DNA from: Devosia pacifica
GTDB taxonomy: Bacteria > Pseudomonadota > Alphaproteobacteria > Rhizobiales > Devosiaceae
DNA: 64,000 nt
Assembly: GCF_014652635.1 (NCBI RefSeq)
Contig: NZ_BMZE01000001.1
Coordinates: 630,051 to 694,050 of the forward strand
Direction of reading: 5' to 3'
Shown here: in pieces, positions 1 through 64,000 of the stretch
Position numbering within the stretch: the first letter of the stretch is position 1
Layout of the letters: every line of letters starts with the position of its first letter
Notes under the pieces: model-generated
Seen by the model: only the letters and a program-made list of their open reading frames with translations
Database searches by the model: none
Told to the model about the DNA's origin: nothing
Position numbers and translations under genes: made by a program

Positions 1-16
1 TGAACTGATGTGTCGC

Positions 17-634
17 TTAACGCGAGTAGAACTCGACCACCAGGTTTGGTTCCATCTGCACCGGGTACGGCACGTCCGACAGTGACGGAATGCGCACATA
101 GGTGGCGGTCATCTTGGAGTGGTCGGCATCGATGTAGTCCGGAACGTCGCGCTCTGGAAGCTGTGTGGCCTCGAGAACAACGGCGAGCTGCTTGGAGCGC
201 TCGCGGACTTCGATCTTGTCGCCAACCTTGACCTGATAGGACGGGATGTTGACCCGCTGGCCGTTGACCAGGATGTGGCCGTGGCTGACGAACTGGCGCG
301 CGGCGAAGACCGTCGAAACGAACTTCGCACGGTAGATCACGGCGTCGAGACGACGCTCGAGCAGGCCAATCAGGTTCTCACCGGTGTCGCCCTTGACGCG
401 TGCGGCTTCGGTGTAAAGGCGACGGAACGCCTTCTCGGTGACCGAACCATAATAGCCCTTCAGCTTCTGCTTGGCGCGCAGCTGCAGGCCGTAGTCGGAC
501 AGCTTGCCCTTGCGGCGCTGACCGTGCTGGCCGGGACCATAGGAGCGGACATTGACCGGGCTCTTCGGACGGCCCCAGATGTTTTCGCCAAGACGGCGGT
601 CAATCTTGTACTTTGCGGAAATGCGCTTCGACAT
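17..634 (-). CDS. rpsD: 30S ribosomal protein S4
   Basis: This is ribosomal protein S4, a 205-residue primary 16S rRNA-binding protein that nucleates assembly of the 30S body. The N-terminal [20 protein letters not shown] and the S4 RNA-binding domain (roughly residues 95-155, with [15 protein letters not shown] and [10 protein letters not shown]) are typical, and the length matches bacterial S4. The N-terminal zinc cysteines seen in some S4 proteins are missing, so it is a C-minus form. It is transcribed alone on the minus strand. The identification is certain from family knowledge. Confidence 0.98.
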
Positions 635-804
635 CGCGTATCCTTTTCGAGTTTGAACGGATCGCGCCCTCCTCTGCCATCCTTGCGAATGACCGACAGA
701 CCTTGCAAAACAGAAGATCTCGGGTGCGCCTTAGGACCCGAAGGTCCGAACAGGTCCGCGCGTTCTATGGGTGGGCATCAGGAAAGTCAAGCCGGCCGTG
801 CCGG

Positions 805-2043
805 CTAGACCATTCGCTTGTCGAGCGTTCGCTGATCCCGCAGCTCAGGGAATACCCGGCTCCAGATCGCTGCGACTGCCACGGCACCAAAACCGCCAAG
901 AACGACGGCAGGCACCGGGCCAATGAGCGAGGCCACTGCGCCAGCGCGGAATTCGCCAAGTTCGTTGGAAGCGCCAATGAATACGGAGTTCACCGCATTC
1001 ACTCGCCCGCGCACTTCCTCCGGCGTCCAGAGCTGCATGATGGTTTCACGGATCGTCACGCTCACCATGTCGGCGGCGCCAACCAGCGCCAGCGCCGGCA
1101 CCGATAACCACACCGTTGTCGACACACCGAACAGCACCGTAAAAGCGCCGAACAGGCCGACGAAAATAAACAGCGCCTTGCCCGCATGGTCGCGAATGGG
1201 AAAGCGCGTGAGATAAAGCGCCATAACGATGGCACCGATCCCCGGCCCTGCCCGCAACATGCCGAGTTCTTCCGGCCCGGCATTCAGGATGTCTTTGGCG
1301 TAGATCGGCATCAACGCTACGGCGCCGCCCATCAATACCGCGAACATGTCGAGCGAGATCGCCCCGAGAACCACACGGTTGGAAAAGATGTAGCGGAAAC
1401 CGGCAAGCATCGTTTCAAGGCTCGTGGCCTGATTGGACTCGCGTTGCGCCGGTTTCGGGATAAGGCACACGAACACCACGGCAGCGCACAGCAAAACGGC
1501 AGCCGTGCCGAAGGCGACAACTGGCGAAACACCATAGAGAAGCCCACCGACCGCAGGTCCCACGATCGAGGAAAACTGCCAGGCCGAGGCGTTGACCGTG
1601 ATCGCATTGGCCAGCGCCTCCGAGGGCACAATATTAGGCGCAAGCGATTGGGCCGCCGGCCCCCAGAACGCACGTGCAGTGCCGAGGACAATGAGAATGC
1701 CGAAGATCGGCCAGACCTCATGTGGCTCCGCATTGACGAACGCCAGAAATCCGAGCGCACATAACAGTTCGACACTAAGACAGATGCCCATGACCATCCG
1801 GCGGCTATATCGGTCGGCCACAAGGCCCGTGACGAGAATCAGCAAGAGCGAGGGAAAAAACAGGCACAAGCCAACAAGGCCCAGGAGAAACGGCTCCCCT
1901 GTCAGGTCATAGATCTGCCAGCCAATGGAGACAGCCATGATCTGCACGGCAAAGCTGACGCTGAGCGTGGTGAGCCAGAAAAAGCGAAAGCCGATATAGG
2001 AAAAGGCAAGCTTGCGCTTGTCATCGGGGATGAGCGTGTTCAT
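805..2043 (-). CDS. MFS transporter, EntS/MFS_3-like exporter
   Basis: This is a 412-residue inner-membrane permease of the major facilitator superfamily with about twelve hydrophobic helices. The loop after helix 2 carries the family signature (GLVADRYSRRMVMG, about residues 73-86). A second basic loop follows the centre of the protein. The overall look (ALANAITVNASAWQFSSIVGPAVGGLL) resembles the MFS_3/EntS exporter group, which moves siderophores or drugs outward. The substrate cannot be told from the sequence. It lies between rpsD and the RNA methyltransferase on the same strand, with no obvious functional link. Confidence 0.9.
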   Translation of the reverse strand: MNTLIPDDKRKLAFSYIGFRFFWLTTLSVSFAVQIMAVSIGWQIYDLTGEPFLLGLVGLCLFFPSLLLILVTGLVADRYSRRMVMGICLSVELLCALGFLAFVNAEPHEVWPIFGILIVLGTARAFWGPAAQSLAPNIVPSEALANAITVNASAWQFSSIVGPAVGGLLYGVSPVVAFGTAAVLLCAAVVFVCLIPKPAQRESNQATSLETMLAGFRYIFSNRVVLGAISLDMFAVLMGGAVALMPIYAKDILNAGPEELGMLRAGPGIGAIVMALYLTRFPIRDHAGKALFIFVGLFGAFTVLFGVSTTVWLSVPALALVGAADMVSVTIRETIMQLWTPEEVRGRVNAVNSVFIGASNELGEFRAGAVASLIGPVPAVVLGGFGAVAVAAIWSRVFPELRDQRTLDKRMV

Positions 2044-2109
2044 GCCAAATCGTTGCCACGCACGCCAGAGATTGGGAAGCCGGAATCGGCTATGCCGGTA
2101 CGCCTGAAA

Positions 2110-2910
2110 CTATTCTGTTTTTATAGGCTTCACTCGGTTTTCGCGCTGGCGCTCATGTGCACGGTCGAGTGAAGAGATTATGCCGCGGAAGGTGCGCACT
2201 TCCTGGCTGGTAAACTGGCCGCGGCCTAGCATGGTCCGCAGATTGTTTATCATTGCCGGGCGCTTGTCCGGTGTCGTGAAGAACCCTGATTTGTCGAGGG
2301 TCTTTTCGAGGTGCTCGAACATGCCGACCAACTCGTCCTTGCCGGCCGGTTCGCCTATCGCTTCCTTGAACGGCAGCGTTGCCGAAAGCCCGCTTTGCCT
2401 GCGCCACTCATAAGCCAGTATCAGCACCGCCTGAGCGATGTTGAGCGAGGCGAATGCCTGCTCCACCGGCAAGGTGACAATGGCGTCCGAAATGGCGATC
2501 TCTTCGTTGTTGAGACCCCAGCGCTCGCGGCCGAACAGCAGCCCTGCCTGGAAACCCTGATCGATATGCGCGGTCAGGTTCTGACAGGCATCCTCCGGCC
2601 CCAGCACGGGCTTACGCATGTCCCGCGAACGGGCAGTGGTCGCATACACCAGCGTCAGATCAGCGATTGCAGCTTCGAGTGTCTCGAAAACACGCACGCG
2701 TTCGATGACGTGGTCGGCTTTGCTTGCGGTTGCGCGAGCCTTTTCATTCGGCCAACCGTCACGCGGGTTTACCAGTCGCAAATCCCACAGGCCGAAATTG
2801 GCCATTGCTCGCGCAGCCGATCCGATATTTTCGCCGAGTTGCGGTTCGCATAGAATAACCGCCGGGGTGGGACGAAATACGCGTTCTTGAGATGAGTCTG
2901 TGCCTGCCAT
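2110..2910 (-). CDS. TrmJ-like tRNA/rRNA 2'-O-methyltransferase (SPOUT)
   Basis: This 266-residue protein belongs to the SpoU/TrmH superfamily, group TrmJ, which uses S-adenosylmethionine to methylate a ribose 2'-OH, typically at tRNA position 32. Motif 1 is VILCEPQLGENIGSAARAMA (residues 18-37), where the NIGSAARA segment holds the catalytic Asn and Arg. The knot-forming motif includes LLFGRERWGLNNEEI, and motif 3 is LNIAQAVLILAYE. The C-terminal quarter is the helical extension typical of TrmJ. Family is certain; the exact RNA target is inferred from homology. Confidence 0.92.
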   Translation of the reverse strand: MAGTDSSQERVFRPTPAVILCEPQLGENIGSAARAMANFGLWDLRLVNPRDGWPNEKARATASKADHVIERVRVFETLEAAIADLTLVYATTARSRDMRKPVLGPEDACQNLTAHIDQGFQAGLLFGRERWGLNNEEIAISDAIVTLPVEQAFASLNIAQAVLILAYEWRRQSGLSATLPFKEAIGEPAGKDELVGMFEHLEKTLDKSGFFTTPDKRPAMINNLRTMLGRGQFTSQEVRTFRGIISSLDRAHERQRENRVKPIKTE

Positions 2911-2956
2911 GGCGCGCTATTACGCCAATTGGCAGGTCTTTTGAAGCAGCAACAGG

Positions 2957-3553
2957 CTATGCGACGCGCGAAGTGCGCCCGAACAGCCGAACCTTGGTCG
3001 AGCGGCGCCACTCGCGGTCAAGAACGGCAAAGTGCAGCTCTTCATCCCATTCGCCCTGGAACAGCGCGTGCTCGCGATAATGCGCCTCAAGACGCATACC
3101 CAACCGCTGCAACAGGCGAGCCGAACGGTCATTACGACCGTCGCAACGCGCGAAAATGCGGTGGATGCGGTAGTGGTCGAACGCCATGTCGAAAACGGAA
3201 CCAAGTGCCTCGCTGGCATACCCATGACCCACAAATTCAGGGTTCAAGATAAAGCGAACTTCTGCCTGTCCGGCGGTCGCATCCGCCCAACGCAAACAAA
3301 CCTGACCGATAACTTCACCGGTATTATTAAGCGCAATCGCGAGGCTGAGCGTATCGCCGGGCCGGTTGAGGCTGACCTGCTTCCGCATAGCCGTGAGGGC
3401 TGCAGCCAGGTCTGTCTCGTCTTTGCAATTCACTTCTGTGTAGCGCTGAACCGAGGGGTCCAGATGGTAGGACCGCAGGGCCTCAAGATCGGAGCGCTGA
3501 AATGCACGCAGGGTCAGCCGCTCGGTTTCGAGCGGCAAAATTGAGGATGCCAT
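2957..3553 (-). CDS. GNAT N-acetyltransferase (RimJ/RimL type), copy 1
   Basis: This is a GNAT acetyltransferase of the RimJ/RimL type, which transfers acetyl from acetyl-CoA to an amine. It opens with LETERLTLRAFQRSDLEALR, and the acetyl-CoA-binding segment is NPEFVGHGYASEAL. I place the start at MASSILPL (198 residues); an in-frame upstream extension of 48 residues has no family character. It is clearly paralogous to the next gene upstream on the same strand, sharing the patterns HRIFARCD/HRVMARCD and LGMRLEAH/LGMRREAH. The substrate is unknown. Confidence 0.85.
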   Translation of the reverse strand: MASSILPLETERLTLRAFQRSDLEALRSYHLDPSVQRYTEVNCKDETDLAAALTAMRKQVSLNRPGDTLSLAIALNNTGEVIGQVCLRWADATAGQAEVRFILNPEFVGHGYASEALGSVFDMAFDHYRIHRIFARCDGRNDRSARLLQRLGMRLEAHYREHALFQGEWDEELHFAVLDREWRRSTKVRLFGRTSRVA

Positions 3554-3675
3554 GTCGGTAGTCTCTCTCCACATACGCCGTTCGGCGCGTGTTCGACTAA
3601 CGCTAGGTTCCATATTCGGTTCCCTGGAAACCGAGAATTTATTCCTTTGAAGAAAACACCTTGCGGAGTCACGTG

Positions 3676-4263
3676 TTAGCGTGGCCGTCCTCTCCATTCA
3701 GCGCCGAGAATTGCATAGACATATTCCTCAGCCCATCCGCCCTTGAAGATCTCGTGCTGCTGGAAATGTGCCTCCCTCCGCATGCCGAGACGCTCCATCA
3801 GCTTGAAGGACGAGATGTTTCGCGTATCACAACGCGCCATCACGCGGTGAAAATGCTCGTTGGCAAACGCGAGGTCGAGAAGCGCCGCCGCTGCTTCGAA
3901 GCCGTATCCCTTTCCTTGATACTCAGGATGCAGAATCCATCCAATCTCTGCCTGCTGCGAAGCCTGGCTCTTGCAGATCAGAGACATCTCGCCGATCAGC
4001 GTGTTCTCGCTGGCTATGACCGCGGCCAGAACGATCCGGTCGCCGTCACGCTCAAGGTGAGTCTGCGCCGTCCTGTTGTGAATCGCGTCCGCACATTGCT
4101 CACGGTTCAACGGGCCATCGAACAGATACTCAGCAACATCCGGACGCCCGCGGTAAGCATAGACCGGATCAAGATCCGCCCGCGTGAAGGGGCGAAGGAC
4201 CAGGCGATCTGTCAGGAGTGGGTAGGTTGGCTCAAGCACGCGCGGCTGCTCCAATCTGGCCAA
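3676..4263 (-). CDS. GNAT N-acetyltransferase (RimJ/RimL type), copy 2
   Basis: This 195-residue GNAT acetyltransferase is the tandem partner of the preceding-coordinate copy. It begins with LLTDRLVLRPFTRADLDPVY, and its pyrophosphate-binding segment is HPEYQGKGYGFEAAAALL. The two genes are 122 bases apart on the same strand, so a tandem duplication followed by divergence is likely. It is transcribed divergently from the GFA gene, whose start is 47 bases away. Acceptor substrate is not predictable; ribosomal protein or small-molecule acetylation are both possible. Confidence 0.85.
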   Translation of the reverse strand: MARLEQPRVLEPTYPLLTDRLVLRPFTRADLDPVYAYRGRPDVAEYLFDGPLNREQCADAIHNRTAQTHLERDGDRIVLAAVIASENTLIGEMSLICKSQASQQAEIGWILHPEYQGKGYGFEAAAALLDLAFANEHFHRVMARCDTRNISSFKLMERLGMRREAHFQQHEIFKGGWAEEYVYAILGAEWRGRPR

Positions 4264-4310
4264 GACAACACTCGCATTGCACGGCTAGAAAGGGCGTGAG
4301 AGCCTGAAGC

Positions 4311-4742
4311 ATGTCCCAGAGACCTTCCATATCGTTGACAGCACAATGCAGCTGCAATTCCGTTTCCGTAACCGTTGATGGCGACGTCCGCAGCATGCTG
4401 CTCTGTGGTTGTAATGATTGTCAGCGTGCCACTGGCGCGGGCCATTCCAGTACGTTCATCGTTTCAGCAAGTGCACTGGAAATCTCCGGAAACACAAAAA
4501 GTTTCACCCGTCCCGCCGACTCCGGGGCCACATTCACACGTCATTTCTGTCCGGAATGCGGAACGATCATTTACGGGCAGTCCTCGCGCGCCGGCGATTT
4601 GCGTCTTGTGCCAGTCGGGCTTTTCGCCGGCCAGAACGACTGGTTCGCTGCAAGCCGGCTGATATTCTGCGAAAGTCATCCGGCATGGGATAGTCTCGGC
4701 GAGGATCTGCCTCAGGTCGCCGGTTATGGGGACGGGACATGA
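4311..4742 (+). CDS. GFA/CENP-V family zinc protein
   Basis: This is a 143-residue member of the GFA (glutathione-dependent formaldehyde-activating) fold. The zinc ligands typical of the family are visible: CSCNSV near residue 13, CGCNDC near residue 32, and FCPECGT near residue 82. Members are mostly uncharacterised Mss4-like zinc proteins, and a formaldehyde-related reaction should not be assumed. The stop overlaps the next start by 4 bases (ATGA), so it is translationally coupled to the TfoX-like gene. Confidence 0.88.
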   Translation: MSQRPSISLTAQCSCNSVSVTVDGDVRSMLLCGCNDCQRATGAGHSSTFIVSASALEISGNTKSFTRPADSGATFTRHFCPECGTIIYGQSSRAGDLRLVPVGLFAGQNDWFAASRLIFCESHPAWDSLGEDLPQVAGYGDGT

Positions 4743-5068
4743 ATGATCTTCTCGAGCATATGGCGGAGCGCATCCGGGCGCAGTTGCCAAGCATAACACG
4801 CGAGCAACGCATGTTTGGCGGGCTCGCATTCATGCAGAGCGGAAACATGCTGGTTGCCGTGATGAAAAACGGAAACCTGCTCGTGCGCGTGGGTCGGAAT
4901 GGCTACATGGAGGCACTCGCGCTCCCCGGTGCACACGCGATGACCATGGGGACCCGCACCATGACCGGTTTTGTCGAGGTCGAAGCGGATGTGGTGGAAG
5001 ATGACGACACCCTGGCTGACTGGCTGGAACGCGCCAGACGCTTCGTCGACACCCTACCACCCGACTGA
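4739..5068 (+). CDS. TfoX/Sxy N-terminal domain protein
   Basis: This 109-residue protein consists of a TfoX/Sxy N-terminal domain, seen in MFGGLAFMQSGNMLVAVMKN (about residues 22-41) and the later VGRNGYMEALALPG. In gammaproteobacteria TfoX is a competence co-activator, but single-domain versions in alphaproteobacteria have no established role. It overlaps the GFA gene by 4 bases, and the pair forms a small operon upstream of icd. The family is clear; the function is not. Confidence 0.85.
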   Translation: MNDLLEHMAERIRAQLPSITREQRMFGGLAFMQSGNMLVAVMKNGNLLVRVGRNGYMEALALPGAHAMTMGTRTMTGFVEVEADVVEDDDTLADWLERARRFVDTLPPD

Positions 5069-5189
5069 CCCGTCGCAGAATGACATGCCCCCTTGTTCGC
5101 TGCGTGCTTTGCCAGCCCGCCACGCGATGCTATAGGGCGCCGGAACCGGCCATACGGCCCGCTGGCAGTCACAATCGAGGAGCCCCACT

Positions 5190-6401
5190 ATGAGCAAGAT
5201 CAAAGTCGCCAACCCCGTCGTCGACCTCGACGGCGACGAGATGACCAGAATTATCTGGCAGGCGATCAAGGACAAGCTCATCCACCCCTATCTCGATCTC
5301 GACATCGAATACTATGACCTGTCGGTCGAGAATCGTGACGCGACCGATGACCAGGTGACTGTGGACGCTGCCAATGCCATCAAGAAGCATGGCGTCGGCA
5401 TCAAGTGCGCAACCATCACGCCAGACGAACAGCGCGTTGAAGAGTTCGGCCTCAAGAAGATGTGGCGCTCGCCGAATGGCACGATCCGCAACATTCTCGG
5501 TGGCGTGATCTTCCGCGAGCCGATCATCTGCAAGAACGTGCCGCGCCTCGTGCCGGGTTGGACGCAGCCGATCATCGTTGGCCGTCACGCGTTCGGCGAC
5601 CAGTACCGCGCAACCGACTTCAAGTTTCCCGGCAAGGGCAAGCTGACGATGAAGTTCGTCGGCGAGGACGGCACGGAGATCGAGCACGAAGTGTTTGATG
5701 CCCCAGGCGCCGGCATTGCCATGGGCATGTACAACCTTGACGATTCGATCCGCGATTTTGCCCGCGCATCGCTGAACTACGCACTCAACCGCGGCGTCCC
5801 CTGCTACCTGTCGACCAAGAACACCATCCTCAAGGTCTATGACGGGCGTTTCAAGGACATCTTCCAGGAGGTGTATGAGGCCGAGTTCAAGTCGACCTTC
5901 GAAGCAAACGGCTTGACCTATGAGCACCGCCTGATTGACGACATGGTCGCGGCGGCGCTGAAGTGGTCCGGCGGCTATGTCTGGGCCTGCAAGAACTACG
6001 ACGGCGACGTTCAGTCCGACACCGTGGCGCAGGGCTTCGGCTCGCTCGGCCTGATGACCTCTGTGCTGATGACGCCCGATGGCAGCATCGTTGAAGCGGA
6101 AGCGGCCCACGGCACGGTTACCCGGCACTACCGCCAGCATCAGCAGGGCAAGGAAACCTCGACCAACTCCACCGCATCGATCTTCGCCTGGAGCCGCGGC
6201 CTCGCCCACCGTGCGAAGCTTGATGACAATGCCGATCTGGCACATTTCGCCGAGTCGCTCGAAAAGGTCGTGGTCGACACGATCGAACAGGGCAAGATGA
6301 CCAAGGACCTGGCGCTGCTGGTCGGCCCGGATCAGCCTTGGCTGACGACGATGGGCTTCCTCGACGCGATTGACGAGAACCTCGCAAAGGCCATGGCGTA
6401 A
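5190..6401 (+). CDS. icd: NADP-dependent isocitrate dehydrogenase
   Basis: This is the 403-residue NADP-dependent isocitrate dehydrogenase of the TCA cycle (isocitrate + NADP+ to 2-oxoglutarate + CO2 + NADPH). It is of the eukaryote-like homodimeric type common in alphaproteobacteria. Characteristic segments are [13 protein letters not shown] (residues 13-25), the substrate loop [36 protein letters not shown], and [21 protein letters not shown] ribosome binding site precedes the ATG. A strong terminator follows at 6427. Confidence 0.97.
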
Positions 6402-6426
6402 AAGCCAAAAACTGTCAGGTAGTGAG

Positions 6427-6452
6427 GAGCCGGGCCCTGCCCGGCTCTTTTT
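6427..6452 (+). terminator. icd terminator, probably bidirectional
   Basis: A 9-bp perfect stem (GAGCCGGGC and GCCCGGCTC) with a 3-base loop is followed by five T residues. It ends icd and abuts the stop of the convergent flippase gene, so it could serve both directions. Confidence 0.88.
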
Positions 6453-7755
6453 ATATCGCGGTCGAAAACGTCGGCAATCTCAACGAGACAATGCGAACGC
6501 CGGACACCTTGTGGACAACGCGCGCAATCAGCACCGTGCGCACCACCATGGCGATCGCGGTACCGAGCGCCGCGCCAACAATGCCGAAGAACGGCACAAG
6601 CAGGACGGTCAGAACCACATTGCAGCAGAGCGTAGCGGCAAGAGTGAGCGCTGCCTGCCGCTGATGCCCACCGACCAGCAGCAGTTCACTGGCCTGGCCC
6701 GCAAGAGCGCGAGCCAGCATGCCGGCTCCAAGGATCAGCATAGCAGGATATCCGGCCACGAAAGCTTGCCCGAAGGCACCAAGCAGGACGGGACCGATCG
6801 CTGCAGTGCCGGCGACGGCAACAACTGTGAGCCAGAACGTCAGCCGACTGGACTGAAGAAGCGAGCTCTCAAGCCGTGCCTTGTCACGCGCGGCCAGATC
6901 GAGCGCGAAGCGACGGCCCGCCACGAGATACATGGCGAAGTAAACAAAATTGGCGAGTGCCAGAACCCGCGCCGCAGCAAAGTAGATTCCCACCTGTTCC
7001 GCCGGCAGCAGCAGGCTAATCAACAGGACGTCGCAATAGGTCACCAGATCCTCGAGCCCCGACACAAGCAAGAGCGGTAAGGCGGCCATGATCCAAAGGC
7101 GCGCCTGGGGACGCGAGACAGCGGCAGCGCGGTGGAAGTCTGCCAGCTTGATCCGCATGATAAGCGCCATGGCAGCCGACACGCAGGCCATGGCAACGAC
7201 AACTACGGTTCCGACGAGAGCTAGCGTTATCTCGAATCCGAGGGCTGCGAGTGCCGCGACAGTGGCGCCGATCAGAATTGGGCGAACGATGTAGACCGGC
7301 AAGGTGGTCAACCGGTACCAGCCGAAACCACGTGCCACGCCTTCAAGGTAGAATTCGATTGCGAGGAACGGCAGGCCAAGGGCGATAAACAAGACGATGA
7401 GTGCTGCTTCACCGTCAATGAAACGCGACACCAGTACTCCAAGGGCGCCGAGCAGCACGGCGCCGCCTGTCGATATCGCAAACCCTGTGCGGATGAAGCC
7501 GCCCACAGCCGAAGATCTTCCGCGTACCAGGTAGCGCGGCAGGAACCGCACCCCGGCTTCCGCCAGGCCGAAGGCGCTGAAGCTGCCGAAGGCAATCATC
7601 CACGTCCAAAGCGTGACGAACCCGCCATAGTCTGAGTTCGGCATCAGTCTTGCGAGTAGCACCTGCAGGCCGAAAACAAGTCCGGCGCTTGCCACGCGCA
7701 TCGCAAATGCGAGGCCCGCATCTAAAAGGTTATTGGACGCTGGGGCGTCAGACAT
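6451..7755 (-). CDS. Polysaccharide flippase (Wzx/MATE-like)
   Basis: This 434-residue protein is almost entirely hydrophobic, with about twelve to fourteen membrane helices. It resembles the Wzx/oligosaccharide flippase family of the MOP superfamily, which moves lipid-linked sugars across the inner membrane. The N-terminal stretch (FAMRVASAGLVFGLQVLLAR, then LAEAGVRFLPRY) is typical. Its start overlaps the end of the CelD-like acyltransferase gene by 8 bases, so the two are co-translated and probably act on one surface polysaccharide. No glycosyltransferases are nearby, so the polymer is unknown. Confidence 0.85.
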   Translation of the reverse strand: MSDAPASNNLLDAGLAFAMRVASAGLVFGLQVLLARLMPNSDYGGFVTLWTWMIAFGSFSAFGLAEAGVRFLPRYLVRGRSSAVGGFIRTGFAISTGGAVLLGALGVLVSRFIDGEAALIVLFIALGLPFLAIEFYLEGVARGFGWYRLTTLPVYIVRPILIGATVAALAALGFEITLALVGTVVVVAMACVSAAMALIMRIKLADFHRAAAVSRPQARLWIMAALPLLLVSGLEDLVTYCDVLLISLLLPAEQVGIYFAAARVLALANFVYFAMYLVAGRRFALDLAARDKARLESSLLQSSRLTFWLTVVAVAGTAAIGPVLLGAFGQAFVAGYPAMLILGAGMLARALAGQASELLLVGGHQRQAALTLAATLCCNVVLTVLLVPFFGIVGAALGTAIAMVVRTVLIARVVHKVSGVRIVSLRLPTFSTAI

Positions 7756-8896
7756 AAATCAGCAGGCCCCCGAAAGTCTGGCCTGCCACCATCAGGCGAC
7801 GCCAGGCCTCCGGGAGACGGTTGTAAAAACGCTTGGCTAGTGGCCGAAGTCCGCGCACCCACAGCGCAGCATAGATTCGACCTCTTAAGGAGAATGGAAT
7901 GGTGTGGGCGACTAGTGGCACAGTCCTGTTGGTCCAGGACTGCTTGTAGTCTGCGGCATTGCCAAGCAGATCATAGGCGACGATGCCATTGTCGATCAGC
8001 CAGCAGACGGTCATGTCCATCTGCACCTTGCCGGGCGAGTGCGAGCCGAGATCCCAGTCAAAACCACCGATATAAGCGTAGTAGTGCCGATTGCGGATGA
8101 ACCCTAGTTCCAGCGCAACAACGCGATCACCGCACTTCAAGACCGACAGGCATGCCCCAGCCAGATCCTCGGCATTCCCCTCAAGCCGTGCGAGAAAGTC
8201 TTCATAACCCTCAAGCGCAAAGCCGGCGCTGTAACGGCCCGTTTCGCTAAGCCAGCGGCGTTTCATCTCAAGGCAGACTGAAAGGTAGGAGCGGTAATCT
8301 ACGTCACCGGGCCACAGGACCTCAAACAGCAATTCACCATGGCGGGCGAGATGATTGCGCCGCCGATTGCGGTTGCGCTTTTGCGTTTTTCCGAGACTGG
8401 CCGTATAGGCCTCGGAGGAGACATACTGCGACAGATCCAGTATCGCCGCCTCATTGGCTTCCGCATCAATCGCCGAGCGCTGCGAGAGCAGGCCACCAAG
8501 GCCTGAGCTCGCTGGCAAAGCTCTGATCAGCGCAATGTCGACATTCCCGTTCTGTTGCAGACCGTCGATAAGCGTTGCCCCAAGAGCTTGCGGGTCTTCG
8601 GTGGGATCACAGAGCATGTTCGCATACTGGCTGTGCGGATCACCCAGAGTCTCAAGGGTTTGCACACCCAGAGCGCCCCGCGTGAACATGAGAGGCCAAA
8701 CGGCCACCAGCCGATCGCCTCGCCAAACGGTTCGAATATGTGGCTGGATGCGCTTTCCGCTCGCGAACTCCTCGACCCAGGCACGGCACCAGGCAAAGGT
8801 TTGAAAGAATGTGAGATCCGTCTGGCAGCGCGCCTCAAGATCGCACCATTCATCGCTGACAGCGTCGATAGCCGAGAGGCTGTCAAGTACACGCAA
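7748..8896 (-). CDS. CelD/BioF2-like GNAT acyltransferase
   Basis: This is a 382-residue soluble protein of the CelD/BioF2 GNAT-like type (Acetyltransf_6), a group often found in polysaccharide and cellulose clusters. Diagnostic stretches include LFFQTFAWCRAWVE-like TFFQTFAWCRAWVEEF near residue 29, and YAYIGGFDWDLGSHSPGKVQ followed by WLIDNGIVAYDLLG in the C-terminal half. It lies upstream of and overlaps the flippase gene, suggesting it acylates or otherwise modifies the exported sugar. The specific reaction is inferred only from neighbours. Confidence 0.8.
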   Translation of the reverse strand: MRVLDSLSAIDAVSDEWCDLEARCQTDLTFFQTFAWCRAWVEEFASGKRIQPHIRTVWRGDRLVAVWPLMFTRGALGVQTLETLGDPHSQYANMLCDPTEDPQALGATLIDGLQQNGNVDIALIRALPASSGLGGLLSQRSAIDAEANEAAILDLSQYVSSEAYTASLGKTQKRNRNRRRNHLARHGELLFEVLWPGDVDYRSYLSVCLEMKRRWLSETGRYSAGFALEGYEDFLARLEGNAEDLAGACLSVLKCGDRVVALELGFIRNRHYYAYIGGFDWDLGSHSPGKVQMDMTVCWLIDNGIVAYDLLGNAADYKQSWTNRTVPLVAHTIPFSLRGRIYAALWVRGLRPLAKRFYNRLPEAWRRLMVAGQTFGGLLIYV

Positions 8897-9155
8897 TTCA
8901 TGTTCGTGGACGGCGTCGGCGGTGGCCAGCGCGGCATTCTACTCCTAGGGGTGCGCGCAAATTCTAGTGCTTAGTCCTCAACAAGGCGTTTCCCTTGAGC
9001 CGCAGGACGATTCAAATACTCTCACCGGCAACATAACGCTCACATCGCAGCGCAGGCTCTGCTACACTTCTTATGCAGCTGCTCTGGCTGTACCCCAACC
9101 TCAACGCCTCCCCAGCCCTCGCGCAGCGGCGTCTTTCTGCTCGATTGGAAAGCGC

Positions 9156-10118
9156 ATGCCGCTCGGCGTATTGTTTGCCCTCATGGCCTACGGGATTTAT
9201 GCGTGCGGCGACGCGGTGATCAAAGGCTTTTCCGGACAGATCGGTGTCTTTGAGATCGCGTTCTTCACGGCAGCCTTCTCGGCAGTACCGATGATTTTCT
9301 GCAAACGCCGGGAGGAACGCTGGAGCGATGCCTTCAGGATGGTTCACCCCTGGCTGAGCCAGCTGCGGGCCGTGTGCGGCGTAAGCTGCGCAATGCTCGG
9401 AATCTACGCCTTCACCACGATCCCTCTGGCGGAAGCCTACGCCATCGCATTCCTCGCGCCAGTGTTTGTTACGGTCATCTCGGTACTTGTTCTGCGCGAG
9501 ACTGTGAGCCTGCAGCGATGGATCCTGTTGCTGGCGACATTCGCTGGCGTTCTCATCGTCGTTCGACCCGGCTTTCGCGAGCTGCAGCTCGGCCATCTCA
9601 GCATGCTGGGGGCCGCGCTGCTGAGTTCGGTGAATACTATATTGCTGCGCAAGATCGCACCGCACGAGACACGCATGGGCCTTTTCAGCGTCCTGCTCAT
9701 TTATACGCTCGGCTTTAATGGCATCATGATGCTTGGTGGCTTCACCATGCCTGACCTGACGCAATTTGCCCTGCTTGCTGCCGCCGGTGTTTCCGGGGGA
9801 ATCGGCCAGCTGCTGTTCATCAGCGCCACCCGCCTCGTCCCCGCGAGCCAGGTGGCGCCGGCACATTACAGCCAGATCCTGTGGGCGGTGATTTTCGGCG
9901 CTACCTTCTTCAACGAGGTCCCCGACAGCGTGGCAGTAGTGGGTCTCGTACTGGTTGTGTGCGCTGGCCTTGCAAACGTCGTGTCTGATGAGACCCGCAA
10001 GCGCACCATTAGCCGCATCGGGCTACTCCGGGGCCGCCAGGCGGCACGTGTTGTGGCACCGGTACCGGCGAACGACACAGCATCGCCGACACCGCAAACC
10101 GGCACACGCGCAGCTTGA
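9156..10118 (+). CDS. EamA/DMT family transporter
   Basis: This is a ten-helix drug/metabolite transporter with two EamA repeats. The first begins MPLGVLFALMAYGIYACGDA and the second around LGHLSMLGAALLSSVNTILL. I place the start at MPLG (320 residues); the 63 upstream in-frame residues are hydrophilic and lack family character. It sits in the inner membrane and probably exports small metabolites. The closest general resemblance is to RhaT/SAM-carrier-like DMT proteins. The 259-base gap upstream is shared with the divergent acyltransferase gene; I saw no clear operator in it. Confidence 0.87.
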   Translation: MPLGVLFALMAYGIYACGDAVIKGFSGQIGVFEIAFFTAAFSAVPMIFCKRREERWSDAFRMVHPWLSQLRAVCGVSCAMLGIYAFTTIPLAEAYAIAFLAPVFVTVISVLVLRETVSLQRWILLLATFAGVLIVVRPGFRELQLGHLSMLGAALLSSVNTILLRKIAPHETRMGLFSVLLIYTLGFNGIMMLGGFTMPDLTQFALLAAAGVSGGIGQLLFISATRLVPASQVAPAHYSQILWAVIFGATFFNEVPDSVAVVGLVLVVCAGLANVVSDETRKRTISRIGLLRGRQAARVVAPVPANDTASPTPQTGTRAA

Positions 10119-10185
10119 TATCGCCGCAACCTCTTGGCTCCCGCTTTCGCCTGTCCTAGGTAGAAGCCCAGCATGGAGGCTTTGG

Positions 10186-10920
10186 ATGACCAGATTGACG
10201 GCTTTGGCGCTGGCATTCGCCGGGATGGCAGGGAGCGCGAATACAAGCGCGGCCCAGGAACGGAGCTATGATCTCCCTGCGTTTCACGCAGTCGAGATCG
10301 GCACCGGGATCCGCGCGAGTATCGAGATCTCCGAGAACCGCAGCGTCGTCGCGACAGCGAGCCGGCAAGAGCTGCTCGACGATGTGACGATGGATGTCGA
10401 GAATGGCACGCTGAAGATTCGCTTCGACTCCAACCTTTTCGATTTCATCCTCAAAGGCGGGATCGTTGGCGCGCTGATCAATGGCCGCCCTGACCTCACA
10501 GTCGCCATCTCAGCGCCTCGCATCGAGGCCGTTACAGTGCGATCAGGCGCGGTCCTTGCAGCAGATGGGGTTTCCGGCGATCGCCTCGCTGCCAGGTTCG
10601 AGAGTGGCGCCGAAGGAACCTTCACTAATCTTGCTGTTGGCGAACTATCGGCAAGAGCGGAAAGCGGCGCTCGCGTATCGGCGACGGGCAGTTGCGCGCA
10701 GATGGCGGTTGATGTCGCCAGCGGCGGAACCGCGGATCTATCACGTATGGCGTGCGCCACCGCGGACATCACCGCCGAGACCGGCGCGCGCATCAGTGTT
10801 TTGGCGCGCGAAACGATAACAGGTCACGCCTCGTTAGGCGGCCGGATTATCGTTTACGGCGATCCAGACGAGCGAACTGTCGACACGTCTTTGGGCGGCA
10901 CGGTCAGCTTCGAAGACTAG
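10186..10920 (+). CDS. Secreted DUF2807 (GIN-domain) protein
   Basis: This 244-residue protein has a signal peptide (MTRLTALALAFAGMAGSANT, cut probably after the AQ of SAAQE). A DUF2807/GIN beta-helix domain follows: YDLPAFHAVEIGTGIRASIE, then repeated beta-strand motifs such as VTVRSGAVLAADGV, SARAESGARVSATG and ITAETGARISVLA. The domain is a putative auto-transporter-like adhesin fold in the periplasm or cell envelope, with no known activity. The start has a GGAGG about 10 bases upstream. It follows the DMT gene by 67 bases. Confidence 0.85.
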   Translation: MTRLTALALAFAGMAGSANTSAAQERSYDLPAFHAVEIGTGIRASIEISENRSVVATASRQELLDDVTMDVENGTLKIRFDSNLFDFILKGGIVGALINGRPDLTVAISAPRIEAVTVRSGAVLAADGVSGDRLAARFESGAEGTFTNLAVGELSARAESGARVSATGSCAQMAVDVASGGTADLSRMACATADITAETGARISVLARETITGHASLGGRIIVYGDPDERTVDTSLGGTVSFED

Positions 10921-10929
10921 GACGAAATC

Positions 10930-10959
10930 GCTGGTGCGAGTCTGTTGGCTCGCACCAGC
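10930..10959. terminator. Terminator-like hairpin between DUF2807 gene and alaS
   Basis: An 11-bp perfect inverted repeat (GCTGGTGCGAG and CTCGCACCAGC) with an 8-base loop lies between the two convergent genes. The T-tracts are weak on both sides, so it is likely but not a textbook intrinsic terminator. Confidence 0.65.
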
Positions 10960-10965
10960 ATCTGT

Positions 10966-13623
10966 TTACGCGCCCGACAATGTGTCACGGATTGCGCTGA
11001 TCGCCTCAGACGCCTTGGTGCCCTCCGGACCACCCGCCTGCGCCATATCGGGTCTGCCGCCCCCGCCTTGTCCGCCGAGTGCCGACGAGCCGGCACGCAC
11101 CAGATCAACAGCAGAGACACGCTCTGTAAGGTCAGAACTCACGCCTACCGCAACAGCCGCCTTTCCGTCTTCGCTAACGCCAACGATGGCGACGACTCCG
11201 GAGCCGAGCTGTTTCTTGGCCTGGTCTACAAGACCACGAAGGTCCTTTGGCGCAAGCCCCTCAACGACGCGGCCCACGAAGCTCACCCCGTTGACTGTCT
11301 CGCCCTGCTGCCCGCCTTCGGCATCGGAGGAACCGCCGCCCATCGCGAGCTTCTGCCGCGCTTCGCTGAGCGCCCGCTCGGCTCGCTTCAACTGGTCCTG
11401 CAAGCTTGCCACACGATCGAGCACATCCTCGCTCGAACTGCGCAACTGTCCAGCCACTGCGCTGATAGTGGCAACGGCGGCATTGCCGCGCTGCCGAGCC
11501 ACATGCCCGGTCACCGCTTCCACACGCCGGACGCCGGCAGCGACGCCCGCTTCCGTCGTCAGGGAGATCAGCCCGATATCACCGGTGCGCCGCACATGCG
11601 TTCCGCCGCACAGTTCCACTGACCATCCCAACGCGTTGCCACTCGTCTCGCCCATCGAAACAACGCGCACCTCATCGCCGTATTTCTCGCCAAACAGAGC
11701 ACGAGCCCCGGCATTCTTGGCCTCTTCGACGCCCATGAGACGCGTTTCGACCGGCGCGTTCTGCAGAACGACAGCGTTGGCAATCTCTTCGACCTCGGCC
11801 ATTTCCTCGGCTGACATCGCCTTGGTGTGGACAAAATCGAACCGCAGCCGGTCTGGCGCTACCAGCGAACCGCGCTGCGCCACGTGATCACCGAGCACCA
11901 GGCGCAATGCCTCATGCAGAATATGGGTAGCCGAATGGTTGGCGCGAATGGCGGCACGCCGCACGTGATCCACATGCAGGCCGAGCGCCTTGCCTTTACG
12001 GACAGTGCCGCTGAGCACCTTCACCTTGTGCGCAAAAACGCCGTGGTGCTTGTGCGTATCCAGCACTTCCACGCGCAGCCCATCCACCAGCATCTCGCCG
12101 GTGTCGCCGATCTGACCGCCGCTTTCGGCATAGAACGGAGTCTGGTTGAGCACCAGATAACCCTCCTCGCCTTCGCCGAGGCTGTCGACCTCTGCGCCGT
12201 CACGCACCAGCGCCGTGACTTCGCCCTCAGCGTCTTCAGTCTCGTAACCGAGAAACTCGGTCGCGCCCACGCGGTCGGCGATGCCGAACCAGATGGCGTC
12301 GGTTGCCGCTTCGCCCGAGCCCGACCAGTTAGCACGGGCTTCGGCCTTCTGGCGCGCCATGGCATTCTGGAAGCCGCTCACATCGACACCGATGCCGCGA
12401 TTGCGTAGCGCGTCCTGCGTCAGATCGAGTGGGAAACCGAACGTGTCATAGAGTTTGAATGCAGTCTCGCCATCAAGAGTATCCCCCTCGCCAAGCGATC
12501 CCGCCTGCTCATCAAGGATCTGAAGACCACGGCTCAAGGTCTTGAGGAAACGCTCTTCTTCGAGATGGATCGTCTCGGTGATGAGCTTTTCGCCCTGGCT
12601 CAGTTCCGGGTAGGCTTGCGCCATCTCGCGAACCAGCGCCGGCACCAGCTTGTAGATCGCTGCCTCATTAGTTCCAAGCAGGGTCGCGTGCCGCATTGCA
12701 CGACGCATGATCCGCCGCAACACATACCCGCGACCTTCATTGGACGGCAGCACGCCTTCCGCAATCAGGAAAGACATCGAGCGTAGATGGTCCGCGATCA
12801 CGCGATACGAGGCGACAGTCTCGTCCGTGGGAGCCTTGCCGACCACCGATGCGGTAGCGTCAATAAGGTGACGGAACATGTCCGTTTCGAAGATGCTCTC
12901 GACCCCCTGAAGCACAGCCGCCATGCGTTCGAGCCCCATTCCGGTATCGATCGAGGGGCGAGGCAGTTCAAGGCGCGAGCCATCAGCCTGCTGCTCATAC
13001 TGCATGAACACCAGGTTCCAGAATTCGAGGAAGCGGTCCCCGTCCTCTTCCGGGCTGCCCGGAGGGCCGCCCCAGATATGCTCGCCGCGATCGATGAAGA
13101 TCTCCGAGCACGGGCCGCAAGGGCCGGTATCACCCATCGACCAGAAATTGTCCGACGTCGGAATACGAATAATACGATCATCCGAAAAGCCAGCCACCTT
13201 CTTCCAGATGGCATGGGCCTCGTCATCCTCCGAATAAATGGTGACAAGCAGCTTGTCCTTCGGCAGCTCGAAATCCTTCGTCACCAGCTCCCAGGCATAG
13301 GCGATAGCCTCGTCCTTGAAGTAGTCGCCGAACGAAAAATTACCGAGCATCTCAAAGAATGTCAGATGCCGGGCGGTGAAGCCGACGTTATCAAGATCGT
13401 TATGTTTGCCGCCGGCACGAACGCATTTTTGCGAGGTTGTTGCAGTCGAATACGGGCGCTTCTCGACGCCGGTAAAGACGTTTTTGAACTGCACCATGCC
13501 AGCATTGGTGAACATCAATGTCGGATCATTGCGCGGCACGAGCGGCCCGGAGGCGACACCCTCGTGACCCTTGCCGCGGAAATAATCGACAAAACTCGAC
13601 CGGATCTCGTTTACGCTCTTCAT
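10966..13623 (-). CDS. alaS: Alanine-tRNA ligase
   Basis: This 885-residue class II aminoacyl-tRNA synthetase charges tRNA-Ala. The order is catalytic domain (residues 1-240, with [13 protein letters not shown] and [14 protein letters not shown]), tRNA recognition, then the editing domain. The editing domain has zinc-binding [10 protein letters not shown] and [13 protein letters not shown]. Last comes the C-Ala domain ending with a Gly-rich [19 protein letters not shown]. The length and all editing ligands are normal. It lies downstream of recA on the same strand, an arrangement common in alphaproteobacteria. Confidence 0.98.
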
Positions 13624-13751
13624 ATGCTGGCTTTCGTCGCAGAGGCGGCGCCGGCTGACGCCTGAAGGACAATCGCGGCTTTCTATCGTCTAGCCGGCTC
13701 ATCTGTCCAGCAGCCGCGCGCTATGGCGCCGGTATCTTGTCAGAGATTTCA

Positions 13752-13779
13752 AACAAAAAGGGCGCCAATGGCGCCCTTT
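13752..13779 (-). terminator. recA terminator
   Basis: Read on the minus strand, a 10-bp stem (AAAGGGCGCC with GGCGCCCTTT, 3-base loop) is followed by a T-rich tail TTGTTTG. It lies 26 bases past the recA stop. Confidence 0.88.
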
Positions 13780-13804
13780 GAACTTTCCGCGTTTCGACCA
13801 GAGC

Positions 13805-14875
13805 CTATTCGTCGCTAGTTTCGGGGCCTTCGACGGCCAGCAACGCGTCGCTCAGCAATCCGGCGCTTTCGCGAACGCCCTGCTCGATCGTGTGAGAAAT
13901 TTCCGGATTGTCGCGAAGGAACTGCTTGGCGTTGTCACGTCCCTGCCCGAGCCTCTGGCTGTCGTAGGAGAACCAGGCGCCGGCTTTCTCGACAATACCG
14001 CTCTTGACCCCAAGATCGATGAGCTCGCCCATCTTCGAAATGCCTTCGCCGTACATGATGTCGAATTCCACCTGGCGGAATGGCGGCGCCAGCTTGTTCT
14101 TGACCACCTTGACGCGGGTCTGGTTGCCCACGACCTCATCGCGATCCTTGATCGCACCGATGCGGCGAATATCGAGGCGCACCGAAGAATAGAACTTCAG
14201 CGCGTTACCACCCGTCGTTGTTTCGGGCGAACCGAACATCACGCCGATCTTCATGCGGATCTGGTTGATGAAGATCACCATGCACTTCGACTTCGAGATC
14301 GAGCCCGTCAGCTTGCGCATGGCCTGACTCATCAGACGCGCCTGAAGGCCCGGAAGCGCATCGCCCATTTCGCCTTCCAGTTCGGCACGCGGCGTCAGGG
14401 CGGCGACCGAATCGACTACCAGCACATCGATGGCGCCCGAACGCACCAGAGTGTCGGTAATTTCGAGAGCCTGTTCGCCCGCATCGGGCTGCGAAATCAG
14501 CAGATCATCGACATTGACACCGAGCTTGCGGGCATAGACCGGATCTAGCGCGTGCTCGGCATCGACGAATGCACAGATGCCCCCCTTGCGTTGGGCCTCG
14601 GCAATCACATGCAGAGCCAATGTTGTCTTGCCTGAGCTTTCCGGCCCAAAAATCTCGACGATGCGTCCACGCGGCAGGCCGCCGATCCCGAGGGCGATGT
14701 CGAGCCCAAGTGAACCTGTGGAAATCGACTCCACCTCAATCTGTGCGTTCTCGCCCAAACGCATGATCGAGCCCTTGCCGAAATTGCGTTCGATCTGGCT
14801 CAGCGCTGCGGAGAGCGCCTTGTCCTTATCCATTGATCCCCCGTCGACCACGCGAAGCGAAGCAGCATTAGCCAT
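13805..14875 (-). CDS. recA: RecA recombinase
   Basis: This 356-residue protein is RecA, which forms filaments on single-stranded DNA for homologous recombination and triggers LexA self-cleavage. The Walker A motif is GPESSGKTT (residues 76-84 or so), the Walker B region is [13 protein letters not shown], and the L2 loop region is [20 protein letters not shown]. The acidic C-terminus (VEGPETSDE) is normal. Upstream lies an SOS-box-like repeat at 14959, consistent with LexA control. Confidence 0.98.
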
Positions 14876-14958
14876 AAGTCACTCTCCTTATTTCACGCCC
14901 ACCGTGCCCTTGCAACGCACAGTCGCGGTCTCAGCGGTACAATGTATGTATCCGATTT

Positions 14959-14973
14959 GTTCTCATTTTGTTT
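14959..14973. promoter_or_regulatory. LexA (SOS) box of recA
   Basis: GTTC-N7-GTTT matches the alphaproteobacterial LexA direct repeat GTTC-N7-GTTC with one mismatch. It lies 84 bases upstream of the recA start, in the expected promoter region. Confidence 0.75.
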
Positions 14974-15006
14974 CTCGGATGTCAAGCGGGTAATCTGGTC
15001 AATGCA

Positions 15007-15047
15007 TATCACCTGAGCTGATAAGAATCGGATTTTGCGATTCTTAT
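15007..15047. promoter_or_regulatory. Palindromic operator-like sites upstream of the AraD1 gene
   Basis: Two abutting inverted repeats lie here. TATCA-N7-TGATA spans 15007-15023. A perfect 10-bp palindrome, ATAAGAATCG-N7-CGATTCTTAT, spans 15021-15047. They sit 76 bases before the AraD1 start and lack a T-tract, so an operator is likelier than a terminator. The cognate regulator is not in the window. Confidence 0.6.
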
Positions 15048-15123
15048 GGCGTCGGGGGCTTTACCGAAGGATCGTGCTTGGGTTCTATGCCAGCGGCGAG
15101 GAACTTGGGAGAAAGTAACCGGC

Positions 15124-16116
15124 ATGAACCTTATTCAGTTCACGAGCGAAAACGGCGCGCGGGCACTTGGCATTGCGGAGAACGGGCAGGCTATTGTTAT
15201 TGAAGGCATAGAGAGCCTTTATGCCTTGGCGCAGCAAGCCATCGAACAGAGCAAGTCGCTCGAGACCCTTGTTGCGGCCGCGCCACGTGGCGCTGCCGTG
15301 GCTCTCGATACGTTGGTGAAGGAAGATCGCCTTCTGGCGCCGATCGATCACCCGGATCCTGCCCACCTTTACGTCACTGGCACAGGCCTGACGCACCTTG
15401 GATCGGCTTCCACCCGCGATGCGATGCATAAGTCGGAGAGCGGCAAGGCGAGCGAAGATCTCACCGACTCGATGAAAATGTTCCGTATGGGCCTCGAGGG
15501 CGGCAAGCCTGCCGAGGGAGAAACTGGCGTTCAACCAGAGTGGTTCTACAAAGGGAACGGTTCGATCGTGGCGCATCCAGGCCAACCGATCCCCTCGCCA
15601 GCCTTTGCCAAGGATGCTGGCGAGGAGCCTGAAATCGCCGGCATCTATATCATCGGTCCAGACAGGCAGCCGCGCCGGCTGGGCTTTGCTCTTGCCAATG
15701 AGTTTTCCGACCACGTGACCGAGCGCATGAACTATCTCTACCTCGCGCACTCAAAATTGCGCGCATGCTCGTTCGGCCCTGAGATCAGGCTCGGTGAACT
15801 GCCTGCACACATCGAGGGTCGTTCGCGGATCCTCAGGGACGGCGAGGCCATCTGGGAGAAGCCCTTCCTGAGTGGCGAGGACAATATGAGTCACACCATC
15901 GCCAATCTCGAATACCACCATTTCAAGTACGGGCTGTTTTGTAACCCGGGCGATGTGCACGTTCACATGTTTGGCACCGCAACACTGAGCTTTGCCGACG
16001 GCATAAGCACCGAGGCCGGCGACGTCTTCGAGATCGGTGAAAGCCAGTTCGGTCTGCCGCTGCGCAACCCCATCGCCATCGAGGCGGAGCGCCCGGTGCG
16101 CGTCACACAGCTCTAG
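15124..16116 (+). CDS. AraD1/GguC family protein (FAH-like fold)
   Basis: This 330-residue protein resembles the AraD1 (formerly GguC) family, related to fumarylacetoacetate hydrolases. Members are linked to sugar-acid breakdown, for example dehydration of 2-keto-3-deoxy-arabonate. Typical segments are MNLIQFTSENGARALGIAEN, LYVTGTGLTHLGSASTRDAM, and EPEIAGIYIIGPDRQPRRLG. The start is set at MNLIQF because earlier in-frame codons run into the palindrome. The next gene, an aldo/keto reductase 90 bases downstream, fits an L-arabinose/L-fucose-type oxidative pathway. Family assignment is fairly sure; the substrate is inferred. Confidence 0.8.
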   Translation: MNLIQFTSENGARALGIAENGQAIVIEGIESLYALAQQAIEQSKSLETLVAAAPRGAAVALDTLVKEDRLLAPIDHPDPAHLYVTGTGLTHLGSASTRDAMHKSESGKASEDLTDSMKMFRMGLEGGKPAEGETGVQPEWFYKGNGSIVAHPGQPIPSPAFAKDAGEEPEIAGIYIIGPDRQPRRLGFALANEFSDHVTERMNYLYLAHSKLRACSFGPEIRLGELPAHIEGRSRILRDGEAIWEKPFLSGEDNMSHTIANLEYHHFKYGLFCNPGDVHVHMFGTATLSFADGISTEAGDVFEIGESQFGLPLRNPIAIEAERPVRVTQL

Positions 16117-16206
16117 GTTTGAGACAGGGAGCGGCTGGAAAGGCCGCTCCACTCTTTACGCTTCGCAACTAACATGTCAGTTATCGCATCACTTGAGGAG
16201 GATGCG

Positions 16207-17223
16207 ATGGCACAGGGTTTCAGCAAACGCCGCGTGGGGCAAACCGCGCTTGAAGTCACGACGCTTGGGCTTGGCGGCGCCAGCCTTGCCGGCATCTTCT
16301 CGCGCGTCCCGGATGAGCAGGCCCGTGCAACGGTGCAGCACGCGCATGATCTCGGCATCAACTACTTCGATACCGCGCCCCAATATGGCTACGGGCGTTC
16401 AGAGCATTTGGTAGGGGACGTACTACGGGGCCGCCGCGAAGGCACGGTGCTGTCCAGCAAGGTCGGGCGCCTGCTGAAGCCGCTGCAGGGTGATTGGGCC
16501 AAGCCTCACAACTGGATCGATCCCCTGCCCTTCGACGAGGTCTACGACTACTCGTATGATGGCATCATGCGTTCGGTCGAGGACAGCCTTGCCCGGCTTG
16601 GCCTCAACGCGGTGGACATCCTCTATGTCCACGATATCGGCACCATGACCCACGGCGAAGAGGCCAACAAGCCGCTTTGGCAGCAGCTTGCAAGCGGCGG
16701 CTACAAGGCGTTGCGCGAGCTTCGCGATTCCGGCGTGGTCAGCGGCATAGGCCTTGGCGTCAACGAGTGGGAGGTGATCATGGACGCCTTCGAACTTGGT
16801 GACTGGGATGTTTTCCTGCTGGCAGGCCGCTACACGCTGCTGGAGCAGACGTCACTCGATCCTTTCATGACGACGTGCCTGCAGCGCGGCGCCTCGGTGG
16901 TGGTTGGCGGGCCGTTCAACTCCGGCATTCTTGTTGGCGGATCCACCTGGAACTACGGCAAGGCGCCTGAGGAGATCGTCGAAAAGGTTCGAGCCATTGA
17001 GGCGGTCTGCAAGCAGTTCGATGTGCCGCTACCCGCCGCAGCGTTGCAGTTTCCGCTCACCCATCCGGCCGTCTGCAACGTGCTCCCGGGACCACGCTCC
17101 CCGGAAGAACTCGACGAGATCGTCGGCTGGTGGAACACGGAAATCCCCGAAGAGCTCTGGAGTGCCCTCGCTGAAAAGAGGCTTCTTGCAGAAGGCACGC
17201 CAATCCCTGGCGGGCGCGCATAA
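16207..17223 (+). CDS. Aldo/keto reductase, sugar dehydrogenase-like
   Basis: This is a 338-residue NAD(P)-dependent aldo/keto reductase. The catalytic tetrad is visible: Asp and Tyr in FDTAPQYGYGRSEHLVG, Lys in LSSKVGR, and His in DILYVHDIG. It resembles the D-threo-aldose/L-fucose 1-dehydrogenase and pyridoxal 4-dehydrogenase branch. A strong GAGGAGG precedes the chosen ATG. Its pairing with an AraD1-type enzyme suggests oxidation of a pentose or fucose to a lactone as the first pathway step. This is an inference from context. Confidence 0.85.
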   Translation: MAQGFSKRRVGQTALEVTTLGLGGASLAGIFSRVPDEQARATVQHAHDLGINYFDTAPQYGYGRSEHLVGDVLRGRREGTVLSSKVGRLLKPLQGDWAKPHNWIDPLPFDEVYDYSYDGIMRSVEDSLARLGLNAVDILYVHDIGTMTHGEEANKPLWQQLASGGYKALRELRDSGVVSGIGLGVNEWEVIMDAFELGDWDVFLLAGRYTLLEQTSLDPFMTTCLQRGASVVVGGPFNSGILVGGSTWNYGKAPEEIVEKVRAIEAVCKQFDVPLPAAALQFPLTHPAVCNVLPGPRSPEELDEIVGWWNTEIPEELWSALAEKRLLAEGTPIPGGRA

Positions 17224-17227
17224 GAAG

Positions 17228-17251
17228 AGCGGGCTGAACACTCAGCCCGCT
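17228..17251. terminator. Hairpin between convergent genes
   Basis: A 10-bp perfect stem (AGCGGGCTGA and TCAGCCCGCT, 4-base loop) lies at the end of the aldo/keto reductase gene and overlaps the last codons of the convergent gene. There is no long T-run. Confidence 0.5.
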
Positions 17252-18576
17252 GCTGCCAACTCCGCAGATCCTGCGGACGCTTCGCCACCCTCGCCAACCA
17301 TTGCTTCAATGCGCTCCAGCAGAGCCGAGATCTTGTCGACATTGTCGATGTGACGCTGCTCCATGGTGAAGTTGAAGGTCACATACTCTCGGCCGGGGCA
17401 GAACGTGCAGATATTGGTTGCGGGGTGATACGCGCCGCAATAGATCGGCTCCATCATCCCGCGCGTCATCGGGCCATGCAGCCGGTGCGGCGGCACAAGC
17501 GTCAGGACCAGATGGGTTGCTCCGCTGAAGCGCCAGAAGCGCTCGCCGTGTAGCCAGGGGAAACGCTTGTTGAGGCGCCGGTGCATCCCGAACATTGCCA
17601 GAATGCGCATCTGGAAAGCGCTGACATCCCGCTCCTCGATCTTTCCGACAACACGGTCGACTTCTTTGACATAATACATGAAGTCGTCATGGACCGGGAA
17701 CATTGCTTGCAGGGCACGAACACGGAAAAAGTCGTCATCTGCCTCGTTGCGCTTGCCGCCGACCATCGTATAGGCGGCGCGAATGGCTTTGTTACTCATG
17801 GCCTTTTCCGGCCCCTCGCCATTGAGAGCCATGCTGACCAGAGCAAAGTATAACGAACGCTGTCGCACACCGAGCCGGCCCGCGAGATCACGCAGTCGCC
17901 GGCGTGAAAACGCAAGTGTCTTGGCATGGATTGGTTTGTCCTTGGGGGACAGCGCATAGGCGAAGAACATGTGGATGAACGCAGCGATGCCTGCGCGCAC
18001 CATGCCGCCTGCCTTGTCTCCAATTGCCACCTTGGCATTCGGATCGCTGAGCACGCCGTGCCCTGCGGATTGCGATCGCGTAAGCAACGCCGAATCCGAC
18101 CCTTCAAGAAGGCAATGCGCCGAGCGCACCTGGATGACGGCCGCCCGACCATCGGCGTCGGCGCCCTCGCGCCTGTTGGCCACCATGACGCGAAACAGCG
18201 GCAAGTTCTCGGCGTCGAACAGGTCGCGGCTATTGCCGATCCACTTGTCGGGATATCCTTCGAGGTCGTCGATCGTCTCGACAGAAGTGATGGCGTTTAT
18301 CTGCTCTGCTGTCAGCGGACGCCCCGGCGTTGCCCCCTTGAAGCCGTGGCTGAGTTGCGGCGCTCGCGCCACCATATCGGCAACAAGTGTCGCCGTGTCC
18401 TCCTTAGAGAAGGTTCGCCCGGCGAACGCCGTGAAAAACACGGTGTCGCGTCCCTGATGCAGATACCACTGAAAATCAGTGAACAGTGCCAGCGGGTCGT
18501 CAGCGACGGCCGCCCGCATGTCTGCGGACAGTTCCGGACCCACAGTTTCGAAGCTGCGCGCGGTAAAGCTTTTCAT
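17242..18576 (-). CDS. Uncharacterised protein, possible WS/DGAT- or condensation-like acyltransferase
   Basis: I do not recognise this 444-residue soluble protein with certainty. A stretch near residue 160 (SAHCLLEGSDSALLTRSQSAG) is reminiscent of the HHxxxDG active-site region of wax ester/diacylglycerol acyltransferases and condensation domains. The C-terminal LVLTLVPPHRLHGPMTRGMM and VTFNFTMEQRHIDNVDKISA resemble their second half. The motif is degenerate (H-C-L-L-E-G), so activity is uncertain. The start is ATG at 18576, because the GTG four codons earlier is part of the GAGGGGG ribosome binding site. It is transcribed alone. Confidence 0.6.
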   Translation of the reverse strand: MKSFTARSFETVGPELSADMRAAVADDPLALFTDFQWYLHQGRDTVFFTAFAGRTFSKEDTATLVADMVARAPQLSHGFKGATPGRPLTAEQINAITSVETIDDLEGYPDKWIGNSRDLFDAENLPLFRVMVANRREGADADGRAAVIQVRSAHCLLEGSDSALLTRSQSAGHGVLSDPNAKVAIGDKAGGMVRAGIAAFIHMFFAYALSPKDKPIHAKTLAFSRRRLRDLAGRLGVRQRSLYFALVSMALNGEGPEKAMSNKAIRAAYTMVGGKRNEADDDFFRVRALQAMFPVHDDFMYYVKEVDRVVGKIEERDVSAFQMRILAMFGMHRRLNKRFPWLHGERFWRFSGATHLVLTLVPPHRLHGPMTRGMMEPIYCGAYHPATNICTFCPGREYVTFNFTMEQRHIDNVDKISALLERIEAMVGEGGEASAGSAELAAAG

Positions 18577-18679
18577 GATCCCCCTCACTTGCTTGCGCTA
18601 TTAGGCGCGTACGGAGTGAAGCGGTCAATAAGTCTGTCAAGCAATTTTGCCGGCTTGGTTACGCGGCGAAAGACTGTGA

Positions 18680-21241
18680 CTAATCTGCCGAGCGTGCGCC
18701 AGCGCGTCCCAAGACCTCTTTTACCTTGGTGTTGATTTGATCCAGCGAATACGGCTTCGGTAGAAAATCGACGGTCTGATCATCTTCGATATCGCGGCGT
18801 ACGCTTTCCTCGGCGTATCCGGAAACAAAGATCATCTTCAGATCCTTCACCTTGTCGCGGATATGCTTGTGAAGAGTAGGCCCGTCCATTTCGGGCATCA
18901 CCACGTCGGAGATAATGAGATCGATCTCGTACCCCAGCTCTTCGAGCACATCGATCGCCTCTTCGCCGCCATCGGCCTCAAACACCTCGTAGCCGGTGGC
19001 GCGTAGCGCTCTTGCCGAAAATGCGCGCACGCTCTCTTCGTCTTCCACCAGCAAAATGCGCTCGTGCCCGGTCAGGTCCTTAACCGGCTTTTCCGCACGT
19101 GCTGACACTTCGGCTTCGGTCACGATATGGCGGGGCAGGAAGATCTTGAAGGTGGTGCCGACACCGACAACCGACTCCGGATAAATGAAGCCTTCGGTCT
19201 GCTTGACGATTCCGTAGACGGTCGACAATCCGAGACCGGTCCCCTTGCCGAGCTCCTTCGTGGTAAAGAAGGGCTCGAAGATCTTCGCGATGACCTCCGG
19301 GGACATGCCTGTGCCGGTGTCCGCCACCTCAACGAGCACGTAATCGCCGGCGACCATGCCCTCGTAGCTGTAGCCCCGCGACTCGGATTCGCTGACATTG
19401 CGGGTGCGCAGTGTGATCGAGCCGCCATCCGGCATCGCGTCGCGTGCGTTAACGACAAGATTGATGATGACCTGCTCGAGTTGTACGACGTCAGCGCGAA
19501 CCGGCCAGATATTGCGGCCATGCTCTACGCTGAGCTGGTTCTTCTCGCCAATCATGCGCTTCAACAGGACGGTCAGGTCATCGACGATCAACGGCAGTTC
19601 CAGCACCTGCGGGCGCAATGTCTGGCGCCGCGAGAATGCAAGCAGCTGCCGGGTCAGTCCTGCGGCGCGATTGGCATTCTGCTTGATCTGCATGAGTTCG
19701 CCGAAAGACGGATCGCCGGGCTTGTGCTTGAGCAGCAATAGATCCGAAAAGCCGATTATGGCGGTCAGCAGATTGTTGAAATCGTGCGCGACTCCGCCGG
19801 CAAGCTGGCCGACAGCCTGCATTTTCTGGCTCTGCGCGAACTGTGCCTCGAGCTTGCGCTGTTCGGTCATATCGAGTGCGTAGACATTCACGCTTTCCGG
19901 CGATCCGGCGCGTGTCTCGGAACCAGACACATATAGGCGCACCGCGTGATCGCCCTCGGCGCTCAGAACCGCGTCAACGGGGTCGATATCCGTCTGCTGT
20001 TCAACACCAGAACCGATAGCCTTGCGGAACTTGTCGCGGCTTGCTTCGCCGATAAGGTCTTCCATCGGATAATGCTCGAGGCTCTTTTCTTCCTCGGACC
20101 AGCGGAAAATGCGGCCGAAAGGCGCGTTCGTACGCATGATCCGCCCCTCGTGATCGAGCGTCGCGATCGCGAACGGTGTATCATTGAAGAAGCGCGAGAA
20201 CCGCACCTCGGCAGCCCGCAACTCTTCCTCGCTGTCCGGTGCAGTGGTCTGGTCGAGCACCAGCGTCCGGGTTTCGCCGAGTTCGCCATCGGCTAGCCGC
20301 GCCGCCCGATGCAGCAGGCGAACCGGAAAGGCGCGGCCATTGCGCCCGACAAAATCGAGATCGATGATCTCGGTGCGGATTTCGCCGTCAGAGCGACCGC
20401 GCATGAGTAGCCGCGCGCCATCTCCCCGCGCGATGTCCGAGAGCCGCAAGCTGCCTGAGTTAAACTCCGCCAGGTCGTATCCGAGCCAATCGGCCAGAGT
20501 TGAGTTGAGGTACTGTACCCGCCCCTCGGCATCCGCCGAAAGAAACCCGGCAGGCGCATGATCGAGATAGTCGATGGCACGCTGCAGATCGCGAAACGCG
20601 ACCTCGATATTGTCCTTGTCCCGCGTGATGTCCTCAACTGACCACACCACCATCGGGCGGTTGAAATCATCGGTGCGCGGCAATGGCCGCGCGGAGACAC
20701 GGTACCAATAGGCTCGCGATGGCTCAGCCTGCGCCCCGCCGAGCCCGCCGATCAGCCGGATATCCTCTACTGCCCCGCGCCCTTCGCGCGCCGCGCGCGA
20801 CAGCCGGTGAATTGCCTCGCCCGCCTCTGCCTGGCCCGCGAAAAGCCGAGGAACGCCCACAGGCACACCGTTTACGAAGCCACCGGCAAAAGCGCCATAC
20901 TGCGCGTTCACATAATAGATCTTGCCCTCACGATCGGCCACTACGGCGCCATAGGGCAAGCCATCGATCACGGCGCGGGACAACGTCCGTCCCTCCTGCC
21001 CGCTGGCGACGCGGAACAGACCGGCCGCGAGGCCGAAAAGGCAAAACACGCCAGCAACCGCCAGCAGCCCGACAAATGTCATCACCAGGTCGATCGGAAC
21101 CTGATCGCCAAAGAATGCGAATGCAACGGCAGCAAGGATAAGCAGTAGTGCCAACGCGAGCACCCGCCACAATCCGCTTGTGCGAACCCGCGACATCAGC
21201 GGTTCGGGATAGTTATCCTCTCTGAGTGATGACTGTGCCAT
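18680..21241 (-). CDS. cckA: Cell-cycle hybrid histidine kinase CckA
   Basis: This is the 853-residue CckA, the membrane hybrid kinase that starts the CckA-ChpT-CtrA phosphorelay. Two membrane helices lie at about residues 24-45 and 50-77. PAS-like sensor domains follow near 90-205, 225-325 and 345-460. The dimerisation domain carries the phospho-accepting His486 ([11 protein letters not shown]). The ATPase domain has [18 protein letters not shown] and [13 protein letters not shown]. The C-terminal receiver has the acceptor Asp779 ([12 protein letters not shown]) and Lys in LPKPYS. It lies 137 bases behind flhB on the same strand, next to flagellar genes carrying CtrA-type sites. Confidence 0.95.
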
Positions 21242-21347
21242 CGGGTGTCCTTGTCTGGGGCCGGGACGCAGCCGAATCAGCTGTCAGCCAAGTTCCTAGC
21301 AAAAGGTCCTGACAGTTGGGAGAGTTTCACGGTTTGCCCGTTCGAAC

Positions 21348-21368
21348 CAGAGGGGTTTTCCACCTCTG
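21348..21368. terminator. Hairpin between flhB and cckA
   Basis: CAGAGGGG and CC-A-CCTCTG form a hairpin with a TTTT loop. It lies just past the flhB stop on the minus strand and may be a weak terminator. No U-tract follows, so read-through into cckA is possible. Confidence 0.35.
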
Positions 21369-21377
21369 CGGCCTCGT

Positions 21378-22463
21378 CTAGCGCGAAGAACGCCATCCCG
21401 ATCGCTGCTGCAGGCGCATTACGTAGCCGATGACCTGCGCCACGGCGCGGAAGTGCTCTTCCGGAATCGACTGGTCAACATCCACACTCTTGAAGAGCGC
21501 TCGAGCAAGCGGCGGATTTTCCACGATCGGGACATCATGCTCCTTCGCCAGCTCACGGATCTTCAGAGCGATGGCATCGGCGCCCTTAGCGACGCAAAGC
21601 GGTGCTTGCATGGAATTGTCGTACTTCAGGGCCACCGCAAAGTGGGTCGGGTTCGTTACCACCACGGTCGCATCGGGTACCGCCGCCATCATCCGCTGGC
21701 GGGACCGCTCCTGGCGCAACTGGCGGATACGCCCTTTAACCTGCGGGTCGCCCTCCATCTGCTTGTACTCGTCGCGCTGCTCCTGGACGGTCATCATCTG
21801 CTTCTGCCACCATTTGTGGCGTTGGTAGAAGAAATCCGCGGCCGCGATGACCGTGATGACAAGCAACGTCGCTATGAAGATCTTGATACCGAGTTCCTGA
21901 AATTCTGCGAGGATGATGCGCGGATCAGCGGTCATCATCGTGTCGAGCCGGTCCCGCTCCGGCCAGACGACCAGGAACACGACCACACCGATAACGGTGA
22001 TCTTGAACAAACCCTTGAGGAAGTTGACCAGAGCTTCCGATGAGAACAGGCGCTTGAAGCCGGAAATTGGCGAGACCTTGCTGAACTTTGGCTTCAGCGG
22101 CTCGAATGAAAGCAAAGGCTTGTGCTGCAAAAGATTAGCAGCCACGGCGCATGCAGAGAGGATGGCAAGCGGTACCAGTGCGATCAGCAGGATCGATTGG
22201 GTCAGCTGAGACACATACGTGCCGAATGCCGAACCGCCGATCTCGATGCGGTCTGCCTCGGCAATCAGCGCCTTCAGCTCCAGCATCAGCCCGGCGCTGG
22301 TACCCGGGGCCATCATTGCGAAAAGAACACCGGAGCCGAGAAGCATGAACCAGGTGGTCACCTCCTGGCTCTTGGCCACGTCGCCCTTCTTGTGAGCGTC
22401 CTCAAGCTTTTTCTGAGAGGGGTCCTCTGTCTTGCTGGACTGATCGGGGGCGTCGTCGCTCAT
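21378..22463 (-). CDS. flhB: Flagellar export apparatus protein FlhB
   Basis: This 361-residue inner-membrane protein is FlhB, the substrate-specificity switch of the flagellar type III export gate. The N-terminal SDDAPDQSSKTEDPSQKKL is followed by four membrane helices. The cytoplasmic domain then carries the autocleavage site NPTH (in VVTNPTHFAVALKY), intact here. Its start overlaps the fliR stop by 4 bases. It is the last gene of the flgB-flgC-fliE-fliQ-fliR-flhB run. Confidence 0.96.
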   Translation of the reverse strand: MSDDAPDQSSKTEDPSQKKLEDAHKKGDVAKSQEVTTWFMLLGSGVLFAMMAPGTSAGLMLELKALIAEADRIEIGGSAFGTYVSQLTQSILLIALVPLAILSACAVAANLLQHKPLLSFEPLKPKFSKVSPISGFKRLFSSEALVNFLKGLFKITVIGVVVFLVVWPERDRLDTMMTADPRIILAEFQELGIKIFIATLLVITVIAAADFFYQRHKWWQKQMMTVQEQRDEYKQMEGDPQVKGRIRQLRQERSRQRMMAAVPDATVVVTNPTHFAVALKYDNSMQAPLCVAKGADAIALKIRELAKEHDVPIVENPPLARALFKSVDVDQSIPEEHFRAVAQVIGYVMRLQQRSGWRSSR

Positions 22464-23233
22464 CCGGCGCCCCGCAGCATCGAGACGTGCTGCTCAAACG
22501 CCGTGAGATACCACGTCATCATCATCACCAGCAGCAAGGCAAACAGCAGAATGCCAACGAAAATATTGGCCGGCATCAACACGAAGTAGACCTGAAGCTG
22601 CGGCATCAATCGTGCGAGTATGCCGGCCCCAAGGTTGAACACCAGACCGAAAACAATAAATGGCGCAGCCATTTGCACGCCCAGGTTGAATCCCTGCGCG
22701 ATCACGTCAATCGCCATCTGCGCCGCGTCGTCGAGCATCAGGTCGGCGCCAGGCTCGAAGATCATGTAGCTGTCGATCAGGGCGGCGATCAGCAGGTGAT
22801 GCAGGTTCGTCGCGAACACCAGTGCGACCGCCAGCATGGACAGAAAACCACCAAAGATCGCGCCCTGCTGCCCGCCCTGCGTCGGATCGGCAGTCTGCGC
22901 AATACCCAAACCCGCCTGAAACGCGATGATGGAACCGGCGACTTGCGTGGCCATCGTTAACAATCGCGTCAAAACACCAAGGATCAGCCCGATGGCGATC
23001 TCGCGCAGCATCGGCATCAAGAGACCCGCGAGATCGTTTGGAAGCGCCGGCAGCCTGTCGGCCAGCATTGGCTGCAAGACCAGCGCCAGAAGCAGCGCGA
23101 AGCTCAAGCGAATGCGCGCTGGGATGCTGCTTTCACCCAGGGCTGGCGCCAGCATCAGGAACGCACCCAGGCGAGCAAATAACAGCAGATAGGAAAACGC
23201 TAATTCAGGTAGCCAATCGAGAGCAATCGTCAC
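22460..23233 (-). CDS. fliR: Flagellar export apparatus protein FliR
   Basis: This 257-residue membrane protein is FliR of the export gate (FliPQR complex). It has about six hydrophobic helices, including LAFSYLLLFARLGAFLMLAP and the conserved FQAGLGIAQTADPTQGGQQG. The start is the GTG at 23233, two bases after the fliQ stop. Further upstream in-frame codons would run through fliQ and translate without family character. It overlaps flhB by 4 bases. Confidence 0.94.
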   Translation of the reverse strand: MTIALDWLPELAFSYLLLFARLGAFLMLAPALGESSIPARIRLSFALLLALVLQPMLADRLPALPNDLAGLLMPMLREIAIGLILGVLTRLLTMATQVAGSIIAFQAGLGIAQTADPTQGGQQGAIFGGFLSMLAVALVFATNLHHLLIAALIDSYMIFEPGADLMLDDAAQMAIDVIAQGFNLGVQMAAPFIVFGLVFNLGAGILARLMPQLQVYFVLMPANIFVGILLFALLLVMMMTWYLTAFEQHVSMLRGAG

Positions 23234-23235
23234 TG

Positions 23236-23502
23236 TCAGCCACCGATGATGATCAGGTCGACGATGCGATCCATGTACGCCGCGATGGTCGCACCGAGAA
23301 ATGGTAGCGACAGGATCATCGTGATGAAGATCGCGAGGATCTTGGGCACAAACACCAGGGTCATTTCCTGAATCTGCGTAAGAGCCTGGAACAACGCGAT
23401 AACGACACCCACAAGCAGGCCCACCACCATCATCGGCAGCGACATGATCACCAGTACCCACACGCCTTCGCGAGCAATGTCGAGGACTTCAGCTCCTGTC
23501 AT
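23236..23502 (-). CDS. fliQ: Flagellar export apparatus protein FliQ
   Basis: This 88-residue protein with two membrane helices is FliQ of the flagellar export gate. The sequence MTGAEVLDIAREGVWVLVIM and the central LFQALTQIQEMTLVFVPKI match the family, as does the length. I start at MTGAEV because the 12 upstream residues are hydrophilic and atypical. It is followed by fliR after two bases. Confidence 0.94.
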   Translation of the reverse strand: MTGAEVLDIAREGVWVLVIMSLPMMVVGLLVGVVIALFQALTQIQEMTLVFVPKILAIFITMILSLPFLGATIAAYMDRIVDLIIIGG

Positions 23503-23549
23503 GGGTTCTGCTCCGGCCCTGCTGCAATGCAGGCACACTAACCGAGTCG

Positions 23550-23870
23550 CTAGATCGGCATGCGCATGATTTCCTCATAGGCGGAAATCACCCGATCACG
23601 CACCGTGACCATCGTTTGAACGGCCATTTCGGTTTCGGAGATGGCGGTCACCATGTCTACGGGACTGGCAACGCCATTGACCATGTCAAAGGCCATCTTG
23701 TCGGACTTGTCGCCCTGCGCCTCAACCTGCTGGATACTGTCCGTGAGCATCTTTGCGAAGTCGGGCGCACCGGCGGCGGCGCTAGTTTCATGCTGCGGAC
23801 GCGCATTGCCGGAGATCAGCCTGGCAGCGTTGGAATAGGCGGCAGCGGCGGCGTTAAAAGGCGTGGCCAT
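23550..23870 (-). CDS. fliE: Flagellar hook-basal body protein FliE
   Basis: This 106-residue protein is FliE, the adapter between the MS ring or export gate and the proximal rod. The C-terminal half carries the conserved family pattern VASPVDMVTAISETEMAVQT, then MVTVRDRVISAYEEIMRMPI. It lies between flgC (23 bases away) and fliQ (47 bases away) in the same transcription unit. Confidence 0.94.
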   Translation of the reverse strand: MATPFNAAAAAYSNAARLISGNARPQHETSAAAGAPDFAKMLTDSIQQVEAQGDKSDKMAFDMVNGVASPVDMVTAISETEMAVQTMVTVRDRVISAYEEIMRMPI

Positions 23871-23893
23871 TAGGAGCTCCTAGCGTTGCGCGA

Positions 23894-24307
23894 TCAGTTG
23901 CGCAGGATATCGAGCGTACGCCCGAGCATTTGGCGGGTGACGGAAACGACGTTGAGATTCGCTTCGTAACTGCGCTGCGCCTGGCGCATATCCATCGACT
24001 CGACCAGCGAATTGACGTTGGGATAGCGCACATACCCCTGCTCGTCGGCAGCTGGATGACCTGGCTCATAGCGCGTTGAAAAGTCGGACATGTCATAGGC
24101 AACGCGCCCGATGGCGACCTTGGTGGCACCAAGATCTCGATCGAGTTCCGCCTGAAATGTCGGCACGCGCCTGCGGTACGGGTCTTCTTCCGGGGTCTTG
24201 CCGGCGGAATCCGCGTTGGCGAGGTTTTCCGCGATGATGCGCATCCGCGCCGTCTGTGCGTGAAGGCCGGTCGCCGCAACCTTGAGTGACGAGTGAAAAT
24301 CGGACAT
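23894..24307 (-). CDS. flgC: Flagellar rod protein FlgC
   Basis: This 137-residue protein is FlgC, a proximal rod subunit. The N-terminal rod/hook motif is SLKVAATGLHAQTARMRIIA followed by ENLANADSAG. The C-terminal part includes VNSLVESMDMRQAQRSYEAN, the family's terminal helix. It is exported through the type III gate without a signal peptide. It lies 15 bases after flgB. Confidence 0.95.
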   Translation of the reverse strand: MSDFHSSLKVAATGLHAQTARMRIIAENLANADSAGKTPEEDPYRRRVPTFQAELDRDLGATKVAIGRVAYDMSDFSTRYEPGHPAADEQGYVRYPNVNSLVESMDMRQAQRSYEANLNVVSVTRQMLGRTLDILRN

Positions 24308-24322
24308 GCGGTCTCCCTAGTC

Positions 24323-24721
24323 TCAGGCCTGCCGGCCGAGGGCGTTTTTGAGGATCCTGACTGACTTCTGGTAGAGCGAGGTCGCGGCCTGATAGTCCAT
24401 CAGGTTGCTTGTCACCTTCATCATCTCGTCTTCGAGGCTGACGCCGTTGCCTTCGGGCGTAACCTCGAAACTGTTCAGCCTGCGAGCATCATGCCCGCTG
24501 ACGCTGCTCGAACTGACCGAGATGTGCATCGGGCGCGTAGTTCTCGTGCCCAGATCGGCACTCGAGACCTGCCCCAGGCGCTCGGAAAAGCTGTAGGGCG
24601 CCAGATCGCGCCCTTGATATCCCGGCGTATCCGCATTGGCGACGTTCTCCGCCAACAGCCCCTGGCGGGTCTGGTGCCAGCGCATCTTGTCGTTCAATGC
24701 TGCGAATATCGGCAAATCCAT
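24323..24721 (-). CDS. flgB: Flagellar rod protein FlgB
   Basis: This is FlgB, the proximal rod subunit that begins the flgB-flgC-fliE-fliQ-fliR-flhB unit. The motif GLLAENVANADTPGYQGRDL is diagnostic, and the C-terminal MDYQAATSLYQKSVRILKNA is the matching helix. The start is uncertain. I use the ATG at 24721 (132 residues, MDLPIFAALNDKMRWHQ), but in-frame TTG codons at 24730, which has GGGAG upstream, and 24763 are possible. An exact CtrA-type site lies upstream at 24781. Confidence 0.93.
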   Translation of the reverse strand: MDLPIFAALNDKMRWHQTRQGLLAENVANADTPGYQGRDLAPYSFSERLGQVSSADLGTRTTRPMHISVSSSSVSGHDARRLNSFEVTPEGNGVSLEDEMMKVTSNLMDYQAATSLYQKSVRILKNALGRQA

Positions 24722-24780
24722 CAATGCCAAGGCATTCGCTCCCGTTCGCGGATCAATGGGCAAATCTTGCCCACCTATGG

Positions 24781-24795
24781 TTAAGCGCGGGTTAA
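24781..24795. promoter_or_regulatory. CtrA-type site between flgB and fliO
   Basis: TTAA-GCGCGGG-TTAA is an exact match to the CtrA consensus TTAA-N7-TTAA. It lies between the divergent flgB (start 24721) and fliO-like (start 24902) genes and could control either or both. Confidence 0.75.
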
Positions 24796-24901
24796 TTTCC
24801 CGGTCATTCCGCCGGCCGGCCTCGCAATTTGCACGTTTGTCGGTTTAGATGAGGCAAAAGCTGCCGTTCACCACTGCAAACAACAGAAAGGAACGCGGTC
24901 C

Positions 24902-25573
24902 GTGCAATTCCTGACCAGCCTTTTCGGGGGAATTGGCAATACCTTGATCACAGCCGGACTGGCACTGGGCATAGTGCTGGTGCTGATCCTTTTTGTGCTG
25001 TGGCTTTTCAAGTGGATCACGGGACGGTTCGGACGTGGACCGCAATTGCGTCAGAGGCGGCTCGAGATCATCGAGAGCCTGCCACTCGATACCAAGCGCC
25101 GAATGCTTCTGGTGCGGCGCGACGATGTCGAGCATCTCGTTATCACCGGTGGCACGACGGATGTGCTGGTAGAGTCTCGTATCACGCCGCCACGTGGCCA
25201 AAAGCCGCGCCAGAGCGGCGATGCTGCCGCTTCACGGTTCTCGAATGCCGCAACCGGGGCTGACCGCGACTCGGGCGCTCCCGATACCAAGAACGAGAGC
25301 AAACCGGGTCCGACTGTGTCGGCGTTCGAACGCATGCGCGACGTTTCTCCTACACCACGCGAGCGGGCGCCATCATCGCTTCGGCACACCGGGCTTCTGA
25401 GGCCGGTAACGCGCAGAGAGCATTCGGCACACTCTTCCGTTTCCGAGAATTCGCAACGCAGGTCCGACGACTCAGCTAAACAGAGTCAGCCCACAGAGCC
25501 CGGCACAGCGGATTTCGGTATTGAGGACGACGCCCGACCAGAAACGAAGAATCGCTTCGCAGACCTGCGATAG
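24902..25573 (+). CDS. fliO: FliO/MopB family flagellar biosynthesis protein
   Basis: This 223-residue protein resembles FliO, which helps assemble the FliP ring. A single membrane helix (TLITAGLALGIVLVLILFVL, about residues 14-36) is followed by the family's short conserved domain (LRQRRLEIIESLPLDTKRRM, LLVRRDDVEHLVITGG). The C-terminal 120 residues are polar and low-complexity. The start codon is GTG. It overlaps the proposed fliP start by 53 bases. FliO sequences are poorly conserved, so the call rests on the domain pattern and on the fliP neighbour. Confidence 0.82.
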   Translation: MQFLTSLFGGIGNTLITAGLALGIVLVLILFVLWLFKWITGRFGRGPQLRQRRLEIIESLPLDTKRRMLLVRRDDVEHLVITGGTTDVLVESRITPPRGQKPRQSGDAAASRFSNAATGADRDSGAPDTKNESKPGPTVSAFERMRDVSPTPRERAPSSLRHTGLLRPVTRREHSAHSSVSENSQRRSDDSAKQSQPTEPGTADFGIEDDARPETKNRFADLR

Positions 25574-26321
25574 GCCGATTTTCCGCCATAGGCAGCTTCT
25601 GCTGCCTGTATTCGTCGTCGTCCTTGCCCTGGTGCCGCAACTGGCCTTTGGGCAGGATATCTCCGTCGACTTCGGCGATGACGGGACCCTGACTGAGCGC
25701 GCAATCCAGCTCATCGGGCTGCTTACCGTCCTGTCGCTTGCCCCGTCCCTGCTGGTGATGGTGACGAGCTTCACCCGTATTGTCGTGGTGCTCAGCCTGC
25801 TGCGCACGGCCATCGGCCTGCAAACCGCGCCGCCGAACTCGGTGATGGTGTCGCTCGCACTCTTTCTCACGCTATTCGTCATGGGCCCGACGCTCGAGCA
25901 ATCCTACCAGCAAGGCATTGCGCCCCTGATAGCGGGCGAAATCGAGACAACCGAGGCTTTCGAGCAGGCAAGCCAACCCATTCACACCTTCATGCGGGCC
26001 AATGTCCGCGAGCGTGATCTCGAGCTGTTCTACGATATGGCGAATGCAACACCGCCGGCCGAGCCGGAGGATATTGAGATGCGGCTACTGATCCCTGCAT
26101 TCATGATCTCGGAACTGCGACGGGCATTCGAGATCGGCTTTCTTCTGTTCCTGCCATTCGTCATTATCGACATGGTCGTCGCCTCGGTACTCATGGCGAT
26201 GGGCATGATGATGCTGCCACCAGTCGTCATTTCCCTGCCGTTCAAGCTGATCTTCTTCGTGCTTGTCGACGGCTGGTATCTTGTCGCAGGGTCTCTGGTG
26301 CGCAGTTTCGCGGCGACCTGA
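25521..26321 (+). CDS. fliP: Flagellar export apparatus protein FliP
   Basis: This is FliP, the core ring protein of the flagellar export gate, with a cleaved signal peptide (LLLPVFVVVLALVPQLAFGQ) and four helices. The family signatures are RIVVVLSLLRTAIGLQTAPP and FEIGFLLFLPFVIIDMVVAS. The annotated start is a TTG inside the end of fliO (266 residues). The exact start is unsure, since no ATG lies near the signal peptide. The gene converges on the AMIN/TPR gene, with the stops one base apart. Confidence 0.93.
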   Translation: MRTTPDQKRRIASQTCDRPIFRHRQLLLPVFVVVLALVPQLAFGQDISVDFGDDGTLTERAIQLIGLLTVLSLAPSLLVMVTSFTRIVVVLSLLRTAIGLQTAPPNSVMVSLALFLTLFVMGPTLEQSYQQGIAPLIAGEIETTEAFEQASQPIHTFMRANVRERDLELFYDMANATPPAEPEDIEMRLLIPAFMISELRRAFEIGFLLFLPFVIIDMVVASVLMAMGMMMLPPVVISLPFKLIFFVLVDGWYLVAGSLVRSFAAT

Positions 26322-26322
26322 C

Positions 26323-29300
26323 TCAGGTCGCAGCCGGCTCTTCGGCGTCAACGCCGTCCGCCACGGCCTGCTGCGGCACCGCAGCCGGAACGCGCGCTTC
26401 GCCATAGGTGCTGCGATAGCTGTTGATGAAGGCATTGACGCTGTCGAGCGCCGCCACTTCCCGCGCCAATTGGCGGAATTTGAGGCTCGTTGTTTCGAGC
26501 GGGCTGGTAACGAAGTCGAACATCGGCCATTGCGGCGATGTCGCCATGCGCTCTCCATACTTTTCTCGCAAGCGGGACAAGCCGAATTCGTCATTGCCGA
26601 GCACGTAGCCGACGGCCGCCCTCACCACCTGCATGCGCGCTGCCTCATCAAGGTCCGCACCGGCATAAAGGGCTTCGATCTCTTCAGCAGCTTTCGAGCG
26701 ACGGCCCGCGCGCCAGTGCGCATCTATGCGCAACTGCTCGACATCCCGACCGCTCAGGTCGCTCAGCACGTCGAGCGCGAGATCGTGCCGCTCACCGTCG
26801 ATCAGGGCCCGCGCCTCAAGTATACGCCGCTTGCGTACGAGCGTTGCCGACAGGTTCGGCAGCCGCGTGGCGTTGAGAACTTCCAAAGCCTCCTGCGGCT
26901 TGCGATCCGCCAGGTAAAGCACCGCGAGATCAGCCGCAAGCTGGCTCTTGGCCGCGCCTTGCAGGCGATTGTTCAACTGATAGTCCAGCAGCTCTGCTGC
27001 CTGCGTCAACAGATCGATATCGACCAGCCGCCAGGCGAGATTCCGGATCATTTCGTCGCCGCGCGGTCCCGGCGGGGTCAACTGGCGGAAATCGTAGTAG
27101 AGCGCCAACGCCTCGACGGGCTCCAGAGTGTCGGCCCGACCATCGAGGAACAGTTCGCCGAACACTGTCTGCGCGCGCTGACGGAGCTCTTCGACCGCAG
27201 GATTATCGGGATGGTGCGCGACCGCCTGTTGCACCGTCTCGAACCCGGGCCTGTATTCGCCCGCGCGGAAATAGAGATCGGCCAGCATGCGCACCATATC
27301 GGCTTCCAAAGGTCCGCCACGCCACATCATCGATTCCGACGACAGGGTCTCGAGCGCCTTTGGCACATCGAGTTCGCCGCGTTCATCGAGGATACGCAGG
27401 GTCCGATAGATCGCTTCGGGGCGGGTGGGACGAACATCCGCTGCGATGACACGCCCATATGTGTCAAGCGCTTCCTCGGGACGATCGCGAAGTTCGGCGA
27501 TCCGGCCAACGAGCAAATGATAAAGGCTCGCCTGGTCATCCGTCAGCCGGCCATCCTCGAGTGCTGACGCGAATTGCTCGGCGAGGTCGACATCCTCGAC
27601 TTCTACCGCTGACCGCATCCCTGCCAGCGCAAACATCGTCTGAACCCACACCGGATAGGTGTCGATCACCTCGACCGCTATCAGCGCGTCCTGCCGTGCG
27701 CCACGATACTCTTCGGCTTCCGTACGCGCGATCGTGCGCCACACCAGCGCGTCTATATCGCCAAGAAACTGGGGAGAGGACAGAATGTTGAGCGCATCGT
27801 CGGCGCGGTATGCGAGGGTATCGGCGATGGCCCGCGTCATCAGCAACTCAGGGGTCACGGATTCGCCCGTGACATTGTTTTCGAGCACCCGCAGAACACC
27901 AAGCGCTTCCTGCGCATAGCGGTTCGCCACATAGAACTGCGCAAGCTTCAGGCGCGCCGCGTCGTGTTGCACGCCTTCGGCACCGGCAGCCGCGGTCATC
28001 AACTCGGAAAGCCGCTCATCAAAACGCACAGGATCCGCAGCATGCAATCCTTCAAGGTCAAGAAAATGCGAACGATCGATCCCGTCGCCTTCGAAGAACT
28101 GCGCTCGCGCCGTATCGCTTTCAGAGACCGTCAACCCACCCGGAGCGCTCAGCACAGCGTCGCGCTCGTTGATGTCAACGTCGACCTGCGGGTTCTTGGG
28201 CTTCACCACCAGGCCGTGGACGCTCTTCAAGGCAGAGAAATCGACATACTCGAGGGGACGCACGACGCCGCGTGAAGGCGCGTAGGCGGTCACCACTTGC
28301 AGCTCGTCGCCGACGTCAGGGTCCTCGAAGCGATGCACCCTGCCCGGACGCTCGAGGTCTGCATTGACGACAAAGAACCCGTCGGCATTCAGTGATCGAT
28401 GCAATTCGACGGGTGCGGTCGGCGCCAGCAGAATGTCGCCGAGAGACAATACCCAGGCACGCCCTTCCGAGCCAAGCGTCGCCAGCCTGTCCTCAGCGAG
28501 GTCCATGCGCACAATTTGAACATCGGTCGAGGCGGTTGATTCAAAACCTGAAGCGACGCTCTCAAGCACCTCCGGCGACTCGGGTTCTAGGATGCTCGCA
28601 CCAGTATCGAATAGCATCCACACGGTGTTGCCGCGACGGAACACGGCCGCAGGCACATCCTGCTCAAACGGAAACACCACTCGAACGGTATTGCCCACCA
28701 CCTTGATCAGCGGCGTGATCGGCTCTTCGTTCAAGTCGCTTTCGAGATTGGCGACGGGCCCTTCAGCCAACGCCGGCGCCGCCCCGTTTAGCTGCGCCAC
28801 CCGCTGCACGAGATCCTGCTGCGTAAGCTCGGGCAGTTCCGGACCATCAAGGTCGATATCGAGCAGATATTGCGTGGGAGAAGCCCTGAAGAAGCGCGGC
28901 GATACCCCCTCCGCCAGCTCCATCGATATGCGCGTACCATCCTCGGACGGCACGCTTGTCAGCGCAGCAATTTCCGGCGGAAGGTCACGCTGGATGTCGC
29001 CAAGCTCGATCGGCACCGGCCACTCAAAGCCGATTTCCGCGAAGCTCTCATCCTCGTTGAACACGGCCTCGGTGGGGACTGACCAGTCGAACTGCAGGCG
29101 AAGGAAGGTCGGGTTACGCCCCAGACGAACGGCGACCTGCGGTCGAAGCGCTTCGGCTTCACGTGCTTTGCGTTCCCGCTCGGCAGCAATTGCTGCCATT
29201 TCGGCACGTTCCGCCAATTCATCGATCACGGCCTGCGGCAGGGACGGCGGCATACCGCTCCACTCTTGCGGCAGCAGGTCGATGAACAGTCTCTCGCCCG

Positions 29301-29658
29301 CTTCAATGCTGTTTAGTCGGTAAGGCCGTAGCAATGCCACGCGGATGCCTGTGCTATCCGGGTCGGCCCGGGCGAGCGAAGCATAATCGCCGATCTCCTC
29401 GCCAACGTCCGGCACGACCACATCGACCGGATTGTCGAACTCGATCGAAAGGATGTTGTTTTCCATCCGCAGATCATAGTCGGGAAGTGACTGGCGCTCC
29501 TCGAAGGTCAGCACAAGCCGGGCAAAGCCATCTTCCGAAAATGCGGAGAAGCTGACATCCTCTTGAGCGCCTGCGGAGACAATTGTGCAAAGCAACACCG
29601 TCGTCGCGCCCATGGCACGCCGCACGAAGTTCCTGTCTGCCGTGATAGCAGCCTTCAC
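26323..29658 (-). CDS. Large periplasmic AMIN-like/TPR protein in the flagellar cluster
   Basis: I do not recognise a named gene here. The 1111-residue protein has a signal peptide (about residues 1-31, ending SAGAQ). Two or three beta-rich AMIN-like modules occupy roughly 33-360. The first (FARLVLTFEE, then LSIEFDNP) and second (LRLQFDWSVP, then RISMELAEGV) follow the AMIN strand pattern. The C-terminal half, about 560-1060, is helical TPR-like repeats (for example LYHLLVGRIAELRDRPEEAL, LYLADRKPQEALEVLNATRL). It is probably periplasmic. It lies downstream of motE, converges on fliP, and has a CtrA-like site before it. A role in motor or envelope assembly is an inference. Confidence 0.75.
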   Translation of the reverse strand: MKAAITADRNFVRRAMGATTVLLCTIVSAGAQEDVSFSAFSEDGFARLVLTFEERQSLPDYDLRMENNILSIEFDNPVDVVVPDVGEEIGDYASLARADPDSTGIRVALLRPYRLNSIEAGERLFIDLLPQEWSGMPPSLPQAVIDELAERAEMAAIAAERERKAREAEALRPQVAVRLGRNPTFLRLQFDWSVPTEAVFNEDESFAEIGFEWPVPIELGDIQRDLPPEIAALTSVPSEDGTRISMELAEGVSPRFFRASPTQYLLDIDLDGPELPELTQQDLVQRVAQLNGAAPALAEGPVANLESDLNEEPITPLIKVVGNTVRVVFPFEQDVPAAVFRRGNTVWMLFDTGASILEPESPEVLESVASGFESTASTDVQIVRMDLAEDRLATLGSEGRAWVLSLGDILLAPTAPVELHRSLNADGFFVVNADLERPGRVHRFEDPDVGDELQVVTAYAPSRGVVRPLEYVDFSALKSVHGLVVKPKNPQVDVDINERDAVLSAPGGLTVSESDTARAQFFEGDGIDRSHFLDLEGLHAADPVRFDERLSELMTAAAGAEGVQHDAARLKLAQFYVANRYAQEALGVLRVLENNVTGESVTPELLMTRAIADTLAYRADDALNILSSPQFLGDIDALVWRTIARTEAEEYRGARQDALIAVEVIDTYPVWVQTMFALAGMRSAVEVEDVDLAEQFASALEDGRLTDDQASLYHLLVGRIAELRDRPEEALDTYGRVIAADVRPTRPEAIYRTLRILDERGELDVPKALETLSSESMMWRGGPLEADMVRMLADLYFRAGEYRPGFETVQQAVAHHPDNPAVEELRQRAQTVFGELFLDGRADTLEPVEALALYYDFRQLTPPGPRGDEMIRNLAWRLVDIDLLTQAAELLDYQLNNRLQGAAKSQLAADLAVLYLADRKPQEALEVLNATRLPNLSATLVRKRRILEARALIDGERHDLALDVLSDLSGRDVEQLRIDAHWRAGRRSKAAEEIEALYAGADLDEAARMQVVRAAVGYVLGNDEFGLSRLREKYGERMATSPQWPMFDFVTSPLETTSLKFRQLAREVAALDSVNAFINSYRSTYGEARVPAAVPQQAVADGVDAEEPAAT

Positions 29659-29760
29659 CGACCGCCGCCCGCCTAACGCTACTCAAGGCGTTTTCGACGG
29701 ATGCACGCATGGTGCCCGAAAACGCGGTTACTACTTGAGACAAAGGCTAAACTGGCCGAC

Positions 29761-29775
29761 TTAACGTAGGCTTAC
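29761..29775. promoter_or_regulatory. CtrA-like site upstream of the AMIN/TPR gene
   Basis: TTAA-CGTAGGC-TTAC matches the CtrA consensus with one mismatch. It lies in the 139-base gap between motE and the AMIN/TPR gene, about 100 bases before the latter's start. Confidence 0.5.
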
Positions 29776-29797
29776 TTCAACTTGTAAGCTTCAGACG

Positions 29798-30730
29798 TCA
29801 TTGCCCGACAATTTGCGGCAACTCTTCGAGGTCCTGCGCCGAAAACTCGTCACGCGGAGCGGTACTGATATCGGCGATGGCCACGGTCAATTCCTGAGCC
29901 CGGGCGGGATTCATCTCCGCCAGAATCATTGCCATTTTGCGCGGCGCGATTGCCTTGGCGAGCGGCACCAGCACGCCTCTGTCGAGCTCGTTGAATATAG
30001 TCGCCGCATCTTTAGGGCGCATCGACTCGTACATGGAAACCACGCCGGTCAGCAGATCGGACTCCGCCGCGTCGCGCTCGGCGACCAGTTCGTCGATTCG
30101 CGCTTCAAGCGTTTCCATAGTCTGGGCCCGTTCCTCGATACGCTGCTCCGCAGCCTCGATCAGCGCCTCGCGCATCTCCAGTTCCTGCGCATAAGCCTCG
30201 AGTTCATTGCGCCGTTCGGCGAGACGATCCAGCAGCGTGCGCTCGGTCATGACGCCGTCGGCATCGCTCGACAGAGGGGTAAACTCGCCATCAACGTCAA
30301 GCGAACCGACTTCTGCATCCTGTTGCTCGGCGAGACACTCGGCTGAAACCACGCCCTGGTTCGGCAGGCCATCTCCACAAGCTGACTCAGCCTCCGGCCC
30401 AGCGGCTTCAGGTGTCTCATCGCCGGATCCTGCATCGACTGCCTCGCCGGCAGCCGCAGTTCCTTCCTCCGGCGCTTCTCCTGCTGCCTCCTCCCCGCCC
30501 TCAGCACCGGACGCCTCCGGTGCAGGCTGGCGCATTGTCGGGGCCTCGTCCTCGATCGTCACGCCGCCGTCTTCGATGGTCGGCGTTTCAGGCAGGCTGA
30601 GATCCTCCTGCGCCAGCACCAATTGCGGCGAAAGCACATAACCACCATTGGTAACGAGCGAGACTGTCTTGAGTGCAAGCAATGCACAGGTGGCGCCAAC
30701 AACGACGGGAAGCAGCCTGATGGTTCTCAC
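29798..30730 (-). CDS. motE: MotE family motility protein
   Basis: This 310-residue protein matches the MotE family (MgtE-N-like domain). In Sinorhizobium, MotE is a periplasmic chaperone for the motor protein MotC. A membrane anchor or signal lies at about residues 7-28. An Ala/Glu-rich linker follows (about 55-140), then a coiled coil (LAERRNELEAYAQELEMREA onward). The conserved domain is SMYESMRPKDAATIFNELDR followed by KMAMILAEMNPARAQELT. The start overlaps the DUF6468 stop by 4 bases. No motC-like gene is visible nearby. Confidence 0.85.
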   Translation of the reverse strand: MRTIRLLPVVVGATCALLALKTVSLVTNGGYVLSPQLVLAQEDLSLPETPTIEDGGVTIEDEAPTMRQPAPEASGAEGGEEAAGEAPEEGTAAAGEAVDAGSGDETPEAAGPEAESACGDGLPNQGVVSAECLAEQQDAEVGSLDVDGEFTPLSSDADGVMTERTLLDRLAERRNELEAYAQELEMREALIEAAEQRIEERAQTMETLEARIDELVAERDAAESDLLTGVVSMYESMRPKDAATIFNELDRGVLVPLAKAIAPRKMAMILAEMNPARAQELTVAIADISTAPRDEFSAQDLEELPQIVGQ

Positions 30731-31158
30731 GCGGCCTCTCCACGGTTACGGCCATAGTCAGAAAGCTGCTGCAGCGCGGCCTGTACCTTGGTTGCTTGCG
30801 GTTCTGGCGGCGCGAGCGGCTGGCGCTGACGGGCGGCGCTGGTGATCTGGACGATGCGCTCCATCAGAGCCGTGCCGGCACTGACGTGATTGGCGAGTTC
30901 GACGCCAAAGCGGTCGGCTTCTTCGAGGCGAACGCTCAGCGTCGAGTCCGCTTCCTGCGCCGTAACCTTGAGTTCCTGGATGGCCCGATTTGCGAGATTG
31001 GTGGCATTAACGAGATCATTGACGATATCACGCAACTGATCCCGATCCTGATGCAGGCGCTTCAGGCGCGCGTTCAAGACGACGCAATAGCCTATTGTCA
31101 GCGCGAGAAGAATGGCAACGCTGCCTTCAATGACGAGCCCGAGGGGAAACGCTGACAT
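30727..31158 (-). CDS. DUF6468 flagellar-cluster protein
   Basis: This 143-residue protein has one N-terminal membrane helix (about residues 8-28, VIEGSVAILLALTIGYCVVL). A long coiled-coil region follows (LKRLHQDRDQLRDIVNDLVN, then IQELKVTAQEADSTL). It fits the DUF6468 family, which recurs in alphaproteobacterial flagellar clusters without a defined function. It overlaps the fliM end by 1 base and motE by 4 bases, so fliL-fliM-DUF6468-motE is a tightly coupled operon. A motor-linked role is inferred from this alone. Confidence 0.78.
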   Translation of the reverse strand: MSAFPLGLVIEGSVAILLALTIGYCVVLNARLKRLHQDRDQLRDIVNDLVNATNLANRAIQELKVTAQEADSTLSVRLEEADRFGVELANHVSAGTALMERIVQITSAARQRQPLAPPEPQATKVQAALQQLSDYGRNRGEAA

Positions 31159-32315
31159 TACTGGTCATCCTTTCTATCAATGTCCTCGAACGCCGCCATT
31201 GTGACTTTTGGCGCGTTGAGCGGACGGACCACGCGAACGGACACGTTGTCGCCGATATGGCCCATGATCGCTTGCGTGAGATCGACCCCTCCACAGCGAA
31301 GGCGGATTGGGTCGGTTGGCGCCCTGTCGAACATCACAGTTTCGCCGACCGCCAGATTCATCACGCGCGACAGCGGCAGATCCTGCTGATGCAAGACGGC
31401 CTCCAGCTCGGTATCGGCCTTGTAGATCTCGGTGGCCAGATGGCCTTCCCAGATCGGATCACGGCCAAACTTTTCACCCATGAACATCTGCAGCAGCTGT
31501 TCACGGATTGGCTCGATGGTGGCATAGGGCAGCAGGATTTCGACCTTGCCGCCGCGATCATCCATCTCGATGCGCAGTTCGATGAGAATCGCTGCATTGG
31601 CGGGGCGTGAAATTGTCGCGAAGCGCGGATTGGTCTCCATCCGCTCAAGCTTAAAGTTCACTTGCGTCACCGGCTCGAACGCGCGGTGCGTATCCTCGAG
31701 GATGACCTCGATCATCCGCCGTGCGAGAGCCATTTCGATCGTCGTGTAGGGACGCCCTTCAACCCGGATCGTGCCACCACTGCGGCGACCACCCAGCAGC
31801 ACGTCGATCATCGAATAGATCAAGCCGGAGTCGATGGTCAGAAGCCCATAATTCTCCCACTCTTCCGCACGGATTACCGACAGGATGGCCGGAAGCGGGA
31901 TGGAGTTCAGATAATCTCCGAACCGCACAGAAGAGATTGACTCGAGAGAGACCTCAACGTTGTCGGAGGTGAAGTTCCGCAGGCTCGTCGTCGAAAGGCG
32001 CACCAGCCGGTCGAAGACGATCTCCAGCATCGGCAATCGTTCGTAGCTGACGAGAGCCGAGTTGATGAGCGCCTGCACGCCAGTCAGTTCGACCGACGAG
32101 GCCGCACTCGAATCGAACCCCAGAAGGCTATCGATTTCATCCTGATTGAGCACCTTATCGGTGCCTTCACCTGCCGCTTCAGCTTCCTGCTGCGCCAGCA
32201 TCGCCGCCCAATCGGCATCGGCGTCATCTTCGCCGGCCGTTGAGGACGATGCGTCGGAGCTCTCGATCTCGTCGAGGCTCCACTCATCACTGAGCTTGTC
32301 GCTTTCGTTCGCCAT
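31158..32315 (-). CDS. fliM: Flagellar motor switch protein FliM
   Basis: This 385-residue protein is FliM, the C-ring switch protein that binds phospho-CheY. The CheY-binding motif (NQDEIDSLLGF) sits at about residues 56-67, preceded by an acidic extension of some 55 residues. The central CheC-like domain includes LLTIDSGLIYSMIDVLLGGR. The C-terminal SpoA domain includes MGHIGDNVSVRVVRPLNAPK. Its start overlaps the fliL stop by one base (TAATG). Confidence 0.95.
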   Translation of the reverse strand: MANESDKLSDEWSLDEIESSDASSSTAGEDDADADWAAMLAQQEAEAAGEGTDKVLNQDEIDSLLGFDSSAASSVELTGVQALINSALVSYERLPMLEIVFDRLVRLSTTSLRNFTSDNVEVSLESISSVRFGDYLNSIPLPAILSVIRAEEWENYGLLTIDSGLIYSMIDVLLGGRRSGGTIRVEGRPYTTIEMALARRMIEVILEDTHRAFEPVTQVNFKLERMETNPRFATISRPANAAILIELRIEMDDRGGKVEILLPYATIEPIREQLLQMFMGEKFGRDPIWEGHLATEIYKADTELEAVLHQQDLPLSRVMNLAVGETVMFDRAPTDPIRLRCGGVDLTQAIMGHIGDNVSVRVVRPLNAPKVTMAAFEDIDRKDDQ

Positions 32316-32797
32316 TATTGAACAAGCAACTCTTTGAACAGAATGCTCTCAACATGAGAGGGATAGATGGCGGTGTTGACCCGCCGCAGCAGTTCCTCTT
32401 TCAGCCGGTAGATGCCGGCGGACCCCTCAAGATCGCTGCGGCGCAGCTCGCGCAGATAGACCTGGAAAGCGTCGATAACCTTCGCCAGCTTTGGCTGAAT
32501 TTCGGTCATGACCTCCTCACTGGCCACTTCCAGCGCGATTGTCATCTGCAGGTATGACTCGCCCTCTCCCTCATTGTTGAGGTTAACGGTCATGCTGGGC
32601 AGGTTGAAAATGAATGTGTCCGGGACACTAACCTCAGCGCTTTCGGCTGCGGCCTCCTCTGCCCCCGGTGACATGAAGAAGAACATCGCAGCGCCTGCGA
32701 CAAGCACCACGGCCCCGGCAGCGGCACCCATGATGATCATCTTCTTTTTCTTGCCACCGGCCGGTTCGGCCTGCTGGACTTCTGCGTCTGTCGCCAT
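32315..32797 (-). CDS. fliL: Flagellar basal body protein FliL
   Basis: This 160-residue protein is FliL, a stator-associated inner-membrane protein. A Lys-rich patch (GGKKKK) precedes the single membrane helix (about residues 20-42). The periplasmic domain includes FIFNLPSMTVNLNNEGEGES and the C-terminal LKEELLRRVNTAIYPSHVES. I start at MATDAE, since the 13 upstream residues are atypical and the ATG has a purine-rich site. It heads the fliL-fliM-DUF6468-motE operon, with a CtrA-like site at 32855. Confidence 0.93.
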   Translation of the reverse strand: MATDAEVQQAEPAGGKKKKMIIMGAAAGAVVLVAGAAMFFFMSPGAEEAAAESAEVSVPDTFIFNLPSMTVNLNNEGEGESYLQMTIALEVASEEVMTEIQPKLAKVIDAFQVYLRELRRSDLEGSAGIYRLKEELLRRVNTAIYPSHVESILFKELLVQ

Positions 32798-32854
32798 GCT
32801 GAGCCCCCGCTCCACGGGACGATTCCAGTTCTGCACCAGCTAAGGCCTTCGTGG

Positions 32855-32869
32855 TTAACGTTTGGTTAC
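32855..32869. promoter_or_regulatory. CtrA-like site upstream of fliL
   Basis: TTAA-CGTTTGG-TTAC matches TTAA-N7-TTAA with one mismatch, 58 bases upstream of the fliL start. The fliLM operon of Caulobacter is a known CtrA-controlled class II unit, which supports the assignment. Confidence 0.55.
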
Positions 32870-32976
32870 ACGAGGCAGAAATTGCCCGGCAGCTTTTGCC
32901 GCCAGGGCAGCAATGCGCCGGTAACCATAGCTACCGCGTCAGCACACAAGCCTTTGAATTTAATGGAAAACCATAT

Positions 32977-32993
32977 TTGGCACGGTTCCTGCA
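32977..32993 (+). promoter_or_regulatory. Sigma-54 promoter of the flgF operon
   Basis: TTGGCACGGTTCCTGCA carries GG and GC ten bases apart and matches the sigma-54 consensus TTGGCACG-N4-TTGCA with one mismatch. It lies 78 bases upstream of flgF. Confidence 0.82.
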
Positions 32994-33071
32994 GAACTGT
33001 GGATGAGCCAGCGCTTGGGGAAGTTAAGGCTCGGGGATTGGAGCGCAAGCTCCACAACGAACGGGGACCAC

Positions 33072-33812
33072 ATGATCGAGAATGCGCAGCTTATCGGCTT
33101 GTCGCGTCAGATGGCTCTGCGGCGGCAGATGGATGTCGTGGCCAATAATATGGCCAACCTGAACACTACCGGTTTCAAGGCAGAAGAGATTCTGTTCGCC
33201 TCTTACGACATGCCGGTTGCCAAGGACCGCGATTTCAAGCGGCAGGATCAACCGCTGTCTTACGTTCAGGATTGGGCGACGCGGCACGACCTGACCTCTG
33301 GCGCCATTGTCGACACCGGCAATGAACTCGATGTGGCGTTGATGGGTGATGGCTTTTTGGCCGTCGACACCCCGGCTGGCGAACGTTGGACCCGCTCCGG
33401 CTCGCTCCAGATCGACGCCACCGGCACCCTCGTTGACACCTCAGGCAATCCGGTGCTGGGCGACGGCGGGCCGATCGTGTTCGACCCCACCGAAACCGGC
33501 ATCACCATCAGCGCCGAAGGCACAATCGCCACCGACCAGGGGCCGAAAGGTCGCCTTCGCCTCGTGGAGTTCGCGGACCCTCAGGAACTGACGCGCGAAG
33601 GCAATAACCTTTACGCCGGCGGTGCACCTCTACCTGCACAGGATACCGCTGTCATGCAGGGCTCGCTCGAGCGCTCGAACGTCTCCGGCGTCACAGAGAT
33701 GGCCGAGATGATCCGAGTGCAGCGCGCCTACGAATCCATCGCCGGCCTGATGCGCCAGCAAGATGACCTGCGTCGTAGCGCCATCCAGCGCCTCGGCGAC
33801 GCCACGGCCTGA
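33072..33812 (+). CDS. flgF: Flagellar rod protein FlgF
   Basis: This 246-residue protein is FlgF, a proximal rod subunit. The N-terminal motif is ALRRQMDVVANNMANLNTTG, and the C-terminal helix is EMAEMIRVQRAYESIAGLMR. The start is the ATG at 33072 with GGGGACC upstream; the 23 residues before it lack family character. It heads flgF-flgG-flgA-flgH, driven by the sigma-54 promoter at 32977. Confidence 0.95.
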   Translation: MIENAQLIGLSRQMALRRQMDVVANNMANLNTTGFKAEEILFASYDMPVAKDRDFKRQDQPLSYVQDWATRHDLTSGAIVDTGNELDVALMGDGFLAVDTPAGERWTRSGSLQIDATGTLVDTSGNPVLGDGGPIVFDPTETGITISAEGTIATDQGPKGRLRLVEFADPQELTREGNNLYAGGAPLPAQDTAVMQGSLERSNVSGVTEMAEMIRVQRAYESIAGLMRQQDDLRRSAIQRLGDATA

Positions 33813-33829
33813 TCCGGAAGGGACACACC

Positions 33830-34615
33830 ATGAAAGCTCTCTATATCGCGTCCACCGGCATGAGCGCCCAAGAGCGCAACGTCGAAGTCATCTCCAACAA
33901 CATCGCCAACATGCGCACCACTGGCTTCAAACGCCAGCGCGCCGAGTTTCAGGATCTGCTTTACCAACAGGTCCGCCGCGCCGGTGTCGAGACCTCCGAC
34001 AATGGCACCATGCTGCCCGCCGGCCTCGAGATCGGCTCCGGTGTCCGGACCGTTTCGACTCCGCGCGTTATGAGCCAGGGCGCCGTTCAGGCCACCGAGC
34101 GTGAGCTCGACGTCGCCGTTCGCGGCGAAGGCTTCTTCATGGTGGAACTGCCAGACGGCACCACAGGCTATACCCGCGATGGCTCGTTTAGCCTCGACGC
34201 GGATGGCCAACTTGTGAACTCCACCGGCTACCCCATCCAGCCAGGCATTAACGTGCCGCAAGATGCACAGTCGATCTCGATCTCGCCGACCGGCGTCGTC
34301 GAGATTCTGCTCGATGGCGACCCTGCCCCGGTCCAGCTCGGCCAGTTGCAGCTTGCCCGTTTCGTCAACAAGTCGGGTTTGTCCTCGCTCGGCGATAATT
34401 TGTTCGCTGAAACCGCCGCCAGCGGCGCCCCGCAGATTGGCGTCGCCAACACCGATGGTGCCGGCGATTTGCTCCAGGGCTTTCTCGAACAGGCGAATGT
34501 CAACTCCGTCACTGAAATCGCCGATCTGATCGCGGCCCAGCGCGCATACGAAATGAATGCTCGCGTGGTCTCGGGTGCTGATCAGATGCTTCAGGCCACC
34601 AGTCAGCTGCGTTGA
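33830..34615 (+). CDS. flgG: Flagellar distal rod protein FlgG
   Basis: This 261-residue protein is FlgG, the distal rod subunit, of normal length. Signatures are LYIASTGMSAQERNVEVISN near the start, the rod-domain segment TERELDVAVRGEGFFMVELP, and the C-terminal NSVTEIADLIAAQRAYEMNA. It follows flgF by 17 bases with an AAGGG-type ribosome binding site. Confidence 0.97.
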   Translation: MKALYIASTGMSAQERNVEVISNNIANMRTTGFKRQRAEFQDLLYQQVRRAGVETSDNGTMLPAGLEIGSGVRTVSTPRVMSQGAVQATERELDVAVRGEGFFMVELPDGTTGYTRDGSFSLDADGQLVNSTGYPIQPGINVPQDAQSISISPTGVVEILLDGDPAPVQLGQLQLARFVNKSGLSSLGDNLFAETAASGAPQIGVANTDGAGDLLQGFLEQANVNSVTEIADLIAAQRAYEMNARVVSGADQMLQATSQLR

Positions 34616-34632
34616 TGAGAGGAACCGGAACA

Positions 34633-35577
34633 ATGATCCTGCGTACCCTGCTTCCCGCTTTTCTTGCAGCCTCGCTGGCAACCACCGCCTTCGCCCAGCC
34701 AACCCTGCGCCCGACGGTCTCCATCAACTCGGACCTCGTGACCCTTGGCGACATGTTCGAGGACGCCGGCGCTCTCGCAGCCCGTCCGGTCTTTCGCGCA
34801 CCTGCAGTCGGCACGACGGGCACTGTGCCTGTCCAAGACATCGCCGCCGCCGCCAACCGTGCGGGACTCGACGCTTTTGATACAGCTGATCTCGCCGCTG
34901 TCACCGTCACCCGTCCTGCCACCGAAGTCGGCAGCGAGGCTCTGATCGAACTCATGACAGCTGACCTTACAGCACGCGGCATCGTCACGTCCGGAGTGAC
35001 GCCGTCTTTCCAGTTCGAGGGCGGCTACCAGCCACAATTGGCGGATGCTGTAAACGAGCCGGCCCAGCTTTTGAGCCTGCGCTATCGTCCTGCGGATGGC
35101 AGTTTTGCCGCCCGCTTCACACTGTCCGGCCATGCCGAGCCACTCGACGTTTCGGGCACGCTCGACATGATGGTCGAGGTACCGCATCTCGCAGCCACAC
35201 TGCCTGCCGGCTCGGTTCTCACCGAGGGCGATATCGAAATGCGTTCCGTCGCGCTCTCACGCCTCGGCACGGATGCTGTCGCACTACCGGCCGACCTTGT
35301 CGGCAAAGCGCTCAAGTCACGCAGCAGTGCTGGTATGCGTCTCGACATCGCCGATGTGGGCACCCCACTGCTGATTTCGCGCAACGAGCCGGTAACAGTC
35401 TACCTGCGTCGCGGTCCGATGACTCTAACCGTCAAGGGACAGGCCCTCTCTGGCGCTGCTCTCGGAGAGTCGATGCAGGTCCTCAATCTCGTTTCCAACA
35501 CCGTCATTCACGCTACCGCCATCGCACCGGGCGCTGTCGAGGTCGACACCGACCCCGTCGCCATTGCCGGCCTCTGA
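34633..35577 (+). CDS. flgA: Flagellar P-ring assembly chaperone FlgA
   Basis: This 314-residue periplasmic protein is FlgA, the chaperone for P-ring (FlgI) assembly. It has a signal peptide (ILRTLLPAFLAASLATTAFA) and a C-terminal SAF domain: ATLPAGSVLTEGDIEMRSVA, then VGKALKSRSSAGMRLDIADV, and a final segment ending in GEVEVDT-like GAVEVDTDPVA. The start is the ATG at 34633 with AGAGGAA upstream, though in-frame TTG or ATG codons at 34612-34615 overlap the flgG stop. Confidence 0.93.
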   Translation: MILRTLLPAFLAASLATTAFAQPTLRPTVSINSDLVTLGDMFEDAGALAARPVFRAPAVGTTGTVPVQDIAAAANRAGLDAFDTADLAAVTVTRPATEVGSEALIELMTADLTARGIVTSGVTPSFQFEGGYQPQLADAVNEPAQLLSLRYRPADGSFAARFTLSGHAEPLDVSGTLDMMVEVPHLAATLPAGSVLTEGDIEMRSVALSRLGTDAVALPADLVGKALKSRSSAGMRLDIADVGTPLLISRNEPVTVYLRRGPMTLTVKGQALSGAALGESMQVLNLVSNTVIHATAIAPGAVEVDTDPVAIAGL

Positions 35578-35591
35578 CCAGGATCCCGACC

Positions 35592-36329
35592 ATGAACCTC
35601 ATCAAGCTCACGACCCTCCTGGCAGCCACCGCAATGCTGGCCGGCTGCAACACGACGGACCGGCTCGCCAATGTCGGCAATGCACCGCCGCTGACGCAGA
35701 TCAACGACCCGACGACCGTGGCCGGCTACCAGCCGGTGCGCATGCCGATGCCCGAGCCGATCCAGGACACCTATCAGCCCAATTCGCTGTATCGCACCTC
35801 TGCACGCGGCTTCTTTAAGGATGAGCGCGCACACCGGGTCGGCGATATCCTCACGGTCGTCGTGACAATCGATGATCGAGCCGCGATCGACAACCAGACG
35901 CAGCGCAGCCGCAACTCCACCAACTCCGCAGGAATGGGCGGAATTTTCGGGGCCGCGGTCACCAATCTCAGCGGCGGCTCGATCGAGCCTTCCGGCGCCA
36001 TCGATATCAACTCGGGCGTTCAGGACACCGGCGCCGGCTCGGTTAATCGTTCGGAATCTCTCGAAACTTCTGTCGCCGCTGTCGTCACCCAGGTTCTGCC
36101 GAACGGCAACCTGGTGATCGAGGGTCGCCAGGAGGTGCGTGTAAACTTCGAAGTTCGCGACCTCATCGTCGCCGGCATAGTTCGACCCTCTGATATTCAG
36201 TCGAACAACACCATTCCGTCTTCGAAGATCGCCGAGGCACGCATTGCCTATGGCGGCCGCGGACAGATCACCGATGTTCAGCAGCCGCGTTATGGCCAGC
36301 AGGTGCTGGACGCCATCCTGCCCTTCTAG
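35592..36329 (+). CDS. flgH: Flagellar L-ring lipoprotein FlgH
   Basis: This 245-residue outer-membrane lipoprotein is FlgH, the L-ring subunit. The lipobox is MLAGC, with Cys19 as the lipidated residue. Conserved segments are VGDILTVVVTIDDRAAIDNQ, LPNGNLVIEGRQEVRVNFE, and SSKIAEARIAYGGRGQITDV. It is the last gene of the operon, followed by a hairpin at 36383. Confidence 0.96.
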   Translation: MNLIKLTTLLAATAMLAGCNTTDRLANVGNAPPLTQINDPTTVAGYQPVRMPMPEPIQDTYQPNSLYRTSARGFFKDERAHRVGDILTVVVTIDDRAAIDNQTQRSRNSTNSAGMGGIFGAAVTNLSGGSIEPSGAIDINSGVQDTGAGSVNRSESLETSVAAVVTQVLPNGNLVIEGRQEVRVNFEVRDLIVAGIVRPSDIQSNNTIPSSKIAEARIAYGGRGQITDVQQPRYGQQVLDAILPF

Positions 36330-36382
36330 GCTTTCCAGATAAAGGCGGCTTTTGCATTCCCCCAATGGCGGGCCGCTTGTTG

Positions 36383-36409
36383 AGGGCGCAGTCTCCCCGG
36401 CTGCGCCCT
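36383..36409 (+). terminator. Hairpin after flgH
   Basis: A 9-bp stem (AGGGCGCAG and CTGCGCCCT) with a loop of about 9 bases lies 54 bases past the flgH stop. The tail is TTCCCC rather than a T-run, so termination strength is doubtful. Confidence 0.45.
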
Positions 36410-36466
36410 TCCCCATTCCTGCCCAGAAGCCGTGTTTGGCTGTGCGCATCTCAAGGAGGCGACGAC

Positions 36467-36619
36467 ATGGCACTCGGCATCACCCTCGGCATAGCCATCG
36501 GCGCCGGTTTTGGAGTAGCGTTGGACAACATCCCGATGGGCATTGGGATCGGCGTCGCAGTTGGCGCCGGCCTCGGCGCTGCTTTCTGGACATGGAACAA
36601 GGATCGTTCCGGACGGTGA
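36467..36619 (+). CDS. 50-residue glycine-zipper-like mini-protein
   Basis: This small gene encodes 50 residues with repeated small-residue packing motifs: LGITLGIAIGAGFGVALDNI and then IGIGVAVGAGLGAAFWTW. It looks like a hydrophobic hairpin of two glycine-zipper helices ending in a basic tail. A consensus AAGGAGG lies 9 bases before the ATG, stronger than for most neighbours, which argues that it is translated. It lies between flgH and the carboxypeptidase gene. Function is unknown; a membrane-inserted role is inferred. Confidence 0.68.
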   Translation: MALGITLGIAIGAGFGVALDNIPMGIGIGVAVGAGLGAAFWTWNKDRSGR

Positions 36620-36710
36620 TCGGGCGTGCCAAGCGCCCAGCCGATGGGCCTGCCCCTCTTCCAAATTGCGGCCCACTGTGGAACACACGACCGCAAACTT
36701 GGAGTTGCTG

Positions 36711-38213
36711 ATGTCATTCGAAAAACTGGATGCCCTGGGCCGCCGGCTCGAATCCCTCGAACACGCCCTGTCGATCCTTGGCGCCGACGAAGCCACCCAT
36801 ATGGCCGTTGGTGGCGGCGAGAAACGGGCCGAGGCGATGGCCAATCTCGCCGGCATGTACCACACCCAGTCGACCGCCCCTGAGATTCGGGACTGGATAG
36901 AGGCAGCCAAGGCCGAGGATCTCAATGAGGACCAGACCCTTGCTCTCGGCGAGTTCGAGCGGTCCTATGTCAATGCCACCTGCCTGCCGACGGAATTTGT
37001 CGAACGCCGCACCGTGGCCACGATGCGCTCCGAGCAGCTTTGGCGTGAATTGAGAGCCCGCAACGACTGGGACAGCTTCCTGCCGGCACTTGAGGGGGTT
37101 GTCGATCTGGTGCGCGAAGAGGCGGCCCTGCGCTCTGACGCCCTCGGTCTGGCCCCGTATGACGCCCTGATGGAGCAATACGATCCGGGCAACCGCACCG
37201 AAACGCTCAATCCCATCTTCGCCGACCTCAAGGGCTTCCTCAAGGACTTCGTGCCGGAAGCTCTGGATGTGCAGGAGGAAAAGCTCAGCCAAAGGCCACT
37301 GAAGGCGCTCAAGGGTCCCTACAGCATTGAGAACCAGCGTGAGCTTGGCCTAGCCGCCATGCGCGCTGTTGGGTTCGATTTCACGCATGGCAGCCTCGCT
37401 GTTTCACATCACCCGTTCTGTGGCGGTGTGCCTACCGACGTTCGCATGACGACGCGCTATCGCACAGACCAGTTCCTGTTCTCCCTGATGGCGGTGCTGC
37501 ACGAAACAGGCCACGCGCTCTATGAGCAGGGCCTCGACAAATCATGGTCACACTGGCCGCTCGGCAAGGCGCGCGGCATGGGCATTCACGAAAGCCAGAG
37601 CCTATTCGTCGAGATGCAGCTGGCGAGAAGCCCCGAGTTCTGGAGCTTCGCCTTACCGATGATCCACCAGTATATGGGTGAGGATGCGATCCCGGGCTGG
37701 GACGCGACGGATGTGCTTAACCAGGTCAACTTCGTCGAGCGTGGCTATATCCGCGTCGATGCCGACGAGGTCACCTACCCGCTTCACGTCATCCTGCGCT
37801 ACGAACTTGAGCAGGATCTCGTTTATGGCAAGCTCGAGGCGGCGCAGATCCCGGAAGCCTGGGATGCCAAGATGACCGAGTATCTCGGCATTTCGACGAT
37901 CGATGATCCGAAGGACGGCCCCATGCAGGACGTGCATTGGCCAGGCGGCGCCTTCGGCTACTTCCCCAGCTATACGCTCGGCGCAATGATCGCCGCGCAG
38001 CAATGGTCGGCGCTCGAAAAGAGCCTGCCGGATGCCCGTGAGCAGATCGGCAAAGGAGAGTTCGACGCGATCAATGACTGGCGCCGCCAAAACATCTGGC
38101 TGCAAGGCTCACGCTACTCGACGCCTGATCTGATCACTCGCGCGACCGGCGAACCACTGAATCCAGAGTTCTTCAAGGCGCATTTGCGCAAGCGCTACGG
38201 CCGCAACGGCTAA
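36711..38213 (+). CDS. M32 family carboxypeptidase (Taq-like)
   Basis: This 500-residue cytoplasmic metallopeptidase belongs to family M32 (thermostable carboxypeptidase 1), which removes C-terminal residues from peptides. The zinc motif HETGH starts at residue 264 (HEXXH), followed by the downstream conserved MGIHESQSLFVEMQLARSP. The typical DVRMTTRYRTDQF precedes it. The start is the ATG at 36711 with GGAG upstream. It converges on the histidine kinase gene, with the stops overlapping by four bases. Confidence 0.94.
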   Translation: MSFEKLDALGRRLESLEHALSILGADEATHMAVGGGEKRAEAMANLAGMYHTQSTAPEIRDWIEAAKAEDLNEDQTLALGEFERSYVNATCLPTEFVERRTVATMRSEQLWRELRARNDWDSFLPALEGVVDLVREEAALRSDALGLAPYDALMEQYDPGNRTETLNPIFADLKGFLKDFVPEALDVQEEKLSQRPLKALKGPYSIENQRELGLAAMRAVGFDFTHGSLAVSHHPFCGGVPTDVRMTTRYRTDQFLFSLMAVLHETGHALYEQGLDKSWSHWPLGKARGMGIHESQSLFVEMQLARSPEFWSFALPMIHQYMGEDAIPGWDATDVLNQVNFVERGYIRVDADEVTYPLHVILRYELEQDLVYGKLEAAQIPEAWDAKMTEYLGISTIDDPKDGPMQDVHWPGGAFGYFPSYTLGAMIAAQQWSALEKSLPDAREQIGKGEFDAINDWRRQNIWLQGSRYSTPDLITRATGEPLNPEFFKAHLRKRYGRNG

Positions 38214-39397
38214 CCTTGCGCGGCTTCCAGCGGAAGTCGGAGTGTAAAGGTCGTCTCCTGCTCGCTGGATGCAACGTCCAGCGAGCCTCCATGAGCGTGT
38301 GCGATCTCTGAGGCTATATATAGTCCTAACCCGAGCCCCTTGCCGCTCGAGCTGGCGCTACCACGACTAAATGGATCGAATAAATGCTCGCGGACCTCGG
38401 TTGGAATCTGTCGGCCGCCATTTGTCACGCGTACCTGCAGATCCTCTTCAGTGGTTTCAGCCGAGATGCGGATCGGTTCGTCGCTTGCGCCATGCGTCAG
38501 GGCGTTCGAGATTAGATTTGACACCAACTGCGCAACACGCTGCTCGTCGCAGGATACAGTGTGCGAAATGTTGAACGCGGTGTTTATTTCGTGCTCTGGA
38601 TGACCGCTCCGCAGCTCCTCGATCACCTGCTGCAAGGTCCGCTCAATATCGGAGCTGTTGTTCACATTGAGCGACAGACCGTCACCCAGCCGGCCGCGAG
38701 CAAAGTCCAGCAGATTGTCCACCAACCCGGTCATGCGTACCACAGTGGACTGAATGAGCATGACAATACGCTGAGATCGCTCATCCAGCGGTGAGCGTGA
38801 CAGCAAGCGGGCGCCGCTGCTGATGGAAGCAAGCGGGCTGCGCAGATCATGCCCCAGCACGGCGATGAACTGCTCCCTCAGGTCCCCGAACGCCTCGGCG
38901 TCGCTGAGCCGCGCCTCGCTCTCGGAGAGCTGACTACCGGCATCGAGATGCTGCGCGATCAGTTCCGCGAAGAGTCGGAACATCTCCCTGACCTCGGGCG
39001 AACTTATCTTCGCTGGCTCAGGATCGATCGCGCACAGCGTTCCAAAGAACGTTCCGTCCTCTAGCAGGATCGGGAAAGAGGCGTAGCTCTTGAAGTTGTA
39101 CATCGCCGGAACAGGATGCGAGCGGTAGACGTCGTCGCCCGCAACGTCGTCGATCACCACCTCTTTGCGAAGTTCCCGCACGGTTTGGCATATGGTTGTC
39201 TCGATCGGCAATTCGTCTCCGGCTTTCAAACCGAAGGCGATACTGTCCATCACGTCGCAGGCGACCCACCGCTCGGCGGTAACGCGCGCTACGGCGGCGA
39301 ACCCCATACCGGTAGTCTTGCACACCACGTTCAAGATTCGCGGAACGACATCCAATCGCCGTACCGCCTCTACACTACTTTGAAGTTCGTCGCTCAT
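38210..39397 (-). CDS. GAF-domain sensor histidine kinase
   Basis: This 395-residue soluble kinase has an N-terminal GAF domain (about residues 15-165; for example YKSYASFPILLEDGTFFGTL-like FKSYASFPILLEDGTFFGTL). The dimerisation domain carries the H-box (AVLGHDLRSPLASISSGARL). The ATPase domain includes LISNALTHG and GKGLGLGLYIASEIAHAHGG. No membrane helix is visible, so it senses a cytoplasmic signal. No response regulator is adjacent, making it an orphan here. The GAF and H-box style resembles light- or redox-linked HWE-neighbouring kinases, but a chromophore Cys is not evident. Confidence 0.88.
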   Translation of the reverse strand: MSDELQSSVEAVRRLDVVPRILNVVCKTTGMGFAAVARVTAERWVACDVMDSIAFGLKAGDELPIETTICQTVRELRKEVVIDDVAGDDVYRSHPVPAMYNFKSYASFPILLEDGTFFGTLCAIDPEPAKISSPEVREMFRLFAELIAQHLDAGSQLSESEARLSDAEAFGDLREQFIAVLGHDLRSPLASISSGARLLSRSPLDERSQRIVMLIQSTVVRMTGLVDNLLDFARGRLGDGLSLNVNNSSDIERTLQQVIEELRSGHPEHEINTAFNISHTVSCDEQRVAQLVSNLISNALTHGASDEPIRISAETTEEDLQVRVTNGGRQIPTEVREHLFDPFSRGSASSSGKGLGLGLYIASEIAHAHGGSLDVASSEQETTFTLRLPLEAAQG

Positions 39398-39494
39398 TAC
39401 CTACCAGTGCAAACACGCACCGACCTCTGGGCTTTCTGCCCAGAGAAAACAGGTTAGCGCGCGATCGGCAAGTGCCTCGCCATATGGGTCGTGA

Positions 39495-40181
39495 TCAGAC
39501 GTTGATAGTATCGCTCGCCTGCAGCCCGGTGTTGAGCACTATGACCTTCGAGCCAACAGTGACACGGCGATGCAAATCTATGATGTCATGGTTGAACAAC
39601 CGCACGCAGCCGCTGGACACCGACCGGCCGATGGAAGAAGGATCGTTCGTGCCGTGGATGCGATAGAGAGTGTCGCGCCCGTTATTGTACAAATAGAGCG
39701 CACGGGCTCCCAGCGGGTTCTCCAAACCTCCAGGCATGCCATTCGCCCATGGCGCGTTCACTTCCGGATTCTCCGCGATCATGTCCTTGGTGGGGGTCCA
39801 GCTTGGCCAGGTGCCCTTACGGCCGATATAGGCCTCGCCCTCATAGTCGTAGCCCGCTCTGCCGACGCCAACACCGTAGCGCACCGCCTGACCGTCACCG
39901 CGGGTGAGGTAAAGGAAGCGCGCGCCTGGATCGACGATGATTGTGCCCGGTAGTTCCGCAGTCTGGTACGGCACCACCTGACGCAGGAGCTGCGGGTCCA
40001 CCGAGCCAGGATTGAAGGCCGGAACCGGATACGGCTCGGAAGGAATGGGGCCGTAAATCTCGCTGTACATCGGATCGACATAGGCCATCGTCTGCACCGG
40101 CATGGTGCGGCTGGAGGCACAGGCGGCGAGCGCGAACGGCATGAGCGCCAGAAAACCACGGCGGGAAAGGGATGAAGTCAC
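39495..40181 (-). CDS. L,D-transpeptidase (YkuD/ErfK family), lipoprotein
   Basis: This 228-residue envelope protein has a YkuD domain that forms or remodels 3-3 cross-links in peptidoglycan or links proteins to it. The catalytic motif is IHGTNDPSSIGRSVSSGCVR, with the nucleophile Cys in SSGCVR. The N-terminus has both a twin-arginine-like SRRGFLALM and a lipobox (LAAC). The start is the GTG at 40181, since the ATG nearby is out of frame and the upstream TTG gives an atypical extension. It is transcribed alone. Confidence 0.87.
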   Translation of the reverse strand: MTSSLSRRGFLALMPFALAACASSRTMPVQTMAYVDPMYSEIYGPIPSEPYPVPAFNPGSVDPQLLRQVVPYQTAELPGTIIVDPGARFLYLTRGDGQAVRYGVGVGRAGYDYEGEAYIGRKGTWPSWTPTKDMIAENPEVNAPWANGMPGGLENPLGARALYLYNNGRDTLYRIHGTNDPSSIGRSVSSGCVRLFNHDIIDLHRRVTVGSKVIVLNTGLQASDTINV

Positions 40182-40344
40182 TTGAAAAAACCCATCGGAT
40201 GATGCGGACGGCAACTTAGCGCTAAACGGCAAACACTTTCCTAACCCAACACGCACACCGCTCGTCAACCACACCGCACGCTGCAAACATTTCGATTGTT
40301 TTCAAAGCTTTGCGAGCCGTGATCACAGTTGGGAGATCGCTAAC

Positions 40345-40372
40345 TTGACTTGCGCATCTCCTTCGGTAGGCT
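40345..40372 (+). promoter_or_regulatory. Possible sigma-70-type promoter for the ABC-F gene
   Basis: TTGACT and TAGGCT separated by 16 bases lie about 90 bases before the ABC-F start. The -10 match is modest. Confidence 0.35.
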
Positions 40373-40407
40373 TTGTGACAGCCGCAACACCCACAGGACG
40401 GTGAGAC

Positions 40408-40509
40408 ATGGAAATTCGTCTGAACGATCTCCGCATTTCGATCGCTCAAACGGATTCTGCTCATGCCTGCCATCACACTTGCGCGCCTCTCCTACGTTAC
40501 GCCGGATAA
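40408..40509 (+). CDS. Possible 33-residue upstream ORF overlapping the ABC-F start
   Basis: A 33-codon reading frame starts with MEIRLNDLRISIAQ behind GGTGAG and ends at TAA 40509, out of frame with the ABC-F gene that starts inside it at 40463. Upstream peptides regulate some antibiotic-resistance ABC-F genes by ribosome stalling, so a leader role is possible. The peptide itself shows no recognisable feature besides two Cys and a His pair. Translation is unproven. Confidence 0.3.
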   Translation: MEIRLNDLRISIAQTDSAHACHHTCAPLLRYAG

Positions 40510-42040
40510 TCAACCGCTCTTTAGCGACCTCGATCTTTCGTTCGGACCGCTTCGCGCGGGTCTTGTCGGCCGCAACGGCACGGGGAAATCCAGCCTGCTG
40601 CGTCTGATTCTCGGTGAGCTTCAGCCTTTGTCTGGCACTGTCGGCGTCGACGGCTCGGTCGGCGTGCTGCGCCAGCACGTTCAGGTGGCAGAGACTGCTC
40701 GCATCGCGAACTATCTCGGTTTCGCCAGCCAGTTCGACGTTCTGGCGCGCCTCGAAAAAGGGGAAGGGAGCGTCGAGGATGCCGGCGTTGCCGACTGGAC
40801 ACTGATCGAACGGTATGAAGAGGCGATGCATCGTGTGGGCCTGCCCCCGCTCGACCCGAATCGTCTTTGTGCAACCCTGAGCGGCGGACAGCGCACCCGC
40901 GTTGCGCTGGCAGGCCTATGGCTAACGGAACCCGATTTCATCCTGCTCGACGAGCCCACCAATAACCTCGATGTGGATGGCCGCGCCGCTGTCGGTGACC
41001 TTCTGGCCGAGTGGAAAGGTGGCGCCATCGTCGTCAGCCATGATCGCCGGCTGCTGCAGCAGATGGATGAGATCGTAGAACTGACAAGCCTAGGCGCCAC
41101 CACCTATGGAGGAAACTGGGACCATTATCGCCAACGCAAGACGCAGGAACTCGCCGCAGCAGAACACCGGCTTTCCACCGCCGAACAGCACCTTAAGGCC
41201 ATCGACCAGCGCATTCAGGCACAGGCTGAACGAAAAGCGCGAAGTGATTCTGCCGGCAAGAAAAAGCGCGCACGTGGGGACCAGCCGAAAATGTTTCTCG
41301 ATGCGCAGGCGAACCGGGCGGACGCCACGGCATCGCGGCAAGCGGGGATCGCTGGCCGGATGCGCGCCAAAGCCGACGAGCAAGCGAAAGCCGCGCGGGA
41401 CGATATCGAAGTCTTGCAGCCGGTCAGCCTTAGCCTCCCCACCACTGGGCTACCGGCCGGCAAGCAGGTCCTTGAGGCTACGGATCTGACTGGCGGCCAT
41501 GACGTCACATATCCAGCCATACGCAACTTCAACCTGCGCGTGAGCGGACCCGAGCGCATCGCCATCATCGGCGCCAATGGCAGCGGCAAGACCACGCTCC
41601 TCAAACTGCTGACTGGCGCGCTGAAGCCTATGAGCGGATCGGTCCGGGTCAGGGCTGAATTTGCCCTCCTCGACCAGAGCGTCAGCATCCTCGACCCAAG
41701 CCTGTCGGTGCGTGAGAACTACCGGCTGCTGCAGCCTGATGAGGATGAGAATGCCTGCCGCGCTGCTCTGGCGCGTTTGAAGTTCCGGGCCGAGGCGGCA
41801 CTGCAACGGGTTGGCACACTCAGTGGTGGAGAGATGCTGCGTGCCGGTCTCGCGGTGACCATAGGATCAGCCCATCCGCCGAAGCTGCTGATTCTTGACG
41901 AACCGACAAATCACCTCGATCTCGACGCCATCCAGGCTGTGGAAGCCGGCCTCAACGCCTTCGATGGCGCGTTGCTGGTCGTCAGCCATGATCAGGCGTT
42001 TCTCGACAATATCGGCATTACACGCCAGATCGAGCTATGA
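40463..42040 (+). CDS. ABC-F family ATPase
   Basis: This 525-residue protein has two ABC ATPase domains and no membrane segments, placing it in the ABC-F group that acts on ribosomes. Domain 1 has Walker A GRNGTGKSS, signature LSGGQRTRVALAG and Walker B FILLDEPTNNLD. A charged linker follows, rich in Lys/Arg/Ala. Domain 2 has GANGSGKTT, LSGGEMLRAGLAV and LLILDEPTNHLD. ABC-F members ease translation or protect from ribosome-targeting drugs; which applies here is unknown. A perfect bidirectional terminator follows. Confidence 0.9.
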   Translation: MPAITLARLSYVTPDNQPLFSDLDLSFGPLRAGLVGRNGTGKSSLLRLILGELQPLSGTVGVDGSVGVLRQHVQVAETARIANYLGFASQFDVLARLEKGEGSVEDAGVADWTLIERYEEAMHRVGLPPLDPNRLCATLSGGQRTRVALAGLWLTEPDFILLDEPTNNLDVDGRAAVGDLLAEWKGGAIVVSHDRRLLQQMDEIVELTSLGATTYGGNWDHYRQRKTQELAAAEHRLSTAEQHLKAIDQRIQAQAERKARSDSAGKKKRARGDQPKMFLDAQANRADATASRQAGIAGRMRAKADEQAKAARDDIEVLQPVSLSLPTTGLPAGKQVLEATDLTGGHDVTYPAIRNFNLRVSGPERIAIIGANGSGKTTLLKLLTGALKPMSGSVRVRAEFALLDQSVSILDPSLSVRENYRLLQPDEDENACRAALARLKFRAEAALQRVGTLSGGEMLRAGLAVTIGSAHPPKLLILDEPTNHLDLDAIQAVEAGLNAFDGALLVVSHDQAFLDNIGITRQIEL

Positions 42041-42070
42041 AAAAGGCCCGCGATGATCGCGGGCCTTTTT
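42040..42070. terminator. Bidirectional terminator between ABC-F and dksA
   Basis: A perfect 14-bp inverted repeat (AAAAAGGCCCGCGA and TCGCGGGCCTTTTT, 3-base loop) gives T-runs on both strands. It directly separates the two convergent genes. Confidence 0.92.
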
Positions 42071-42490
42071 CTATTCGTCGCGGTACACGCGTTCGCGGCG
42101 TTCGTGCATTTCCTGCGCCTCGAGCGACAAGGTTGCGATCGGGCGGGCATCAAGCCGCGCGAGACCGATTGGATCGCCGGTTTCTTCGCAATATCCGTAA
42201 GTACCATCATCTATGCGCTTCAAAGCCGCATCGATCTTGGAGATCAGCTTGCGCTGCCTGTCGCGGGTCCGGAGCTCCAGCGCCCGGTCACTCTCGGAGG
42301 ACGCCCTGTCCGCCATGTCCGGATGATTCTGGCTCTCTTCCTGAAGGCTGTCGAGCGTTCCGCGGCTTTCGCGCAGAATGTCGTCCTTCCAGGTGTGCAG
42401 CTTGCGGCGGAAATACTCGCGCTGGCGAGCATTCATGAACGGCTCATCGTCAGTGGGCCGATAATCTTCAACGAGATCGTCAACTGGCAT
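42071..42490 (-). CDS. dksA: DksA family RNA polymerase-binding regulator, zinc-ligand-poor
   Basis: This 139-residue protein is a DksA, which enters the RNA polymerase secondary channel and works with ppGpp. The coiled-coil tip motif DMADRA fits the functional DxxDxA. The zinc finger region keeps only one of four cysteines: it reads YGYCEETGDPIGLARL, and later SLEA where CxxC is usual. Single-cysteine, zinc-independent DksA proteins are known from alphaproteobacteria. The start is MPVDDL, since the 10 upstream residues are atypical. Confidence 0.9.
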   Translation of the reverse strand: MPVDDLVEDYRPTDDEPFMNARQREYFRRKLHTWKDDILRESRGTLDSLQEESQNHPDMADRASSESDRALELRTRDRQRKLISKIDAALKRIDDGTYGYCEETGDPIGLARLDARPIATLSLEAQEMHERRERVYRDE

Positions 42491-42643
42491 TAGTAGACTC
42501 AACTCCCATACGCCCCTCAAGGCGGCCTATATAGTCAAGCGCAGACGCCCGGGCAAGCAGCGTTCTCGCCCTGCCAACACCCTGCCCTTGTTTGACGCTG
42601 CAGCACATATAGTGGAATCGGCTGCACTTTTGTGACGCCGTGC

Positions 42644-43060
42644 TCATTCCGGGTAGTGCCCGTGCTTTGCGAGTTCGACCCGCACACGCAGTTCGATTTC
42701 GCCGATGAGCTCTGCAAGATCTTGCGGCGCTTCTTCGCCGGCTGCGCTCAGACGCGCCGCGATCCGCTGAAGCTGGTCAACACTCAGTCCGCCGGCAAGC
42801 ACTGCCATTCGCATCTTCTCGAGGTCATCGAGGAGTTCGTGCCCTCGCCGTACCGCGCGCCGGCGTTGCTCCAGCGCATCTCCGGCTCCCTGCAAAGCAA
42901 GCAGAGCATCTATGCCGGTAGTGCCAGAAACAGGCGCAGTCTGCGCAGCGTGCCTGGCCGACGAGGACGTCCCGACTTCGAAACGCGCGCTGTCCTTGCC
43001 CCGCCCCGGCTCCTGCCGGCTCGAGATACGCGTTGCGGCGCGATATGCGTCAATCCTCAC
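42644..43060 (-). CDS. fliX: Flagellar assembly regulator FliX
   Basis: This 138-residue protein matches FliX, which in Caulobacter couples early flagellar assembly to the sigma-54 activator FlbD. The N-terminus MRIDAYRAA, the central IDALLALQGAGDALEQRRRA and the helical C-terminus (LEKMRMAVLAGGLSVDQLQR, then ELIGEIELRVRVELAK) fit the family, as does the length. An exact CtrA-type site lies 48 bases upstream at 43108, matching its class II position in Caulobacter. It is divergent from flgI. Confidence 0.88.
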   Translation of the reverse strand: MRIDAYRAATRISSRQEPGRGKDSARFEVGTSSSARHAAQTAPVSGTTGIDALLALQGAGDALEQRRRAVRRGHELLDDLEKMRMAVLAGGLSVDQLQRIAARLSAAGEEAPQDLAELIGEIELRVRVELAKHGHYPE

Positions 43061-43107
43061 GTTTGCCCCTCACGGCTGCTGACCAGGCAAAACCTGCCGT
43101 ATCATGG

Positions 43108-43122
43108 TTAATGCCAGTTTAA
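43108..43122. promoter_or_regulatory. CtrA-type site upstream of fliX
   Basis: TTAA-TGCCAGT-TTAA is an exact match to TTAA-N7-TTAA, 48 bases upstream of the fliX start. Confidence 0.77.
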
Positions 43123-43240
43123 TCCACCCGGCAATTTCTGCTCACCCGACCACCGGCAGACCCCGACCGCCTCAGTTTGAAATAGTTTTTATCGCTGTAT
43201 TTCAATTACTTGAAGGGCACCTCATGGCACCAGAACACTG

Positions 43241-43257
43241 TTGGCATGGTTCTCGCT
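43241..43257 (+). promoter_or_regulatory. Sigma-54-like promoter of flgI
   Basis: TTGGCATGGTTCTCGCT has GG and GC ten bases apart and two mismatches to TTGGCACG-N4-TTGCT. It lies 63 bases before flgI and shares its GGTTC spacer start with the flgF promoter. Confidence 0.62.
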
Positions 43258-43319
43258 AACTGTGCGGTTGAACGATCTATGCCGGTGTGGGGACACCGTG
43301 CTCGACCAGGGGACCGGAC

Positions 43320-44444
43320 ATGAAACAAATGCTGAGGCGGACAATTGCAGGCTTGCTGCTAGGCACCAGCCTCGTCTTCGGGACCATCGCTGTCGCCGAA
43401 GCGGCGTCTGCGCGCATCAAGGATATCGTCGACTTTGAGGGCGTCCGCGAAAATCAGCTCGTCGGGTATGGTCTCGTGGTCGGCCTCGACGGCACGGGCG
43501 ACAGCCTCAACAATGCTCCCTTCACCCGGCAATCACTGCAATCGATGCTTGAGCGTATGGGCGTCAACACGGCTGGCGAGACGGTACGGACCGACAATGT
43601 TGCAGCCGTGATGGTTACCGCCAACCTGCCCCCGTTCGCCACGCAGGGCTCACGCATGGATGTGACCGTCTCAGCCCTCGGCGATGCCAACAGCCTGCAA
43701 GGCGGCACCCTTCTGGTCACACCGCTTATGGGTGCAGACGGAGACGTCTATGCGATCGCTCAGGGCGCCGTCTCCATCAACGGGTTCGTCGCCGAGGGCG
43801 ATGCCGCTACCGTGAAGTCGGGCGTGCCGACCACCGGCCGCATCTCATCAGGCGCACTTATCGAGCGCGAGATTGCCTTCCAGTTGGCCGCCCAGCACTC
43901 GCTGCGACTGGCCCTGCGCAATCCGGACTTCACCACGTCGCGCCGCGTCGCATTGGCGATCAACGACTTCATAGGCGTGCCGACCGCGATCCCCGAGGAT
44001 CCGGCGACTGTCCGCATCACCCTGCCCCAGAATTTCAATGGCAACATTGTCGATCTCATCACCGATATCGAACAGCTGGTGGTCGATACAGATCAGCCCG
44101 CCAAGATCGTCATCGATGAAGACTCCGGCATCATCGTCATGGGCAAGGATGTGCGCGTCTCGAAAGTTGCTGTCGCTCAGTCACACTTGACGGTGACAAT
44201 TGCCGAGGATCCGAATGTGGTGCAGCCCGCGCCATTCGCGGCGGGGCAGACAGCCGTCGAGCCGAATACCGATCTCGACGTGCTGCAGTCCGATAGCCCG
44301 CTCGCCGTGGTCGAGGAATCGGTCACGCTGCAAGAGCTGGTGGACGGTCTCAACGCGCTCGGCATCGGCCCACGCGACCTCATTTCCATCCTGCAGGCCA
44401 TCAAGGCCACGGGTGCCCTTCAGGCCGAAATCGAGGTGCTGTGA
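43320..44444 (+). CDS. flgI: Flagellar P-ring protein FlgI
   Basis: This 374-residue periplasmic protein is FlgI, the P-ring subunit in the peptidoglycan layer. It has a signal peptide (about residues 1-28) followed by the diagnostic RIKDIVDFEGVRENQLVGYG and LVVGLDGTGDSLNNAPFTRQ. The C-terminal part includes VTLQELVDGLNALGIGPRDL. The start is the ATG at 43320. Its stop overlaps the next start, and a sigma-54-like promoter lies upstream. Confidence 0.96.
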   Translation: MKQMLRRTIAGLLLGTSLVFGTIAVAEAASARIKDIVDFEGVRENQLVGYGLVVGLDGTGDSLNNAPFTRQSLQSMLERMGVNTAGETVRTDNVAAVMVTANLPPFATQGSRMDVTVSALGDANSLQGGTLLVTPLMGADGDVYAIAQGAVSINGFVAEGDAATVKSGVPTTGRISSGALIEREIAFQLAAQHSLRLALRNPDFTTSRRVALAINDFIGVPTAIPEDPATVRITLPQNFNGNIVDLITDIEQLVVDTDQPAKIVIDEDSGIIVMGKDVRVSKVAVAQSHLTVTIAEDPNVVQPAPFAAGQTAVEPNTDLDVLQSDSPLAVVEESVTLQELVDGLNALGIGPRDLISILQAIKATGALQAEIEVL

Positions 44445-44770
44445 TGATCGACGCCATCAATACCAGCGCAATCGACCCCGCTCGCATTGAGCGGGCCCGC
44501 TCCCAGGCCAAGGAACTCGAAGGCGTGTTTCTGAACACGCTGGTCAAGCAGATGTTTTCCAGCATCGATACGGACGGCGCCTTTGGCGGTGGCTTTGGCG
44601 AAGAGACATGGCGCTCAATGCAGTCAGAGCAGCTTGCCAACCAGATTGCGGAGACTGGCGGTATCGGCCTTGCCGACCAGATCATGGCCGATCTGCTGAA
44701 CCTCCAGCAGGCACCGTCTTCCACCCATACCAAATCCGATTTCACCAAAGCCGTTGGAGCGTATCGCTGA
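44444..44770 (+). CDS. flgJ: Rod-binding protein, FlgJ N-terminal type
   Basis: This 108-residue protein corresponds to the N-terminal rod-cap half of FlgJ, without the peptidoglycan hydrolase domain, as is usual in alphaproteobacteria. The conserved pattern is AKELEGVFLNTLVKQMFSSI, then the SMQSEQLANQIAETGGIGLA helix. Its start ATG overlaps the flgI stop, or a GTG three bases earlier is used. Its own stop overlaps the next gene's start. A separate muramidase would be needed for rod penetration. Confidence 0.9.
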   Translation: MIDAINTSAIDPARIERARSQAKELEGVFLNTLVKQMFSSIDTDGAFGGGFGEETWRSMQSEQLANQIAETGGIGLADQIMADLLNLQQAPSSTHTKSDFTKAVGAYR

Positions 44771-45240
44771 TGTCCCCTGCCCAACAACGCCTGATGGCGC
44801 TCGATGCCCTGAGCGGCACGGAACTCTGCAGCCGCGCCATCGCATCGCTTGAAGCGCTGGCTGATACCATGAACCGCGAAACCATGTTGCTGCGCGCCGG
44901 CAGTTTCCGCGATGCGGCGCCCTTGGCTGCAGAGAAGGGGCAGCTGGCGCAGGACTATGTCGGACTCGCCCGTGCCGTCCAACGCCAGGCCGAGCGCCTC
45001 AAGGCCGAGGTGCCGGCGGATTTCGAGCGGCTCAAGGCCAGTAGCGACCGGCTCGCGACGCAGATGTCCGAGAATCTGCGCGTGCTCGCCACCGCGCGAA
45101 AGGTGACTGACGATATTTTGTCCGATGTCGCGAAAACTGTGGGCGACCAGAGCCGCGCCAAGACCTATGGCCAGCAAGGACAAATGTCTGCAGCAAAGGC
45201 CGATAGCGCACGCGGCATAGCGGTTAACCGGGCTCTCTAG
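44770..45240 (+). CDS. FlgN-like flagellar export chaperone
   Basis: This 156-residue protein is mostly helical and resembles the FlgN-type chaperones, which deliver the hook-filament junction proteins FlgK and FlgL to the export gate. Segments such as LEALADTMNRETMLLRAGSF, then AAEKGQLAQDYVGLARAVQR, fit the family's coiled hairpin. Conservation in the family is low. The call rests on size, helical content and position after flgJ, whose stop overlaps its start by one base. Confidence 0.72.
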   Translation: MSPAQQRLMALDALSGTELCSRAIASLEALADTMNRETMLLRAGSFRDAAPLAAEKGQLAQDYVGLARAVQRQAERLKAEVPADFERLKASSDRLATQMSENLRVLATARKVTDDILSDVAKTVGDQSRAKTYGQQGQMSAAKADSARGIAVNRAL

Positions 45241-45362
45241 GCCGTCCTAGGGCAAGAATTTTAGACAAATTGCGATGGCGGCTTGAACGCCATTGCAACC
45301 GGTGTGCGTGCCGACTTGTTCTCCGGGTGCCTTTTCGTGGCGCCAGATTGAGGACAAGATCG

Positions 45363-45680
45363 ATGCAGACCATCGCCATGAGCCCAATCTCTGCAGGCAC
45401 TGCAGCCTCGCACAACGACAGGCGCCGCGACAACACGCCCGCCAGAAAGCCATCAGAGCCCGCAAGGCCCGAAGATGAAGCCCGACCTCTAGATAACCCT
45501 CCACCTCTGCCCGTACCCCTCGCTCTCGACACCATAGAGCACGCAAGCGCAGCCTTCACCGCTGCGCTGCTTGCCAATGAACTTGTGCCCCATGAAATCG
45601 GATGGCCATCCAGCGCCGCCCAGGAGCGCAGCTGGCTTGCACCCGATTCCGAACTGCGCCTGCGCGACCGGAAGATTTAG
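45363..45680 (+). CDS. Small Pro-rich protein before the flagellin genes
   Basis: I do not recognise this 105-residue protein. The first 60 residues are polar, Arg/Pro-rich and probably disordered (RKPSEPARPEDEARPLDNPP). The C-terminal 45 residues look folded and helical (TIEHASAAFTAALLANELVP). GAGGAC lies upstream of the ATG. I vaguely recall similar short proteins with an AAFxAALLA segment in Hyphomicrobiales, but cannot confirm it. Its place between the flgN-like gene and the flagellins suggests a flagellar link. Confidence 0.6.
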   Translation: MQTIAMSPISAGTAASHNDRRRDNTPARKPSEPARPEDEARPLDNPPPLPVPLALDTIEHASAAFTAALLANELVPHEIGWPSSAAQERSWLAPDSELRLRDRKI

Positions 45681-45744
45681 TTCTCAAACAAGATTTAACC
45701 GTGCCGGGGCTTCTTCGCCTTCGCTTCGATTTGAATTACGCGGC

Positions 45745-45759
45745 TTAACTTTTCTTTAT
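45745..45759. promoter_or_regulatory. CtrA-like site upstream of flagellin 1
   Basis: TTAA-CTTTTCT-TTAT matches TTAA-N7-TTAA with one mismatch, 76 bases before the flagellin 1 start. No GG-N10-GC sigma-54 element was found in this leader. Confidence 0.42.
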
Positions 45760-45834
45760 GGTCTGACAGGCAAACCTTCGGGCGACTTCAGGAAGAGGTC
45801 GCGTTTGTAAGCCAGATCCTAGAAAGGGACTCTA

Positions 45835-47304
45835 ATGGCCGATATTTCTCTCTCCAATTCCGTACGTTCCAACCTTCAGTCCCTGAAGGGTACTGCTGAA
45901 ATGCTCAGCCAGACACAGAATCGTCTGGCCACCGGCAACAAGGTGAACTCGGCTCTCGACAATCCCAGCAACTGGTTCACTGCGCAGGGCCTCAACAACC
46001 GTGCCAGCGATCTCAACCAGCTGCTCGACGGCATGGCTAACGGCATCCAGACGCTGAAGGCTGCTGACAATGGCCTCACCGCCATGACCAAGACTCTCGA
46101 GTCCATGCAGTCGACTCTCCGTCAGGCACGCCAGGACAAGTCGTTCGAAACGGCTTCGTACACGCTTCCGGATTCCGGTCTCGACAATACCTCGCAGCTG
46201 TCGTTCGATGGCGGCGCGGTAGGCGATACCCCGGTTGCGATCAATCTTACATCGCAGACGAACACTGCCGAGGCGGCAACCACAGCGTCGACCCAGACTG
46301 GCATTGCTCTCACCGACACGCTCGACACTATCGGCTTCACAGCAGATGGCGAAACATTGATTATCGGTGATGGCACTGACACAGTCACCTTCACTGCGGC
46401 TGATTTCGACGCCGATACGGTTGGTGACCTCATCACGGCCATCAATGCTGACGCCGATGTCGACGTCACTGCGAGCCTGAACGACGACGGACAGCTCGTC
46501 TTCACGGCCGATGACAATGAGCAGCAGATAACTGTTGCTGGAACCGGCACTGTAGGCGGCTTGGCGGCCCAGGCTGTGCCGGACGCGGTTTACGTCGCGA
46601 AGACTGTCGATGAGCTCGTCAGCGAGATCAACCAGAACTCCGATCTCGATGGCAAGGTCCGTGCTTCTAACGACAATGGTAAGCTGCGCATCGAAAACCA
46701 GTCTACGCAGGACCTTTCGGTTGACGGTGCAACAAGCGCTGGTGCCATTGACGGTTCGAGCAGCGACGCATCGACCATCGGCGGCAACGAAGTTCGTGCT
46801 GATCTCTCGAAGCAGTACAACGAGCTTCGCGATCAGCTCGACAAGCTGGCAGATGACGCCTCCTTCAACGGTATCAACCTGCTGCGTGGTGACAATCTGA
46901 GCATCACCTTCAACGAAACTGGCACGTCCTCGATCGACATCCAGACCGATGAAGGCGCTACCCTCAACTCCGCCAACCTCAAGATCTCGACGACTCTTGA
47001 GGAATCGGATCTCGATAGCGACAGCAACATCGACTCCGAGTTGGCTAAGCTGAAGAGCGCATTGGGTGACGTTCGCTCGCAGTCCTCGACCTTCGGTTCG
47101 AACCTGTCGATGGTCGAAAACCGCCAGAGCTTCACCAAGTCGATGATCAACACGCTGGAAACCGGCGCCGGCAACCTGACTCTTGCCGACATGAACACCG
47201 AAGCTGCGAACCTGCTTGCTCTGCAGACCCGTCAGTCGCTCGGTCAGAACTCCCTGTCGCTGGCCAGCCAGGCCGACCAGGCGGTCCTGCAGCTCATCCG
47301 GTAA
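45835..47304 (+). CDS. Flagellin 1
   Basis: This 489-residue flagellin forms the filament. The D0/D1 N-terminus (NSVRSNLQSLKGTAEMLSQT, then NRLATGNKVNSALDNPSNWF) and the C-terminus (TLADMNTEAANLLALQTRQS) are typical. The middle third (about residues 100-280) is a beta-rich surface domain rich in Thr/Asp with a flagellin IN-like segment. It is followed by a UUCG-loop terminator and then a second flagellin gene. Flagellin leaders are targets of FlbT in Caulobacter, and flbT lies downstream here. Confidence 0.96.
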   Translation: MADISLSNSVRSNLQSLKGTAEMLSQTQNRLATGNKVNSALDNPSNWFTAQGLNNRASDLNQLLDGMANGIQTLKAADNGLTAMTKTLESMQSTLRQARQDKSFETASYTLPDSGLDNTSQLSFDGGAVGDTPVAINLTSQTNTAEAATTASTQTGIALTDTLDTIGFTADGETLIIGDGTDTVTFTAADFDADTVGDLITAINADADVDVTASLNDDGQLVFTADDNEQQITVAGTGTVGGLAAQAVPDAVYVAKTVDELVSEINQNSDLDGKVRASNDNGKLRIENQSTQDLSVDGATSAGAIDGSSSDASTIGGNEVRADLSKQYNELRDQLDKLADDASFNGINLLRGDNLSITFNETGTSSIDIQTDEGATLNSANLKISTTLEESDLDSDSNIDSELAKLKSALGDVRSQSSTFGSNLSMVENRQSFTKSMINTLETGAGNLTLADMNTEAANLLALQTRQSLGQNSLSLASQADQAVLQLIR

Positions 47305-47327
47305 TCGGAAACACAATAATATCTGTG

Positions 47328-47362
47328 AAAGGGCGGGTCTTCGGACCCGCCCTTTTCGTTTT
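47328..47362 (+). terminator. Flagellin 1 terminator
   Basis: A 9-bp stem (GGGCGGGTC and GACCCGCCC) closes a TTCG tetraloop and is followed by TTTTCGTTTT. It is a strong intrinsic terminator. Confidence 0.93.
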
Positions 47363-47412
47363 GGCTGCTGGAAAGCGGGGCGAATAAGTTTATGCCATGT
47401 GAACATGCATGG

Positions 47413-47427
47413 TTAACGCCCCATTAA
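47413..47427. promoter_or_regulatory. CtrA-type site upstream of flagellin 2
   Basis: TTAA-CGCCCCA-TTAA matches TTAA-N7-TTAA exactly, 63 bases before the flagellin 2 start. A further TTAA half-site lies at 47438. Confidence 0.73.
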
Positions 47428-47489
47428 GGAAGCGCTGTTAACCCTTTTTGCACGAGGGCCGACTCTCGACCCAGCTAAGGATTGAACAG

Positions 47490-49091
47490 ATGTCCGATAT
47501 CAGCCTTTCCAAAGCCGTACGCACGAACCTGTTGTCGTTGCAGAATACCGCAGACCTTATGGCCACGACACAGAAGCGCCTGGCCACGGGGAACAAGGTA
47601 AATTCGGCGCTCGACAACCCGATCAACTGGTTCACGGCGCAAGGTCTCAACAACCGCGCTACAGACTTGAATTCGTTAATGGATTCTATGGCGAGCGGCG
47701 TCCAGACTCTGGAAGCTGCCGATGCCGGCTTGAGCGCCATTACCAAGACGCTTGAATCGATGCAGTCGACGCTGCGTCAGGCGCGTCAGGACAAGTCTTT
47801 CCACACTTCGTCTTACCAGTACGGGCAAACTGACTACGCGGCCGGCATTACCAACGATACGGACGCAGACGCGAAAGCTATCTCATTCTCTGGCGGCGCT
47901 TTTGAAGCTACGTCCCAAATCAGCTTGCTGAAGAGCGCTAGCGCGACCACCACTCTGGGCACACTTGCGGCGACGTTTGATATGGATGAAGCCGGCGATG
48001 GGCTTGATTTCACGATCGATGTGAATGGCCAAGGCCCGACGGCTGTTACCATTCGTGGCTCCGCTGGTGCGGATACAATTACGGTAGATGTCGGCGGTGA
48101 CGCCTACACCATGAATGTGGCGGATGGCGCCGCAGTGACAAAAGCAGAGATTATTGCAGCGCTGAACGGCGGCTTCACTGAGGCGGAACTCGGTGTCACT
48201 GCGGCCGATGTTGGTGGCAATCTGACCTTTACTGGCCCATCAGCGGACCCTTATGGCGACGCGAGCATCGCGTTAGCCGGTGGCTCTGCCGCCAATACCG
48301 GCGGCGGTGCAGCAGTTGCTCTTGCGGACTTCGGCTTCGATAATCCGACCCCTACACAAACAACGACGAAAGCCTATGTCGCCAAGACGCTGGACGAGCT
48401 GGTTGCGGACATCAACAAGTCCGACAGCGCCTTCGCCGAGAAAATCCGCGCGTCGAACGACAATGGCAAGCTGCGCATCGAAAACCAGTCGACGCAGCCT
48501 CTGACTGTAGCCGGAGCCTCGCTGGGCAACGGCACGACCGGCACCAACACGGACACGAACGAGATCGAAGGCAACTCGGTCCGCGCCAAGCTTGCAGATC
48601 AGTTCCGCGAGCTGCGCGACCAGCTCGACAAGATTTCGGATGACGCCTCGTTCAACGGCATCAACCTCTTGCGCGGCGACAAGCTGACCATCACCTTCAA
48701 CGAGACCGGCACGTCGTCGATCGACATTCAAACGGATGAAGGCAAGACCATCAACGCCGCCAACCTCAAGATCCCAACCAATCTCGAGGCCAGCGAGCTC
48801 GACGCCGACAGCAATATCGACAAGCTGATGGGCGACATGAAAATGGCGCTGGATGAGATCCGGGGCCAGGCGTCGACATTCGGTTCAAACCTGTCAATCG
48901 TCGAGAACCGCCAGAAGTTCACCAGCATGATGATCGAAACGCTGGAAACAGGGGCTGCCAACCTCACTCTGGCCGATATGAACGAGGAAGCGGCCAACCT
49001 GCTGGCGCTGCAGACACGGCAGCAGCTTTCCTCGAACTCACTGTCCCTCGCCAGCCAGGCGGATCAGTCGGTACTGCAGCTTCTGCGGTAA
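47490..49091 (+). CDS. Flagellin 2
   Basis: This 533-residue flagellin is a paralogue of flagellin 1. The N-terminus (SDISLSKAVRTNLLSLQNTA) and the C-terminal D1/D0 (SDDASFNGINLLRGDKLTIT, then LTLADMNEEAANLLALQTRQ) are nearly the same. The central domain (about residues 105-300) is longer, unrelated in detail and Gly/Asp-rich. I start at MSDISL with AAGGA upstream; 14 further in-frame residues precede it. The gene has its own CtrA-type site and terminator. Confidence 0.96.
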   Translation: MSDISLSKAVRTNLLSLQNTADLMATTQKRLATGNKVNSALDNPINWFTAQGLNNRATDLNSLMDSMASGVQTLEAADAGLSAITKTLESMQSTLRQARQDKSFHTSSYQYGQTDYAAGITNDTDADAKAISFSGGAFEATSQISLLKSASATTTLGTLAATFDMDEAGDGLDFTIDVNGQGPTAVTIRGSAGADTITVDVGGDAYTMNVADGAAVTKAEIIAALNGGFTEAELGVTAADVGGNLTFTGPSADPYGDASIALAGGSAANTGGGAAVALADFGFDNPTPTQTTTKAYVAKTLDELVADINKSDSAFAEKIRASNDNGKLRIENQSTQPLTVAGASLGNGTTGTNTDTNEIEGNSVRAKLADQFRELRDQLDKISDDASFNGINLLRGDKLTITFNETGTSSIDIQTDEGKTINAANLKIPTNLEASELDADSNIDKLMGDMKMALDEIRGQASTFGSNLSIVENRQKFTSMMIETLETGAANLTLADMNEEAANLLALQTRQQLSSNSLSLASQADQSVLQLLR

Positions 49092-49113
49092 AAGGTTTCC
49101 CTTATCCTCATTA

Positions 49114-49150
49114 ACAACAAAGGCGGGCAAATGGTCCGCCTTTGTTGTCT
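49114..49150 (+). terminator. Flagellin 2 terminator
   Basis: A 13-bp stem (ACAACAAAGGCGG and CCGCCTTTGTTGT) with a 9-base loop lies 23 bases past the stop. The T-rich strand is part of the stem. Confidence 0.75.
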
Positions 49151-49205
49151 TGCGACGCGCTTCAAGATAATTCTTCCTGGCTAGCTGTCCGAGGGGAGAA
49201 CCGCG

Positions 49206-49631
49206 TTGGCTCTAAAGGTCGAACTCAGGCCCGGCGAGAAACTCCTCGTCGGCAATTGCATCATCACCAATGCCGATCAGCGGACACGTCTGTTCATTGA
49301 CGGCCAGGCGCCGATTTTGCGCGAGAAGGATATCCTGACCGCCGACACTGCCGACACGCCGGCAAAGCGCATCTACCTCGCTGTACAACTGATGTATATC
49401 AATGATGATGTAGATGAGATGCGGGACGAATACTTCGCGTTGGTGAACGAGTTTGTCACCGCAGTGCCATCATCAATGCAGATTGTGGACCAAATCAATA
49501 ACGAGATATTAACCGGGCAGCTCTACAAAGCTCTCAAGGCCTCTCAAAGGCTGAGGGAATACGAACAGGAACTGCTCGCACATGTATCAACAGGGCGCTC
49601 AGGCATACCAAGAGACGGCGAAAACCGTTGA
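49206..49631 (+). CDS. flbT: Flagellin post-transcriptional regulator FlbT
   Basis: This 141-residue protein is FlbT, an RNA-binding regulator that limits flagellin translation in Caulobacter when assembly is blocked. The family patterns ALKVELRPGEKLLVGNCIIT and RLFIDGQAPILREKDILTAD are clear. The start codon is TTG with GGGGAGAA upstream. It overlaps flaF by 50 bases in a different frame, an unusually long overlap. Confidence 0.93.
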   Translation: MALKVELRPGEKLLVGNCIITNADQRTRLFIDGQAPILREKDILTADTADTPAKRIYLAVQLMYINDDVDEMRDEYFALVNEFVTAVPSSMQIVDQINNEILTGQLYKALKASQRLREYEQELLAHVSTGRSGIPRDGENR

Positions 49632-49956
49632 ATCCCCTCGCGACCGTGAGGCCGCATTGCTGGTGAAGGCGGCCCTTGGCCTGCAGCGCCTGAAGGATAA
49701 CTGGCAGGACTTATCGCATGCGGACATGCGCAGCGCGCTGACCTTCAACCGCAAGCTGTGGACCATTCTGATGAGCTCTGTGGTCAAGGAGGACAATCCT
49801 CTGCCGCAGACGATCAAGCAGAACGTTGCCAATCTCGGCATCTACATGCTCAATCAGACCCGCGAAATCATGCTCGAGCCGACTGCCGACAAGCTCGATC
49901 CGATGATCAACATCAATCGCCAGCTTGCCGCAGGTCTACGAGGCAGCGCCGGCTAA
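49582..49956 (+). CDS. flaF: Flagellin biosynthesis regulator FlaF
   Basis: This 124-residue protein is FlaF, which is needed for flagellin synthesis and is thought to oppose FlbT and bind flagellin. Signatures are MYQQGAQAYQETAKTVESPR, RSALTFNRKLWTILMSSVVK and NVANLGIYMLNQTREIMLEP. It starts inside flbT, 50 bases before the flbT stop, so translation may be coupled. A hairpin follows at 49986. Confidence 0.93.
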   Translation: MYQQGAQAYQETAKTVESPRDREAALLVKAALGLQRLKDNWQDLSHADMRSALTFNRKLWTILMSSVVKEDNPLPQTIKQNVANLGIYMLNQTREIMLEPTADKLDPMININRQLAAGLRGSAG

Positions 49957-49985
49957 AGCCCGCCACGCATCGACGCCAAAACCAT

Positions 49986-50015
49986 AAAGCGCCCCGGTCT
50001 ACCCGCGGGCGCTTT
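49986..50015 (+). terminator. Hairpin after flaF
   Basis: A 9-bp stem (AAAGCGCCC and GGGCGCTTT) with a 12-base loop lies 30 bases after flaF and before the convergent flgL end. The tail is CTAGTTT. Confidence 0.65.
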
Positions 50016-50046
50016 CTAGTTTGCTCAGAGAGGGCCTAGCGAGGCG

Positions 50047-51951
50047 TTAGAGGAACTTTGTCAGGTTGAGCTGGGAAACCATAGCCGTCACCTGATAACT
50101 CGCCTGCAGCCGCGTTTGCAGCGCCAGGATCTCGACGGCGACTTCTTCCTTGCTGACGGTTTCCGCATCGCTGAGAACGTTTTCCAGCTGCGCCTTGTAC
50201 TCGTCGTGCCGCGCCTTTGCCTCGTTGGCGGTGTTACGCGCCAATGCGAGGTCCATGGTGATCGCCTCGATCGACCCCGGGTTGGCGTTGTGCTGCTCGG
50301 ACATCTGGTACTGCTGGCGCGCAGCCATGGCGTCGAACCGCCCCCTAGAGGTCGCATCGTCCGATGGATAGGTCTCGACCGTCATCGCAGCGAATGTCCG
50401 CATCATTGCGAGCATCCCGCTCTCGTTGGCGGTGACACCGTAATTGACCTTTGTGGATTCCCCGACGCGCGCACTCACGGTCTGGCGGGAGTTCGTCTGC
50501 GCGGCCTGTGCAGCACCCTCAAGGCTCTTTGACAGCGCATTCGAAAAGGCTGCGGCTGTTTCCTCTCGCGCGATTGCGGGATCGGCATTGGTAGAGATGC
50601 TGAACTCGCCTGGCCCTGCCCGGCCGCTGACTGCTTTCAGCGCGACGTCGCGCGTCGTGCCATTCGGCTGTGAAAGGGTGAGGCTGACGGTTTCGCCAGC
50701 CGCTGGAACACCCGTGAACTGCACATCGACGCTCGCTGGCGCCGGTCCGGGCGCGGAAGCCGTGATGTTTGCAGATCCTGTCGCGGCAGCGATCCGAAAG
50801 CCGTAATCTGGCGATTGCGGCACGTCCTCGCTCAGGGAGACGGTGTCGCCGGTCTGCGAGACGGTCATCCGCCCGAGATTGTCGGCGCTGATGGCGCTGG
50901 TCTCGCCGGAATACCACATCACCGTGTCATTGACCGTCGCAAGCTTGAGCGATGTCGCCGTCGCCGGGTCGCCCGCTACGCGCACCACAGGCTCGCCGCT
51001 GCCATTGAAGAAGTTCTGTGACGCTGCGTAGGTGGATGCCGCCGAAAGAGTGCGGTCCGTCTCGTGCTGCAACTTGCTCTTGAGCGCCGCCTCGAAATTG
51101 GCAGCCGTCGTCGCCTCATCCGCACCGATCAGGTAGATGCCCTTGTCCGCGTTCTCACCGGTGGGCAACTCGGTCGCTGCTGTCAGCGTCACCTGGGTTT
51201 CCGTGCCGTCCGGCAGGCTCAGTCCGATGGTCACCGTTTGCCCGGCTGTCGGCTGCGCTGTGAACTCGACACCAAGACTTGCAGGGTCTCCTGATGTCGG
51301 CGTTGGGGTGATCGCGCTGCTGGATGTCGCGAGCGTCGAAAGCTTGAAGCCGAACGGGTGCGCACCGTCCTCGGCAAGCGTGACGCTTGCGCCGGCAAGC
51401 GAAGTATCGAGCCGCCCCTGCCCGGCGGCGCCGGCGTCAGCGAGCTTGCGCTCGTTCACCACCGTACGGAAACCGGCACGGCCGCCCTGGCCTTCCAGCA
51501 ACACGTTCATCTCCGGAACCGGCGCATTGTCGGTCTTCGAACCGCCGAACAGATATCGCCCGTCAACATCGGAGTTCATCAAAGTGACCAGTTCGTCCAG
51601 CCGCCCGCGCGACTGCTGGGGGACCGTCACCATGTTGATGTCGCCAGTGCCGTACTGCCCCGGTACGGCCGAGTTGCGCGCCTGTCCCTCCATCTCGTCG
51701 AGCCGCGTGAAGGCATTGTCGAGAAATCCGAGTCGCAGATCGACCGTGGTGATGTTTGAGGTGAACCCGGCAATTTGAGACAGTCGCGATCGCGCACTTA
51801 ACGACACCGGCAAATCCGCACCCATGCCAGCGAGGCTTTGCGCCTTCTGGCCGGTGCCGAGTTGCACCTGCAGGTCCGACATGCGGCTTTGCATATTGGT
51901 GAGAGCCGAAAAGCCGGTCTGCAGCGGAAACATCGACTTGTTGACGATCAT
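50047..51951 (-). CDS. flgL: Hook-filament junction protein FlgL, enlarged
   Basis: This 634-residue protein is FlgL, the junction between the hook (via FlgK) and the filament. The flagellin-like N-terminus (QTGFSALTNMQSRMSDLQVQ) and C-terminus (VAVEILALQTRLQASYQVTA, then QLNLTKFL) are clear. FlgL is commonly about 300-350 residues, so this one is roughly doubled. The extra centre holds two similar modules, starting near VEFTAQPTAGQTVTIGLSL and VQFTGVPAAGETVSLTLSQ. It follows flgK by 14 bases in the flgE-flgK-flgL unit. Confidence 0.9.
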   Translation of the reverse strand: MIVNKSMFPLQTGFSALTNMQSRMSDLQVQLGTGQKAQSLAGMGADLPVSLSARSRLSQIAGFTSNITTVDLRLGFLDNAFTRLDEMEGQARNSAVPGQYGTGDINMVTVPQQSRGRLDELVTLMNSDVDGRYLFGGSKTDNAPVPEMNVLLEGQGGRAGFRTVVNERKLADAGAAGQGRLDTSLAGASVTLAEDGAHPFGFKLSTLATSSSAITPTPTSGDPASLGVEFTAQPTAGQTVTIGLSLPDGTETQVTLTAATELPTGENADKGIYLIGADEATTAANFEAALKSKLQHETDRTLSAASTYAASQNFFNGSGEPVVRVAGDPATATSLKLATVNDTVMWYSGETSAISADNLGRMTVSQTGDTVSLSEDVPQSPDYGFRIAAATGSANITASAPGPAPASVDVQFTGVPAAGETVSLTLSQPNGTTRDVALKAVSGRAGPGEFSISTNADPAIAREETAAAFSNALSKSLEGAAQAAQTNSRQTVSARVGESTKVNYGVTANESGMLAMMRTFAAMTVETYPSDDATSRGRFDAMAARQQYQMSEQHNANPGSIEAITMDLALARNTANEAKARHDEYKAQLENVLSDAETVSKEEVAVEILALQTRLQASYQVTAMVSQLNLTKFL

Positions 51952-51965
51952 TGTCTTCGTCTCCC

Positions 51966-53762
51966 TCAGATGGCCAAGAGCCGATCCATCAGCTCCTGCA
52001 CGACGCTGATCACGCGCGCATTCGCTGCATAGGCATTCTGCAATTCGATAAGCCGCGCCATCTCTTCATCGAGATTGACGCCATATTCGGACTGCATCTG
52101 GGTCGTCACCGTATCGAGCGCCAGGCTCGTATCCTGCTGGCGCCCCAGTGCCGTCGCGACATTGCGTCCCTGGTAGTTGATCGTTTGCGTTACGATCTCG
52201 CCGAGTGTCCCGCTGAGCTTGAAGCCTTTGTCGGCGCCTACAGCATCGGGGCTGGATGCGAAATCGCGATTGCCGAGCTGTGCCAGCAGGTAATCCGGAC
52301 GCGTGCTCTCCCCGAGCGACCCACCCGCCTCATATTGCACCAACAGACGATTATCGGCGACCACCGCCGGGTTGACCGCAATACGCCCTGCGAAACCGGC
52401 TACCTGCGGGGGATCGCCTTCAAGCGAGCGGGTGAACGGTCGCGCGCCATCTGTAAACAGGTTGAGGCCGAGACCATCCCCCTGCGCGCCATCGCTTGTC
52501 GCGCGCGCTATGACCTTATTGACGTTGGTTGTTCCCGCCGCTCCATCATCGAGGACGCGCAGAGTGCCGGACCCTTCGTCCGAGAAGGCGAGCCCACTCA
52601 CCTGACCTCCAAGCGCCAGGGCGACATCGGCGGTCGACAGGTTCTCGATGTCGACCCCGAGAACCCGCGTACCGTCGGGTTCCTGATAGTCAACAGTCTT
52701 GGTGGTGTTGACCACCCGCACCTGCTTATCGATGCCGTTCTCGGAATAGCTGATCAGCAGGTCGTTGCCGGGCTCGAGATCGTTGAGATTGATGTCAAAG
52801 CCCTCAGCGGCGCCAACCGTCGCGGCGTCGCCTTCCGTGGTATTCGTGCCGAATACCTGCGCAAGGCTTGCCGCGATCTGGTCGAGATGAGCCTCTGCTT
52901 CGGCCAACGTATTGTCACGCAGGTCCACCAGGGCGGCAAGTTCACCGCCTTGCAGACCTCCCTGCTTCGCAAGATCGATCTTGTTGCCGCCGGGCGAAGT
53001 CAGCATCAGCCGACCTTCGCCAACCGCACCCGAGGATTCATAGGAAAACCTCGAGACACGCCCGTCTATCAGCCCAACGCCCGACTTTGTCCGCAAGGCC
53101 ACAGTGCCATCAAGCTTATAGTCGGCGCGCACATCGATCTTCTCGGCAATTTCCGAAACGAGCGAGTCGCGGCGATCGAGAAGCATGGTGCGCGAGTCAG
53201 GCGACGCTGCGACATCCTGCAGGCGCTGGTTGACGTCGCCGAGGCTCGTCAGCATGTCGTTCAGGTCGTCTACCGCCGAAGACATCTTCGTTTCGGTTTC
53301 CAGACGCATGTCGCGCACATTGCCCCAGAGACGGTTCAACGTGCCCGTAAAGGTCTGGGACTTCGAAACGACCTCGGCGCGCGCTGCATGATCATCCGGG
53401 CTGACGCTCAGGGTCTCGAAGGCGTTCTTGAGATTTTGATAGACAGTATCAAGCGAACCTTCCGAGCCGGGCTTGCCCATGAAGGTCTGCAGCCGATCAA
53501 GGTAGGCTGCTTTCGTACTGGCTTGCGAGGCTGTCGAGACCTGGCTTGTATAATATGTCTGAAGCGACTGGTTGAACGCACGCTGGACGCCTGAGGTGCG
53601 TGCGTACGAAGAAGCTTCGTTGCCATAGTCGATAACGCTGAGCGACTGCCGGTGGTAGCCGGGCGTGCCCGAGTTCGCGATATTCTTGCTGACCAGGTTG
53701 AGAGAATCCTGGTTCACGCGAATGCCGGATACGGCGTTATTGATCGAAGTCAGCAGTCCCAT
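51966..53762 (-). CDS. flgK: Hook-associated protein FlgK
   Basis: This 598-residue protein is FlgK, the first hook-filament junction protein. The N-terminus SINNAVSGIRVNQDSLNLVS followed by KNIANSGTPGYHRQ is diagnostic. The C-terminal YGVNLDEEMARLIELQNAYA and ANARVISVVQELMDRLLAI complete the coiled D0/D1 region. It is exported without a signal peptide. It lies 60 bases after flgE and just before flgL. Confidence 0.95.
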   Translation of the reverse strand: MGLLTSINNAVSGIRVNQDSLNLVSKNIANSGTPGYHRQSLSVIDYGNEASSYARTSGVQRAFNQSLQTYYTSQVSTASQASTKAAYLDRLQTFMGKPGSEGSLDTVYQNLKNAFETLSVSPDDHAARAEVVSKSQTFTGTLNRLWGNVRDMRLETETKMSSAVDDLNDMLTSLGDVNQRLQDVAASPDSRTMLLDRRDSLVSEIAEKIDVRADYKLDGTVALRTKSGVGLIDGRVSRFSYESSGAVGEGRLMLTSPGGNKIDLAKQGGLQGGELAALVDLRDNTLAEAEAHLDQIAASLAQVFGTNTTEGDAATVGAAEGFDINLNDLEPGNDLLISYSENGIDKQVRVVNTTKTVDYQEPDGTRVLGVDIENLSTADVALALGGQVSGLAFSDEGSGTLRVLDDGAAGTTNVNKVIARATSDGAQGDGLGLNLFTDGARPFTRSLEGDPPQVAGFAGRIAVNPAVVADNRLLVQYEAGGSLGESTRPDYLLAQLGNRDFASSPDAVGADKGFKLSGTLGEIVTQTINYQGRNVATALGRQQDTSLALDTVTTQMQSEYGVNLDEEMARLIELQNAYAANARVISVVQELMDRLLAI

Positions 53763-53822
53763 GACGGGGCTCCGGATGCAAGGTGGCCCGGCGCCGGGTG
53801 GCGCCAGGCAACGGGCCTATTC

Positions 53823-55199
53823 CTAACGAACCATATTCAGGGCTTCCTGCAGCATTTCGTCTGCAGTAGTGACGATACGCGTACCAGCAGCATATGCCTG
53901 CTGCGTTACGATTAACTTCGTAAATTCATCTGAAATGTCTGTATTCGATGCCTCGAGCGCGCCGCCGACAATACCCTCGCCGGTGAGATCGATGATCGCG
54001 TCGCCCGACTCTGACGTGGCCGCATAGGCGCCGCCATCAAGACGCTTCAGTTCATTGACGGCTGAGAAGTTGGCAGTGGCAACCTGAGCCACGTCAATGC
54101 GCTTGCCGTTGGAGTAAGTCGCGACAACGCGCCCGGAGTCGCTGATCTGGACGGAAACGAATTCACCCGCACCATAGCCGTCCTGCCGCAAGGTGGTGAC
54201 GTTTGCCGTGCCGTTCGCGTCAGAATATTGCGTTATACCTTCGGCCCCATGACTGAAGCTGACATCGCCAAGGTTCGTGCCATTGACGGTCATGCCAGTG
54301 ATGGTGGTCACAGGGTCGGTTGGCAAGGTCATGTCGCCATTATCAGCGAACTGGAAATCCTGCTGAACTCTCGTCCACTTGGTCTCGCCGGTCGCCGCAT
54401 TGGAATCGCTCATGTAATAGAGATTCCAGGTGTCGGGGTTTGCGCCTGCGCTATTCTCGGTACTATCTGTTTTGGCCCAGCGCAGCTGAACATCGGTAGG
54501 TCCGCCGTTCTCACCGTAAAGTGTGATAGCGCCGCCGGAGATCGTCCTGTCGAGGAATGCTGTCTCGTCTTCGGCAACAATTGCATCGACTGTGCTGTTG
54601 GGTGCAGCTGCGATATCGAAAAGCTCGCTGTTGTCGGTGTTCGGATCGTAATTCGCCGTCAGGGGAATTTCCGGCAGATTTGCCCGATAGTCGATCTGGC
54701 TCGACTGCTGTGCGGCGAGGAATGCGTTCGAGATCTGGATGACGCCGGGCACTGAACCGGAAATGTTGCCGGAGGTCCGATCGACCGGCAGGCCTTTGAG
54801 GTAATAGCCTGCGCCATTTACGAGCCGGCCATCCTTGTCGAGTTCGAAATCACCGCGGCGCGTGTAGAAATTGGTTCCCGCAAAGATCGCGTTGCCATCG
54901 GACTCGCCGGCTTTTTGCTCGACGATCAGAAACCCCGACGTATTCAGCGCGACGTATGTCGCGTTGGAAACATTCTGGATATCACCCTTGATGTTGTTGG
55001 TACTGCGCGACTGCGCCGTCACCGCTCCGGCCAGCTGCCTGTTGAGCGGCGCATCTGCCACCAGATCGAGAAACTGCGTCTCCGAACGCTTGTACGCCGT
55101 AGTTTGAGAGTTGGCGATATTGCCCGAAATCGCCTCGAGCGCGAAAGCCTGTGCCCGCATCCCGGACACGGCGCTGGTCAGAGCCCCGTAGATACCCAT
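53823..55199 (-). CDS. flgE: Flagellar hook protein FlgE
   Basis: This 458-residue protein is FlgE, the hook subunit. It begins MGIYGALTSAVSGMRAQAFA followed by LEAISGNIANSQTTAYKRSE, the rod/hook signature. It ends with VGGALEASNTDISDEFTKLI and VTQQAYAAGTRIVTTADEML. The start is the ATG at 55199, because 109 in-frame upstream residues have no hook character and would run over the promoter. A strong sigma-54 promoter lies 55 bases upstream. Confidence 0.95.
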   Translation of the reverse strand: MGIYGALTSAVSGMRAQAFALEAISGNIANSQTTAYKRSETQFLDLVADAPLNRQLAGAVTAQSRSTNNIKGDIQNVSNATYVALNTSGFLIVEQKAGESDGNAIFAGTNFYTRRGDFELDKDGRLVNGAGYYLKGLPVDRTSGNISGSVPGVIQISNAFLAAQQSSQIDYRANLPEIPLTANYDPNTDNSELFDIAAAPNSTVDAIVAEDETAFLDRTISGGAITLYGENGGPTDVQLRWAKTDSTENSAGANPDTWNLYYMSDSNAATGETKWTRVQQDFQFADNGDMTLPTDPVTTITGMTVNGTNLGDVSFSHGAEGITQYSDANGTANVTTLRQDGYGAGEFVSVQISDSGRVVATYSNGKRIDVAQVATANFSAVNELKRLDGGAYAATSESGDAIIDLTGEGIVGGALEASNTDISDEFTKLIVTQQAYAAGTRIVTTADEMLQEALNMVR

Positions 55200-55253
55200 A
55201 ATAACTCCATTACCCAAGGCGCGCCGGGTCGGACGCGCAGTTACCTCTCTATA

Positions 55254-55270
55254 GGCAAGCGCTGTGCCAA
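55254..55270 (-). promoter_or_regulatory. Sigma-54 promoter of flgE
   Basis: On the minus strand, TTGGCACAGCGCTTGCC carries TTGGCAC and TTGC with the exact GG-N10-GC spacing. It is a near-perfect sigma-54 element upstream of flgE-flgK-flgL. Confidence 0.84.
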
Positions 55271-55441
55271 CATCGTTCCAGCAGAAACCCGCCGATTTAG
55301 GCGCCAGAACTGCAGCAGGTGCTGCCCCGACACGGCAATATTCACCGCCACCAGGCACTTCTTGCCCAGTCTCACGCTTGTTCGCCGGTGACAGGTGAAC
55401 TAGAGCACAGACGATGCCCGAAACTGGTTCGATTGCCTGCC

Positions 55442-56308
55442 ATGCTGTTTTCCTCGGTCGATGAATACGTTCAAAGTCCACGCCACGCCGTGACCGTTTT
55501 CGGCATGTCTGGCGTTGGCAAGACATGGCTCAGCGATCTGCTGCGCGATGAGGGCTGGTTCCATTATTCCGTCGACTACCGCATCGGCACTCGGCACATG
55601 GGCGAATACATTGTCGACAACTTCAAGCTCGAGGCAATGAAGGTGCCGTTCCTCGCGGAGCTTTTGCGCTCGGACTCGATTTCCATCGCCTCGAACATGA
55701 CGTTCGACAATCTCGATCCGCTTTCGACCTATCTGGGTAAGCCCGGGAACCCTGAAAAAGGCGGCCTGCCGCTTGCCGAATACCAGCGCCGGCAAGAGCA
55801 GCACAGGGTGGCGGAGCTCTATGCTCTCAGTGAAATGCCCTATTTCATCGAACGCGCCAAGGCGCTCTACGACTACGATGACTTCATCGCCGATACGGGC
55901 GGCTCGCTGATCGAGGTCGTTGACCCCTTCGATCAGAATGACCCGATCATCGCGACGCTGGCCGAACATTCCTGCCTGGTTTATCTCAGAGGCACCGAAG
56001 CCGATGCGGAGCGTCTGGTACGCCGGTTCAAGACGAACCCGAAACCGATGTACTACCGCCCCGAACTGCTCGTGGAAAAATGGCAGGAGTACAAGACGAT
56101 GAACGGCGTCAGCGACGATAACGCAGTCGACCCTGCTGGGTTTGGCGCCTGGGGCTATGAGGCGATCCTGTTCGACAGGCTTCCCCGCTATCAGGCCCTT
56201 GCCGACAATTTCGGCTATGTCATCGAAGGCCGCGATCTGGAGCGCGTACGCAACGCCGCCGATTTCACACAACTGATGGCCGAAGCGATCGAAGCCCGAA
56301 TGCGCTAG
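55442..56308 (+). CDS. Uncharacterised P-loop ATPase
   Basis: This 288-residue soluble protein has a Walker A motif at residues 21-28 (GMSGVGKT), reminiscent of shikimate or adenylylsulfate kinase folds. The remainder is unusual: YSVDYRIGTRHMGEYIVDNF, then IADTGGSLIEVVDPFDQNDP. I take it for a conserved alphaproteobacterial ATPase of unknown role. The start is the ATG at 55442. It is divergent from flgE, sharing a 242-base gap, and lies 53 bases before metA, so it may share transcription with metA. No flagellar function is evident. Confidence 0.72.
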   Translation: MLFSSVDEYVQSPRHAVTVFGMSGVGKTWLSDLLRDEGWFHYSVDYRIGTRHMGEYIVDNFKLEAMKVPFLAELLRSDSISIASNMTFDNLDPLSTYLGKPGNPEKGGLPLAEYQRRQEQHRVAELYALSEMPYFIERAKALYDYDDFIADTGGSLIEVVDPFDQNDPIIATLAEHSCLVYLRGTEADAERLVRRFKTNPKPMYYRPELLVEKWQEYKTMNGVSDDNAVDPAGFGAWGYEAILFDRLPRYQALADNFGYVIEGRDLERVRNAADFTQLMAEAIEARMR

Positions 56309-56361
56309 CCGAAAGGCCACGCATCACGTCCTTCGCTTAATTTCACCATCAAGGCAAGACA

Positions 56362-57273
56362 ATGCCCATCCGCATTCCAGACGATCTCCCCGCGCGCCGC
56401 GTTCTTGAAAACGAGGGCATCGCGGTCATGGACTCCACGCGCGCAGCACGCCAGGACATTCGCCCCCTCCAGATCGGCCTGCTCAACCTCATGCCGAACA
56501 AGCAGCGCACCGAAACCCAGTTCGCCCGCCTCATCGGCTCGACGCCGCTTCAGGTGGATGTCACGCTCGTGCGCATTACAGACCACCTGTCAAAGAACAC
56601 GCCGCAGGAATATCTCGATACCTTCTATCAGACCTGGGAAGACGTGCGTTCGCGCAAGTTCGATGGCTTCATCGTCACCGGAGCGCCCATTGCCAATATC
56701 CCCTTCGAGGAGGTGCGGTATTGGCAGGAGATGGTCGAGATCATGGACTGGACGCAGACCAACGTTCACCACACCATGTTCATCTGCTGGGGCGCGCAGG
56801 CAGCGCTGCATCATTTCCACGGCGTGCGTCGCTATCGCATGCCTCACAAGGCTTTCGGCGTCTATAGGCACAAGGTTGTCAACACCCGCGCGCCCTACCT
56901 GCGCGGGTTCTCGGACGATCTGGCCGTACCGGTGTCGCGCTACAACGACATTGACCGCTCAAGCCTTCCCGAAGACCTTGAGATCTTGATCGACAGCGCC
57001 GAGGTGGGGATCTGCATGCTAGACGACCCACGGCACCGCGCCGTGCATATGCTCAACCACTTCGAGTATGATCATACCTCACTGGCGGAAGAGTATGAGC
57101 GCGACATTGGCGCGGGGATGACGATCGATCCGCCGGTTGACCTGTTTCCCAACAACGACCCAACGCAGGTGCCGGAAAACCGCTGGCGCAGCCACGCTTT
57201 CCTGCTGTTCCAGAACTGGATCAACGAGATCTACCAGACGACGCATTACGATCTCGACCAGATCGGCAGCTAG
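56362..57273 (+). CDS. metA: Homoserine O-acyltransferase
   Basis: This 303-residue enzyme activates homoserine for methionine synthesis by acylating it from succinyl- or acetyl-CoA. The catalytic Cys142 lies in MFICWGAQAA, and the sequence MPIRIPDDLP, then RPLQIGLLNLMPNK, is typical of MetA. Residue 111, which selects acetyl-CoA (Glu) versus succinyl-CoA (Gly) in studied enzymes, is Ala here (TGAPIANIPFEEV). The acyl donor is therefore uncertain. I see no SAM-II riboswitch in the 53-base leader. A strong terminator follows. Confidence 0.93.
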   Translation: MPIRIPDDLPARRVLENEGIAVMDSTRAARQDIRPLQIGLLNLMPNKQRTETQFARLIGSTPLQVDVTLVRITDHLSKNTPQEYLDTFYQTWEDVRSRKFDGFIVTGAPIANIPFEEVRYWQEMVEIMDWTQTNVHHTMFICWGAQAALHHFHGVRRYRMPHKAFGVYRHKVVNTRAPYLRGFSDDLAVPVSRYNDIDRSSLPEDLEILIDSAEVGICMLDDPRHRAVHMLNHFEYDHTSLAEEYERDIGAGMTIDPPVDLFPNNDPTQVPENRWRSHAFLLFQNWINEIYQTTHYDLDQIGS

Positions 57274-57299
57274 TAGATCATCCCGCCACAATTGAGAAA

Positions 57300-57331
57300 G
57301 GGGCGCCGGCCATGCCAGCGCCCCCGTTTTT
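57300..57331. terminator. Terminator between metA and phoX
   Basis: GGGGCGC and GCGCCCC, extended inward by GGC/GCC after one mismatch, form a stem followed by CGTTTTT. It ends metA and may also serve phoX on the other strand, where TTTCTC follows. Confidence 0.85.
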
Positions 57332-57349
57332 ACTGTTTATCGGGCCATA

Positions 57350-59353
57350 TCAGGCTGAGCCGATCTTGCCACCGCCCTGCTTGGTGATCGCGACAACTGC
57401 CGGGCGAACCGGCATGTCGTCGCGGAAGTCCGGCCAACGGGTAGAAAGGTCTTCGTAGTAGGACGGGCGGCCGTGGCCTTCCCAGTCGTCGCCCCCATCG
57501 CCCGGGTGCTGAACCGCGACGAAGAACGTCGTCAGATCCGGTGTCGGCAGCGGGCCACACATCTCGGCGCCTACCGGCACACGGTAGAAGAGCTTCGAGG
57601 TGCCGCGTGCAGCGCCTTCAGTATCCACGGCCCACAAGCCATCAGTACGGCCAGTTCCCGCAGGCGAGTTGCCGTCGGTCGAAACCCACAGACGCCCGTC
57701 GCTATCGACCGCTGCGTTGTCCGGCATGCCGAACCAGCCATTTTCCGTAGTAGCGCTTGAGAAGGTAGCGCCAACCTCGGCGATCGAGGGATCGCCGCAC
57801 TGCAGAAGAATTTCCCAGGTGCCGGACGTGGCAGCGAAGTCGCCATCGGCCTCGTGGATTTCGACGATATGCCCGAAGGCATTGTCGACGCGCGGGTTGG
57901 CGGCGTTCGGCTCTTCGCGATTGGTGTTGTTGGTCAACATCACGTAGACGCGGCCATTGGTTTCGTTCGGCTGGATGTCCTCGGGACGATCCATCGGTGT
58001 TGCACCGAGAAGATCCGCCGCGCGGCGCGTCTCGATAAGCACATCGGCCTGGCTTTCGAAACCGTTCTCCTCGGTCAGTGGACCCTCGCCGAAAACCACC
58101 GGCAGCCACTCCATCGAGCCGTCTTCATCGAAACGAGCAACGTAGAGCGTGCCGTCATCCAGCAGATCCATATTGGCCGCCCGATCATCGGCATTATAGG
58201 TGCCGCTGGTCACGAACTTGTAGACGTAATCGAACCGCTCATCGTCGCCTGAGTAGAAGACCACCCGGCCATCCGGCGCAACGATCGATTCCGCGCCCTC
58301 ATGCTTGAAGCGGCCCAGTGCGGTGCGCTTCTTCGGCGTCGAGGATGCATCCATCGGGTCGACTTCAACAACCCAGCCGAACCTGTTCATTTCGTTCGGC
58401 TCTTTTGAGACGTCGAACCGATCGTGGAAATTGTGCCACTCGTACCAGCCGCCGGGTGCACCGAGGCGCTCGTAGTTGGCGGCTTCCTTGTGGCCTTCGG
58501 GCAGATCGCCGGCGAAGTAGCCGTGGAAGTTCTCTTCGGCCATCAGGTAGGTGCCCCACGGCGTGGTGCCGCCAGCGCAGTTGTTCAGCGTACCGAGAAC
58601 ACGCCTGCCGGTATCATCCTGGCTGGTCTTGAGCCGATCATGGCCAGCAACCGGGCCGGTAATGTCCATTTCGGTTTCACCGGTGATGCGGCGGTTGTAG
58701 GGACTGCCGGCGACGCGCTGCCACTTTCCATCTACCTTCTCGATCTCGATGACCGAGCCGCCATGCGCCATGATCTCGATGTTGACCTGCTCTTCGGTCA
58801 GCGGCTTCTGATTGACTTCCTCGTCCGCGATTTCGACGATGCCGGGGAACATCAGGTGGGCGTTGGTGTACTCGTGGTTGACGAGCAGAAGCCCATGCTC
58901 CGACGAGCCATCGAGCGGCACGTAGCCGACATAGTCATTGTTGTAGCCGAACTGGCCAGCCTGCGCCGCAGCAGTTTGCGCTGTCGGATCGAATTCGGGC
59001 GCATCGTTGGTGACCGGGTCACCCCAGCGCATGAGGATATCAGCATAGTAGCCGGGCGCCACGTGATGATCGGCATCGACGCCTGCAATCGCTTCCTCGA
59101 ACGAGAAAGCCGAGCCTTCCTGTGCGAGCGCTTCATCGGCCTTCAGCAGCGCCAGCGGGCTGACGGTTGCCGCGATAGCCGTGGTCGCGAGAGAGCCTTT
59201 GAGAAAGCCTCGACGCGAGAAACGGCGAGAGATCAGTTCACCCATTGTAGGGTTTTCAGTCGGGTTCGTCGGATCGAACTCGGCGTTCTCGAGACCTTCG
59301 GTGGGGAAATTGCGATTCCGGTCTGTCACAGGTTGCTCCTCAACAGCAGACAT
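57350..59353 (-). CDS. phoX: PhoX-type alkaline phosphatase
   Basis: This 667-residue secreted enzyme belongs to the PhoX (DUF839) family, Ca/Fe-dependent alkaline phosphatases that release phosphate from organic esters. The Tat signal is RRFSRRGFLKGSLATTAIAA, about 45-75 residues in. Conserved stretches are FGYNNDYVGYVPLDGSSEHG, then LLLVNHEYTNAHLMFPG, and TPWGTYLMAEENFHGYFAGD. It is transcribed alone toward metA. A repeated Pho-box-like element lies 41-69 bases upstream of the start. Confidence 0.93.
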   Translation of the reverse strand: MSAVEEQPVTDRNRNFPTEGLENAEFDPTNPTENPTMGELISRRFSRRGFLKGSLATTAIAATVSPLALLKADEALAQEGSAFSFEEAIAGVDADHHVAPGYYADILMRWGDPVTNDAPEFDPTAQTAAAQAGQFGYNNDYVGYVPLDGSSEHGLLLVNHEYTNAHLMFPGIVEIADEEVNQKPLTEEQVNIEIMAHGGSVIEIEKVDGKWQRVAGSPYNRRITGETEMDITGPVAGHDRLKTSQDDTGRRVLGTLNNCAGGTTPWGTYLMAEENFHGYFAGDLPEGHKEAANYERLGAPGGWYEWHNFHDRFDVSKEPNEMNRFGWVVEVDPMDASSTPKKRTALGRFKHEGAESIVAPDGRVVFYSGDDERFDYVYKFVTSGTYNADDRAANMDLLDDGTLYVARFDEDGSMEWLPVVFGEGPLTEENGFESQADVLIETRRAADLLGATPMDRPEDIQPNETNGRVYVMLTNNTNREEPNAANPRVDNAFGHIVEIHEADGDFAATSGTWEILLQCGDPSIAEVGATFSSATTENGWFGMPDNAAVDSDGRLWVSTDGNSPAGTGRTDGLWAVDTEGAARGTSKLFYRVPVGAEMCGPLPTPDLTTFFVAVQHPGDGGDDWEGHGRPSYYEDLSTRWPDFRDDMPVRPAVVAITKQGGGKIGSA

Positions 59354-59393
59354 TGACAATCGCCCTTGTCTAGGCCGGAGGTTTTGCAACTCC

Positions 59394-59422
59394 GCGACAG
59401 CTGGATGTCATCTGCGTGACAG
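59394..59422 (-). promoter_or_regulatory. Pho box upstream of phoX
   Basis: On the minus strand, three 7-base units CTGTCAC, ATGACAT and CTGTCGC are spaced by 4 bases each (GCAG, CCAG). This is the 11-base period of PhoB sites (CTGTCAT-N4-CTGTCAT). It lies 41 bases before the phoX start. Confidence 0.75.
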
Positions 59423-59483
59423 TCCACACCCTTGCAAAGTTTCGGCCAGACCCTACGTTGTCGCGGCAACCAAGAGCCTGTTC

Positions 59484-60938
59484 GTGCCCCAATCGCCTAC
59501 CTCCATCGTCGATGAAGTCGGGTTGGCTCTCGCCAACCTTGCCGATACCGCCACCGGTGCCTTTGTGCCGACATTGCGCCTCGGCGTGACCGGGCTGTCG
59601 CGTGCCGGCAAGACCATCTTCATCACGGCGCTTGTTCACAATTTGCTGACGTCAGGCCGGCTGGCGGGATTCGCACCGATGGCGGAGGGGCGCTTCATCG
59701 GCGCCCGGCTTGCAGAGTATCCCGATGCCACAATCCCACGTTTCGCCTATGAACAGCACTTGGCGAGCCTTACAGCCGACCCGCCGCACTGGCCGGAGGG
59801 CACCAGGCGGATCTCGCAACTGCGGCTGGTGCTGAAGTACCACTCGAAGCGGTGGCGCAATGGCATGCGCAATCCGGCGACACTTAACCTCGATATCGTC
59901 GATTATCCGGGCGAGTGGCTGCTGGACCTGCCGCTGCTGAGCCAGAGCTTTCAGGAATGGAGTACTGAGGCGCTGGAGCGGGCGCGCCGGCCGGCCTCAC
60001 AACATGAGGCAGGGCCTTTCCTCTCGGTGCTTGAAGGCATTGATCCGGCAAAGCCCGCCAGCGATGCCGATGCCGAAGCCCTCGCAGCGGCGTTTACGCA
60101 GTATCTGCGATTGAGCCGCGAGGATGGGCGTGCATTGTCGACTTTGCCTCCCGGGCGTTTTCTCATGCCAGGAGATCTCGAAGGCTCTCCAGCGCTGACA
60201 TTCGCACCCTTGCCGCCACAGAAGGGCACTGACCGTCATAGCCTCTACCATATGCTGGAGCAGCGCTTCGAGGCCTACAAGGACCAGGTTGTACGGCCCT
60301 TCTTCAAGGATCATTTTCTGCGGCTCGACCGGCAGGTGGTGCTCGTTGATGCGCTGCGCGCACTTAATGCCGGCCCTGACGCCATCGCCGATCTCGAGAG
60401 TGCCCTGACCTCCGTTCTGTCTTGCTTCCGGCAAGGCGAGCAAAACCCGCTGTCGCGCTTGGTGTCCCGCCGCATAGACCGCATCTTGTTTGCGGCGACC
60501 AAGGCCGATCATTTGCATCATACGAGTCACGACCGGCTGGAAACGATCCTCAACCGGTTGCTGTCGAGCGCGTCGCGTCGCGCCCGGTTTGCCGGGGCGG
60601 AAACCAAGTCGATCGCGCTCGCAGCCATCCGCGCCACCCGTGAAGGCTCCATCACCGAAAACGGCGAGGAGCTGCCGACGATTATAGGCACGCCGGTAGC
60701 CGGACAACATTTCGATGGCACCACCTATGACGGAAAGACTGATATCGCGTTTTTCCCCGGTGACTTACCGGAGAGAACAGACTCAGTTTTTGAAGATGAT
60801 GGCAACGAGGTTCACCTGAACTTCTTGCGCTTCACACCGCCCCGGCGATTGCAGCGGGCCGAGAACGGCGAGCTGATCCTTCCGCATATCCGCTTCGACC
60901 GCGCGGTCGATTATCTCATCGGAGACTGGCTCAAATGA
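59484..60938 (+). CDS. YcjX family GTP-binding protein
   Basis: This 484-residue protein is a YcjX-like (DUF463) GTPase-type NTPase. The P-loop is GLSRAGKT at residues 37-44. Further family signatures are LNLDIVDYPGEWLLDLPLLS, then LFAATKADHLHHTSHDRLET (the NKxD-like TKADH) and the C-terminal IRFDRAVDYLIGDWLK. The start is the GTG at 59484, as no closer ATG exists. It is coupled by a 4-base overlap to the YcjF gene. In enterobacteria this pair is stress-linked and sits beside the phage-shock operon; here it does not. Confidence 0.9.
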   Translation: MPQSPTSIVDEVGLALANLADTATGAFVPTLRLGVTGLSRAGKTIFITALVHNLLTSGRLAGFAPMAEGRFIGARLAEYPDATIPRFAYEQHLASLTADPPHWPEGTRRISQLRLVLKYHSKRWRNGMRNPATLNLDIVDYPGEWLLDLPLLSQSFQEWSTEALERARRPASQHEAGPFLSVLEGIDPAKPASDADAEALAAAFTQYLRLSREDGRALSTLPPGRFLMPGDLEGSPALTFAPLPPQKGTDRHSLYHMLEQRFEAYKDQVVRPFFKDHFLRLDRQVVLVDALRALNAGPDAIADLESALTSVLSCFRQGEQNPLSRLVSRRIDRILFAATKADHLHHTSHDRLETILNRLLSSASRRARFAGAETKSIALAAIRATREGSITENGEELPTIIGTPVAGQHFDGTTYDGKTDIAFFPGDLPERTDSVFEDDGNEVHLNFLRFTPPRRLQRAENGELILPHIRFDRAVDYLIGDWLK

Positions 60939-61960
60939 AGCGGCCCGTTGCTCGTCCAATAGACCCGAGTGAAGTCACTGAAGCGCCGCGGCGGATGCCA
61001 CGCGCGTTCGCGGCAGAGGCCGCAATCCCTACCGAAGCTGCATTCGAAGCGCAGGCGGAGGACACTGAAGCCTTCGAGTCCCCGCAACCTCGCAAGATGG
61101 GTTGGCTCGGGCGACTGGCATGGAGCACTGCAGGCGCACTCGTTTCGCTCGGCGTTGGCCTCGCAATCGACCGACTGATCCGGGACCTGTTCGACCGACA
61201 GGAATGGCTGGGTTGGCTGGCGCTGGCGATCGCAGCGCTCCTGGTGCTTGCCATTCTTGTGTTGGCGATCCGCGAATATCTGGGTGTTCGCCGCTTGCAG
61301 GCACTCGGTGACCTGCGGGATCAAGCACAAGCCGCAGTCGAAACCGACCGGCCTGCAGACGCCAAGAAGATCCTTGGGCGTTTGGAGACGATCTATGCGG
61401 CGCGCCCCGATATGGCCCGTGCGCGCAAAGTCCTTGCGGACGATAGCGGCAACATGCTCGACGGCGCCGAGCAGATCCATCTGGCGGAGCGTCAATTGAT
61501 GGCGCCGCTCGATGCCCGCGCCCGCGCGTTGACCGCACAATCGGCGCGCCGCGTCGCCCTGGTAACGGCTGTATCGCCGCGGGCGCTGATCGACGTCGGG
61601 TTTGTAATCTATGAAAGTGTAAAACTCGGCGGTGCCATCGCCCGGCTCTATGGCGCACGCCCCGGCTTTATCGGCTCCTGGCGCCTTGCCGGCGCCATAC
61701 TCGCCCATCTGGCAGTAACAGGCGGGCTGGTGCTGACGGATGGCCTGGTGGAGCAGCTGGTCGGCCAGGGTCTCGCGCAGAAACTCTCCGCGCGGCTCGG
61801 TGAAGGTGTGGTGAACGGGCTGATGACAGTGAGGGTCGGGATTGCAGCGATGCGGGTCGTGCGCCCCCTGCCCTTCGTAACGCAGGATCAGCCCCTGGTG
61901 CGCGATTTTATCGGCGATCTCGCCAATGTCTCGCGCACCATGCAGGAAGAAAAGCGCTAG
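60935..61960 (+). CDS. YcjF/TIGR01620 family membrane protein
   Basis: This 341-residue inner-membrane protein belongs to the YcjF (TIGR01620, DUF697) family. A polar N-terminus of 50 residues precedes two membrane helices (about residues 59-80 and 89-112). The C-terminal domain includes VALVTAVSPRALIDVGFVIY and MRVVRPLPFVTQDQPLVRDF. It overlaps ycjX by 4 bases and almost always travels with it. Function of the pair is unresolved; an envelope-stress role is inferred from relatives. Confidence 0.88.
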   Translation: MKRPVARPIDPSEVTEAPRRMPRAFAAEAAIPTEAAFEAQAEDTEAFESPQPRKMGWLGRLAWSTAGALVSLGVGLAIDRLIRDLFDRQEWLGWLALAIAALLVLAILVLAIREYLGVRRLQALGDLRDQAQAAVETDRPADAKKILGRLETIYAARPDMARARKVLADDSGNMLDGAEQIHLAERQLMAPLDARARALTAQSARRVALVTAVSPRALIDVGFVIYESVKLGGAIARLYGARPGFIGSWRLAGAILAHLAVTGGLVLTDGLVEQLVGQGLAQKLSARLGEGVVNGLMTVRVGIAAMRVVRPLPFVTQDQPLVRDFIGDLANVSRTMQEEKR

Positions 61961-62727
61961 GCAGCAGTTCGGAGCTGCGGGATCTCCTCTTCGAGCTGAA
62001 AACGCTCAATCTCGGGCTTTGCGAAATAATAGCCTTGAAAGAGTTTTACGCCGGCTTCTCGCAACGCCTGCAATTCGCCGTGTGTCTCTACGCCCTCGGC
62101 GATGACGTTGATATCAAGATCGCGCCCAATGCTCAAAAGTCCCCGCACGATGGCGCGACGGACGGCTGAGGTGTCGACGCCGCGAATAATTTCCATATCG
62201 ATCTTGATCAGATCCGGCTGGAACTTGGCGAGAAGATTGAGTCCGGCATAGCCCGCGCCAAAATCATCGAGCGCGGTGGTAAAGCCCATCCGCTTGTACT
62301 CTGCCACGATGTGCTCGACATGAGCCGTATCGGTCATTTCTTCGTTCTCGGTGAACTCGAACATCAGCCGACGCGGATCGAACTTCGCACGTGCCGCAGC
62401 AGCGAGCGACGAGCGGATACACGCCGAAGGCTCGTAGACAGCGTTCGGCAGGAAATTGATCGAGAGCATGGCCTTCGAGTTGGCCGTGAGTTTGGACCCT
62501 GCCAGTTCAATTGCCTTCACCCGGCATGCCTGATCAAAGGTGTACCGGTTATCTTCGTTGACCTGCCGCAAGACTTCGAATGCGCCTTGCCCGCCAGTGC
62601 CCCGGACCAGTGCTTCGTAGCCCCACACCTCGCCAGCCGTTAGGTCAACGATCGGATGAAAGGCCATGGTGAAATCAATGGGGAACGGCTCCGCGTTGCG
62701 GCAGCCGTTGCAACCTGTGGTAGACAT
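61957..62727 (-). CDS. EAL-domain cyclic-di-GMP phosphodiesterase
   Basis: This 256-residue protein is a stand-alone EAL domain, predicted to hydrolyse cyclic-di-GMP. The EAL signature is at residues 38-40 (GYEALVRG). The metal and catalytic residues look present: Asn in MLSINFLP, Glu in FEFTENEE, DDFGAGYAGL, and Lys in IKIDMEI. A short N-terminal segment GCNGCRNAE holds a CxxC. No membrane or sensor domain is present. Cyclic-di-GMP controls motility, so a link to the flagellar blocks is possible but not shown. It converges on ycjF by a 4-base overlap. Confidence 0.9.
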   Translation of the reverse strand: MSTTGCNGCRNAEPFPIDFTMAFHPIVDLTAGEVWGYEALVRGTGGQGAFEVLRQVNEDNRYTFDQACRVKAIELAGSKLTANSKAMLSINFLPNAVYEPSACIRSSLAAAARAKFDPRRLMFEFTENEEMTDTAHVEHIVAEYKRMGFTTALDDFGAGYAGLNLLAKFQPDLIKIDMEIIRGVDTSAVRRAIVRGLLSIGRDLDINVIAEGVETHGELQALREAGVKLFQGYYFAKPEIERFQLEEEIPQLRTAA

Positions 62728-62816
62728 GAAGCGACCTTATAGGTTCGAGCAAACACGCTTATCCTGCCGAACGAGCTTTAAGATTTCGCAAGTCTATAGA
62801 GTACTAAATCGTACAA

Positions 62817-63149
62817 TCAGGCTGCCACGTCGTCTTTCGACGCACTGGGCGCAAGCGTAACTTTGAGCCCGTCAAGGCTCTCGTCGAGAAGAATCTGGCA
62901 GGACAGGCGCGAGTTCGAGCGAACGTCAGCGACCGTGTCGAGCATATCTTCTTCTTCCTCGCTCGGCGCTCCGACTTTGTCCATCCACTCTTCGGCAACA
63001 AAGACGTGACAGGTGGCGCAAGAACAGGCGCCACCACACTCGGCCTTTATGTTGAGCCCCCAATCGCGGATGACTTCCATTGTCCGCCACCCGTCGAGCC
63101 CCTCAAGCTCGTGCTCGACGCCGGCCTGGTCTGTGACATGGATTTTCAT
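62817..63149 (-). CDS. [2Fe-2S] ferredoxin, adrenodoxin type
   Basis: This 110-residue protein is a vertebrate-type [2Fe-2S] ferredoxin. The cluster ligands Cys38, Cys44 and Cys47 are in AECGGACSCATCHVF, and Cys84 completes the set (C-x5-C-x2-C-x36-C). The ATG at 63149 follows AGAGGTGG. It lies downstream of the ferredoxin-NADP reductase gene on the same strand, its likely electron partner, by 39 bases. A role with cytochrome P450 or iron-sulfur assembly is possible. Confidence 0.92.
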   Translation of the reverse strand: MKIHVTDQAGVEHELEGLDGWRTMEVIRDWGLNIKAECGGACSCATCHVFVAEEWMDKVGAPSEEEEDMLDTVADVRSNSRLSCQILLDESLDGLKVTLAPSASKDDVAA

Positions 63150-63188
63150 CGGGGCCACCTCTGCTAATTCCGGAGGGACGCCGCCGTA

Positions 63189-64000
<812 letters not shown>

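Follow-up and report, generated by a model that had tools for sequence, protein, structure and literature searches.

The flagellar gene cluster of Devosia pacifica (Alphaproteobacteria; Rhizobiales) contains, between fliP and motE, a gene for a large protein with AMIN-like and tetratricopeptide repeat (TPR) regions, hereafter the AMIN-TPR protein. The question raised by this locus is whether the protein belongs to the flagellar motor and, if so, which part it plays there. An earlier sequence-only reading had proposed that it is either a client of MotE or a scaffold between motor and peptidoglycan. The gene, its relatives and its neighborhood were analyzed here, starting from a stretch of 64,000 nucleotides (contig NZ_BMZE01000001.1; hereafter the window), and statements attributed to published papers refer to the excerpts of those papers that were available.

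The gene and its predicted domains

The features of the locus are collected in Table 1. Stop codons interrupt the plus-strand reading of 26323-29658, and the minus-strand open reading frame (ORF) is a real gene, since a database search with the protein yields 441 matches, itself among them, at E<=1e-3. The 119 other matches listed share 53-57% identity with it and cover 94-99% of its length; the matches listed go by the name of "hypothetical" or "tetratricopeptide repeat" protein, and many come from Devosia. By eye, the N-terminus bears the marks of an export signal (a basic start, a hydrophobic stretch, and SAGA/QE), and the protein is probably exported by the Sec pathway.

Table 1. Features of the AMIN-TPR gene and its surroundings (positions in the window)
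Feature	Position	Strand	Basis or remark
AMIN3-beta-TPR protein gene	26323..29658	-	1111 codons/aa, GTG start (ORF calling)
Export signal, residues 1-31 (putative)	29566..29658	-	read by eye; helix 9-24 low-confidence in predicted structure
AMIN-like module 1, residues 33-130	29269..29562	-	structure prediction
Helical linker, residues 142-171	29146..29235	-	structure prediction
AMIN-like module 3, residues 317-407	28438..28710	-	
Fourth beta domain, residues 419-504	28147..28404	-	structure prediction; sequence unlike modules 1-3
TPR superhelix, residues 535-1090	26389..28056	-	structure prediction and structure search
Strongly conserved stretch, residues 850-884, ALALYYDFRQLTPPG...	27007..27111	-	family comparison
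CtrA-like site TTAA-N7-TTAC	29761..29775	.	one mismatch; ~100 bp before start codon
motE, E-ring protein candidate, MgtE_N-like C-terminus	29798..30730	-	MgtE_N 0.002 and collar_FlbB model 9.6e-8, each below cut-off
DUF6468 protein at pflI position	30727..31158	-	Pfam
fliM	31158..32315	-	Pfam
fliL	32315..32836	-	Pfam
fliP, convergent neighbor	25521..26321	+	Pfam

In the predicted structure, three AMIN modules are followed by a fourth beta domain and then by a long TPR superhelix. Pfam finds no AMIN domain in the protein itself and only weak TPR matches (TPR_14 at 22.6 bits, cut-off 23.5), and among 36 family members it matches TPR_2 in 23, the AMIN-like PF24837 in 9, and AMIN PF11741 in 3 (E<=0.01). 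Because VIA-align matches to the full model fell largely within residues 540-1008, the N-terminus was folded by itself; in structure comparison, this separate model resembles the AMIN domains found in AmiC and in PilQ. The AMIN-like beta modules and the long TPR-like half that the sequence-only reading had described are thus recovered both by structure prediction, which it had named as a check, and in the Pfam matches of relatives. As modeled, the protein has the N-terminal AMIN fold and the C-terminal TPR superhelix that define the FssB/MotK type of motor protein.

The flagellar neighborhood

ORFs and Pfam confirm the position noted earlier between the convergent fliP and motE, with DUF6468, fliM, and fliL following upstream. 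The rest of the cluster comprises flhB, fliR, fliE, flgC, and flgB, with flgF, flgG, flgA, and flgH on the other flank. The core of the conserved stretch served as the pattern for a motif scan of one genome per species, which found 494 stretches with the family motif, 489 of them encoding a relative, and returned the best 80 of the 494. A neighborhood survey with motE had been suggested by the sequence-only reading; among these best 80 loci, 77 have motE upstream in the same orientation and 74 have it no more than 300 bp away, while fliM is present in 75 and fliP in 72. The three loci without motE (L117, L120, and L122) each start at or within the AMIN-TPR gene, and longer gaps between the two genes occur in L067, L075, and L139. 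The series fliL-fliM-DUF6468-motE-AMIN/TPR is conserved, and the gene is encoded with motE in a flagellar cluster, as in the FssB/MotK type.

Two kinds of irregularity were seen among these loci. In Devosia nitrariae (L075, 5949-7729), an insertion of ~2 kb separates the AMIN-TPR gene from motE and carries two ORFs, by eye lipid kinase-like and metallophosphoesterase-like; the gap in L067 is similar. The AMIN-TPR frame is split into two ORFs in Pelagibacterium sp. SP179 (L118, 7947-11303) and in Devosia algicola (L124, 7941-11391), reflecting either a frameshift or a sequencing error.

The sequence-only reading had also given the gene its own CtrA-like site, and this site recurs in relatives. 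Among the 63 nearest loci, from which 5 without a usable gap were dropped, the best match between motE and the gene reaches 7/8 in 58/58 usable gaps, versus 1.5% of shuffles, the loci being related and so not 58 independent cases; the gaps between flgF and fliL carry a 7/8 match in 49 of 51. Judging by the motif, CtrA probably binds the site. An exact TTAA-N7-TTAA at 24781-24795, between flgB (minus strand) and a fliO-like ORF (by eye) that precedes fliP (plus strand), is among the 8 sites in the window that have no more than one mismatch (3.1 expected). Elsewhere in the window, a gene for a CckA-like hybrid kinase (18680-21241, minus strand) adjoins flhB. A match to this kinase is found in 41 of the 60 named loci with flhB, while 18 of the other 19 end at most 760 bp past flhB and L078 has 3.0 kb without a match. 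CckA being a kinase of the CtrA pathway, the gene would put such a kinase beside a cluster with CtrA-like sites.

The presence of DUF6468 at the pflI position bears on one alternative role, that of a factor for assembly or placement (e.g., siting of a polar flagellum) outside the torque machinery, as pflI has been linked to the positioning of the flagellum in Caulobacter (PMC10954123). Such a role is nevertheless very unlikely for the AMIN-TPR protein, since deletion of fssB, the Caulobacter relative, paralyzes the flagellum as deletion of motB does, with no assembly defect (PMC7885107).

Co-occurrence with FliM and MotE

In a sample of 289 genomes from the class, the family profile matches 153 (E<=1e-15), FliM 160, and MotE 152. 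The family occurs with FliM in 145 genomes, with MotE in 142, and with both in 139; 8 family-positive genomes lack FliM and 11 lack MotE, and at E<=1e-15 the family is missing from 15 of the 160 FliM genomes and 10 of the 152 MotE genomes. The single protein as query gives nearly the same picture (152 genomes, overlapping FliM in 145 and MotE in 142). The association between family and FliM has a Fisher p of 2.5e-53 when related genomes are treated as independent. Eight of the 15 FliM genomes without the family match FliM weakly (E 6.8e-28 or weaker), and the contig stops before motE in G321 and 1.3 kb past motE in G085. Neither circumstance accounts for G151, G192, G240, G255, and G309, of which G151 and G255 are weakly matched by the single protein.

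Within the order (121 genomes), strong AMIN-TPR matches (E<=6.7e-86) were found in 74 genomes; FliM scores were strong (>=111 bits) in 74 and low (<=96 bits), as the sole FliM, in 9. The strong-FliM set is the AMIN-TPR set (74/74 with, 0/47 without), a perfect co-occurrence to be read knowing that the FliM cut was drawn after the scores were known, that the family profile was partly built from the same genomes, and that it arises partly because the gene is physically linked to fliM. Weak family matches in 12 of the 121 genomes (E 5e-13 to 9e-4) were left out of the 74; G339 and G355 among them have a low-scoring FliM and the other 10 have none. The strongest, in G358 (84% complete, no FliM), is a fragment over the AMIN range that may be a remnant. 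Many envelope proteins contain AMIN and TPR modules, which would suit a general envelope protein merely located in a flagellar cluster; this reading was rejected, as the distributions in the order and the class make it extremely improbable.

The nearest solved structure

When the full model was compared with 350,542 PDB chains using Foldseek, the top match was 9hmf_K (E 1.1e-11; runner-up 5.0e-8). The match is local and gives no superposition (TM 0.15/0.19, rmsd 38.5 A), and its weight is reduced by the default likeness of TPR proteins to one another. The 9hmf chain is absent from the VIA-align rows shown for the full and N-terminal models, which does not count against the match, and a search of the PDB with a sequence profile had TPR proteins and PilQ, but no Campylobacter scaffold chain, among the matches listed. 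As deposited, 9HMF consists of fitted predictions reduced to an alpha-carbon trace. Its chain K has 773 residues, and PflA is 788 aa long. The entry represents the periplasmic scaffold of Campylobacter jejuni, and the PflA model in the corresponding paper begins at residue 16 (PMC12222027), so chain K is, from its length, probably PflA.

Flagellar type and MotC

The sequence-only reading had remarked on the absence of a MotC-like gene, and none is found at the locus or beside motB: a MotC profile search of the D. pacifica genome gave no match at E<=1e-3, and motB (PF13677) is located on a different contig (C2), beside a motA-like ORF and with no motC-like ORF adjoining (neighbors judged by eye). 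In the order, MotC was found in 19 genomes, comprising all 9 with only low-scoring FliM, 8 without Pfam FliM (including G422, counted on a marginal MotC match, E 2.5e-4), and G346 and G427. The last two contain two FliM each as well as both MotC and the AMIN-TPR protein, with MotC 15-16 kb from the low-scoring FliM, and motE and the AMIN-TPR gene within ~2 kb of the strong one. Of 8 order genomes without the AMIN-TPR gene in a first survey, 7 have no MotB match and 1 has motB-motC. Another genome with two FliM types (G425, contig 30) has no MotC match.

Devosia is listed with a subpolar and no lateral flagellum (survey table, PMC6406911), and the lateral cluster of Bradyrhizobium holds motC and motE (review, PMC8429497). 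Strong FliM appears to mark the subpolar flagellar type. On this reading, the AMIN-TPR protein takes the place that MotC holds in the other type, and MotC is absent from the locus because it goes with that other type. Genomes of two-flagella Hyphomicrobiales can hold two alternative MotE partners, and the effect of the spoke on motor behavior thereby becomes testable. Homology with MotC is not claimed. In hhalign, the AMIN-TPR core aligns to MotC at 86-92%, MotC to BamD at 89%, and the core to BamD at 52-54% (reversed controls, 0.2%), and since MotC scores as well with BamD, the values fit generic TPR similarity; a larger MotC set, contaminated by over-long ORF starts, gave 35-52% for core and MotC and 37-61% for BamD.

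The replacement by MotC would also suit a protein that acts mainly as a regulator of stator output, with folding dependent on MotE as a chaperone and no fixed spoke, as proposed for Sinorhizobium, where MotE was described as the chaperone of MotC (Eggenhofer 2004, as cited in PMC13023049 and PMC8429497). This is unlikely for the AMIN-TPR protein, which is not MotC-like (it has AMIN modules and is not encoded beside motB) and whose best structural relative is the scaffold chain 9hmf_K. In Cereibacter sphaeroides, the stability of MotE depends on MotK whereas that of MotK does not depend on MotE, and MotE still localizes when MotK is absent (PMC10954123, PMC13023049).

Short and second relatives

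Family members without AMIN modules, judged by length and by the start point of the profile match, lie after motE in G079 (655-codon ORF) and G097 (592). Others were found on flagellar plasmids of Erythrobacter aureus (548 aa as annotated, E 8.8e-83), Alloyangia (9.9e-35), Salipiger (4.6e-33), and Marinovum algicola (MALG_04541, 1.7e-27), with E-values that refer to a six-sequence search; the gene adjoins flgF in the last three, the Roseobacteraceae. Long ORFs near motE in L153, L157, and L159 were inspected as possible MotK. By eye, that of L157 is potassium transporter-like and that of L159 resembles a frame artefact, and both were rejected. The ORF of L153 is plausibly an exported TPR-like protein and possibly a true MotK; the family profile is not significant (E 6 for the full sequence, 2e-4 for the best domain). 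This locus (9828-10805 and the ORF below; G097, contig 2) belongs to a second flagellar cluster, which has a motE of its own besides the exported TPR-like candidate; the genome also encodes an AMIN-less family member.

Proposed function and significance

The AMIN-TPR protein is very likely the alphaproteobacterial partner of MotE, of the FssB/CC_2058 type, and acts in the manner of the PflA spoke, a reading directly supported by the gene, the predicted folds, the synteny, and the type-specific co-occurrence with FliM and MotE. After export, the TPR superhelix would hold the MotE ring (E-ring) around the MS ring, the three AMIN modules would reach outward to the peptidoglycan and/or the stator region, and the spoke would position or activate stator units, enabling rotation of the assembled flagellum. 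The picture of a MotE-bound spoke tying the ring to the wall and the stator zone comes from the literature on the E-ring, MotK, fssB, and PflA, and by analogy with these systems the protein would bind peptidoglycan, contact MotE and MotB, occupy this place in the motor, and affect rotation. The structure prediction and the neighborhood survey that the sequence-only reading had named as checks both speak for its interpretation. Of its two options, the scaffold is the better supported, because the nearest structure is a Campylobacter scaffold chain and because FssB and MotK are needed for rotation.

The scaffold or spoke idea is already published for the relatives FssB, MotK, and PflA; the AMIN-TPR member itself is new. 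Three AMIN modules, the split between AMIN-TPR protein and MotC by flagellar type, and AMIN-less forms were not found in the available text of the literature, and extended-data figure 12 of PMC11870540 shows models of such proteins. The analysis assigns a role to a gene whose annotation is mostly "hypothetical" or TPR protein and which is present in 74/74 strong-FliM genomes of the order and 145/160 FliM genomes of the class, and provides a sequence profile for a part recognized in the literature by structure and gene position (PMC11870540).

The AMIN domain of PflA is described as derived from PilQ in the ancestor of the Campylobacterota, a borrowing from the type IV pilus (PMC11870540). Because the alphaproteobacterial AMIN-TPR family is wide, an older origin is worth testing. 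It is conceivable, if rather doubtful, that the AMIN and TPR spoke is an old motor part common to alphaproteobacteria and Campylobacterota, so that the AMIN domain of PflA would not be a Campylobacterota-specific pilus borrowing and each alphaproteobacterial type would have its own MotE spoke (triple-AMIN in subpolar flagella, AMIN-less in Sphingomonadales and Roseobacteraceae, and MotC, the most reduced, in the lateral type). Convergence of PflA and the alphaproteobacterial AMIN-TPR protein is possible.

Comparison with known systems

MotC of Sinorhizobium and relatives is, as proposed for the AMIN-TPR protein, a periplasmic TPR-type partner of MotE, serving the other (lateral-type) flagellum and alternating with the AMIN-TPR protein. 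It differs in its size (~400 aa), in having no AMIN module found, and in its gene order (motB-motC-fliK), the motC gene lying beside motB whereas the AMIN-TPR gene has no motB neighbor.

PflA shares with the AMIN-TPR protein, as predicted, an AMIN-like beta-sandwich and a TPR superhelix, with 16 (PMC12222027) or 17 (PMC11870540) repeats reported for PflA. PflA is the partner of FlgY, the MotE homologue, and makes the spokes of the periplasmic scaffold (PMC12222027, PMC11870540), their TPR ends toward the motor axis and the E-ring between PflA and the MS ring (PMC12222027); MotE is regarded as the alphaproteobacterial FlgY in the E-ring literature (PMC13023049, PMC11870540). For the AMIN-TPR protein, the corresponding partnership is suggested by gene adjacency and co-occurrence with motE. 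PflA, which is not conserved at the sequence level (PMC11870540), has one beta-sandwich instead of three AMIN modules and a beta domain, and it binds PflB.

MotK of C. sphaeroides, likened by description, has an AMIN-like N-terminus and TPRs and belongs to the motE operon; it is required for rotation and binds MotE and MotB2 in vitro (PMC10954123). It is shorter (652 aa, with one AMIN region described) and is encoded after motA (PMC10954123), whereas the 1111-aa AMIN-TPR protein is encoded directly after motE, with the stator genes elsewhere. FssB of Caulobacter crescentus (CC_2058, CCNA_02137) has one AMIN region in the literature, at residues 36-132, compared with three modules here. Likened by description, it is a TPR protein whose N-terminus is AMIN-like and which is exported by Sec (PMC10954123, PMC7885107), as the AMIN-TPR protein probably is, and its gene lies downstream of CC_2059, the motE homologue (PMC13023049).
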